In this document: positions 1 through 34,533 of the stretch, one piece after another
How the letters are laid out: each line of letters opens with the position of its first letter
How positions within the stretch are numbered: the first letter of the stretch is position 1
Origin: Myxococcota bacterium
Lineage (GTDB): Bacteria > Myxococcota_A > UBA9160 > JAFDET01
DNA length: 34,533 nucleotides
Direction: 5' to 3'
Assembly: GCA_028278065.1 (NCBI GenBank)
Contig: JANQFA010000189.1
Location: 1 to 34,533 of the forward strand
The notes under the pieces: model-generated
Database searches by the model: none
Told to the model about the DNA's origin: nothing
The model's input: only the letters and a program-made list of their open reading frames with translations
Made by a program: the position numbers and the translations under genes

Positions 1-839
1 GCGATCCGGACTACCTGGAGCGCATGCTGCGCGAGGTGAAGGCGCGCGGACCGGTCTGTGCGGGAGACCTCCCCGGGCCCGAGGGCGCGCCGCGTCGCAT
101 CGGCGGCTGGTGGGGCACGATCCCGAAGGTGGCCCTGGAGGCCCACTTCGCGGCGGGTCGCCTCGCGGTGGCCGGCCGCAAGCCGGACTTCACGCGGGTG
201 TACGACCTGACGGAGCGGGTCGTGCCGGCGACTTCACGCCGTCGACGCGTGGCGCCTGGCCGAGCGCGCCGTGAGCTGCTGCGGATCGCGGCCCGCGCCC
301 ATGGGGTGGGCTCCGCCGCCGACCTCGCCGACTATTACCGGATGCCGATGTCCGAGGCGCGTCGCCATCTGGCGGAGCTCGTGGCCGGCGGGGAGCTCCG
401 GGAGGTGGCCGTCGAGGGCTGGCGAGAGCCGGCCTACCTGTCCCCGACGGCGCGCGTCCCACGCCGCATCGACGCGGCCGCGCTCCTCTCTCCGTTCGAT
501 CCGGTCGTCTGGCATCGACCGCGTGGCCAGCGTCTCTTCGACTTCGACTACCGGCTCGAGATCTTCGTTCCCGAGGCGAAGCGGCGCTGGGGCACCTACG
601 TGCTGCCCTTCCTGATGGGCGACCGTCTGGTGGCCCGCGTGGACGCCCGCGCCGAGCGCCGCGGCGGGATCCTGCGCGTCCCTGCGGCCTTCCTCGAGCG
701 CGGCGCCGACCCGGACGTCGTGGCGCCCGCCCTGGCCGCGGAGCTGCGCAGCTGGTCCGACTGGCTCGATCTCGGCGAGGTGCGGGTGGGCAGGCGCGGC
801 AGCCTCGCGCGCGCCCTCGCGGAGGCTCTGCGCGGGTGA
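1..839 (+). CDS. YcaQ-type winged-helix DNA glycosylase, 5' end cut by window edge
   Basis: Reading frame is open from base 3, giving 278 visible residues; the N-terminus lies outside the window. The C-terminal half carries the hallmark LLSPFDPVVW...RLFDFDYRLEI and YVLPFLMGDRLVARVD blocks of the YcaQ/AlkX (HTH_42) family, base-excision glycosylases that remove bulky or crosslinked alkylated bases. A winged-helix-like segment (AADLADYYRMPMSEARRHLAEL) precedes it. The catalytic QxD/QxQ motif of the family lies near the N-terminus and cannot be checked here. The TGA stop overlaps the GTG of the next gene by four bases, so the two are probably translationally coupled. The family call is firm; substrate preference is not known. 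Confidence 0.9.
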   Translation, partial: DPDYLERMLREVKARGPVCAGDLPGPEGAPRRIGGWWGTIPKVALEAHFAAGRLAVAGRKPDFTRVYDLTERVVPATSRRRRVAPGRARRELLRIAARAHGVGSAADLADYYRMPMSEARRHLAELVAGGELREVAVEGWREPAYLSPTARVPRRIDAAALLSPFDPVVWHRPRGQRLFDFDYRLEIFVPEAKRRWGTYVLPFLMGDRLVARVDARAERRGGILRVPAAFLERGADPDVVAPALAAELRSWSDWLDLGEVRVGRRGSLARALAEALRG

Positions 840-1837
840 TCTTCTACCTGCACAGCGACGATCCCGTCCTGCGTGCTCTCCTGGCGCGCTTCCTCAAGAC
901 CCACGGCCGTCCCCTGGCCGGGCGCTTCCGGCCCATCCGCTACAGCGAGGCCTTCGCCGCGAAGGCCGTGCGTCGCGGCACCTGGATCTTCTCGGATCTC
1001 GAGAGGCTGCCTCCCCGCGACGCCGAGCGCGCCGCTCGCTTGTGGAGTGCCCTGGACCGCGCCGGGCAGCGCGTCCTCAACCACCCCACGCGGTCGCTGC
1101 GTCGCTTCGAGCTGCTGCGCCGTCTCCACGAGGGCGGCGTGAACGCCTTCGACGTGTGGCGGCTCAACGAGGCCCGCACGCCGACCCGCTTTCCCGTCTT
1201 CCTTCGCATGGAGAGCGACCACCGCGGATCCCTGGGCGATCTCGTGCGCACGCCCGACGAGTTCCGGATGGCCGTGCGCGACCTGGACAAGGCGGGTCGC
1301 AGTCGCGACGACGCGATCGCCGTCGAGTTCTGCGACACGTCCGACGCCGAGGGCGTGTTCGCCAAGTACGGGGCGTTCTTCGTGGACGGCCGGGTGATCC
1401 CGCGCCACCTCTTCTTCGCCAAGCAGTGGGAGGTGAAGGAGCCCGAGATCCTCGACGCGGAGCGGCTGCGGCGGGAGCACGAGTACCTCGAGAGCAATCC
1501 CCATGCGGAACAGATCCGGGACGTCTTCGCACGCGCGCGGCTCGACTGGGGTCGCATCGACTACGCCATGCTCGACGACCGCATCCAGGTATGGGAGATC
1601 AACACCCATCCCATCCTGCCCAGCGCGCCCGGACCGGGCGGTGCGGCTCGCGTCGAGGTCAACGCGCGCTTCGCCAAGCGCTTCCTGGGCGCCCTCGACG
1701 GGGTGGACGCGCGGGTGAGCGGGCCCCGCGTCCGCACCGGCTTCGGGCGCCGCTCGCGCCTGCGGCTGGAGGAGCGGCTCTGGAGCGCGGCCTGGCGCGC
1801 TGCGAGGGCATTGCGCAGGGACGGCGACACGGAGTAG
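836..1837 (+). CDS. ATP-grasp-like protein of unknown substrate
   Basis: 333 residues, GTG start inside the previous stop (GTGA overlap at 836-839). The C-terminal part has the ATP-grasp metal-binding pattern: WGRIDYAMLDDRIQVWEINTHP near residues 240-260, with the D and the E/N pair expected to hold Mg-ATP. The middle (PVFLRMESDHRG) fits the lysine-containing nucleotide-binding strand. Members of this family ligate carboxylates to amines or thiols using ATP; no substrate can be read from the sequence. A basic C-terminal tail (residues about 295-330) follows the fold. Tight coupling to a YcaQ-type glycosylase is the only functional hint. The stop is TAG, followed by a palindrome-rich intergenic stretch. 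Confidence 0.88.
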   Translation: MIFYLHSDDPVLRALLARFLKTHGRPLAGRFRPIRYSEAFAAKAVRRGTWIFSDLERLPPRDAERAARLWSALDRAGQRVLNHPTRSLRRFELLRRLHEGGVNAFDVWRLNEARTPTRFPVFLRMESDHRGSLGDLVRTPDEFRMAVRDLDKAGRSRDDAIAVEFCDTSDAEGVFAKYGAFFVDGRVIPRHLFFAKQWEVKEPEILDAERLRREHEYLESNPHAEQIRDVFARARLDWGRIDYAMLDDRIQVWEINTHPILPSAPGPGGAARVEVNARFAKRFLGALDGVDARVSGPRVRTGFGRRSRLRLEERLWSAAWRAARALRRDGDTE

Positions 1838-1852
1838 TCGCTGGCACCCGGA

Positions 1853-1867
1853 GAGACACCGTGTCTC
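1853..1867. repeat. 15-bp palindrome GAGACACcGTGTCTC
   Basis: Perfect 7+1+7 inverted repeat 15 bases after the ATP-grasp stop. It is too tight for a normal RNA hairpin with a full stem, so a protein-binding site is as likely as a terminator. No T-tract follows. Confidence 0.5.
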
Positions 1868-1893
1868 GTCGGGACGGCCTCATCCCGTGTCGA

Positions 1894-1926
1894 ACCGGCG
1901 ATTGCGCCGGTGTCGGGGATTCCCCG
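1894..1926. repeat. Two adjacent inverted repeats in the 1838-1993 spacer
   Basis: ACCGGCG-ATTG-CGCCGGT (1894-1911) is a clean 7-bp stem with a 4-base loop. It is followed directly by the palindrome CGGGGATTCCCCG (1914-1926). Together with the palindrome at 1853-1867 there are three dyads within 75 bases downstream of the ATP-grasp gene. Possible roles are transcription termination or regulation of the small downstream gene; neither is proven. Confidence 0.45.
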
Positions 1927-1993
1927 GTGTGCGAAGCGCGCGCCAGATGAGATGCTTGGAGTGCTTCGGATCGTGGTGGGACCGGGGGGCAGC

Positions 1994-2371
1994 ATGGGAT
2001 CCACTCAGACTCCGGACCGGCGCGGGGCCGCCCATGGCTGCGGCTGCGCGGCTGCGGCGGGCACCGTGCACAGGGCGCGACGTGCGCCGGAGAGCGGACC
2101 CCGCTGGCTCCGCTCGCGGGAGGCGCGGCAGGTGAGTCGCATGCCCGTCCCCGACGACCTGGTGGGCGCGGTGCGCTTCGCCAGCGAGAACCCCGGGGCC
2201 GTCGGCGACGACTTCTGGGGCACCATCAAGCAGGTGATGGAAGGGCTGATCGTCGATCAGGTCCCGGAGGGCGCCACGGGAGTCCGCGCGATTCTCGACG
2301 AGGTGCACACGGAGTTCGTGGTGACCTGGCGCAGCGGCGACGCGGAGGGCTCGGGACGAGAGCCGTCCTAG
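1994..2371 (+). CDS. Small hypothetical protein
   Basis: Not recognised. The convincing coding part is the last 76 residues (from ATG 2141), beginning MPVPDDLVGAVRFASENPG and containing GDDFWGTIKQVMEGLIVDQ, a soluble mixed alpha/beta-looking sequence. The start is uncertain. ATG 1994 has a purine-rich GGGGGG stretch upstream and gives 125 residues with a low-complexity Arg/Ala-rich N-terminus; ATG 2141 gives 76 residues. No signal peptide or membrane segment. The TAG stop overlaps the stop of the convergent gene in the shared tetramer CTAG (2368-2371). Confidence 0.5.
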   Translation: MGSTQTPDRRGAAHGCGCAAAAGTVHRARRAPESGPRWLRSREARQVSRMPVPDDLVGAVRFASENPGAVGDDFWGTIKQVMEGLIVDQVPEGATGVRAILDEVHTEFVVTWRSGDAEGSGREPS

Positions 2372-3189
2372 CCTCCCGCGCCCGGCATGGCCGGCACGGT
2401 GAGCAGACTCGGCGCCAGCGGCACGTCGATCTCCGCCTCGTCGATCACCAGTGTCGTGGTGCTCCGCTCGGTCGGATCGAGGAAGGTCATCTGCCGGGGG
2501 ATCCAGGCCTCTGCCTCGCGGGTGACGCGAGAGCGGTCCACCTGGAAGATCTTGGCCTCCCGGTCGTCGGCGTCGTAGAAGACGGCGCGCAGCGGGATGC
2601 AGAGCTCGCGGTCGACGAAGGTGCGGGTGCGCGCGTAGCGCGACCCGTCGGCGTCCGGCTCCACTGCGTCGCGGGCCTCGAGCACCCAGTAGGGACGCTC
2701 GTCGGCGGGCCGACCCGTGTCGACGAGCGCCAGATCCTCGCGTCCCACGGGATCGAGGAGCAGGCCGATCTCCTCGATGCCCAGGTCGGCGCGCCCGAGG
2801 AAGCCCTCGAGCTGCTCGCGGCTGGTCACGCGCTGCGCCCTTCCGATGCCCGGCAGATAGAGGTGGACGCGGGGACGCGCCTCGCGTGCGCCTTCGACGA
2901 GGACCGCCGCCCCGGCCAGGTCCTCGGGCTGGATGAATCGGATCAGGACGCGTCGCTCGCCCGTGGGCAGTCGCCGCCAGTAGATCTTGAAGCGCGAGTC
3001 GTTCGTCTCGCCGACGGCGTCGCGGAACTCCAGCCGGATGTCCATCACCGACGAACGGCGCGGCGTGTTCGCCTCCACACAGGCACGTACGTCCGCCACC
3101 TCGAGAGCCGCGACGACGCTCGCCGACGGCGCGCCGCCCAGGGCGGCAGACGCGACGGCGGTGGCCGTCAGCGCGATCGCGATCCTCAT
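2368..3189 (-). CDS. Outer-membrane lipoprotein-sorting-like (LolA-fold) periplasmic protein
   Basis: 273 residues with a signal peptide (MRIAIALTATAVASAALGG). The body (FKIYWRRLPTGERRVLIRFIQPEDLAGAAVLV...HLYLPGIGRAQRVTSREQL...IFQVDRSRV...WIPRQMTFLDP) matches the LolA-like 'outer membrane lipoprotein-sorting protein' family. Its half-barrel binds lipid or acyl chains in the periplasm. The start ATG overlaps the preceding gene's TGA (ATGA, 3186-3189), so it is made with the SRPBCC protein. The gene ends in a CTAG shared with the convergent small gene. The specific cargo is unknown; proteins of this type often accompany RND-type exporters, none of which is in view. Confidence 0.85.
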   Translation of the reverse strand: MRIAIALTATAVASAALGGAPSASVVAALEVADVRACVEANTPRRSSVMDIRLEFRDAVGETNDSRFKIYWRRLPTGERRVLIRFIQPEDLAGAAVLVEGAREARPRVHLYLPGIGRAQRVTSREQLEGFLGRADLGIEEIGLLLDPVGREDLALVDTGRPADERPYWVLEARDAVEPDADGSRYARTRTFVDRELCIPLRAVFYDADDREAKIFQVDRSRVTREAEAWIPRQMTFLDPTERSTTTLVIDEAEIDVPLAPSLLTVPAMPGAGG

Positions 3190-3815
3190 GGTCTCCACTC
3201 CCCGTCCGAGTCGATCCATTCCCGGAAGTTTCGCACATATCGCAGCACGGTCTTCCGGCTCATCCCCTTCTGCACGAACTTGGGGACTCCGGCTCCCACC
3301 TCGACGTTCGATCCGAAGCGGCCGAGGGTGCGCTGGGGACTGTCGGCGAACCCGTACAGCTCCCAGAATCCGTCCATGCGCGCCAGGTCGTTGTCGAAGT
3401 CGGGGTCGAGCTCCCATGTGATGCGCTCGCTGGTGGGATCGTCCTGGTAGCGGAGCCGGTAGGTGAGCTTGCGGAACAGGATCTTGAGCTCCTGCTCGTC
3501 GATGCGCCCGTCGGGCAGGGTACGGATCGTCCTCACCTTGTTCAGCTCGGGCCGGTACTCGCTCTGGCGCGAGGCCTGCCTCAGCAGACCGACCACGTGC
3601 TCGCGCGATCGCTCGAAGAGCACGTACGCGACGATGAACGACTGCTCGCTCTCGCCCACGTCCTCGAGCACGAGGACGCGCTCGTCCTGCAGGCGACTGA
3701 CGAGCTCGGGCGGCTCGCCGGACAGGACGCTCTCCGCGCTGGGCCGCGCTCCGCCCATCGCCGTGGCGAGGACGACCAGCGCGACTCCCTGGGCGACGCG
3801 AGTTCGGTGGGACAT
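3186..3815 (-). CDS. Secreted SRPBCC/START-like lipid-binding-fold protein
   Basis: 209 residues. The N-terminus (MSHRTRVAQGVALVVLATAMGGARPSAE) is a probable signal peptide. Residues about 50-200 fit the SRPBCC helix-grip fold, which holds hydrophobic ligands: YVLFERSREHVVGLLRQASR..., ITWELDPDFDNDLARMDGFW and a C-terminal long helix FVQKGMSRKTVLRYVRNFREW. No catalytic residues are evident. It is coupled by ATGA to the LolA-like gene, suggesting that both handle a lipid in the periplasm. There is no Shine-Dalgarno sequence; a TAGGCT element lies 14 bases before the ATG. Confidence 0.82.
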   Translation of the reverse strand: MSHRTRVAQGVALVVLATAMGGARPSAESVLSGEPPELVSRLQDERVLVLEDVGESEQSFIVAYVLFERSREHVVGLLRQASRQSEYRPELNKVRTIRTLPDGRIDEQELKILFRKLTYRLRYQDDPTSERITWELDPDFDNDLARMDGFWELYGFADSPQRTLGRFGSNVEVGAGVPKFVQKGMSRKTVLRYVRNFREWIDSDGEWRP

Positions 3816-3829
3816 CGGGCTTGGCAGAC

Positions 3830-3835
3830 AGCCTA
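3830..3835 (-). promoter_or_regulatory. Candidate -10 element TAGGCT
   Basis: TANNNT hexamer ending 14 bases before the ATG of the SRPBCC gene on the minus strand, in otherwise GC-rich sequence. It would give a leader of about 7 bases. No clear -35. Confidence 0.35.
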
Positions 3836-3900
3836 CACCCGAACGCGGCGCCCCGGTGTGAAGACCTTCACTGCACGGCAGCCGGGGGCCCCGCGCGCCG

Positions 3901-3940
3901 GATCAGCGGGCGGCTGGCGCCGGATCAGCGGGCGCTGGCG
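3901..3940. repeat. 22-bp tandem duplication spanning a stop codon
   Basis: The string GATCAGCGGGCG occurs at 3901 and 3923, 22 bases apart. The copy at 3923 contains the TGA stop (complement at 3925-3927) of the adjacent minus-strand gene; the other lies just after it. One of several tandem repeats sitting on gene ends in this window. Confidence 0.6.
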
Positions 3941-4488
3941 ACGCAGCCCGCGCCGGGGCCGATCTCGGCCGAGGCGATGGTGCGGCGGAAGAGCTCGAGC
4001 TCGCGCGCGGAGGCGTCTCCGCCCTCCTTGGTCAGCCGAGCCACCAGATAGCGATTCGCGGGCGCCACCAGCACCACGACGTAGGCGCTCCCCCGGGGAA
4101 GGCGCAGCGCGCCGCCCGCGCTCGGAAGCCTCGGGTGGGGATTCCGGAACGGGCGCACGTCCAGCGTCTCCATCGCGCCCAGGTGACCCAGCGCCCGCTG
4201 GAGAGCCTCCTCCGCGCGCACGGGTCCCGAGGTCCGTACCAGTGCGAAGTCCAGGGAGAGCCGCGCGTCCGCCGACCCCGCGGGCGGGGCGAAGGTGACC
4301 TGCTCGGCCTCCGGGCCTCTGTTGTGCACGCTCGACCATCCGGCGGGCTCGTTCAGCTGCAGCTCGGGTGCTGCGCATGCGGCCGTTTCCAGGGGGCCTT
4401 CAACCGGCTCGTCGATGTGGTCGGCTCGGGCCGCCCCGGGCCAGAAGAGCAGGATGGCGAGCGCGCCGAGCGCAATGGCATGGGCCAT
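3925..4488 (-). CDS. Secreted hypothetical protein
   Basis: 187 residues, not assigned to a family. ATG 4488 follows a good GAGGAA ribosome-binding site. The N-terminus MAHAIALGALAILLFWPGAARADH is a typical Sec signal peptide with an ARA cleavage box. The mature part contains two cysteines near the start (AACAAPEL) and the end (GAGCVASAR), possibly a disulfide, and beta-rich segments (SYVVVLVAPANRYLVARLT). Likely periplasmic. The stop lies inside a short tandem duplication. Confidence 0.75.
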   Translation of the reverse strand: MAHAIALGALAILLFWPGAARADHIDEPVEGPLETAACAAPELQLNEPAGWSSVHNRGPEAEQVTFAPPAGSADARLSLDFALVRTSGPVRAEEALQRALGHLGAMETLDVRPFRNPHPRLPSAGGALRLPRGSAYVVVLVAPANRYLVARLTKEGGDASARELELFRRTIASAEIGPGAGCVASAR

Positions 4489-4682
4489 GGCGATTCCTCC
4501 GGGCGCGCACTCGCTGGATCGGCCGCCTCTCGCGGGGCTTGAGGGAAAATCCCCTGCGGACTCCGGGCAGGAGTCATCTCGACCGCTACCCGGAATATTG
4601 AACACGGTTGGGCATCGCACAAGGTGTGACGGGAGACACGCCGGCGAAGAGCGCGTGGAGCTCTCGCAGTCGGGGCGCGCGT

Positions 4683-4766
4683 GTGACGTGCTTCTCGGGT
4701 CGGCGCACGGCGCACGGCGCGCGCGTGAGGTGCTTCTCGGGTCAGCGCACGGGCTGGGCCGGCGGG
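4683..4766. repeat. 42-bp-spaced duplication over a gene's 3' end
   Basis: GTGACGTGCTTCTCGGGTC (4683) recurs as GTGAGGTGCTTCTCGGGTC (4725), with flanking GGCGCGCG also shared. On the minus strand the 4725 copy carries the TGA stop of the NTF2-like gene (4742-4744), and the other copy has CGA in the equivalent place. The 42-base spacing keeps the reading frame. The rest of the 4489-4741 spacer holds only the upstream region of the minus-strand gene starting at 4488. Confidence 0.65.
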
Positions 4767-5212
4767 AGGTTGAAGCCGGGCCCCGGCTTCCAGCCGCTTT
4801 CCCGAATCAGCTCGGTCACGTGGACCATGTTCAGCAGGTCTTCTTCCATGCTGAACTTGCCTTCCCCGGCATAGGTCATGATCGAGATGCCCGGCGCCTG
4901 CCAGGGCGTGCCGTCGGGGCGCGCGCCCGGCAGCCGGTTCTGCCAGCCCGAGATCAGGCGGTTGCCCGTCACCGCGGTCCACTCGCGCGGGAAGGTCCAG
5001 CCCTCCAGGCCCGCCATGCTCTCGTCGAGGAACTCGCGGATCCCGGCGATTCCCTCGACCCGCCCCCAGGCGGGATCGATGAAGGTGGCGTCGTCGGTGA
5101 ACCACTCGGCCAGGCTCGACCAGGGCGCGCGGCCGGCCTCCACCTCGTCGCGCTGCGCCACGTAGGCGTCGTAGGCGGCGCGGATCTCCTCTTCGGGAAA
5201 GGCATCGGACAT
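4742..5212 (-). CDS. NTF2/SnoaL-like family protein
   Basis: 156 residues, ATG 5212 preceded by AAGGAGC. The sequence (IRAAYDAYVAQRDEV...WSSLAEWFTDDATFIDPAWGRVEGIAGIREFLDESM...EWTAVTGNRLISGWQNRLPG...MTYAGEGKFSMEEDLLNM) fits the cone-shaped NTF2-like fold, with D residues at the usual pocket position (TFIDPAWG). Such proteins act as small isomerases, dehydratases or ligand-binding proteins; the substrate is not readable. A second, unrelated-in-detail NTF2-like gene lies at 6394-6867 in the same strand run. The 3' end is followed by a degenerate in-frame duplicate of itself. Confidence 0.85.
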   Translation of the reverse strand: MSDAFPEEEIRAAYDAYVAQRDEVEAGRAPWSSLAEWFTDDATFIDPAWGRVEGIAGIREFLDESMAGLEGWTFPREWTAVTGNRLISGWQNRLPGARPDGTPWQAPGISIMTYAGEGKFSMEEDLLNMVHVTELIRESGWKPGPGFNLPPAQPVR

Positions 5213-5256
5213 CGTCGCGCTCCTTCGCGGTGGGAAGGAGGCGACGATACAGCGCC

Positions 5257-6021
5257 TCAGCGGGCTTCGCCCCAGACCAGGCGGCCCTCCATCCAGGCGG
5301 GCGGGAAGAAGGCCCACCACATGAAGAGCGAGGTGAAGAGGGCGGGCAGGGTCGCCAGCACCGTGGTGACGGGATGGTCGAGCGGGCTCTGCATCCCCAT
5401 CACGAAGATCGGGACGATGATGAGCAACGTGGTGAAGATCATGAGCACGCCGGCCGCGCCCCAGAAGAAGATCTGGTTGTGGGCGCCCGTGCTGCCCAGC
5501 CCGAGCGCGATCTGTCGGCGCATGCGCGACGCGTAGAGCAGGCCCTCGGTCGAGGACCAGCAGAAGAGCGCCAGTCGCGTGCACTGGAAGATGAAGAGGC
5601 CCCGGACGTGGAGGTCGGCGGCGCCGAAGTCGCCGTCGAAGAGGCGCAGCAGCCACGCACCGGTGGCGACGAGCGAGCCCGCCGCGAAGAGCGCCGCCCC
5701 CCAGCCGGGCCCGGGACGGAAGACGCGCCAGATGACCGCGTAGAGAGCCACCGTGCCCGCGACCTGCAGAGCGAAGCCGGCTGCGGTCATGCTGGTGAAG
5801 AGGGCCGTGCCCGGCTCGGTCCAGACGAGGCGCTGGCCGAGCTGGGATCCCACAACGCCGAGCGTGCCGGCGACGAAGCCGATTCCGAAGAGGAGCTCGG
5901 GAAGCCCCCGGGTCTCGGCAGCGCGCAGCAGGAGGCGGACGCCGACCGTGAGGGTCACCAGGCCCACGACCGCGAGTGCGAGTGCGGCGAACTGCTCCAA
6001 GAGTGCCTCCGGCGCACCCAT
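5257..6021 (-). CDS. Seven-helix integral membrane protein, unknown function
   Basis: 254 residues with about seven hydrophobic segments, starting with FAALALAVVGLVTLTVGV and ending with VLATLPALFTSLFMWWAFFPPAW. Polar or charged residues between helices include CTRLALFCW and SRMRRQIALG. Not recognised as a named transporter or sensor. It lies 44 bases before the NTF2-like gene and may be co-transcribed with it. Inner-membrane location is inferred from the hydrophobicity pattern only. No obvious ribosome-binding site precedes the ATG. Confidence 0.82.
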   Translation of the reverse strand: MGAPEALLEQFAALALAVVGLVTLTVGVRLLLRAAETRGLPELLFGIGFVAGTLGVVGSQLGQRLVWTEPGTALFTSMTAAGFALQVAGTVALYAVIWRVFRPGPGWGAALFAAGSLVATGAWLLRLFDGDFGAADLHVRGLFIFQCTRLALFCWSSTEGLLYASRMRRQIALGLGSTGAHNQIFFWGAAGVLMIFTTLLIIVPIFVMGMQSPLDHPVTTVLATLPALFTSLFMWWAFFPPAWMEGRLVWGEAR

Positions 6022-6083
6022 CGGCAGGTCCCGAGCAGGACTGGAGCAATTCCGTCCGGAACGCCGGGGCGCGCCGCCGCCTG

Positions 6084-6365
6084 CTAGATCAGGCGTGCCG
6101 CGAGGAGGCCCAGCAGGGCGGCGCAGGCGGTTCCAGCCAGCCCCGTCGCCGCTCCGAAGGCCCCGCGCCGCACGTCGCGGGCGCCCAGCGCGAGCGCCGC
6201 GGCGAAGGCGACGCCCAGGCCCAGGGCCAGCTGGCGCTCGCCGGCCGCCAGCGCGGCGAGCACCACCAGGATCGGGACGGCGACGATCAGCTTCACGCCC
6301 AGGAAGGCGAGGCCGCGCTGGATGGGCTCGTCGAAGAGGCCGGGTGTCTTGTCGGGCGCGTCCAC
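6084..6365 (-). CDS. Small membrane protein (about three helices)
   Basis: 93 residues from GTG 6365. After a polar N-terminus (MDAPDKTPGLFDEPIQRG) come about three hydrophobic segments, for example VKLIVAVPILVVLAALAAG and a C-terminal TACAALLGLLAARLI. Not recognised. There is no Shine-Dalgarno sequence, but TAGATT lies eight bases before the start, a leaderless arrangement seen at several genes here. Ends with TAG in CTAG. Confidence 0.7.
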   Translation of the reverse strand: MDAPDKTPGLFDEPIQRGLAFLGVKLIVAVPILVVLAALAAGERQLALGLGVAFAAALALGARDVRRGAFGAATGLAGTACAALLGLLAARLI

Positions 6366-6373
6366 GGGCCGGG

Positions 6374-6379
6374 AATCTA
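6374..6379 (-). promoter_or_regulatory. Candidate -10 element TAGATT, leaderless
   Basis: Ends eight bases before the GTG start of the small membrane protein gene, so transcription would begin at or next to the start codon. Contains one of only three CTAG tetramers in the window that are not at a stop codon or its duplicate. Confidence 0.45.
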
Positions 6380-6393
6380 GCAGCGGGTGCGGA

Positions 6394-6867
6394 TCAGGTG
6401 GCGAAGCGATTGGCGGTCAGGCGGATGGGACCGTCCTCGGGGTAGGGCTCCATCTCCTCGTAGGTGCGCTCGTAGCCGGTGGAGCGGAAGCGCCACGCGC
6501 CGTCGACCTTGACGTACTCGTCGCGGTAGAACGCGGCACCGCGGATCGTGATGTGGTGCTGGGTGTCGATGACCGTGTCCCACAGCGCCCAGATGCCGGT
6601 CGCGGTGGTCTCGCTGGTCAGCTCGATCTCCGGGTGGTGTCCGTGGTGGGCGGTCAGCATCGAGCTCCGCCCGAGCGCGCCGGTCAGGAACTCCATGATC
6701 TTCTCGCGGCCCTCGAATGCGTACTTGCCGCCGCTGTAGGCGGCGCTCGCCTCCTCGACGAAGAGCTCGCGCAGCTCGTCCCACTGCTTCAGGTCGAGGA
6801 AGCGGAAGTAGCGGTACTTGAGCTGCCGGATGGCGTCGATCTCGACGAGGCGCTGCAGGTCGTCCAT
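6394..6867 (-). CDS. SnoaL-like/NTF2 family protein
   Basis: 157 residues, ATG 6867 with a GGAGGAG site. The opening (LVEIDAIRQLKYRYFRFLDLKQWDELRELFVEEA) and later HHPEIELTSETTATGIWALWD and YRDEYVKVDGAWRF are characteristic of the SnoaL_4 class, often annotated 'nuclear transport factor 2 family'. Typical members are ring-modifying isomerases or dehydratases in steroid and aromatic metabolism, with a His/Asp/Tyr pocket. The HHGHHPE stretch is a candidate active-site or ligand-facing region. Substrate unknown. Confidence 0.88.
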   Translation of the reverse strand: MDDLQRLVEIDAIRQLKYRYFRFLDLKQWDELRELFVEEASAAYSGGKYAFEGREKIMEFLTGALGRSSMLTAHHGHHPEIELTSETTATGIWALWDTVIDTQHHITIRGAAFYRDEYVKVDGAWRFRSTGYERTYEEMEPYPEDGPIRLTANRFAT

Positions 6868-6888
6868 CGGGGTCTCCTCCGGCGCGCC

Positions 6889-6894
6889 AGCTTA
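6889..6894 (-). promoter_or_regulatory. Candidate -10 element TAAGCT
   Basis: TANNNT hexamer 21 bases before the ATG of the SnoaL-like gene, leaving room for its Shine-Dalgarno sequence. The same hexamer occurs upstream of the phosphotransferase gene (28717-28722). Confidence 0.35.
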
Positions 6895-6932
6895 GCAGGG
6901 ACGGGGTGTCCGGCCGGGCCGGTCGGCGCGCC

Positions 6933-7712
6933 TCAACCGTCGGCGAGATCGGCGATCACCGGGGCGTGGTCCGAGGCCGTGAGGCCGTCCTTCTTCTTGC
7001 GGTAGTCGCGATCGATCTCCACTGCGGCGACGCGCCGCGCCACGGGGGGCGAGCCCAGCAGGAAATCGATCCGCAGGCCGTGACCGCGGTGGAAGGCGCC
7101 TCCCCGGTAGTCCCACCAGGAGAAGGCCTGGTCCTCGGGCCGCGCCTGGCGGAACAGGTCGGCGAGGCCCTGGCCGAGGAGCTTCTCGAAGCGGCCGCGC
7201 TCCTCGTCGGTGTGGAAGATCTGTCCGGCCAGCTCCGCTTCGTTCCAGCTGTCGAGAGGGGCGGGCACGATGTTGAAGTCGCCGCACAGGACGGCCGTCT
7301 CGCCGCCGTGCTCCGCCCACCAGGCGGAGAGCGCATCCAGCCAGGCGAGCTTGCGGCCGTAGTCCTCGTGCTCGAGGTTCTTGCCGTTGGGGACATAGAC
7401 CGTGGTGAAGACGATGTCCCCGGTGCGCGCCTGGAGGAGGCGCGCGCCCATGTCGTCCTGGCCGGGCAGCCCCGCCTGGAGGATCTCGGCGTCGAGCGGC
7501 TCGCGCACCAGCACCGCCACTCCGTTCCACGCCTTCTGCCCGTGGACCAGCGCGCGGTAGCCCAGCTCGCCCAGCTCCTCGCTCGGGAACTGCGCCTCGG
7601 TGAGCTTCAGCTCCTGCAGGCCCACCACGTCCGGCCGGCGCGCCTCGAGCCAGTGGCGCACGAAGTCGAGCCGCGCCCGCAGCCCGTTCACGTTCCAGGT
7701 GGCGATGCGCAT
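6933..7712 (-). CDS. xth: Exodeoxyribonuclease III (AP endonuclease)
   Basis: 259 residues. All ExoIII/APE1 signatures are present: MRIATWNVNGLRAR with the metal-binding Asn, VVGLQELK (Glu metal ligand), FTTVYVPNG with the catalytic Tyr, CGDFNIVP (Asp/Asn), WWDYRGGAFHRGHGLRIDF and the C-terminal ASDHAP with the catalytic Asp-His. It cleaves DNA 5' to abasic sites and degrades 3' ends in base-excision repair. The start ATG 7712 lies one base after the SDR stop, so the SDR-xth pair is one operon. Full family length; no anomalies. Confidence 0.97.
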   Translation of the reverse strand: MRIATWNVNGLRARLDFVRHWLEARRPDVVGLQELKLTEAQFPSEELGELGYRALVHGQKAWNGVAVLVREPLDAEILQAGLPGQDDMGARLLQARTGDIVFTTVYVPNGKNLEHEDYGRKLAWLDALSAWWAEHGGETAVLCGDFNIVPAPLDSWNEAELAGQIFHTDEERGRFEKLLGQGLADLFRQARPEDQAFSWWDYRGGAFHRGHGLRIDFLLGSPPVARRVAAVEIDRDYRKKKDGLTASDHAPVIADLADG

Positions 7713-7713
7713 C

Positions 7714-8661
7714 TCAGCCGGCCAGGGCCTCCCAGCGCACACCGGTCAGCTCGGCCGACAGATCCCAGAGCGCGCCCGCCCTCGCCACGTCCTGCGACCG
7801 CGCCGTGGAGGACACCTTCGTGGGATGTCCACGCATCTCCTGGAAGCCGTCCGGACCGTAGTAGCCCGCCGGCTCGACCGCGGGGTGGACCGCGGCATAG
7901 ATGGTGGGCAGCGCGCCCATCGCCGCGGACTGGGAGAAGATCCGGTTGGCCAGATCCGTGGCGCGCTCCATGAACCGGGATCCCTCCATCTGCGGACCCA
8001 CGGCCTGGAGGTTCGTCGCGGCGTAGCCGGGATGGCACGCGGCGGCGAGGAGGCGCTGCCCCTTGCCGGCGGCGTCGAGCTTCCGCTGCAGCTCGTAGGT
8101 GAAGTAGAGATTGGCGAGCTTGCTCTGTCCGTACGCGGGCCACTTCGAGTAGCGGCGCCGCTCGTAGTTGAGATCGTCCACGTCGACCCGACCGATCTTG
8201 TGCATGGTGCTGCTGACGTTCACCACGCGGGGGTTCGGCGCGGCCAGGAGCTGCGGCAGGAGCAGTCCGGTCAGCGCGAAGTGACCCAGGTGGTTGGTTC
8301 CGATCTGCATCTCGAAGCCGTCGTCGGTGCGCCGCAGGGGAATCGCCATGACGCCGGCGTTGTTGACCAGCACGTCCAGGCGCTCGCGCTTCCCGGCGAA
8401 CGCCTTGGCGAAGTCGTGCACCGAGGCGAGGCTGGCCAGATCGAGCTGCATGACCTCGACCCGCGCGTCGGCCTGCCTTGCACGAATCCGCTCGGCGGCA
8501 TCGGCCGCCTTGGCCGGATTGCGGCAGGCCAGGAAGAGGTCGGCTCCGCGCGCTGCCAGCGCCCGGGCCGCCTCGAAGCCGATTCCGGAGTTGCCTCCCG
8601 TGACGATGAAGGTCCTGCCGTCGAGTCCGCCGACGGGGATGTCCTCGGCCGTCCAGCCCAT
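7714..8661 (-). CDS. Short-chain dehydrogenase/reductase, retinol-dehydrogenase-like
   Basis: 315 residues from ATG 8661, preceded by TGGAGGA. Rossmann motif TGGNSGIG near residue 21, NNAGVMA, catalytic Ser in NVSSTMHK and YGQSKLAN holding the Tyr-Lys pair. The long C-terminal part ([22 protein letters not shown]) is typical of the retinol dehydrogenase/WW-oxidoreductase-like class that reduces hydrophobic carbonyls with NADP(H). Its physiological substrate is unknown. It is followed after one base by exonuclease III, an association that looks positional rather than functional. Confidence 0.92.
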
Positions 8662-8682
8662 TGGGGGGTCCTCCAGAGCCGG

Positions 8683-8688
8683 ATTATA
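8683..8688 (-). promoter_or_regulatory. Candidate promoter -10 TATAAT for the SDR-xth operon
   Basis: Perfect TATAAT hexamer on the minus strand, 21 bases upstream of ATG 8661, a rare sequence in this GC-rich context. I see no convincing -35 at 17-18 bases. Confidence 0.5.
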
Positions 8689-8718
8689 CAGCCCTCCGCT
8701 CGGCCCGAACGGCGCTGC

Positions 8719-8724
8719 TATCTT
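8719..8724 (+). promoter_or_regulatory. Candidate extended -10 TGcTATCTT for msrA, leaderless
   Basis: TATCTT with a TGC extension ends seven bases before the msrA ATG. There is no Shine-Dalgarno sequence, so the transcript probably starts at or near the ATG. It lies back to back with the SDR promoter. Confidence 0.5.
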
Positions 8725-8731
8725 GGCTGAC

Positions 8732-9292
8732 ATGGAGCACTTCGTTCTCGGCACGAACATCGAGCCGCCGTTCCCCGAGACCCTGGAGACGGCGATCTTC
8801 GGGATGGGCTGCTTCTGGGGCGCGGAGCGGCGCTTCTGGCAGGCGCCCGGCGTGCACACCACGGCGGTGGGGTATGCGGCCGGGTCGACGGAGCGCCCGA
8901 CCTACCACGAGGTGTGCAGCGGAGCCACGGGCCACGCGGAGGTGGTGCTGGTGGTCTTCGATCCCGCCGCTACGTCCTACGCCGAGATGCTGCGGCTCTT
9001 CTGGGAGGGCCACGACCCCACCCAGGGCAACCGCCAGGGGAACGACGTGGGCTCCCAGTACCGATCACTCGTCGGGATCCACTCGGAGGATCAGCGCCGC
9101 CTGGTGGCGGCCACGGCCGAGGCATACGGCAAGGAGCTGCAGGCCGCAGGCTACGGCGCCATCACCACTCAGCAGAGCGATGCGCCGCGCTTCTGGTACG
9201 CCGAGGACTACCACCAGCAGTACCTGGCCAAGAACCCGAGCGGCTACTGCGGCCTGGGCGGCACGGGTGTGCGGCTGCCCAGCGTCGCCTAG
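8732..9292 (+). CDS. msrA: Peptide methionine sulfoxide reductase MsrA
   Basis: 186 residues. Catalytic motif GCFWG with the nucleophilic Cys27, followed by [30 protein letters not shown], the standard MsrA core, and the [12 protein letters not shown] signature. The C-terminal GYCGLGGTG carries the candidate resolving cysteine. It reduces methionine-S-sulfoxide in proteins using thioredoxin. ATG 8732 is chosen because the conserved protein begins shortly after it and a -10-like TATCTT lies just upstream. The TAG stop overlaps the convergent phosphatase stop in CTAG (9289-9292). Confidence 0.97.
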
Positions 9293-10905
9293 GCCGCGAA
9301 GCCGGCGCCGCTCACCGGTGCCAGGGCCTCCCGCAGCGAGTTGCGACCGGTCCGGGTCTGCCAGGCCGCACCCAGACGCTCGGCGCGGCGGCGCTCCTCG
9401 ACGGTGTCGACGAACCACCACTCGGCTCGCGCCGCATCGTGGGTGAGATCGAGCACCGCGTAGCCGCGCTGGGTCAGGTCCACCCAGCGCAGGTGCGGAT
9501 TGTTGGCGAGCGCCACGCGGGCGCGTTCATCCGCCTTGTCCGGCGGCGTCCCGCCCGGAGAAGTGATCCCCGGGGTGACGAACTCGACGGCCACGGAGCC
9601 GCGGCCCGAGGCGGGGTCGTAGCGGGCCGGGTCCCACGGGTCGCGCGTCACGTCCTGGGCCCAGGAGCTGTGCAGGTCCCCGGTCAGGATCACGACGTCG
9701 TCGATGGCGTTCTCCTCCAGGTGATCGAGTACCCGGTTCCGGCTGCGCGCATAGCCGTCCCACATGTCGGTGTTGACGATGCGGCCGGTGCGTCCGTGGA
9801 GGTGGCCGAACATGACCTGCTGTCCCAGCACCTTCCAGCGCACGCCGTCCTCCTTCGCGCGCAGCAGCTCCTGGAAGAGCCAGTCCTGCTGCGCGTCCCC
9901 GAGGAGCGAGCGGTCCGGGCTCCAGATCTCGGGGAGGTGATCCGGACTGGGGGCGGCGCGGTCGCGGCCCACCAGGCGCGTATCGAGCATGAAGAGATCG
10001 GCCAGGTCCCCGAGTCGGAAGCTCCGATAGATGCGCCCGCGCCGGTCGGCGTGAACGGCGCTCTCGCGAATGGGCATCCACTCGAAGTAGGCGCGCACCG
10101 CGGCGCGGCGGCGTGCGGCCCAGGGACCCTCCTCGGGGCCGTGGTTCTCGGCGCCGTGCTGCCAGGCGTTGTTGGCCAGCTCGTGGTCGTCCCACACCGT
10201 GACGAAGGGGTGGGTGGCGTGGGCCTGCTGCAGGTCCGGGTCGGTGCGGTAGGAGCCGTAGCGGAGCCGGTAGTCGGCGAGGCTGAGGGTCTCGTGCAGG
10301 GGCTCGGGGACGCGCCCCAGCGCGGTGCCGTCGCCGTAGTCCCCGTTGGCGTACTCGTAGATGTAGTCGCCCAGGTGCAGGACCAGGTCCAGGTCGTCGC
10401 GTTCGGCGATCAGTCCGTAGGCGTTGAAGAAGCCGAAGTTGTAGCTGGAGCAGGAGGCGAACGCGATGCGCAGACGCGACGTGGGGCCGACCGGGAGAGT
10501 ACGGGTGCGACCGACGGGGCCGTCCCATCCCAGGGCGGAGAACCGGTACCAGTAGCGCGTGCCGGGCTCGAGGCCGACGGGCTCCACCTTCACGGTCCAG
10601 TCGCGCTCCGGGGCCGCGGTGGCGCTACCGCGCGCCACCACGTCCTGCAGCCCGGGATCGCGCGCGAGCTGCCATGCCACCTCGATCCTGGAGTCCGCGG
10701 CGGGTGGCGTGGCGCGAGTCCACAGGATCACGCGGTCGGAGAGCGGATCGCCGCTGGCGACGCCGTGGCGGAAGGGCGATTCGATCGCGCGCAGGGGGCC
10801 GGCGGTGCGCGGGGGAGACGCGCAGGCGAGAAGCGTGGGCGAGACGAGCCCGGCTGCCGCGGCGGCCGGGATCCGGGTCAGGAGCTCGCGTCGGGTGAGC
10901 GACAT
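9289..10905 (-). CDS. phoD: PhoD-type alkaline phosphatase/phosphodiesterase, Tat-exported
   Basis: 538 residues, ATG 10905 after AAGGAGGG. The N-terminus has a twin-arginine motif ([19 protein letters not shown]) and a possible lipobox cysteine (TLLAC). PhoD landmarks follow in order: [68 protein letters not shown] and [14 protein letters not shown]. These hold the Fe/Ca metal centre that hydrolyses phosphate mono- and diesters outside the cytoplasm. Probably used for phosphate scavenging; no Pho-box was recognised. It follows hspQ by 27 bases on the same strand. Confidence 0.95.
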
Positions 10906-10932
10906 GGCCCTCCTTGCGCGGGGTCCGGGGGC

Positions 10933-11265
10933 TCAGTTGTGCGAGTCGATACGCAGCCGGTAGCCGCCTTCGGGCGCAGACTCGAAGAGCTCTTCGACCA
11001 GCGGGTGACGGCAGGGCTCGCCGGTGTCGTCGACCAGCAGGTTCTGCTCCGAGACGTAGGCCTCGTAGGTCGAGTCCTCGTTCTCGGCCAGGAGGTGGTA
11101 GTAGGGCTGGTCGCGGCGCGGGCGCACGTTCTCCGGAATCGACTCGTACCACTCCTCGGTGTTCGCGAACGTCGGATCCACGTCGTAGATCACTCCGCGG
11201 AAGGGGTAGAAGCGGTGGCGCACGACGTCGCCCAGCTTGAAGCGCGCACTGCGGTTGACCTCCAT
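10933..11265 (-). CDS. hspQ: Heat shock protein HspQ (YccV-like, hemimethylated-DNA-binding family)
   Basis: 110 residues from ATG 11265. The diagnostic segments are all present: FKLGDVVRHRFYPFRGVIYDVDP, EEWYESIPE, QPYYHLLAEN, YEAYVSEQNL and HPLVEELFE. HspQ-family proteins modulate Lon protease specificity and were first described as binding hemimethylated oriC DNA. Upstream in-frame sequence is repeat-rich and not conserved, so the short start is preferred. That start also has TACATT seven bases before it and no Shine-Dalgarno sequence, suggesting a leaderless mRNA. Confidence 0.93.
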   Translation of the reverse strand: MEVNRSARFKLGDVVRHRFYPFRGVIYDVDPTFANTEEWYESIPENVRPRRDQPYYHLLAENEDSTYEAYVSEQNLLVDDTGEPCRHPLVEELFESAPEGGYRLRIDSHN

Positions 11266-11272
11266 GGCGCGG

Positions 11273-11278
11273 AATGTA
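11273..11278 (-). promoter_or_regulatory. Candidate -10 element TACATT for hspQ, leaderless
   Basis: TANNNT hexamer ending seven bases before the hspQ ATG on the minus strand; no ribosome-binding site in between. Confidence 0.45.
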
Positions 11279-11388
11279 CCGCATGCCTCTCGCCGCGCCG
11301 GTGCGCCTCGGGCTTTTCCCCGAAAGATGCTCAACCCCTCGTGTCGGTCGGCCGATGGAAGCGTCGTCCACCCGTACGGAATGGGCGG

Positions 11389-11490
11389 ACCGTGCGCAAC
11401 GGGGCGGACCCGTGCGCAACGGGAGCTCGCAAGCGGCGGGTCGATCGCATGCAACGGGTGCGGGAAGCGTCGTCCCGTGCGCAACGGGTG
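11389..11490. repeat. Dispersed CGTGCGCAACGGG repeats between hspQ and the zinc-ribbon gene
   Basis: CGTGCGCAACGGG starts at 11391, 11411 and 11476; a variant GCATGCAACGGG lies at 11448. GAAGCGTCGTCC also occurs twice (11358 and 11465). The unevenly spaced copies fill most of the 236-base divergent spacer (11266-11501). They could be operator-like iterons or debris of local duplication; the spacing is too irregular for a CRISPR array. Confidence 0.55.
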
Positions 11491-11501
11491 CTGGAGGGGT
11501 C

Positions 11502-12566
11502 ATGCCCAACTGCCGGAACTGCGGTACACGCTACGCCGACCGCGACAGGCACTGCCCGAACTGCGGCCGGACGCTGAGCCCCGGTAGCTCGCTGTCCGGA
11601 GTGCAGCCCCTCGAAGATCCGAGCGTCACCCAGCCGCCGCTGGCGACCGCCGCAAAGGGCGACAAGGAGCAGTCCGGAGCGTCCGAGCCCGCGTCCGGCG
11701 CCGACGAGTCGCGGCCGCCCGAGACGAAGTCCGCTCCCCGTGCGATGCGGAAGCCCGCCTCGAAGAAGGAGACGGAGAAGAAGGCGACAGCGGCGCCCGA
11801 GCCGGACGTTCTCGAGGAGGAGCTCCCCGAGATCGACGTGCAGGAGCTGGAGCCGCCCGATGTCGAACCGCCGGCCACGGAGCCCGGCCTCGGCGTGGAC
11901 CTCTCCGACCCGGCTGAGAGCAACATGGGCGCCGACCTGTCCGAGCCGACTGAGAGCAACGCGGGTGCCGACCTGTCCGACCCGGCTGAGACCAATGCGG
12001 GCGCCGACCTGTCCGAGCCCGCTGAGAGCAACGCGGGTGCCGACCTGTCCGAGCCGGTCGAGCCCGATGCGGGTGCCGGCTCGTCGGAGGCCGCCGAGCG
12101 CGACCTGTCCGAGCCGGCCGACCCCCTCCAGGAGGAGCCTTCCGTGGCCGAATCCAATCCGAACACCCTCTTCTCCCTGCAGTCCGAGGAGCTGCGCGCG
12201 CGGATCATCGAGCAGCCGGGGCTGGTCGAGCGCGGTCTCGGCGTCTACACCGACGATTCGGGCGACCCGGTGGGAGCGGAGTTCTCCACCGAGGTCGGGG
12301 ACATCGACCTCCTGGCCGAGGGCGCGGACGGCGCGCTGGTGGTGGTCCGGGTGGTGGAGCGGGGCGCCGGCGATCCCGTGGGCCCGGTGCTCGAGCAGCT
12401 CGGCTGGGTCTCCAAGCACCTGGCCGCCGACGACCGTCCGGTGCGCGCGATCGTGCTCCTCGAGCCTCCCGCGCCGCAGCTCGGCTACGCGGCCCGCGCC
12501 GTGGCCGAGCAGGTGGCCTTCAAGACCTGGCGCGTCGTGGTGGCGGTGGAAGACATCGCGCTCTGA
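11502..12566 (+). CDS. Zinc-ribbon protein with acidic 12-residue repeats and a degenerate NucS-like nuclease domain
   Basis: 354 residues, ATG 11502 after GGAGGGG. Three parts. Residues 1-25 form a zinc ribbon with Cys4, Cys7, Cys18 and Cys21. Residues about 40-205 are disordered, Lys- then Glu/Asp-rich, and include six copies of a 12-residue unit (consensus GADLSEPAESNA, 131-202). Residues about 215-354 resemble the C-terminal PD-(D/E)XK domain of NucS/DUF91 endonucleases, with the metal Asp in VGDIDLLAEG and the helix VLEQLGWVSKHLA. The expected ExK on the next strand reads VVVRVVER, so the Glu and Lys are missing. I infer a DNA-binding or scaffold role rather than cleavage. Confidence 0.85.
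   Translation: MPNCRNCGTRYADRDRHCPNCGRTLSPGSSLSGVQPLEDPSVTQPPLATAAKGDKEQSGASEPASGADESRPPETKSAPRAMRKPASKKETEKKATAAPEPDVLEEELPEIDVQELEPPDVEPPATEPGLGVDLSDPAESNMGADLSEPTESNAGADLSDPAETNAGADLSEPAESNAGADLSEPVEPDAGAGSSEAAERDLSEPADPLQEEPSVAESNPNTLFSLQSEELRARIIEQPGLVERGLGVYTDDSGDPVGAEFSTEVGDIDLLAEGADGALVVVRVVERGAGDPVGPVLEQLGWVSKHLAADDRPVRAIVLLEPPAPQLGYAARAVAEQVAFKTWRVVVAVEDIAL
11892..12107 (+). repeat. 36-bp coding tandem repeat, six copies
   Basis: Exact 36-base period inside the zinc-ribbon gene, encoding GVDLSDPAESNM, GADLSEPTESNA, GADLSDPAETNA, GADLSEPAESNA, GADLSEPVEPDA and a decayed GAGSSEAAERDL. Divergence increases toward the 3' end. Confidence 0.9.
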
Positions 12567-12607
12567 GCCCCCGCTCCGGGCCCCGACGTGCCGCTGCTCC
12601 AGCGGCG

Positions 12608-12620
12608 TCCCCGGCGGGGA
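12608..12620. repeat. Palindrome TCCCCGgCGGGGA after the zinc-ribbon gene
   Basis: Perfect 6+1+6 inverted repeat 41 bases after the stop. A tight terminator-like dyad or binding site; no T-tract follows. Confidence 0.35.
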
Positions 12621-12639
12621 AGTCCCGGGAAAACAGCGG

Positions 12640-12645
12640 TATACT
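12640..12645 (+). promoter_or_regulatory. Candidate -10 element TATACT
   Basis: Near-consensus hexamer 39 bases before the TTG start of the next gene, leaving space for its GAGGGGAG ribosome-binding site. No good -35 seen. Confidence 0.45.
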
Positions 12646-12684
12646 CCCGCCCTCGCGCCACCGGCGCGCTGAGGGGAGTGCCCG

Positions 12685-13800
12685 TTGCAGCATCAGACGC
12701 TTTTCGAGCTGGCCGCCGACCGCGAGGTCCGCAAAGCCGCCGGCTTCAGGGAGGTCGCGAAGGGGCTCGATGCCCAGATCCTCCTGGACCTCTATCAGAA
12801 GCAACTGGAGTCGGCGCCACGTCGCGGTGACGCGGGCAAGAAGTTCTTCGCAGAGCATGATGGGACCCTTCCCAAGCGGGGTGCGAAGCGTGCCGAGGAC
12901 CAGCTCGCCATCGCGCTGGTCAATCACGCGAGGGATGTAGGTAGGCCGCTGCCGCTGCCCTCTCGGCTGCCGGGCGACGAGCCCGGTGGCCTGGCGATCC
13001 TGGACTACCACGTACCGCTGCGGGTCTCGGCCTCGGACGCGGGTCTCGCCCGGGTGGACGTGCTGGGCGTGGGCCGCGACGATCGTCTCGCGGTGGTGGT
13101 GCTGCGCTGGCTGCCGCCTTCGGCGACGCGCGGCTCCACCGGGGATACGCCCCTGCGCGTCCTGCTCGAGGGTCTCTCGGCCTGCGCAGTCCTCGATGCC
13201 AGCCGCGACGTCGTGCGCGCCGAGGCCAAGGATGCCTTCGGCGTCGAGATCGCAGATGCACCGCCGCTCCTCTACGTCGTGGCGAGCCCGCGCTGGTGGG
13301 AGCTTGCGCGTCGTCGCGAAGCCCAGAAGGGAGCGGCCTGGATCAATCAGCTCGAGCGCATCGCCCGTGTCCTCGACGGCACGGAGCCTCCGCCCAGCGT
13401 GGCGGATGTGGACGACCTGCCGCCGGAGGTGGACCCGGTGGGAGTCGGGGTGCGCTTCCTCTCGCTCAACCTGGACGGCGAGCCGGCCTGGGAGCTCCAG
13501 GACGAGAAGCCGACCCTGCTCTCCGTCGCGCGCCTCGCCACGGCGTGGGAGTCGACGGCGGGACGCATCAAGCCCAAGGCCAAGGCGCGCCCGAAGACCG
13601 CCGCGGCCGAGCCCGAGATCGTGGAGGCCGATCCCTCGCGACCGCCCCGGAGCTACAGCGCGCGCGACGCCTACATGGCCGGCGACACCATCGACCACCC
13701 GACCCTGGGGCGCGGCGTGGTGCAGGGGGTCGCCGGGCCGACCAAGGTGAACGTCCTCTTCGACGGTGTGAAGCGGGTCCTCGTCCACGGCCGCGCGTGA
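12685..13800 (+). CDS. Hypothetical protein with C-terminal small beta-barrel (UvrD/CarD-like tail) module
   Basis: 371 residues. TTG 12685 is the likely start, with GAGGGGAG upstream and no closer ATG in frame. Residues 1-270 are a soluble domain I do not recognise, with repeated hydrophobic strands (LARVDVLGVGRDDRLAVVVLRWL and PLLYVVASPRWW). A Lys/Ala/Pro linker (IKPKAKARPKTAAAEPE) follows. The last 45 residues (YMAGDTIDHPTLGRGVVQGV...KVNVLFDGVKRVLVHGR) match the small barrel at the C-terminus of UvrD/PcrA helicases and CarD-like proteins, which often contacts RNA polymerase. An RNA-polymerase- or DNA-associated role is an inference from that module only. Confidence 0.82.
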   Translation: MQHQTLFELAADREVRKAAGFREVAKGLDAQILLDLYQKQLESAPRRGDAGKKFFAEHDGTLPKRGAKRAEDQLAIALVNHARDVGRPLPLPSRLPGDEPGGLAILDYHVPLRVSASDAGLARVDVLGVGRDDRLAVVVLRWLPPSATRGSTGDTPLRVLLEGLSACAVLDASRDVVRAEAKDAFGVEIADAPPLLYVVASPRWWELARRREAQKGAAWINQLERIARVLDGTEPPPSVADVDDLPPEVDPVGVGVRFLSLNLDGEPAWELQDEKPTLLSVARLATAWESTAGRIKPKAKARPKTAAAEPEIVEADPSRPPRSYSARDAYMAGDTIDHPTLGRGVVQGVAGPTKVNVLFDGVKRVLVHGRA

Positions 13801-13830
13801 GCCCGGGCGCGCGCCGCGCATCCCATCCGG

Positions 13831-15141
13831 GTGAGCCGCCAGCGTCGCCAGCTCGCTTCCTTCCTCCTCGCGCTCGCCACGGGCGCGGCAGGCGCCGGAG
13901 CGGACGGCTCGCGCTCCGCGCCTTCCGGAGCGGCCGGAGACGGCTCGCGCGGCGCGCCCATGTCCGGAGCGGCCGCAGACGGCTCGCGCTCCGCGCCCAT
14001 GTCCGGAGCGGCCGGCGACGGCTCGCGTCGGGCGCCCGGCGGCCAGCGCGAGGAGATCCTGGGGCCGTTCCTCTCGGAGCACTGGCGCCTGCCGGTGCCC
14101 GCACAGGGACCCGTCCCCGACGGCTGGAGCGAGGCCGAGGCGTCTCTCGACCCGGCGGCCTGCGCTGCCTGTCACCCGGCCCAGTACGCGGACTGGAAGA
14201 CCAGCCTCCATGCCCGGGCCTGGTCCCCGGGCTTCGCCGGCCAGCTCCGGGACGGTCCGCTGGCCCAGCCCGCCGAGTTCGGGGCCTGTCTCACCTGTCA
14301 CGCGCCGCTGAGCGAACAGCTGAGCGATGGGGCCCTGCGCTCCCAGGGAGTCGTCTGCGCATCCTGCCACGTGCGTCGGCACCGCCGCCTCGGGCCGCCG
14401 CGGCGCGCGGATGCGGAGCCGACCGCGGAGCCCGCGCCCCATGGCGGCTTCGAGGCGCGGGACGAGTTCCGCGAGTCGCGCTTCTGCGCCGAGTGCCACC
14501 AGTTCTTCGACGAAACCGGGCCGGGCGGCAAGCCCATCCAGAACACCTTCCTGGAGTGGCGAGCCAGCCCCCAGGCCGCGGCCGGCGAGACGTGCCAGTC
14601 CTGCCACATGCCCGGGCGCCGCCACCTGTGGCGTGGCATCCACGATCCGGAGACGGTGCGGGAGGCGGTCGACGTGGAGCTGGAGCCGGGTGGGGGCGAT
14701 CTGCTGGCCGCGCTCGTCGTGAGCAACCGGGGCGTCGGCCATCGCTTCCCCACCTATCTCACCCCGCGTGTGCATCTGGAGATCTGGCAGGAGGACGCCT
14801 CGGGAGGCGTCGTCGACGGCACCCGTGTGCGGGGCGAGATCGCCCGGATCCTCGACTGGTCGGACGGGAGCGAGCTGTCGGACACGCGCATTCCGCCGGG
14901 TGGTAGCGCGCGCCTGGAGTACCGGCGCCCGCGGGCGCCCGGCGCCGTCGGCCTGGCGGCACGGGTCACCGTCGATCCGGATCACCACTACCGCGCCGTC
15001 TTCGACGAGCTCCGCGGCATCTACTCCGATCCCGAGGCGCGGCGCCTGATGGAGGAGGCCTTCGCGCAGGCGTCCCGCTCCAGCTACGTGCTGGGGGAGC
15101 TGCGCCTCCCACTGGCCGGAGACGGAGAGGGAGGCGGGTAG
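13831..15141 (+). CDS. Pentaheme c-type cytochrome with repetitive N-terminal linker
   Basis: 436 residues from GTG 13831, 30 bases after the previous stop. The signal segment (RQLASFLLALATGAAGAG) is followed by four copies of a DGSR(S)APMSGAAG-like unit (residues about 25-75). Five CXXCH heme sites then occur: CAACH (111), CLTCH (153), CASCH (176), CAECH (219) and CQSCH (255). Spacing and the HARAW/CHAPL context fit the cytochrome c554-like multiheme family. The C-terminal about 170 residues are heme-free and beta-rich (LLAALVVSNRGVGHRFPTYLTPRVHLEIW). Likely a periplasmic or outer-membrane-associated electron carrier or reductase; the partner is not in the window. Confidence 0.88.
   Translation: MSRQRRQLASFLLALATGAAGAGADGSRSAPSGAAGDGSRGAPMSGAAADGSRSAPMSGAAGDGSRRAPGGQREEILGPFLSEHWRLPVPAQGPVPDGWSEAEASLDPAACAACHPAQYADWKTSLHARAWSPGFAGQLRDGPLAQPAEFGACLTCHAPLSEQLSDGALRSQGVVCASCHVRRHRRLGPPRRADAEPTAEPAPHGGFEARDEFRESRFCAECHQFFDETGPGGKPIQNTFLEWRASPQAAAGETCQSCHMPGRRHLWRGIHDPETVREAVDVELEPGGGDLLAALVVSNRGVGHRFPTYLTPRVHLEIWQEDASGGVVDGTRVRGEIARILDWSDGSELSDTRIPPGGSARLEYRRPRAPGAVGLAARVTVDPDHHYRAVFDELRGIYSDPEARRLMEEAFAQASRSSYVLGELRLPLAGDGEGGG
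13903..14055 (+). repeat. 36/39-bp tandem repeat coding for the cytochrome's N-terminal linker
   Basis: GACGGCTCGCG recurs at 13903, 13939, 13978 and 14017 (spacings 36, 39, 39), always in frame, just after the signal peptide. Encodes Gly/Ser/Ala-rich linker copies. Confidence 0.85.
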
Positions 15142-15237
15142 GCGAGGTCCCGTCCGTCGGGGTGACGGAACCCCGCCCGCCCGGGGACGGCATCGCGGGT
15201 GCGGGTTGCAGGCGGGTTGGTGCCCCCTGGGGTGCGC

Positions 15238-15243
15238 TAGGGT
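15238..15243 (+). promoter_or_regulatory. Candidate -10 element TAGGGT, leaderless
   Basis: Ends eight bases before the ATG of the GHMP kinase gene; no Shine-Dalgarno sequence. Contains one of the rare CTAG tetramers. Confidence 0.45.
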
Positions 15244-15251
15244 CCGTCGCG

Positions 15252-16160
15252 ATGGCGTTCCCGGAGCCCGTCAGCGAGCGTGCCCCGTCTCGTCTGGGTC
15301 TGCTCGGGAACCCGGGCGACGTCTACGACGGGCGCGCCCTCGGGCTGGCCATCTGGAACTTCCGGGCGGAGGTGACGGTGGCGCCCGCCGAGCAGCTGGT
15401 GCTGCCGGACGATCCGGGCGCCGCGTCCCTGCTGCGCGCGGCGTTGGGCCGGCTTCCGGAGGCGCCCCACGACCGACTCGCCCTTCGCGTGGTGAGCGAC
15501 GTGCCGCGCCAGGTGGGGCTGGCCGGGTCGAGTGCGATCGTGGTGGCGGCGCTGCGTGCACTCGCGCGCTTCTTCGCCATCCCTCTCCACCCTGCAGATC
15601 TCGCCGAGCGGGCCCTTGCCGCGGAGCGCGAGGATCTGGGCTTCACGGCCGGGCCGATGGACCGGGTCGTGCAGGCCTATGGCGGACTCGTCTGGATGGA
15701 CTTCCGTCCGCCGCGTGGCCCGCGGAGCTACCGGCGCCTGGATCCGACCCTGCTTCCGCCGCTCTTCGTCTCCTGGAACCCGGAGCCCGGAGAGGCCTCC
15801 GTGGTGGCGCACGATGACGTGCGCGCCCGCTTCGAGCGGGGCGACCCCGAGGTGCGGCGCGTGATGGACGCGCTTCCGGTGCTTGCGGAGGAGGGCGTGG
15901 CACGGCTCGAGGCGGGCGACCGCGAGGGCTTCCGGGCCTGCATGGACCGGAACTTCGACCTGCGTGCCTCGATCTGGCCCCTGCGCGACCGCGACGTGGA
16001 GCTGGTGCGGGTGGGACGCGCGCACGGCGCCGCGGTCAAGTACTGCGGTTCGGGCGGTGCCGTCGTGGGCGCGCTGGCAGCCGAGGCCGAGCGGCCCGCC
16101 ATCGAGAAGGCCTACGCCGAGGCGGGTTTCCGCTGCGCCGCGCCGGTACTCGAGCCGTGA
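15252..16160 (+). CDS. GHMP kinase, glucuronokinase-like
   Basis: 302 residues from ATG 15252. GHMP signatures: the ATP loop GLAGSSAIVVAALRAL, AGPMDRVVQAYGGLVWMDF and the C-terminal KYCGSGGAVVGAL. From memory, the blocks LGLLGNPGDVYDGR, AGxxDRVxQxYGGLV and NFDLRASIWPL match plant glucuronokinase more closely than heptose or galactose kinases. The likely reaction is therefore D-glucuronate plus ATP to glucuronate-1-phosphate. The following gene is a sugar-1-phosphate nucleotidyltransferase, consistent with a salvage route to an NDP-sugar. The TGA overlaps a GTG that opens the first of three tandem mini-ORFs. Mevalonate-type activity cannot be excluded. Confidence 0.9.
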   Translation: MAFPEPVSERAPSRLGLLGNPGDVYDGRALGLAIWNFRAEVTVAPAEQLVLPDDPGAASLLRAALGRLPEAPHDRLALRVVSDVPRQVGLAGSSAIVVAALRALARFFAIPLHPADLAERALAAEREDLGFTAGPMDRVVQAYGGLVWMDFRPPRGPRSYRRLDPTLLPPLFVSWNPEPGEASVVAHDDVRARFERGDPEVRRVMDALPVLAEEGVARLEAGDREGFRACMDRNFDLRASIWPLRDRDVELVRVGRAHGAAVKYCGSGGAVVGALAAEAERPAIEKAYAEAGFRCAAPVLEP

Positions 16161-16296
16161 AGGCGGCCCTCCTCGCCACGGAAGACGCGTCGTGAGGGCG
16201 CCCCTCCTCGCCACGGGAGACGCGTCGTGAAGGCGGCCCTCCTGGCCACGGGAGACGCGTCGTGAAGGCACTGCTCCTCGCTGCGGGCTACGCGAC
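16157..16296 (+). repeat. 35-bp tandem repeat forming three GTGA-coupled mini-ORFs before the nucleotidyltransferase
   Basis: GTG codons at 16157, 16192, 16227 and 16262 are exactly 35 bases apart. The first three open 12-codon ORFs (MKAALLATEDAS, MRAPLLATGDAS, MKAALLATGDAS). Each ends in TGA that overlaps the next GTG as GTGA. The first GTG overlaps the GHMP kinase stop, and the last is the start of the nucleotidyltransferase, whose opening MKALLLAAGYAT is the fourth, diverged copy (26 of 35 bases match the consensus). The repeat therefore duplicates the gene's own 5' end while keeping stop-start coupling at every junction. Confidence 0.9.
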
Positions 16297-17005
16297 GCGG
16301 CTCTACCCCCTGACTCGCGATCGGCCCAAGCCCCTCCTCGACGTGGGCGGCAAGCCCATGCTCACGCGCATCCTGGAGCGCGTGCTGGAGCTCCCCGATC
16401 TCAGCCAGGTAGTCGTGGTCGGGAACGCGAAGTTCGCCCACCTGCTCCGGGACTGGGCCCGCCAGGTCGACTGCCCCGTACCGATCCGGGTCCTCGACGA
16501 CGGCTCCACCGACGACTCCAACAAGCTCGGCGCCACCGGCGACATCGCCTTCGCCCTCGCCGAGTGCCCCCTCGACGGGGAGGACCTTCTCGTGGTGGGG
16601 GGCGACAACCTGCTGGGCTTCGACCTGCGGCCGCTCTACGCGGCGTTCCAGCGACAGCGCACGCCGCTCCTCGCCGTGCGCCGCGTAGACGTCGGCCCCG
16701 GACCGTCGCCCTACAACGAGGTGACCCTGGACGCGTCGGACCGGGTCGTCCGCTTCCGGGAGAAGCCGGCCGACCCGCAGTCGGACCTGGTGGCCATCTG
16801 TCTCTACTTCCACCCGCCGGACGTAGCCGAGCGCTTGCGCCGCTACCTGGAACAGGGCGGCGATCCCGACGCACCGGGCCACTTCGTGGCCTGGCTGGTC
16901 GACGACACGCCGGTCCACGCCGCCCGCTTCGAGGGCGACTGGTTCGACGTCGGCGGGCACGAGGCCCTGGCCCAGGCTCGTGAGCGCTTCGCGGGGAAGC
17001 CCTAG
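16262..17005 (+). CDS. Sugar-1-phosphate nucleotidyltransferase
   Basis: 247 residues, GTG start. N-terminal nucleotide-binding signature LLAAGYATRLYPLTRDRPKPLLDVGGKPM is that of the RfbA/GalU-type fold. Metal-binding Asp lies in VVGGDNLLGFD, with FREKP and the C-terminal GDWFDVGGHEAL completing the core. It is about 40 residues shorter than classical glucose-1-phosphate thymidylyltransferases. It probably joins an NTP to the sugar-1-phosphate made by the upstream glucuronokinase-like enzyme. Translation may depend on re-initiation through three mini-ORFs directly upstream. The stop shares CTAG (17002-17005) with convergent htpX. Confidence 0.93.
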   Translation: MKALLLAAGYATRLYPLTRDRPKPLLDVGGKPMLTRILERVLELPDLSQVVVVGNAKFAHLLRDWARQVDCPVPIRVLDDGSTDDSNKLGATGDIAFALAECPLDGEDLLVVGGDNLLGFDLRPLYAAFQRQRTPLLAVRRVDVGPGPSPYNEVTLDASDRVVRFREKPADPQSDLVAICLYFHPPDVAERLRRYLEQGGDPDAPGHFVAWLVDDTPVHAARFEGDWFDVGGHEALAQARERFAGKP

Positions 17006-17886
17006 GCAGCCGGCAGCTTCCGCAGGGCGTCGATCCGCTCCTCGATGGGCGGGTGGGACATGAAGAGCCGCGCGAACCCGGACTTGCCGCCACCCGAGAT
17101 GCCGAAGGCCTGCATCTCCTGGGGCAGCGGCTCCTGGGGACCGCGCGAGAGCGCCTCGAGGGCGCCGATCATCTCGGTCCGGCCCACCAGGCGCGCGCCC
17201 GCCGCGTCGGCCCGGAACTCGCGGCGGCGCGAGAACCACATCACCAGGATCGAGGCCAGGATGCTGAGCACGATCTGGGCCAGGATGCTCCCGATGATGT
17301 AGCCGATGCCGAGACCCTCCTCGTTGCGGAACACGACCCGGTCCACGGTGTGTCCGATGATCCGCGAGAAGAAGATCACGAAGGTGTTCACCACACCGGT
17401 GATGAGGGTGAGGGTGATCATGTCGCCGTTGGCGACGTGGCCGATCTCGTGTCCGAGGACCGCCTCCACCTCGCCGCGCTGCATGCTCTGCAGCAGACCC
17501 GTGGAGACGGCGACCAGCGACTTGTTCTTGCTGGCGCCCGTGGCGAAGGCGTTCGGCGGACCGTCGTAGATCGCCACCTCCGGATGTCCGATGCCCTCCG
17601 CGTCGGCCAGGCGGTGCACGGTCTGCACCAGCCACATCTCGGCGTCGTTGCGGGGGTCGGTGATCACCTGGGCCCCGGTCATGCGCTTGGCCATCCACTT
17701 GGACAGGGCCAGCGAGATGAACGAGCCGCCCATGCCGAAGACGGCGGAGAAGATCAGGAGGCTCTCGTAGTTGAGATCGACTCCGTTCTCGGCGAGGACG
17801 CTCTCCACGCCGAAGATCCAGAGGACGATGGACAGGACCACCAGGATGAGGACGTTGGTGGCCAGGAAGAGCGCGATTCGCTTCAT
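17002..17886 (-). CDS. htpX: Membrane zinc protease HtpX
   Basis: 294 residues from ATG 17886, with GGAG upstream. Two N-terminal membrane segments (ALFLATNVLILVVLSIVLWIFG; LLIFSAVFGMGGSFISLAL) precede the zinc site HEIGH (146-150). Two more hydrophobic segments follow, then EFRADAAGA with the third zinc ligand. NAFATG is the conserved HtpX strand. It degrades misfolded membrane proteins together with FtsH. Its 5' leader carries a 16-bp perfect palindrome, a possible control element. Full length. Confidence 0.96.
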   Translation of the reverse strand: MKRIALFLATNVLILVVLSIVLWIFGVESVLAENGVDLNYESLLIFSAVFGMGGSFISLALSKWMAKRMTGAQVITDPRNDAEMWLVQTVHRLADAEGIGHPEVAIYDGPPNAFATGASKNKSLVAVSTGLLQSMQRGEVEAVLGHEIGHVANGDMITLTLITGVVNTFVIFFSRIIGHTVDRVVFRNEEGLGIGYIIGSILAQIVLSILASILVMWFSRRREFRADAAGARLVGRTEMIGALEALSRGPQEPLPQEMQAFGISGGGKSGFARLFMSHPPIEERIDALRKLPAA

Positions 17887-17898
17887 GGGGTCTCCGTT

Positions 17899-17914
17899 GG
17901 GCGCCGCGGCGCCC
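17899..17914. promoter_or_regulatory. Perfect 16-bp palindrome GGGCGCCGCGGCGCCC in the htpX leader
   Basis: Lies 13-28 bases upstream of the htpX ATG, next to its ribosome-binding site. As RNA it can form a six-pair stem with a CGCG loop that would sit beside the Shine-Dalgarno; as DNA it is a symmetric operator candidate. Confidence 0.4.
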
Positions 17915-17985
17915 GGGTTTCGATAGAAGAGGATGGACCCGGGACGCCGGGAGTCAAGCGGTCGGCTCCCCACGGGAACGGGGGG

Positions 17986-19008
17986 TCAGCTCCCGCCCGG
18001 GCTCGGGAACAGCACCACCTCGCGCCAGGGGCGCAGCCAGGCGACGCTCCGCCCGGGTCGCGCCTCGGCCCACTCCTCCAGGAGCGCGAAGGAGAGCCTG
18101 GGGTCGAAGAGGAGCCGCGGTCCGGGCACGTGGCGCCCGTCTGGCCGCTCGGTCAGCGAGTCGAAGTGGATGGGCACCACGCGTCGGGCGCCCAGCGCGT
18201 CGACGATCTCCTTCAGGTACTGGCGCGAGTAGGCCTCGCCCTGGCGGGCCAGGCCTCCCAATCCCAGGAAGACGGTGTCGGCCGCGTAGCCGTCCAGGGC
18301 GCCCGGCACGAAGCCCGCGCTGCCCTGGACCAGCATCGAGCCCAGCGGGTGCTCGATCAGGATCGACCAGGCGCCGCCCTCGGGATAGGCGTCGATCGGC
18401 ACCGGCGGGACGAGGGGTGCGTCGAGGCTCTCGCCCAGACGGCCCTGGCCGGCCGGGAGCGCGATGTGCTTCGAGACCAGGTGGGTGACGGTGAAGTCCC
18501 CGAACACCTGGGGGACGCCGGGCTCGGCGACGCGGATCTGATCCTCGCGGAGGCCCGCACCGCGCCCGATCCAGGCCGTGGTCTCGGAGCCGAGCAGCAC
18601 CGCACCCGTCCGTCCGGCCACGTCGGGAGCATCCTGCGCGTGGTCGTAATGCGAGTGCACCGGCATCACCACCGCGGCGCGCCGGATCTCCGCCCGGTGC
18701 AGGCCCGTGGCGATCGCGTCGGGATCCGGCGACACGGGCGCGCGGCGCAGGATGTCCCAGAGCCCCACGCGGGTGAACCAGCCGTCGGTGAGGAGGGTGG
18801 TCTCGCCGTCGCTGATCACCAGGGTGGCCACGCCCAGGAAGCGCGCCGTGATGCGCGGCTCCCAACCGCGTGGTGGCGCCTCCGGCAGCTCCCAGCGCGC
18901 GGCCCACGGCTCGAGGTCGGGAAGATCCCTCAGCACCCAGGTCAGGGCTCCGGCGGCCACCACCCCGAGCGCCGCCGCCAGCCCGAGGAGGACACGCAGG
19001 ACCCTCAC
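17986..19008 (-). CDS. MBL-fold metallohydrolase, membrane-anchored
   Basis: 340 residues from GTG 19008 (GTGA overlap with the oxidoreductase stop). The N-terminal hydrophobic segment (VLLGLAAALGVVAAGALTWVL) is an anchor or uncleaved signal. The zinc-binding motif PVHSHYDHAQDAP is at residues about 116-128, with further His positions in VTHLVSKHIAL and VPIHFDSL. The arrangement resembles the UlaG/NAPE-PLD-like branch, which hydrolyses phosphodiesters or lactones. Substrate unknown. Co-translated with a Gfo/Idh/MocA dehydrogenase. Confidence 0.9.
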   Translation of the reverse strand: MRVLRVLLGLAAALGVVAAGALTWVLRDLPDLEPWAARWELPEAPPRGWEPRITARFLGVATLVISDGETTLLTDGWFTRVGLWDILRRAPVSPDPDAIATGLHRAEIRRAAVVMPVHSHYDHAQDAPDVAGRTGAVLLGSETTAWIGRGAGLREDQIRVAEPGVPQVFGDFTVTHLVSKHIALPAGQGRLGESLDAPLVPPVPIDAYPEGGAWSILIEHPLGSMLVQGSAGFVPGALDGYAADTVFLGLGGLARQGEAYSRQYLKEIVDALGARRVVPIHFDSLTERPDGRHVPGPRLLFDPRLSFALLEEWAEARPGRSVAWLRPWREVVLFPSPGGS

Positions 19009-20075
19009 GCGACTCCCAGCTCTGCCAGGGTGACCGGCCGTCCCTCGCGGGCGGAGATCTCGCCCGCCTGGCCGACGGCCACGGCGAGGAGCCCGTCGCG
19101 CACGCCGACCTCGGGTGGGCCTCCCTCGCGGATCGCCTGGTGGAAGGCGACGTGCTGGAAGTAGGTGGCGCCGTGATGGAAGCCCGCCTTGAGGATGCGC
19201 TCCTCCACCGCTACGTGCTCGGTCCTGACCTCGCGCGGGATGCGCCGGCCGATCACGACGGTCGAGTCGGGGACGAAGCACTCCACCTTTCCGGTGTCGC
19301 CCACCGCGCAGATCTCCTGCTCGTTGCGCGAGCCCTCGGCGAACATGCAGAGGTCGAGCATCGCACGCTTGCCGTCCGAGTACTCCACGATGACGTAGGC
19401 GTTGTCGATGATGTCCGGCTTCTCGCCTGCGTAACGCTCGTCCTGGTGGTTCACATCCATCGCACCGGATGCGAAGACCCGCACGGGCTCGGCCCCGGTG
19501 ATGAGGTTCATGAGGTCGAAGAAGTGGCAGCACTTCTCGACCAGGGTGCCCCCGGTGTTGCGGGAGAAGCGGTTCCAGTCGCCTACCTTGGGGAGGAACG
19601 GGTAGCGGTGCTCGCGGATCGCCAGCATGCGCAGATCGCCGACGGCACCTTCGCGCACCTCCCGGATGAGGCGCGCCACCGGCGGCATGTAGCGGTACTC
19701 CATTCCGACCTGCACGACGCCGGGATGGCGCTCGGCGCGCTCCGCCAAGGCCAGGCAGTCCTTCGCGGTGGTGCAGAGCGGCTTCTCCACCAGGACGTGC
19801 TTGTCGGTCTCGAAGACCTCGACCAGCACTTCCGCGTGGGTGTGGTTCGGGGTGGCGATCACCACGGCGTCGACGCGCGGAGACGCGAGGAGCTCGCGGG
19901 GATTCTCGTAGACCTCGACCCCTTCGGGCGCCGTGTTGCGGCCGTTCGCGCGGGACGGCTCGTGGGGATCGGCGATCGCCGTGACCTCCGCCCCCTCGAT
20001 GAGCCTCAGGTTGAGGAGATGCTCGAGGCCCATCATCCCCGTCCCGATCACGCCGTATCGCACCCTGTCGCTCAC
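19005..20075 (-). CDS. Gfo/Idh/MocA family NAD(P)-dependent oxidoreductase
   Basis: 356 residues from GTG 20075 (a GTG at 20063 is an alternative). The Rossmann fold opens YGVIGTGMMGLEHLLNL, followed by VVIATPNHTHAEV and the hallmark EKPL at 97-100. The catalytic region NTGGTLVEKCCHFFDLMN holds the conserved His. These enzymes oxidise or reduce sugars, inositols and related cyclitols. The substrate is not identifiable. Only 26 bases separate it from the divergent sulfatase-like gene, so the two probably share control. It overlaps the MBL gene by GTGA. Confidence 0.93.
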   Translation of the reverse strand: MSDRVRYGVIGTGMMGLEHLLNLRLIEGAEVTAIADPHEPSRANGRNTAPEGVEVYENPRELLASPRVDAVVIATPNHTHAEVLVEVFETDKHVLVEKPLCTTAKDCLALAERAERHPGVVQVGMEYRYMPPVARLIREVREGAVGDLRMLAIREHRYPFLPKVGDWNRFSRNTGGTLVEKCCHFFDLMNLITGAEPVRVFASGAMDVNHQDERYAGEKPDIIDNAYVIVEYSDGKRAMLDLCMFAEGSRNEQEICAVGDTGKVECFVPDSTVVIGRRIPREVRTEHVAVEERILKAGFHHGATYFQHVAFHQAIREGGPPEVGVRDGLLAVAVGQAGEISAREGRPVTLAELGVA

Positions 20076-20087
20076 CAGATCGGTTGA

Positions 20088-20093
20088 TACCGT
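20088..20093 (+). promoter_or_regulatory. Candidate -10 element TACCGT in a 26-base divergent spacer
   Basis: Ends eight bases before the ATG of the sulfatase-like gene, which lacks a Shine-Dalgarno sequence. On the other strand TACGGT (20089-20094) overlaps it and could serve the oxidoreductase gene, so the two promoters may be superimposed. Confidence 0.4.
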
Positions 20094-20101
20094 ACCGTGC
20101 C

Positions 20102-21511
20102 ATGAGCGCTGCCGAAACGCGCCGGGCCGCCGCTCGGCTGGGACTCGCGTGTTCGGCATGGCTGGTCGTCGCGTGCGGGGCCCCGGCCCAGCCCGACCTG
20201 CTGCTGATCAGCGTGGACACCCTGCGCGCCGACCGGGTCGGCCTGCTGGGTTCGAAGCGGCCCACCACGCCGTTCCTCGACGGGTTCTTCGCCGAGGGCC
20301 GCATCTACGAGCGCGCCTACGCCACCTCGGCGAGCACCTCGCCCAGCGTGGTCTCCTTCCTGAGCGGTCTGCTGCCCCAGGAGCACGGGGTGCGGCTCTT
20401 CTTCCAGCTCCTTCCGGAGGAGCTGAAGCTGGTGTCGGACCTGCTGCCTCCGGCCTACGAGCGGGCGGCGTTCGTCTCCAACATGGTGCTCACGGACGAG
20501 GCCACCGGGCTGGCCGCACGCTTCGACCACTACGACGACCTCGTCGACCAGGTGGAGTCGACCGCGGGCGAGCGCAACGTCTACGAGCGCGACGCGTCGC
20601 GCACCACCGACGCGGCGCTCGCCTGGCTCGCCGGCCGGCGCGAGCCCGGGAGGCCGCTCTTCCTCTGGGTGCACTACATCGACCCCCACGGCCCCTATCG
20701 CGTCCCGGACGAGGCTTCGGTGCGCTTCTCCCATCGCGAGCCGGTTCCCATCGATCCGGAGCGGGTCCCCGAGTACCAGCGCGAGGCGGGAGTCCGCGAC
20801 GGCGCCTACTACGTGGACCGCTACGACGAGGAGGTGGCCTGGACGGACGCCCAGATCCGGCGCCTGGTCGAGGGCTATGCGGACCGGGCCGACGTGGACC
20901 GGGCGCTGGTGATCTTCACCGCCGACCACGGCGAGAGCATGATGGAGCACCGGGGCTGGTTCACCCACGGCTATCAGGTCTGGGAGGAGATCATGCGGGT
21001 GCCGCTGCTCCTGCGCGGCCCGGGTGTCGAGCGCGGGCGGAGCGCCGTCCCGGCCCTGGGCACCGACGTCGCGCCGACCCTGCTGCACGCGGCAGGCGTG
21101 CCGATCCCCCGGGACATGGAAGACGTGGACCTGCGCAGCGGGCGCGGCGCCGCAGCGGACCGCATGCTCGCCCTCGAGGCCACCAACGCGCTGGGTCAGT
21201 GGCGCGCCGGCGTTCGCGGTGGGCGCAAGGCCGTGATCCGCATTCGCGCCGACGCGTCGCGCGAGCGCAGCTACGTCCTCGATCTGGAGAGCGACCCCCT
21301 GGAGCTGTCGCCGCGCGCCGCGTCCTCCGACGATCCGCTCGTGGCCGAGCTGGATCGCCTCATCGCGGCTGATCCCGATCCCGCCGGCGTTCCCGCGGAC
21401 GCCCGCGCCGGGATGAAGCTCTCGGCGCCCAAGGTGGCCCGGGACGTGGACGTCGACACCCTGCGCAGGCTCGAGGCCCTGGGCTACGCGACGCCGGAGG
21501 CGGCGGAGTAG
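20102..21511 (+). CDS. Sulfatase-like (alkaline phosphatase superfamily) lipoprotein
   Basis: 469 residues from ATG 20102. Lipoprotein signal with lipobox LVVAC (Cys25). The superfamily core is clear: LLISVDTLRADRVG (metal Asp39), IDPHGPY, DEEVAWTDAQI, TADHGESMMEH (Asp-His metal ligands) and a VPLLLRGPG strand. At the nucleophile site true sulfatases have C/S-x-P-x-R; here it reads T79-S-P-S-V. There is thus no formylglycine cysteine or serine and no arginine, and a threonine sits where phosphotransferase-type members carry theirs. I infer a phosphoester hydrolase or transferase rather than a sulfate ester hydrolase, located at the outer or inner membrane surface. Confidence 0.9.
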   Translation: MSAAETRRAAARLGLACSAWLVVACGAPAQPDLLLISVDTLRADRVGLLGSKRPTTPFLDGFFAEGRIYERAYATSASTSPSVVSFLSGLLPQEHGVRLFFQLLPEELKLVSDLLPPAYERAAFVSNMVLTDEATGLAARFDHYDDLVDQVESTAGERNVYERDASRTTDAALAWLAGRREPGRPLFLWVHYIDPHGPYRVPDEASVRFSHREPVPIDPERVPEYQREAGVRDGAYYVDRYDEEVAWTDAQIRRLVEGYADRADVDRALVIFTADHGESMMEHRGWFTHGYQVWEEIMRVPLLLRGPGVERGRSAVPALGTDVAPTLLHAAGVPIPRDMEDVDLRSGRGAAADRMLALEATNALGQWRAGVRGGRKAVIRIRADASRERSYVLDLESDPLELSPRAASSDDPLVAELDRLIAADPDPAGVPADARAGMKLSAPKVARDVDVDTLRRLEALGYATPEAAE

Positions 21512-21526
21512 AGGCGATCGACGCGC

Positions 21527-21536
21527 GGGGGGGGGG
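21527..21536 (+). repeat. Run of ten G
   Basis: Homopolymer 16 bases after the sulfatase-like stop; a potential slippage site or sequencing-error hotspot, but non-coding. Confidence 0.7.
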
Positions 21537-21544
21537 AGCCGCAA

Positions 21545-21613
21545 GGAAGGCTTCTTCCATCCCTACCGGACCAGGCCGCGCGGACTGTGCTCGGTAGGGA
21601 AGCGGCCGAGCAC
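21545..21613. terminator. Nested and mutually exclusive hairpins between convergent genes
   Basis: In the 175-base spacer 21512-21686: a small hairpin (21545-21549 with 21554-21558), CCCTACCG (21561-21568) pairing with CGGTAGGG (21592-21599), and GTGCTCGG (21587-21594) pairing with CCGAGCAC (21606-21613). The last two share bases 21592-21594 and cannot form together. A bidirectional terminator for the converging genes is the simplest reading; no T-tract is present. Confidence 0.45.
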
Positions 21614-21686
21614 GACCGGGATTCCGTGCCCCGAAGGCCTCGGTGTCGGAATCGCGAGGGCTGGAGGGGAACCCGCGACCCTCCGT

Positions 21687-22748
21687 CTAGGGCCGCACGC
21701 AGTAGAACGCGTTGATCGGGTGCCGCAGCTCGACCTCCTCGAAGCGGGTGAAGCCGGCCTCGCGCACCATCTCCGCCAGGCGTCCGGGATGGAGCCCCAG
21801 GGTGCCCAGGCCGGCGCCTCCCGGCTCGGAGAGCGCGGACGACATGCAGCTCACGACCGACATCCCGTACATCATCGGCGCCATCGGGTTGTTGGCCACG
21901 TTCTCCTCCCAGGTGGGATGGGACTTGATGTCGCACACGAACCAGACCCCGTCCTCGGTGATCGCGCGGCGCACCATGCCGATGACCTTCTCGGGATGCG
22001 CCATGTCGTGGAGGCAGTCGAAGGCCGTCACGAATCCGAAACGTCCGTCGTCCGGAATGGGATCGTGGCGCGCGTCGTGGAAGGCGACGTTGTCCACGCC
22101 CGCTTCGCCGAGGTTCTCCGCGGCGCGCTCGAGGGCGTGCTCCGAGATCTCGTAGCCGTGGAACTCCGAGCGCGGGAACGCGCGGGCCATCTCGATCAAC
22201 GCCACCCCGGTGCCGCAGCCCACGTCGGCCACCGCCGTGCCCCGCTCCAGCGCCTCGACCACGCCGGGCAGGAGAGGCAGGGCTGCAGGCACCAGCAGCG
22301 AGCGGAACCAGGGCGAGAAGCCGCGCTCGAACCCCACGGCGCCCTCCGGGCCGAAGGCGTCGTAGGGCAGGCCGAGGCCGCTGCGGAAGGCCTCGGGGAG
22401 GCGGTCGGCGACGGCCACGGTCTGCGGGAGATGCGCGAAGAAGCCCGCTCCGAAGGCCGGGTGGTTCTCGTCGGCCAGCACGCAGCGCGCCTCTTCCGAC
22501 AGGGCGAAGCGGCCCTCCTCCGCCGGATCGAGGAGCCCCGCCGCGCCCTGCTGGTGCATCCACTCGCGCACCCAGCGTTCGTCGAGACCCAGCTCGTCGG
22601 CCAGCTCGGCCGGCGTGCGCGGCCGGCCGTCGGCGAGGGCGCGGTAGAAGCCCATGCGGTCGCCCAGGTGGATCATCACGGAGGTCATCGCCCCCGACAG
22701 GGCGTCGAATACGGACCTGGCCGTCTTCTTGAGACGCTCCCGGTCCAT
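21687..22748 (-). CDS. SAM-dependent class I methyltransferase with winged-helix N-terminus
   Basis: 353 residues from ATG 22748. N-terminal helix-turn-helix-like dimerisation region (RTPAELADELGLDERWVREWMHQQGAAGLL) precedes the SAM fold. Motif I is AVADVGCGTGVALIEMA, with FHGYEISEHAL (motif II) and FDCLHDMAHPEKV. The layout matches rhodanese-free, O-methyltransferase-like enzymes of the Rv2258c type. Substrate unknown. Its ATG shares one base with the stop of the enoyl-CoA hydratase gene (TGATG), so both come from one transcript. Confidence 0.92.
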   Translation of the reverse strand: MDRERLKKTARSVFDALSGAMTSVMIHLGDRMGFYRALADGRPRTPAELADELGLDERWVREWMHQQGAAGLLDPAEEGRFALSEEARCVLADENHPAFGAGFFAHLPQTVAVADRLPEAFRSGLGLPYDAFGPEGAVGFERGFSPWFRSLLVPAALPLLPGVVEALERGTAVADVGCGTGVALIEMARAFPRSEFHGYEISEHALERAAENLGEAGVDNVAFHDARHDPIPDDGRFGFVTAFDCLHDMAHPEKVIGMVRRAITEDGVWFVCDIKSHPTWEENVANNPMAPMMYGMSVVSCMSSALSEPGGAGLGTLGLHPGRLAEMVREAGFTRFEEVELRHPINAFYCVRP

Positions 22749-23500
22749 CAGCGACCTCCCTTGGAGAAGAACCGGCGCAGCGCTTCGAGGTTCTCCGGCG
22801 TGCCGACGCGCTCGGCCATCGCCTTCATCTCCCGATCCAGGGCGTCGTCGATCTCGCGCCGGTACGGCGCGAGCAGGAGCTGCTTGATGGCGCGCAGCGA
22901 GCCGACGCCGAACTCGGCGATCTCGCGCGCACGCGCCATCGCGACCTCGAGCACCTCGTCGTCCGGGACCACCCGAGCGCAGAGTCCCAGCTCCAGGGCG
23001 CGGGGGGCGTGGATCCACTCGGAGGTGAAGAACACCTCGGCTGCGCGCTGGGGGCCGACGAGGCGGGGCAGGGTGAAGCTGCTGGCCAGCTCGGGCACGA
23101 GGCCGAGGGCGGAGAAGGGGAAGCGGATCCGCGCGCTCTGACCCATGTAGACGACGTCGCAGTGGAGGGGGATGGTGGCGCCTCCTCCGACTCCCACGCC
23201 CTTCACGGCCGCGACCAGGGGCTTGTCGAAGGCGACCAGGCTGCGCGTCAGCCGGGGGAAGGCCGCAGCGGCGTCGCCCCCGCCCTCGGCGTTCATCTCG
23301 GTGAGATCCTGGCCGGCCGAGAAGTCGTTCCCCGCGCCGGTGAGGACCACGCAGCGGATTCCCTCGTCCTCCTTCGCGTGGTCGAGCCCGTCCGCCAGCG
23401 CGTGCCACTGCTCGGCGTTGAAGGCGTTCTTCTTCGCGGGCCGGTTCAGGGTGTAGAGAGCCACGCCTTCGGCCACTTGACGTAAAACGGTGTCGGACAT
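22748..23500 (-). CDS. Enoyl-CoA hydratase/isomerase family (crotonase)
   Basis: 250 residues, ATG 23500 after GAGGAGG. Crotonase fold: LNRPAKKNAFNAEQW, oxyanion-hole loops DFSAGQDLTEM and VGVGGGATIPLHCD, then FPFSALGLVPELASSFTLPRLVG. The Glu in LVPELASS sits where hydratases carry a catalytic acid. The second catalytic Glu of classical hydratases is not obvious, so an isomerase of the delta3,delta2-enoyl-CoA type is possible. Acts on acyl-CoA thioesters in beta-oxidation-like pathways. Ends TGATG with the methyltransferase. Confidence 0.93.
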   Translation of the reverse strand: MSDTVLRQVAEGVALYTLNRPAKKNAFNAEQWHALADGLDHAKEDEGIRCVVLTGAGNDFSAGQDLTEMNAEGGGDAAAAFPRLTRSLVAFDKPLVAAVKGVGVGGGATIPLHCDVVYMGQSARIRFPFSALGLVPELASSFTLPRLVGPQRAAEVFFTSEWIHAPRALELGLCARVVPDDEVLEVAMARAREIAEFGVGSLRAIKQLLLAPYRREIDDALDREMKAMAERVGTPENLEALRRFFSKGGR

Positions 23501-23523
23501 CCTGCCTCCTCGTCGGGGAGCAC

Positions 23524-23529
23524 AGTCTA
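23524..23529 (-). promoter_or_regulatory. Candidate -10 element TAGACT for the crotonase-methyltransferase operon
   Basis: 23 bases before ATG 23500, upstream of its GAGGAGG site; the same hexamer precedes the thiolase-DUF35 operon (31679-31684). Confidence 0.4.
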
Positions 23530-23554
23530 CCGGGCGCGGGGCCGGGCTGCGCAC

Positions 23555-23560
23555 TACCCT
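23555..23560 (+). promoter_or_regulatory. Candidate -10 element TACCCT for the mini-secretin operon
   Basis: Ends six bases before ATG 23567; the GCGGAG between is too close to the start to act as a normal ribosome-binding site. Confidence 0.4.
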
Positions 23561-23566
23561 GCGGAG

Positions 23567-24382
23567 ATGCCTCGATCGGGTCTCCTCGCCGCCGCTGGTC
23601 TCGTCGCCTCGATCGCCCTGCTGGGTGCGGCGGAGGCGCGCGCGGACGCGGATGTCTACAAGTCGCGCTACCGGACCGCCGAGGAGCTCCTCCCGATCGC
23701 CGAGGCCGCGCTCGGCGGAGAGGGGAAGGTGGTCGTGGACGCCGGCACCAACTCCCTGGTCATGCTGGGACCCGCGCCCGTGCTGGCCCGGGCGCGGGCG
23801 ATCCTGGAGCAGACCGACACGAAGCTGCACAGCGTCTTGATCCGCTACGAGGAGAGGCGTGCCGCCGATCTCGACGAGGCCGGCGTCGCCGTGCGCTGGT
23901 CCACGGACCTGGGCCCGGTGCGGATCGGCAACGTGGTGCCGCGCGATGGCGGGAGCGGCGCCGTGGTGGGTGCGGCGTCGGCGAAGAGCGATGTCCGCGG
24001 CGAGCGCAGCGGGACGCTGCGCGTCCTGGAAGGTCACAGCGGACGCATCGAGACCGGTACGCGCATTCCCTACGAGACGGGCCTGGGTCGCAGCCGCAGC
24101 ACCGCCTTCGTCGACGCGACGTCCGGCTTCGAAGTCCGCCCCCGGGTGCTGGGGGACGGCCGGGTGCGTCTCGCGCTGCGTCCCTTCGGCGCCCAGCCCG
24201 CCGCCGACGGGACGATCGCCTACAGCGGCGCCGACACGGTGTTGGAGGTGCGTCCCGGCGAGACCGTCGCGGTGGGTGGTGTGGGCGGCAGCATCGACAT
24301 GCGGCGCCAGGGGAGCCGCGGCGCGGGCACGCGCCGCGGCAGCGACGAGCGCGTCCTCCTGATCACGGTGCGCACGGACTAG
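23567..24382 (+). CDS. Short secretin-domain protein (mini-secretin)
   Basis: 271 residues. Signal peptide (LLAAAGLVASIALLGAAEARA, cleavage after about residue 27). Residues 30-88 form a secretin N-domain (VYKSRYRTAEELLPIAEAAL...NSLVMLGPAPVLARARAILEQTD). Residues about 155-245 resemble the secretin C-domain, with GTRIPYE, SGFEVRPRVLGDGRVRLALRP and TVLEVRPGETVAVGGVGG. It is less than half the length of GspD or PilQ and is not accompanied by other secretion genes. It could be a small outer-membrane-associated protein or an orphan pilotin-less secretin. First gene of a three-gene plus-strand unit. Confidence 0.85.
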   Translation: MPRSGLLAAAGLVASIALLGAAEARADADVYKSRYRTAEELLPIAEAALGGEGKVVVDAGTNSLVMLGPAPVLARARAILEQTDTKLHSVLIRYEERRAADLDEAGVAVRWSTDLGPVRIGNVVPRDGGSGAVVGAASAKSDVRGERSGTLRVLEGHSGRIETGTRIPYETGLGRSRSTAFVDATSGFEVRPRVLGDGRVRLALRPFGAQPAADGTIAYSGADTVLEVRPGETVAVGGVGGSIDMRRQGSRGAGTRRGSDERVLLITVRTD

Positions 24383-24403
24383 CCGCCGCAGCGGGCCACC
24401 ACG

Positions 24404-25321
24404 GTGCTGCAGCGGATCACCGATCTCTTTCCGCTCTGGGCGATCCTGTTCTCGGGCGCGGCCTGGTGGTGGCCGGACGCCTTCACACCGCTGCGGCCGG
24501 CCATCGTTCCGCTGCTCGGCGTGATCATGTTCGGCATGGGCATCACCCTCGCTCCGTCGGACTTCGCGGCGGTGACGCGGCGTCCCGCGGTGCTGGGGCT
24601 GGGCGCGGCCCTGCAGTTCGGAGCGATGCCGCTGGCCGGTCTCGCGGTGGCCCGGATCCTCGGGCTCGATCCCGAGCTCACCGCGGGTCTCGTGCTGGTG
24701 GGGAGCTGTCCGGGTGGGACCGCCTCCAACGTGATCTGCTACCTGGCTCGCGCGGACGTGGCGCTCTCGATCACGCTGACCGCGGTCTCCACCGTCGTGG
24801 CGGTCTTCGCCACGCCTCTGCTCACCGATCTCTACATCGGGCGCGCGATCGAAGTGGACGTGGGCGGCATGATCCTCTCGATCTTCCGCATCGTACTGCT
24901 TCCGGTCGCGCTCGGTGTCGCCGTGCACGCGTGGCTGGGCGAGCGGCTGGCTCCCGTCGAGCGGGTGTTTCCCCTGATCTCGGTGGCGGCCATCTGTGTG
25001 ATCATCGCGATCGTGCTCGCTCTCTCCCACAGCCGGCTGGGCGCGCTCGGTGCCGCGGTGGTCCTCGCGGTGGCCCTGCACAATGCCCTGGGCCTCGCGA
25101 CCGGCTATCTCGTGCCCCGCCTGCTGCGTCTTCCCGAGGCCGTGTGCCGCACTCTCGCCATCGAGGTGGGCATGCAGAACTCCGGCCTCGGGGTCGCGCT
25201 CGCCGTGCAGTACTTCTCGGCGGCCGCGGCCCTTCCCGGAGCGCTCTTCTCGATCTGGCACAATCTCTCGGGCTCCCTGGTCGCCCACTGGTGGTCGCGG
25301 CGCAGGCCCGTGCCATACTGA
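24404..25321 (+). CDS. Bile acid:sodium symporter (BASS) family transporter
   Basis: 305 residues, GTG 24404. About nine to ten membrane segments. The BASS signatures are present: IMFGMGITLAPSDF, GSCPGGTASNVICYLARADVALSITLT (sodium/substrate site crossover) and EVGMQNSGLGVALA. Bacterial members import bile-acid-like steroids, pantoate or other organic anions with Na+. The specific cargo is unknown. It is separated by 21 bases from the mini-secretin and by four from the hemerythrin-like gene, so the three are likely co-transcribed. Confidence 0.95.
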   Translation: MLQRITDLFPLWAILFSGAAWWWPDAFTPLRPAIVPLLGVIMFGMGITLAPSDFAAVTRRPAVLGLGAALQFGAMPLAGLAVARILGLDPELTAGLVLVGSCPGGTASNVICYLARADVALSITLTAVSTVVAVFATPLLTDLYIGRAIEVDVGGMILSIFRIVLLPVALGVAVHAWLGERLAPVERVFPLISVAAICVIIAIVLALSHSRLGALGAAVVLAVALHNALGLATGYLVPRLLRLPEAVCRTLAIEVGMQNSGLGVALAVQYFSAAAALPGALFSIWHNLSGSLVAHWWSRRRPVPY

Positions 25322-25325
25322 CGCC

Positions 25326-25760
25326 ATGGTGGTGAAGCAGTCCGGCCTCGGCAGGCGCCTGCGCATCGAGGCGCGCCGCATTTCGTCGCAGCACCGCCAG
25401 CTCGACGAGCTGTACGCGCTCCTGGTGAAGGCCCTCGACGAGGGCGTGCAGGGTCCGGTGCGGCGGGGCTTCGAGCGCTTTCGCGATGCCCTCGAGGCCC
25501 ATTTTTCGATGGAGGACAACGTCCACTTCCCGGCCCTCCACGGCCTGCGACCGGAGCTGGACGGACTCCTGACGCGACTCGTCGACGAGCACAGGACCCT
25601 GCGCGACAAGCTGGCGCGGGTCCAGGACGCGTTCCTGGCCGGCGACCTCGAGACGGGTCTGGAGCGGCTGGACGCGTTCGCCGAGGAGCTCGCGGAGCAC
25701 GAGGACCGCGAGGAGGACCTGGTCGCCGAGCTGCGCCGCGACGCGAGCGCGGGCTCCTAG
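25326..25760 (+). CDS. Hemerythrin HHE-domain-like protein
   Basis: 144 residues, ATG 25326, four bases after the transporter stop and without a Shine-Dalgarno sequence. All-helical, with the metal-binding pattern H (SSQHRQLDEL), H/E (EAHFSMEDNVHFPAL), H (VDEHRTLRDK) and H/E (LAEHEDREEDLV) of four-helix di-iron hemerythrin-like proteins. Members sense or store O2, NO or iron. The C-terminus (RDASAGS) ends in a TAG that is the start of a four-copy tandem repeat. Confidence 0.88.
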   Translation: MVVKQSGLGRRLRIEARRISSQHRQLDELYALLVKALDEGVQGPVRRGFERFRDALEAHFSMEDNVHFPALHGLRPELDGLLTRLVDEHRTLRDKLARVQDAFLAGDLETGLERLDAFAEELAEHEDREEDLVAELRRDASAGS

Positions 25761-25890
25761 CGGCTCCGGCACGGCGCTGCGCGCGCGGGCTCCTGGCGGC
25801 TCCGGCACGGCGCTGCGCGCGGGCTCCCGACGGGTCCGACATGCCGCTGCGCGCGGGCTCCCGCCGGGTCCGACATGCCGCTGCGCGCGC
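25751..25890 (+). repeat. 34-36-bp tandem repeat, four copies, starting at a stop codon
   Basis: GGGCTCC begins units at 25751, 25787, 25821 and 25855 (spacings 36, 34, 34). The first unit contains the hemerythrin gene's TAG; the equivalent of that codon is TGG in unit 2. Units 3 and 4 share a GACATGCCGCTGCGC variant. The array fills the 142-base spacer to the convergent TraB-like gene. Confidence 0.9.
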
Positions 25891-25902
25891 GGGTCGGGTT
25901 GT

Positions 25903-26814
25903 TCAGGGAGACTCGGGGTCCGGCGACACGGTCCAGCCACGGCGGGCGAGCAGGCTCGGGAGGGAGTCCGGACCGACGGTGTGGGCCGCGCCGACCACGA
26001 CGAAGCGCGTGCGTCCGTCGCGCGCGAGCCGGAGCAGGCGCTCGGCCATGCGGTGGTTGCGTTGCCGGAAGATCGCGTCGTAGAGCGGGGCCATCTCCGG
26101 CCGTTCATCGGAGAAGACCGCATGCGCGAGCCCCGCGCGGTCGCCCCGCCTCCACAGGCTCGCGAACTCCTGGACGGCACCCCCGTCCACCTGGGCCAGC
26201 GCGTCGGAGAGATGCTGCTCCTGGACGGCGAGATCCAGTCCGTCGAACGCGCCGAACTGCTCGTCGAGGGTCTCCAGCGACTCGATGGGCCGCCCCTCGC
26301 GCGCCGCGCGCCGCACCAGCTGCTCCTCGACGCCGTTCTCCGGGTCGAGCCCGGCCTCACGGAGCATCACTTCTTCGACGCTCAGAGCGGCGAACCAGGG
26401 CTTGGCGGGCAGGTAGATCGCGACGGGGATGTCTCGCTGGAGGCAGAAGTCCCTCAGCGCCGCCCAGGTCTCCGGGGAGACGTGATCCGGCAGGGTCCCC
26501 TCGGCGAGCCGGCCGCGTGCGAAGAGCACCTCGGCGGTCTCGCGCGCATCGAGGGAGGTGGCGTCGAGCTCCACCACCAGGGTCTCGCTCTCGCGCCAGT
26601 GTGGCTCCACGGAGACGCCCAGCTCGATCGGCGTGTCGTTGGCGTGGATCGAGCCCAGCACGACCAGCGCGCCGCCTTCGCCCGGAGGGGGCGACGCCTG
26701 CCAGAGGAAGGCGTTGCCGGTCTCGATGGCGTGGTGCGGCCCGCCAGTCGCGCAGGCCGCGAGGAGGCCGGCGGCGACGAGACAGGTCGCGGTCTGCAGC
26801 AGCCTCAGGAGCAC
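25903..26814 (-). CDS. TraB/GumN family lipoprotein (putative metalloprotease-like)
   Basis: 303 residues from GTG 26814, which overlaps the end of the SDR gene by ten bases. Lipoprotein signal with lipobox LLAAC. TraB/GumN/Tiki signatures: VLGSIHANDTP near the N-terminus with the GxxH metal motif, VVELDA, and VVVGAAHTVGPDSLPSLLARRGW near the C-terminus with the second GxxH. Tiki relatives are membrane metalloproteases; bacterial family members are largely uncharacterised. The start is set by the signal peptide, as no other start includes it. Confidence 0.88.
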   Translation of the reverse strand: MLLRLLQTATCLVAAGLLAACATGGPHHAIETGNAFLWQASPPPGEGGALVVLGSIHANDTPIELGVSVEPHWRESETLVVELDATSLDARETAEVLFARGRLAEGTLPDHVSPETWAALRDFCLQRDIPVAIYLPAKPWFAALSVEEVMLREAGLDPENGVEEQLVRRAAREGRPIESLETLDEQFGAFDGLDLAVQEQHLSDALAQVDGGAVQEFASLWRRGDRAGLAHAVFSDERPEMAPLYDAIFRQRNHRMAERLLRLARDGRTRFVVVGAAHTVGPDSLPSLLARRGWTVSPDPESP

Positions 26815-27572
26815 ATGGCCCCGTCGACGCGCACGAACTCCCCGTTCACGTGCGCGGCGTCGTGCGAGGCGAGGAAGGCGATGACGCCGGCGCAGTCCTC
26901 CGGGCCGCGCATGCGGTCGAAGGGCATGATGCGGCGCAGGAGCTTCCGATCTGCGCCCTCCGGAAGCTCGAAGGCGCCATGGATGGGGGTGGTGATGCCT
27001 CCCGCACAGACGCAGTTCGTGCGGATGCCCTGGCGTCCGTACTCGATGGAGAGCTCGACGGTGAGGGCCTGAACGCCCCCCTTGCTGGCCGAGTAGGCTG
27101 CGGCCCAGGGATGCGCCTTGATCGCTGCCGTCGACGACATGTTGACGATGGCGCCCCCGCCGCTCGCGAGGAGGTGGGGGATCGCCGCGCGGCACGCGAG
27201 GAACGTGCCGGTGAGGTTCACGGCCAGCACCCGGTTCCAGGCATCCAGGGTCTCCTCGTGCGTGTGCACGAAGTGGAGGATGCCGGCGCTGTTGACCAGC
27301 ACATCCAGGCCCCCGAGCTCGGCGACCGCGTTTCCCAGGGCCGCTCCCACCTGGTCCTCCTGGGAGACGTCGCACGCCAGGGCGAAGGCCTCGGCCCCGC
27401 GCTCGCGCAGGATCTTCGCCGTCTCCTCGGCGCCCGCCAGCGAGAGGTCGAGGCAGGCGACGCGTGCCCCCTCCGCCGCGAAGCGCTCGCAGGTGGCGCG
27501 CCCGATCCCGGACCCGGCGCCGGTCACCACGGCCCTGCGTCCCTCGAGTCGCTGCATGCCTGTGTCGGCCAC
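26805..27572 (-). CDS. Short-chain dehydrogenase/reductase, 3-oxoacyl-ACP reductase-like
   Basis: 255 residues. GTG 27572 is preferred because TAGGAGGAGC lies directly before it; ATG 27557 would leave that site too far away. Motifs: VTGAGSGIGRAT, CDVSQEDQV, VNSAGILH (NSAG in place of NNAG), NMSSTAAIKA and YSASKGGVQAL with the Tyr-Lys pair. Classical 250-residue SDR using NAD(P)H on a hydroxy or keto group. It sits eight bases after the phosphotransferase gene and overlaps the TraB-like gene, forming a three-gene operon. Confidence 0.94.
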   Translation of the reverse strand: MADTGMQRLEGRRAVVTGAGSGIGRATCERFAAEGARVACLDLSLAGAEETAKILRERGAEAFALACDVSQEDQVGAALGNAVAELGGLDVLVNSAGILHFVHTHEETLDAWNRVLAVNLTGTFLACRAAIPHLLASGGGAIVNMSSTAAIKAHPWAAAYSASKGGVQALTVELSIEYGRQGIRTNCVCAGGITTPIHGAFELPEGADRKLLRRIMPFDRMRGPEDCAGVIAFLASHDAAHVNGEFVRVDGAMCS

Positions 27573-27580
27573 CGCTCCTC

Positions 27581-28657
27581 CTAGAGGGATCCCGGGGCGG
27601 GCAGATCGAGGAGCCTGGCGAGCAGTCGCGAGCAGGCGTTGTCGACCTCGAATCCGGAGTCGGAGGGGAGGACCTCGTAGTAGACCATCTGCCGGGCCAG
27701 GCGCGCCATGATGACCGTGAAGCGCAGGGCCGCGAAAACCTCGTAGTAGTCCAGATGACGGGGCCTGTGTCCCGTGCGCTCGGCGTAGCGCTCGATGGTC
27801 GCTTCCCGGCTGGGGAAGCCCGGCAGACGAGGGGCGTCGACCCCCTCGCTGTGGTGCCGGTCGAGGAAGAGCCACCACGCCAGGTCGAGCTCGGGGCTGC
27901 CGAGCGCCGCCATCTCCCAGTCGAGGACCGCGACGCAGCGCCCGCGGTCGAAGATCATGTTGCCGATGCGCGCGTCTCCCCACGACACGACCGTGGGCTC
28001 CTCGTCCCGGGGGCGGTTCTCGCGCAGCCAGCGCAGGGCGGCCTCGATGTTGGGGTTGGGGCGCCCATCCACCCAGGCCCACATGGACTCGTACTCCTCG
28101 AGATGGGCGTCGAGAGGCGTGGCACCGGGGCGATCGAGGAAGTCGAGACCGAGCCGACGCCAGTCGAGGCGGTGGATCTCGATCAGCGCGTCGAGTCCGC
28201 TCCACCAGAGGGCCTCGCGCTCGTCCGGCGCGATCTCGGTGACCCAGCCGCCGACGTGGTACGGCGGGTTGTCGGTCGGGATGCGTCCGTCCACCCGACC
28301 CATGACGTAGAACGGTGCGCCCAGGAACGACTCGTCGTGCTCGAGCCAGTACATGGGTGCCGATGGGACCGGCGTGTCCGCGAGGATGCGCTGGATCCGG
28401 AACTGCTTCCCGATGTCGTAGACCGGGAAGACGTTGAATCCGCGCGGCTCGATGCGGGCGACCAGCGGGCGCTCGACGCGCGTGCCGGCCTCCTCCCAGG
28501 AGGCGTCGAACAGGATCGTGTCGCTCGAGAAGCCGGTCGTACCCGGACCCGACAGCTCGCCGACCCGGACGTCGGTGGCCTCGGAGAGCCTCCCCGCGAG
28601 CCACCGCTCGAGATCCTTGCGAGTCTGCTCGAGATCGCGCTCCTTGGGGGCAGGCAT
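27581..28657 (-). CDS. Phosphotransferase family protein (APH/ACAD10-like)
   Basis: 358 residues, ATG 28657 with GGAGC upstream. Aminoglycoside-phosphotransferase fold: nucleotide-binding N-lobe (FSSDTILFDASW...RPLVARIEP), catalytic loop SWGDARIGNMIF (225-236) and metal motif VLDWEMAALG (Asp246). The His of the usual HGD is replaced by Trp-preceded Ser, as often in this branch. Related proteins accompany acyl-CoA dehydrogenases and are linked to phosphorylation of 4-hydroxy acids, so a catabolic role rather than antibiotic resistance is more likely here. Confidence 0.93.
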   Translation of the reverse strand: MPAPKERDLEQTRKDLERWLAGRLSEATDVRVGELSGPGTTGFSSDTILFDASWEEAGTRVERPLVARIEPRGFNVFPVYDIGKQFRIQRILADTPVPSAPMYWLEHDESFLGAPFYVMGRVDGRIPTDNPPYHVGGWVTEIAPDEREALWWSGLDALIEIHRLDWRRLGLDFLDRPGATPLDAHLEEYESMWAWVDGRPNPNIEAALRWLRENRPRDEEPTVVSWGDARIGNMIFDRGRCVAVLDWEMAALGSPELDLAWWLFLDRHHSEGVDAPRLPGFPSREATIERYAERTGHRPRHLDYYEVFAALRFTVIMARLARQMVYYEVLPSDSGFEVDNACSRLLARLLDLPAPGSL

Positions 28658-28722
28658 GCGGGCTCCGCTGGGAGAGGAGCACGCGGCCTGGCGCGCTCCC
28701 TGGGAGGGGAGCACGCAGCTTA
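28658..28722. repeat. 33-bp tandem duplication directly upstream of the phosphotransferase start
   Basis: GCGGGCTCCGCTGGGAGAGG (28658) and GCGCGCTCCCTGGGAGGGG (28691) followed by AGCACGC in both. On the minus strand it duplicates the ribosome-binding region, giving two GGAGC-like sites before the ATG. Confidence 0.7.
28717..28722 (-). promoter_or_regulatory. Candidate -10 element TAAGCT
   Basis: Same hexamer as upstream of the SnoaL-like gene; here it lies at the distal edge of the duplicated leader, about 60 bases before ATG 28657. Confidence 0.3.
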
Positions 28723-28747
28723 GCGTGTCCGCCGCCCGAGTCCTCGG

Positions 28748-29917
28748 CTAGAGCCGAGACGGGACCTCGAGGGCGTAGAGCTCGACGCAGTTGTCGTGGA
28801 GCATCCGCCTGACGAGGTCGGCGGGAACTCCGCGGAACACGCGCTCCAGGGTGATGCGCGAGTTGGGCCAGTCGGAGCCGCTGTGCGGGTAGTCGGTGGA
28901 CCACATGAGGTGGTCGACGTTCATCCGGTGCAGGAGGTCCATTCCCACCGTGTCCACCATGAACGTGGCCCAGAAGTTGCGGTGGAAGATCTCGCTCGGC
29001 GTGCGCTTCATCTGCTCGTGGGCGCCGGTGTACCAGCGATAGCGCATGAACATGTCGTCGGCCTGCTCGAGGAGCGTGGGGATCCAGCCGATGTTGGACT
29101 CCACGAGCACGATGCGGACGTTCGGGAAGCGCTCGTAGATGCCCGAGAAGAGGACCTCGCACACCGCGGGGAGGGTCTGACCGCCCGCCTTGGTGAGCGC
29201 GGCCGCGCCCACGAAGCCGAGGCCCGTCCAGTTGCGGCTCTTCGGAACCACGCTCTTCTCGACGAAGCTCCCGATGTGGATCGCCACCGGGAAGGCCGAT
29301 TCCTCCACCAGCCCCCAGAAGGCGTCGTCCTCGGGAGAGGTCTCGAGGCTGCCATTGGGGAAGGACGAGATCACTGCGCCCTTGTGCCCGTGCTCCAGCG
29401 CCCAGCGCACCTCGCCCACCGCGTCGTCGATTCCCGTGGTGGGCACGATCGCCTGCCCGAACAGGCGTCCACCGGAGCCCTCGCAGAACTCGAGGAGCCA
29501 CTCGTTGTAGGCGCGCACGCAGGCGAGCTGGAGCTCGCGCTCCTCCGAGTAGATCTTCGCGCCCTTCAACGTGACGCTCGGATAGAGGAGCTGGGCGTAG
29601 ATGCCGTCCGCGTCCATGTCCGCCAGGCGCGCCTTGGCGTCGAAGCTCCCTGGGCGGATGGTCTCGTAGGTGAACCCGAAGGGCTTGTAGTCGAAGAACG
29701 ACAGACCGGCGACGGTGGTCAGTCCGACGGGCCACTTCTCCTTGCCGTCGTCGAAGACCCAGATGTCACCGCGCTCGCCGGATTCGACCCGGGGTGCGCG
29801 GTTGCGCCACTTCGCGGGCACCCGCTCGAGCCACAGGTCCGGCGGCTCGTTCACGTGCGCGTCCGCGTCGACGATCGGGTAGTCGATGCTGGCGGCGTCC
29901 TGGAAGATCTCGCCCAC
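28748..29917 (-). CDS. Amidohydrolase family (ACMSD-like) metal-dependent hydrolase
   Basis: 389 residues from GTG 29917, chosen because GGAGGAGG precedes it; GTG 29959 would run through an operator. The first metal motif DADAHVNEP is at the N-terminus. IHIGSF and the C-terminal STDYPHSGSDWPNS (catalytic Asp) complete the TIM-barrel site. These proteins belong with 2-amino-3-carboxymuconate semialdehyde decarboxylase and relatives that hydrolyse or decarboxylate aromatic-derived intermediates. Substrate unknown. A perfect palindrome immediately upstream suggests regulation by a TetR-like repressor. Confidence 0.93.
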   Translation of the reverse strand: MGEIFQDAASIDYPIVDADAHVNEPPDLWLERVPAKWRNRAPRVESGERGDIWVFDDGKEKWPVGLTTVAGLSFFDYKPFGFTYETIRPGSFDAKARLADMDADGIYAQLLYPSVTLKGAKIYSEERELQLACVRAYNEWLLEFCEGSGGRLFGQAIVPTTGIDDAVGEVRWALEHGHKGAVISSFPNGSLETSPEDDAFWGLVEESAFPVAIHIGSFVEKSVVPKSRNWTGLGFVGAAALTKAGGQTLPAVCEVLFSGIYERFPNVRIVLVESNIGWIPTLLEQADDMFMRYRWYTGAHEQMKRTPSEIFHRNFWATFMVDTVGMDLLHRMNVDHLMWSTDYPHSGSDWPNSRITLERVFRGVPADLVRRMLHDNCVELYALEVPSRL

Positions 29918-29932
29918 GGCCTCCTCCGATGG

Positions 29933-29951
29933 ATCTGACGGTGCGTCAGAT
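29933..29951. promoter_or_regulatory. Operator candidate ATCTGACG-GTG-CGTCAGAT
   Basis: Perfect 8-bp arms around three bases, 16-34 bases upstream of the amidohydrolase start. A -10-like TATCAT (minus strand, 29950-29955) abuts and overlaps it by two bases, so a bound protein would cover the transcription start. Size and symmetry are typical of TetR-family sites. No regulator gene is nearby in the window. Confidence 0.7.
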
Positions 29952-30002
29952 GATACCACGGTCGCCCTCCCTGGCCGCGGGCGCTCGTCGCGCCCACGGC
30001 CG

Positions 30003-30075
30003 GCTAGGCGAGCGGGGCGAAACGCGGGACCACGTCCGCCTAGGCGAGCGGGGCGAACAGCGGGACCACGACCTC
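30003..30075. repeat. 36-bp duplication of the DUF35 gene's 3' end including its stop
   Basis: On the minus strand the gene's terminal codons for VVPLFAPLA plus TAG are followed, exactly 36 bases on and in frame, by codons for VVPRFAPLA plus TAG. The only CTAG tetramer outside true stops and promoter-like elements is in this second copy (30003). Confidence 0.85.
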
Positions 30076-30465
30076 CGGGCCGTCTCCGAAGCGGAGCGGC
30101 TCGAAGACGGCGCGCACCGGCTGGTCGATGGCCAGCTCCTCGGGGCTGCAGTGGACGAAGGTCGTGACCAGGCGCACGTCCCGATCCTCCTCCAGGGCGA
30201 CCAGGCCGGTGGCGTAGGGGACGCGGTCCGCGAACGGCTTCCAGAGCGCGCGGCGTACCACCGCGAACGAGAAGACCGTGCCCCGACCCGACAGCGTGTT
30301 CCACGCGAGCGCGTCCGCGTCGCAGGCCGGGCAGCGTGGGCGGGGATACCAGACCAGGACGCCGCAGGCGCGGCAGCGGGGGATGCGCAGCTCGCGTCTG
30401 GCGGCGCCCTCGAAGAAGGGCCGCGTGATCTCGAGCGTGGGGTCGGGAAGGGGAGAGGCGCTCAT
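30040..30465 (-). CDS. DUF35 OB-fold/zinc-ribbon protein, thiolase partner
   Basis: 141 residues, ATG 30465 overlapping the thiolase stop (ATGA). The N-terminal helix (ITRPFFEGAARRELRIPRC) is followed by a C4 zinc ribbon (CRAC...CPAC) and an OB-fold (GTVFSFAVVRRALWKPF...LVTTFV). DUF35 proteins bind SCP2-type thiolases and help bind acyl-CoA. In steroid side-chain degradation the related ChsH2 domain pairs with the aldolase Ltp2. Stand-alone here. Followed by a duplicate of its own 3' end. Confidence 0.94.
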   Translation of the reverse strand: MSASPLPDPTLEITRPFFEGAARRELRIPRCRACGVLVWYPRPRCPACDADALAWNTLSGRGTVFSFAVVRRALWKPFADRVPYATGLVALEEDRDVRLVTTFVHCSPEELAIDQPVRAVFEPLRFGDGPEVVVPLFAPLA

Positions 30466-31670
30466 GCGTCGCCCTCCAGGACCAGTGTGCTGGCCAGGTG
30501 GCCCGTGTACCCCCCGTAGACGCCGACCCGGGCGCCCGCTACCTGGCACGCGGCCTCGCCGCGCAGCTGGCGCACCACCTCGACCACGTGGGAGATCCCG
30601 AGCACGTACGCGTGGGAGAGCAGACCGCCGTGGGTGTTGAAGGGCAGGCCGCCGCCGTCGAAGTGGAGGTGATCTCCGACCACGAAGCTGCCGCCCTCGC
30701 CCTTGGGGCAGAAGCCCATGTCCTCGATCTGCATGAGCGCCACGATGGTGAAGGGGTCGTAGAGGGTGAGCACGTCCACGTCTTCGGGCTCGATTCCGGC
30801 CATGCGGAAGGCGGCCGGCGCCGAGAACACCTGGGGCGTCGAGGTGAAGTTGCGCTGCTGGCTCCAGTAGGTGCCCGCCTCGGAGCGTCCTTCGCCGATT
30901 CCGGATACCCAGACCGGCGGCTTGCGCAGGTCGCGGGCCCGCTCCGGGCAGGTCATGACGTAGGCCGCGCCGCCGTCCGAGATGAGACAGCAGTCCTCCA
31001 CCCGCAGGGGGTCCACGAGCATGGGGCGCGCCAGATACTCGTCCAGGGTGAGCGGCTTGTTGCGCATGACCGCCCCGGGATGGCTGTTGGCGTGGCGCCG
31101 GCAGGCGACGGCGATGGCGCCCAGGTGGTGGGGCGAGGTGCCGTACTCGTGCATGTGACGCCGGGCGATCGTGGCGAAGTAGACCGGCTGGGGGAACCAG
31201 CCGAAGGGAAGCTCGAGCTGGGCCTTGAAGGGCTCGCGAGCGTGGAACTCGCCGGGTCCGCCGCGCATCGCGTCGCGCTGGGAGGCCCAGGCGACCGCGA
31301 AGGTGTTGATGACCACGTTCGCGTCGCCCCCGGCCAGGGCCTGGGCGGCCCGATAGGGGGCGGTGGCGGCCCAGGCCATGCCCCCCCCTTCGCCGGAGAT
31401 CCAGAGATCGTGGCGGGTCCCGAAGTGGGCGTGGAACTGCTCGGCGGTGAGCTGGTCGTCGAGACCGCCGCTCGTCATCAGACCGTCCACGTCGGCGGGC
31501 TCGAGACCGCAGTCCTGCAGCGCCCGCTCGACGGCCTGGAGGGCGATCGCGTCGGCGCTGCGTCCCGAGGCTCGCGTGTGGTCGGCCTCGCCCACCCCCA
31601 CGATGGCGACCCGGTGGGACACGTCGTCCAGCTCGCGGGCGCTGCCCCAATCTGCGTCCGGCCCGGTCAT
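30462..31670 (-). CDS. SCP2-type thiolase lacking the acylated cysteine
   Basis: 402 residues from ATG 31670; a TTG at 31679 is possible but the -10-like TAGACT favours the ATG. Thiolase fold: RVAIVGVGEADHT, DVDGLMTSG, YDPFTIVALMQIEDMGF, FNTHGGLLSHAYVLG. The nucleophilic Cys segment reads WISGEGGGMAWAA, with glycine instead of Cys around residues 94-97. The usual C-terminal GHP is altered to SHAY. These changes, and the coupled DUF35 gene, recall the Ltp2-type retro-aldolases of steroid degradation. Ordinary thiolytic activity is unlikely. Confidence 0.93.
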   Translation of the reverse strand: MTGPDADWGSARELDDVSHRVAIVGVGEADHTRASGRSADAIALQAVERALQDCGLEPADVDGLMTSGGLDDQLTAEQFHAHFGTRHDLWISGEGGGMAWAATAPYRAAQALAGGDANVVINTFAVAWASQRDAMRGGPGEFHAREPFKAQLELPFGWFPQPVYFATIARRHMHEYGTSPHHLGAIAVACRRHANSHPGAVMRNKPLTLDEYLARPMLVDPLRVEDCCLISDGGAAYVMTCPERARDLRKPPVWVSGIGEGRSEAGTYWSQQRNFTSTPQVFSAPAAFRMAGIEPEDVDVLTLYDPFTIVALMQIEDMGFCPKGEGGSFVVGDHLHFDGGGLPFNTHGGLLSHAYVLGISHVVEVVRQLRGEAACQVAGARVGVYGGYTGHLASTLVLEGDA

Positions 31671-31678
31671 CTCCGCCA

Positions 31679-31684
31679 AGTCTA
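31679..31684 (-). promoter_or_regulatory. Candidate -10 element TAGACT, leaderless
   Basis: Ends eight bases before ATG 31670 of the thiolase, in the 55-base spacer to the PIG-L gene; contains CTAG. Confidence 0.45.
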
Positions 31685-31725
31685 GGTCTCCCCGCGGCTC
31701 TCGCTCCTCGCGCTCGGCCCGCCGC

Positions 31726-32472
31726 CTAGAGAAGCTCGGGCAGCAGGTTCACGTGGAACGCGCCCGGCGAGAGGATGCGCAGCGCCTCTCCGTGACTGAA
31801 CGTCTCCGCGGCCGCCCAGCGCTGCTCGATCCCCGAGAGACCCGCCCGCAGTCCCGCGATCTCCTGCTCGGTGAGCTGGGTCCGGTACGCGCCGATCGCC
31901 TCGTGCTTGCGGGTGCGGCTCGCCGTGACGTCGAAGCACGCGTTCGGCTCCGACGTGAAGTAGAAGCCCACCGCGGCGATGGAGTGGGGCGTCCAGCCGG
32001 CATCCACCTCGGGATCGATCCTCAGGCGCACGTGCTTGTGGAGCAGGCACGCCTCGGCGGTGGCCCGTCCCACGCGCAGGTGGTCGCTGTGCGCCTCGAA
32101 GGGCAGCCACGGGTCCACACTGAACACCACTTCCGGGGACAGCATGCGGATGTGGCGGATGATCCCGTTGCGCAGGGCGTAGTAGTCGTAGGGGCCGGCG
32201 TCGGGGAGCCCGAGCCAGTGCTGGCCCGCGACGCCGAGGATCGCGCCGGCTTCGTGCTGCTCGGCTCGGAGCCGGCGGGTGGCCTCGTCGTCGGCGAGCT
32301 CCGGGTCCAGGACACCGACCAGGTCGTCGGTGGCGGTGAGGTAGTGCACCTCGACCCCCCTGTCGGCCAACGCCGCCACGGTTCCGCCCATGCCGAGGTC
32401 GTTGTCGTCGTAGTGGGGCTGGACGCACAGGACGCGCCGCGCGGCATGCAGTGCCGCGAGCCGGTCGTTCAT
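31726..32472 (-). CDS. PIG-L/LmbE family zinc deacetylase
   Basis: 248 residues, ATG 32472 overlapping the thioredoxin gene's TGA (ATGA). The metal motif PHYDDNDLGMGGT is a variant of the family's PHPDDE, keeping His and Asp-Asp. The distal ligand is in AHSDHLRVGR. Relatives deacetylate N-acetylglucosaminyl groups (GPI precursors, mycothiol, bacillithiol). GlcNAc-type substrate is inferred by family only. Tight coupling to a thioredoxin-like protein hints at thiol metabolism, without proof. Confidence 0.92.
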   Translation of the reverse strand: MNDRLAALHAARRVLCVQPHYDDNDLGMGGTVAALADRGVEVHYLTATDDLVGVLDPELADDEATRRLRAEQHEAGAILGVAGQHWLGLPDAGPYDYYALRNGIIRHIRMLSPEVVFSVDPWLPFEAHSDHLRVGRATAEACLLHKHVRLRIDPEVDAGWTPHSIAAVGFYFTSEPNACFDVTASRTRKHEAIGAYRTQLTEQEIAGLRAGLSGIEQRWAAAETFSHGEALRILSPGAFHVNLLPELL

Positions 32473-33329
32473 GCGAAGAGCACCCGGGAGAGCTCGCGTC
32501 GGAAGCGCTGAGTGGCCTCGTGCTCGCCGCCCAGCACCTCGAAGAGGTCCAGCATCGCCTTGCGCGCCGCCCCCTCCTCGAACTCGGGATCGCGGCGCAC
32601 CGCCTCGAGCAGCGTCTCGAGCGCCTCTTCGTGACGGCCTGCAGCCGCCAGGGCGCGACCCAGCTCGATCCGCGCCGGCAGGTCGTCGGGGTCCGCAGCC
32701 AGCTTCGCGCGGAGCGAATCCGGATCCGCATCGGACTCGGAGGCCAGCCGCAGCTCCGCCGCGAACTGCCCGGCCTCCTCGTAGACGACCTCGTGGGGGA
32801 GGATGTGATCCAGGCGATCGAGGGCGGTCGCCACCTCGCCGCGTGCCGCCAGGGCCCGCGCCAGTCCCAGGAGCGCGCGGCCGTGGCGCGGCTCCAGGGC
32901 GAGCGCCTCTCGCCAGGCGTCCTCCGCGCCGGTCGCGTCTCCCGCTGCGAAGCGCTCCTGGGCCGTGTCGGTCCAGCGGTCCGCCTCGCTGGGCAGCACG
33001 GCCTGCAGGAACTCGCGGACGGCGGGCTCGGGCTGGGCGCCCACGAACTCGGCGCGGATCGCCCCGTCGCGGAATCCCAGCACGGTGGGGATGCTGCGCA
33101 CTCCCAGCCGGGAAGCCAGCGTCTGAGCCCGGTCGACGTCCACCTTCGCCAGCACGAAGGCACCCGCGTGCTCCTCCGCGAGCCGTTCGAGCAGCGGGCC
33201 CAGGGTCTTGCAGGGTCCGCACCACGGCGCCCAGAAGTCCACCACGACGGGAACGCTGCGGGAGCGCTCGACGACGTCGCGCTGGAAGTCGCTCTCCGCG
33301 ACGTCGACGATCCGGGAAGACGGTTCCAT
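32469..33329 (-). CDS. Thioredoxin-TPR co-chaperone, CnoX/YbbN-like
   Basis: 286 residues, ATG 33329 after CGGAGC. Thioredoxin domain 1-110 with the intact redox site WCGPC (Cys37, Cys40) and the cis-Pro loop VRSIPTV. The C-terminal half consists of TPR-like helical hairpins (DATGAEDAWREALALEPRHGRALLGLARAL... and HEEALETLLEAVRRDPEFEE). CnoX holds oxidised clients for GroEL and DnaK. It is 12 bases after the upstream thiolase and coupled to the PIG-L gene, giving a three-gene operon. Confidence 0.95.
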   Translation of the reverse strand: MEPSSRIVDVAESDFQRDVVERSRSVPVVVDFWAPWCGPCKTLGPLLERLAEEHAGAFVLAKVDVDRAQTLASRLGVRSIPTVLGFRDGAIRAEFVGAQPEPAVREFLQAVLPSEADRWTDTAQERFAAGDATGAEDAWREALALEPRHGRALLGLARALAARGEVATALDRLDHILPHEVVYEEAGQFAAELRLASESDADPDSLRAKLAADPDDLPARIELGRALAAAGRHEEALETLLEAVRRDPEFEEGAARKAMLDLFEVLGGEHEATQRFRRELSRVLFA

Positions 33330-33341
33330 GCGGCGCTCCGC

Positions 33342-34533
33342 TCAGCTCGGCGTGAAGAGGTTCTGGCCGTCCGCGAAGCGCACCCGGCCCGCGCGTCCCA
33401 CGCCTTCGTGCTCGACCAGGGCTTCGAGCAGGTCGCGGTCGGCGGGCGTGTGGGCGAGGAAGCGCTCGCCCGTCGCGAGCCGTCCCACGACGATGCTCCG
33501 GTCGGGCGCTCCCTCGCGGTCGTAGACGACGGTGTAGGTCTCGATCTCGCCGGCGCCCTCGGCTTCGTCCAGCACGGTGACGGCGGTCCCGGGAGGCAGC
33601 TCCGGTGCCCGGACGTCCGCGCGGGCCGGGCCGGGCTCGTTCGAGAGGACCGTGGCGGTGTGCTTGGTGAAGTACCAGCCCAGGCCGGTGACGAGCCCGT
33701 TTCCGCCGTGTTCGCGGACCCGGTCGACCATGGTGGCTGCGGAGTGCAGCGTGTAGCTGTTGCCGGGTCCGCCCGCGTAGGGGAGCCCGCCCGTCACGGT
33801 GAAGCCACGCGGGTCCTCCGGGTCGAGTCCGGTCATCTCGAGCGCCATGCCGACCGCGGACGGGAAGCAGCTGTAGAAGTCGAAGTGGTCGATCCCGGAG
33901 AGGTCGAGTCCGGCCGCTCCCAGGGCTCCGGCGGTCGCTGCCGCCAGCGCCGGACACGAATGGAAGTCGCTGCGCTCGGTCGCGTACCACACCCGCTCGT
34001 GCATCGCGGCGCCGCCGCGCCAGTGCACCAGGCGGTCGTCGGCGATGCCGAGCTCCCGCGCGGTGCCGGCGGAGGTCACGATCAGGGCGGCGGCCTGGTC
34101 CGTCATCATCACCGCGTTCATGTACTTGGGGTAGGGCGATGCGACCATGCGGTTGTCCGGCCCCGGCGTGGCGATCTCCGCCGGAGTGCGGAACGTCGGG
34201 TACCACGCGTGCGGGTTCTTCGCGGCCACCTCGGTGAAGCGGCTCATCAGCCGTCCGAGCGCCTGGCTGTGCTCGACGGGCGAAGTGCCGCGACGCGCGC
34301 GCAGTGCGTTCTCGTAGAGCGGGTATATGAAGATCGGCAGCTGGAGGCCGTAGGCCTGCTCGCGCTCGGACGTGCCCCAGCGGTCCTCGACGAGCCGTTC
34401 CGGCTCTCCCTCGCCGCCCGCTCGCCAGTCGAGCCGCACCTTCTCCTTGCGCGCACGCGCGAGAGTCGCCATGTGGTTGCTGCCGGCCACCAGGCCCACG
34501 CGCACGTCGCCGCCTGCGACCGCCTCCGCCATC
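33342..34533 (-). CDS. Thiolase-like protein type 1 with C-terminal extra domain, 5' end cut by window edge
   Basis: At least 396 residues visible; the frame is open to the edge, and the Met at 34532 is probably internal. Thiolase core: VRVGLVAGSNHMATLARARKE, FDFYSCFPSAVGMAL, and VTGGLPYAGGPGNSYTLHS in place of the NxxGG-GHP element. The last about 100 residues form the beta-rich additional domain of SCP2-thiolase-like protein 1 (PGTAVTVLDE...ETYTVVYDREG...GERFLAHTPAD). Annotated relatives are 'acetyl-CoA acetyltransferases', but the true reaction is unknown. The nucleophile region is outside the window. Confidence 0.92.
   Translation of the reverse strand, partial: MAEAVAGGDVRVGLVAGSNHMATLARARKEKVRLDWRAGGEGEPERLVEDRWGTSEREQAYGLQLPIFIYPLYENALRARRGTSPVEHSQALGRLMSRFTEVAAKNPHAWYPTFRTPAEIATPGPDNRMVASPYPKYMNAVMMTDQAAALIVTSAGTARELGIADDRLVHWRGGAAMHERVWYATERSDFHSCPALAAATAGALGAAGLDLSGIDHFDFYSCFPSAVGMALEMTGLDPEDPRGFTVTGGLPYAGGPGNSYTLHSAATMVDRVREHGGNGLVTGLGWYFTKHTATVLSNEPGPARADVRAPELPPGTAVTVLDEAEGAGEIETYTVVYDREGAPDRSIVVGRLATGERFLAHTPADRDLLEALVEHEGVGRAGRVRFADGQNLFTPS

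What the first reader, a model, noticed from the sequence alone, without database searches (positions are those of the whole stretch)
30040..31670. Thiolase without nucleophilic Cys coupled to a stand-alone DUF35 protein
The Cys segment is GEGGGMAW and the GHP element is altered, while the partner DUF35 gene overlaps by ATGA. This matches the logic of Ltp2-DUF35 retro-aldolases rather than thiolysis, and suggests side-chain cleavage of a steroid- or terpenoid-like acyl-CoA. A BASS transporter, crotonase and SDRs lie within 10 kb.
Basis: partly seen in the sequence, partly recalled or inferred. Interest (0 to 1): 0.5.

Follow-up and report, generated by a model that had tools for sequence, protein, structure and literature searches.

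The report
Thiolase-like aldolase with DUF35 partner
A pair of overlapping bacterial genes looks like a two-part enzyme that splits a carbon-carbon bond in a CoA-bound acid by a reverse aldol reaction; it belongs to an uncharacterised clade related to the steroid side-chain aldolases Ltp2 and Sal and often sits beside CoA-loading enzymes and oxygenases rather than the usual hydratase.

Summary
Observation confirmed. Window 30465-31670 (-) encodes a thiolase-fold protein without the nucleophilic Cys; 30040-30465 (-) encodes a stand-alone DUF35 protein starting in an ATGA overlap. Both catalytic tyrosines of TcLtp2 are present (Y304, Y355), and so is the oxyanion-hole Gln of CtSal (Q161); the His/Cys of YDHF/YDCY is Pro. 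Y304 is in 64 of 64 family rows, Y355 and Q161 in 63 of 63 that cover them. The family is its own clade: nesting with SCP2 thiolases is rejected (AU p 2e-5), and so is one clade with Ltp2 (p 0.016); the same genome has separate Ltp2-clade paralogs. Best fold matches are Ltp2-ChsH2(DUF35), Sal and 4u4e. So the retro-aldolase reading is well supported as 'works like Ltp2/Sal', but this is no Ltp2 ortholog. New: the neighbours are CoA-transferases or ligases and, in part of the loci, oxygenase-type genes of several kinds (in the window a PtmU3/DitZ-like amidohydrolase), rarely hydratase or dehydrogenase genes, which suggests 'activate, hydroxylate, retro-aldol'. Substrate unproven; the BASS neighbour is PanS-like. 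New variant of a known kind.

The parts
30465..31670 (-). Thiolase-fold aldolase-like protein, 402 aa (ATG 31670; stop 30462-30464; a TTG at 31679 is an alternative start)
30040..30465 (-). Stand-alone DUF35 protein, 141 aa: zf-ChsH2 zinc ribbon (C31, C34, C45, C48) + OB_ChsH2_C; ATGA overlap with the aldolase
31383..31388 (-). Codons of G95-G96, where Cys-dependent thiolases have the nucleophilic Cys segment
   Evidence: alignment; G in 63 of 63 rows covering it
31188..31190 (-). Codon of Q161, aligned with the CtSal oxyanion-hole Gln161 (TcLtp2 has Pro)
   Evidence: 63 of 63 rows covering it; one search seed contained this residue, so partly selected for; invariant in the 11 rows of A1, which were found by score
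30759..30761 (-). Codon of Y304 (YDPF), aligned with TcLtp2 Tyr294 / CtSal Tyr302, the catalytic base
   Evidence: 64 of 64 rows
30606..30608 (-). Codon of Y355 (LSHAYVLG), aligned with TcLtp2 Tyr344, the catalytic acid; takes the place of the GHP His
   Evidence: 63 of 63 rows covering it
28748..29959 (-). Amidohydrolase-superfamily protein (Amidohydro_2), closest solved relatives PtmU3 and DitZ; start uncertain (ORF open to 30304)
27584..28714 (-). APH-family (phosphotransferase) protein, next gene on the same strand; membership in the unit uncertain
26805..27563 (-). SDR oxidoreductase, next gene on the same strand; membership in the unit uncertain

Best explanation
The pair encodes a two-component acyl-CoA retro-aldolase: the thiolase-fold subunit binds a 3-hydroxyacyl-CoA and cleaves C2-C3, and the zinc-ribbon/OB (DUF35) subunit binds it and shapes the substrate cleft. 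Proposed steps: Y304 takes the proton from the 3-hydroxyl, the C-C bond breaks to a carbonyl plus an acyl-CoA enolate, Q161 (and a backbone amide) holds the thioester oxyanion, and Y355 protonates the enolate. It would use the Ltp2 Tyr-Tyr pair with the Sal-type oxyanion Gln instead of the Ltp2 His. Shown here: the sequence features, their conservation, the phylogeny, the predicted fold and the gene pairing. Inferred: activity, complex formation, roles of residues. Further inference, less certain: the 3-hydroxyl is put on by a neighbouring oxygenase (in the window the PtmU3/DitZ-like amidohydrolase) rather than by a MaoC hydratase, on a bulky, possibly isoprenoid, acyl-CoA that ordinary beta-oxidation cannot handle.
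For: Closest solved relatives by sequence are 4u4e (205.7 bits) and TcLtp2 6ok1 (203.5), then CtSal 9myr (145.7); Cys thiolases score lower: 7yvy 133, BbsB 105, SCP2 93. The DUF35 protein's best matches are the Sal and Ltp2 partners 9myr_B and 6ok1_B. TcLtp2 Tyr294 (base) and Tyr344 (acid), and CtSal Tyr302 and Gln161, are the published catalytic or oxyanion residues (PMC12329534: passages, and part 1 of 2 of the Discussion); they align with Y304, Y355 and Q161. Y304 64 of 64, Y355 63 of 63; the two search seeds LMQIEDM and PFGWFPQP contain neither. Tree: YDxF superclade (64 rows, SH-aLRT 100) apart from Cys thiolases. The AYx---xG deletion is shared with Ltp2. Model pLDDT 89.2; Foldseek ranks 6ok1, 9myr, 4u4e first; VIA Z 48.1, 45.1, 45.4 against 40.4 for SCP2 thiolase and about 31.6 for classical thiolases. 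DUF35 directly downstream in 58 of 63 loci scored. Activation/oxygenase context.
Against: No activity, substrate or complex was shown. The third motif residue is Pro (55 of 64 rows) or Cys (9 of 64), never the Ltp2 His; in CtSal the residue at this place, Cys304, is essential. One clade with Ltp2 is rejected (p 0.016) and the exact sister could not be fixed: one clade with CtSal is not rejected (p 0.113), nor is a basal position on the branch towards the Cys thiolases (unrooted split, p 0.198). The archaeal Cys thiolase 6esq (Z 43.3) is not far below the aldolases in overall fold. Oxygenase link: the window's amidohydrolase has the six metal-ligand residues but Gly where two-metal members have Asp/Glu; its model is poor (pLDDT 67.1); this gene family was found intact and on the same strand in only 12 of 63 other family loci, and in many loci I identified no oxygenase gene. 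Characterised two-domain class III CoA-transferases (PtmU4, DddD) do more than load CoA (PMC6006322, passages), so the activating role is itself uncertain.
Confidence: 0.72

Rival explanations
1. A true Ltp2: the steroid C17 side-chain aldolase acting after ChsE/ChsH dehydrogenation and hydration.
For: Second-best PDB match is Ltp2 and both Ltp2 tyrosines are present.
Against: Separate clade; one clade with Ltp2 rejected at p 0.016. Among 102 same-strand neighbour ORFs only 2 match acyl-CoA dehydrogenase, and no MaoC or FAS1_DH family is among the 25 of 50 Pfam families shown (single-member families may be hidden), whereas dehydratase-DUF35 fusions stand near the control Ltp2 genes in 4 of 6 loci. 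A protein over the cut-off of NF005892 is in 7 of 8 named genomes that also hold the family. The window genome has Ltp2-clade paralogs on C114, C208 and C210, the last beside a dehydratase-DUF35 fusion. A stand-alone DUF35 alone does not separate the two: the Ltp2-clade gene on C114 and the control Ltp2 in L152 also have one.
Confidence: 0.07
2. A thiolase-fold acyltransferase or carbon-carbon ligase working in the synthetic (aldol/Claisen) direction, as PhlC or thiolase/HMG-CoA synthase partners of DUF35 proteins do.
For: DUF35 proteins also pair with PhlABC and the archaeal thiolase/HMG-CoA synthase (matches; discussed in PMC12329534). Aldol reactions are reversible.
Against: No Cys for acyl transfer; among the closest relatives in tree and fold are the Tyr-based retro-aldolases; neighbours look catabolic (CoA-transferase/ligase, oxygenase types).
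Confidence: 0.1
3. A Cys-dependent or BbsAB-like thiolase that cleaves a 3-ketoacyl-CoA with another nucleophile.
For: BbsB also has a small zinc-finger partner; the neighbouring two-domain CoA-transferase matches both subunits of benzylsuccinate CoA-transferase (9fn0_A and 9fn0_B), which recalls toluene pathways.
Against: BbsB keeps the Cys, HDAF and GHP; the window protein has none of them. Family nested with SCP2 thiolases rejected, p 2e-5.
Confidence: 0.04
4. The conserved amidohydrolase neighbour is a hydrolase or decarboxylase, not an oxygenase, and the 3-hydroxyl comes from elsewhere; the pair is still an aldolase.
For: Gly at the acidic position that marks two-metal members (PMC7782822 Discussion; alignments). 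Mononuclear ACMSD-type enzymes are also matched. The adjacent genes identified (DUF35, APH) are not redox partners.
Against: All six two-metal ligand residues are kept in the window protein and its five close relatives, and PtmU3 and DitZ are the best matches by a wide margin (143 and 131 bits; next 49).
Confidence: 0.4
5. A non-catalytic lipid-transfer-like protein.
For: Several NCBIfam models that match are named 'lipid-transfer protein'.
Against: The catalytic residues are invariant over the 63-64 rows that cover them, from several groups of bacteria; Ltp2 and Sal are enzymes despite such names.
Confidence: 0.05

Closest known systems
TcLtp2-ChsH2(DUF35) steroid aldolase (PDB 6ok1)
   Same: No nucleophilic Cys; Tyr base in YDxF; Tyr acid at the GHP position; three-residue deletion after it; DUF35 partner; best fold match.
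   Different: YDPF instead of YDHF; Gln161 instead of Pro; one clade rejected (p 0.016); DUF35 stand-alone, whereas that of TcLtp2 is a domain of the hydratase ChsH2; dehydrogenase and hydratase genes rare among neighbours.
CtSal-CtShy(DUF35) bile acid aldolase (PDB 9myr)
   Same: Tyr base; oxyanion Gln161; Gly in place of the Cys; its DUF35 partner is the best match of the window's DUF35.
   Different: Sal uses Cys304 as acid and has Gln352; the window has Pro306 and Tyr355. Nine family rows (Haliea-type) have both Cys and Tyr.
4u4e, putative thiolase of Sphaerobacter thermophilus
   Same: YDxF, no Cys; highest phmmer score.
   Different: Keeps THP at the GHP position; no function was found for it here.
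Benzoylsuccinyl-CoA thiolase BbsAB (PDB 7pxp)
   Same: Thiolase fold; BbsA model weakly matches the window's DUF35 (22.7 bits).
   Different: BbsB has Cys, HDAF and GHP.
PtmU3 and DitZ (PDB 6omp, 8uyr), for the neighbour gene
   Same: Best matches of the conserved amidohydrolase; six metal ligands aligned. PtmU3 is described as a beta-hydroxylase of diterpenoid biosynthesis that accepts CoA-linked substrates (PMC7782822, passages and Discussion).
   Different: The acidic residue (Glu313 in PtmU3, Asp in DitZ) is Gly.

Membership tests
Ltp2 steroid aldolases | No nucleophilic Cys | tested here: met
   Gly at the position
Ltp2 steroid aldolases | Tyr base (Tyr294) in YDxF | tested here: met
   Y304; 64 of 64 rows
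Ltp2 steroid aldolases | Tyr acid (Tyr344) | tested here: met
   Y355; 63 of 63 rows covering it
Ltp2 steroid aldolases | His296 of YDHF | tested here: not met
   Pro306 (Pro in 55, Cys in 9 of 64 family rows); note that some rows of the Ltp2 clade also lack it (YDAF, YENF, YDAY)
Ltp2 steroid aldolases | One clade with Ltp2 | tested here: not met
   Own clade; one clade with the Ltp2 rows rejected, p 0.016
Ltp2 steroid aldolases | DUF35 that is a domain of a dehydratase-type protein, with acyl-CoA dehydrogenase nearby | tested here: not met
   Stand-alone DUF35; neighbour census; control (fusion in 4 of 6 Ltp2 loci, so the feature is not universal there either)
Ltp2 steroid aldolases | Stable complex with DUF35 and activity on steroid-CoA | not testable with these tools
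   gene pairing only
Sal bile acid aldolases | Cys304 of YDCY | tested here: not met
   Pro306
Sal bile acid aldolases | Oxyanion Gln161 | tested here: met
   Q161 aligned without gaps from the P(F/Y)G anchor
Sal bile acid aldolases | One clade with Sal | tested here: inconclusive
   AU p 0.113 with a single Sal sequence
Cys-dependent thiolases (SCP2, BbsB, archaeal) | Nucleophilic Cys, HDxF, GHP | tested here: not met
Amidohydrolase-related dinuclear oxygenases (neighbour gene) | Six metal ligands D,H,H,E,D,H | tested here: met
   window and five relatives; 11 of 12 rows (the twelfth, L060, is broken by a frame change)
Amidohydrolase-related dinuclear oxygenases (neighbour gene) | Acidic residue at PtmU3 Glu313 / AibH2 Asp342 | tested here: not met
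   Gly in the window and its five relatives, with an Asp two residues on; Gly, Ser or Thr in the other unbroken members; only the out-of-frame piece in L060 shows Asp there

The most novel reading that the evidence does not exclude
A widespread catabolic module in which a carboxylic acid is loaded on CoA (two-domain class III CoA-transferase or acyl-CoA ligase), hydroxylated at C3 by an exchangeable oxygenase (PtmU3-like metal enzyme, KshA-like Rieske enzyme or TauD-type dioxygenase in different lineages), and split by this third, hybrid-active-site class of DUF35-dependent aldolase: an O2-dependent bypass of beta-oxidation for bulky or blocked isoprenoid acids.
Probability: 0.3. Interest if true: 0.72.

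Novelty: new variant of a known kind. Interest (0 to 1): 0.5.

Why it matters
In the papers read here only two DUF35-dependent thiolase-fold aldolases, Ltp2 and Sal, are characterised, with different acids and oxyanion holes. This family carries a third combination (Tyr base, Tyr acid, Sal-type Gln), and a subclade holds both the Sal-type Cys and the Ltp2-type Tyr, so it bears directly on how the two active sites evolved. Its partners suggest that the 3-hydroxyl may come from O2 instead of a hydratase. Named strains hold it (Parahaliea mediterranea, Planobispora longispora, Actinomadura kijaniata, Sphingomonas formosensis), so tests are practical.

Tried and rejected
Led nowhere or rejected: (1) Bile-acid transport context: the BASS gene is PanS-like. 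(2) Cluster 6 amidohydrolases, in 8 loci, as a second metal oxygenase: their residues at the ARO ligand positions do not fit, dropped. (3) Plasmid relatives: 244 records, all under 60% identity, best listed 42.6%. (4) Literature for this family or module: searches gave no description of it in the titles and abstract starts listed; only open-licence PMC papers are covered and the lists were cut at 20. The DOI I had for the PtmU3 paper is not held, nor is the DOI that I recalled for the TcLtp2 paper; the link of PtmU3 to C-5 hydroxylation before A-ring cleavage is recalled, not read. (5) The AU test 'family + Cys thiolases' (p 0.198) is an unrooted split that equals a basal place in the YDxF clade, so it neither supports nor refutes thiolase membership; the nested test is. 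(6) The amidohydrolase model is too weak (pLDDT 67.1) for structural claims. (7) Rows left out before counts: L102 and L103 (34% identity, YDSF, another group) from all family counts; L096 (cut by the contig end) from the DUF35 count; L062, L096, L097, own_C250 and seven repeats of family members from the tree set; the tree used 75 of the 122 rows (27 family-labelled rows including L102 and L103, 8 of 19 sister rows, and the references; ref_L144, a repeat of L087, was left in); the AU set used 60 of those 75 (long branches and close repeats out). In one search five loci failed the DUF35 pattern (L057, L069, L076, L077, L089); clustering had placed a DUF35-like ORF beside three of them (L076, L077, L089). 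(8) Neighbour ORFs come from my own GC-based caller, so some are spurious, merged or have wrong starts; ORFs with inner stops or a long overlap with the aldolase were dropped, so undercounts (for instance the amidohydrolases of L044 and L091). (9) Loci and are in part the same places (equal contig lengths), so they are not independent samples.
Full report
WHAT IS THERE. On the minus strand the window encodes a 402-aa protein (30465-31670) and a 141-aa protein (30040-30465) whose ATG overlaps the stop of the first as ATGA. Pfam gives Thiolase_C_1 for the first and zf-ChsH2 plus OB_ChsH2_C for the second. The window is the whole of contig C259 of a 5.35-Mb genome given as 90.5% complete.

ACTIVE SITE. 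In a 60-row alignment (again) the catalytic positions of Cys thiolases read here: nucleophilic Cys -> Gly; His of HDxF -> Tyr304; His of GHP -> Tyr355, with three residues missing after it. TcLtp2 shows the same pattern. PMC12329534 (passages, and part 1 of 2 of the Discussion) gives Tyr294 as base and Tyr344 as acid in TcLtp2, His296 as part of its oxyanion hole (14-fold effect when replaced), and Tyr302, Cys304 and Gln161 as base, acid and oxyanion-hole residue in CtSal. The window has the Ltp2 Tyr pair, Pro in place of His296/Cys304, and Gln161 aligned with the Sal Gln; TcLtp2 has Pro there, and in the 60 rows outside the family only CtSal and ref_L146, a paralog that branches next to the family, have Gln. 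Of 64 rows (window and 63 of the 65 loci; L102 and L103 left out) Y304 is in 64 of 64, Y355 and Q161 in 63 of 63 that cover them; position 306 is Pro in 55 and Cys in 9. The loci were found with the seeds LMQIEDM and PFGWFPQP, so Q161 is partly selected for; it is, however, invariant in the 11 orthologs found by score.

PHYLOGENY AND FOLD. A 75-row tree (quick search) puts the YDxF-type proteins (Ltp2, Sal, 4u4e, a sister family with YDCF/SEAH, and this family; 64 rows) on one side of a branch with SH-aLRT 100 from the Cys thiolases; this family is its own clade (26 rows, 99). AU tests on 60 rows: family nested with SCP2 thiolases rejected (p 2e-5); one clade with Ltp2 rejected (p 0.016); one clade with CtSal not rejected (p 0.113); an unrooted split equal to a basal place not rejected (p 0.198). 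The AlphaFold model (44 sequences, pLDDT 89.2) matches 6ok1 (Ltp2-ChsH2 DUF35), 9myr (Sal-Shy DUF35) and 4u4e first in Foldseek; VIA Z is 48.1, 45.1 and 45.4, against 43.3 for an archaeal Cys thiolase, 40.4 for SCP2 thiolase and about 31.6 for classical thiolases. Coordinates are not exposed, so the Tyr-Tyr geometry was not measured.

NOT AN LTP2 ORTHOLOG. Of eight named genomes that hold the family, seven also hold a protein over the cut-off of model NF005892; all nine such proteins fall with TcLtp2 in an 11-row clade. Six of these loci were fetched with flanks; 10 of 23 neighbour ORFs listed were scanned: dehydratase (FAS1_DH_region) plus DUF35 fusions in four of the six loci (L147, L149, L150, L151), MaoC genes in L149 and L150, an acyl-CoA dehydrogenase in L149; L152 has a stand-alone DUF35, and the one ORF scanned in L148 was unrelated. 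The window genome has Ltp2-clade paralogs on C114 (YDHF, EAYIHG; 277 bits to 6ok1; with a stand-alone DUF35), C208 and C210, the last beside a dehydratase-DUF35 fusion. So the window pair is an additional system, although a stand-alone DUF35 by itself does not mark it. In the order it is patchy: 16 of 79 genomes (own included), one match each, and none in the two same-genus relatives searched.

NEIGHBOURHOOD. Genes were called with my own GC-based caller and clustered. In the 63 family loci outside the window, a two-domain class III CoA-transferase cluster is in 26, same strand and adjacent in 18. The halves of a representative match the two subunits of benzylsuccinate CoA-transferase; the window genome has homologs at 51-52% on C114 and C198, not in the window. 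Two-domain members characterised so far, PtmU4 and DddD, do more than transfer CoA (PMC6006322, passages), so their role here is open. A Pfam census of 102 same-strand ORFs within 1.6 kb gives CoA_transf_3 22, AMP-binding 11, Amidohydro_2 7, SDR 5, Aldolase_II 4, TauD 3, Rieske 2, acyl-CoA dehydrogenase 2, crotonase 2; no MaoC or FAS1_DH family is among the 25 of 50 families shown (single-member families may be hidden). In ten loci, Haliea-type and Sphingomonas, a Rieske oxygenase cluster is present; in six of them (L085, L089, L092, L093, L094, L104) it precedes an acyl-CoA ligase, then the aldolase and DUF35, and in L087 it directly precedes the aldolase. Its best solved match is 3-ketosteroid 9alpha-hydroxylase KshA (113.7 bits). 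TauD-family genes sit next to the pair in L088, L092 and L094. In Planobispora longispora (L099) a luciferase-like monooxygenase, the amidohydrolase, a CoA-transferase and the aldolase follow one another with a 6-base gap or 4-base overlaps, then DUF35; Actinomadura kijaniata (L095) shows the same order of types. Halieaceae are reported to include cholesterol degraders (PMC5790920, passages).

THE AMIDOHYDROLASE. It is next to the aldolase-DUF35 pair in the window and in five of the ten relatives fetched (several of the other contigs end nearby). Clustering found it in 11 of 63 family loci, adjacent downstream in 8; a motif scan for unbroken same-strand copies gives 12 of 63 (adding L067 and L095 and dropping L060, which has a frame change). 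Its best solved matches are PtmU3 (143 bits) and DitZ (131), the next 49. PtmU3 is described as a beta-hydroxylase of diterpenoid biosynthesis with a two-iron centre that accepts CoA-linked substrates (PMC7782822, passages and Discussion); such enzymes are grouped as dinuclear oxygenases in PMC10811679 (passages and part 1 of 2 of section 2). All six ligands are present in the window protein and its five close relatives, but the extra acidic residue that PMC7782822 ties to two-metal sites is Gly. So an oxygenase role is plausible and unproven.

MECHANISM. Most likely a DUF35-dependent retro-aldolase of a 3-hydroxyacyl-CoA: Y304 base, Y355 acid, Q161 with a backbone amide as oxyanion hole (confidence 0.72). 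Shown: residues, conservation, phylogeny, predicted fold, gene pairing. Inferred: activity, complex, residue roles. The substrate and the source of the 3-hydroxyl are open; an O2-dependent hydroxylation before the cleavage is the most novel reading that the evidence allows (0.3).

VERDICT. New variant of a known kind, interest 0.5.

Noticed in passing
window 33342-34533: A second thiolase-like protein (TLP1 type, PF18313; best NCBIfam matches in the PRK08257 group), running into the contig end.
   Followed up: no
window genome, contigs C114, C208, C210, C33, C44, C267: Ltp2-clade aldolase paralogs, C210 beside a dehydratase-DUF35 fusion, and three KshA_C hits: the genome may degrade steroids.
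   Followed up: partly
L013-L031: Sister family in the same order with YDCF plus EAH or QAH at the GHP place and its own downstream DUF35; no function was found for it here.
   Followed up: partly
L085, L088, L089, L090, L092, L093, L094, L104, L106: Subclade with YDCF and HAY/HSY: both the Sal-type Cys and the Ltp2-type Tyr in one active site.
   Followed up: partly
L087 7191-7619 and L089 7199-7618: DUF35 partners that have lost zinc-ligand cysteines (sequence starts).
   Followed up: no
window 24404-25321: SBF/BASS protein that is PanS-like, i.e. a pantoate/pantothenate-type transporter.
   Followed up: yes
window 32469-33329: Thioredoxin-TPR protein resembling CnoX/YbbN (name recalled), between the TLP1 gene and a PIG-L deacetylase (31726-32454).
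   Followed up: no
L045 5287-6450, L095 near 2667, L099 2886-4058: Divergent members of the amidohydrolase family with DFPHPT instead of DYPHSG.
   Followed up: no
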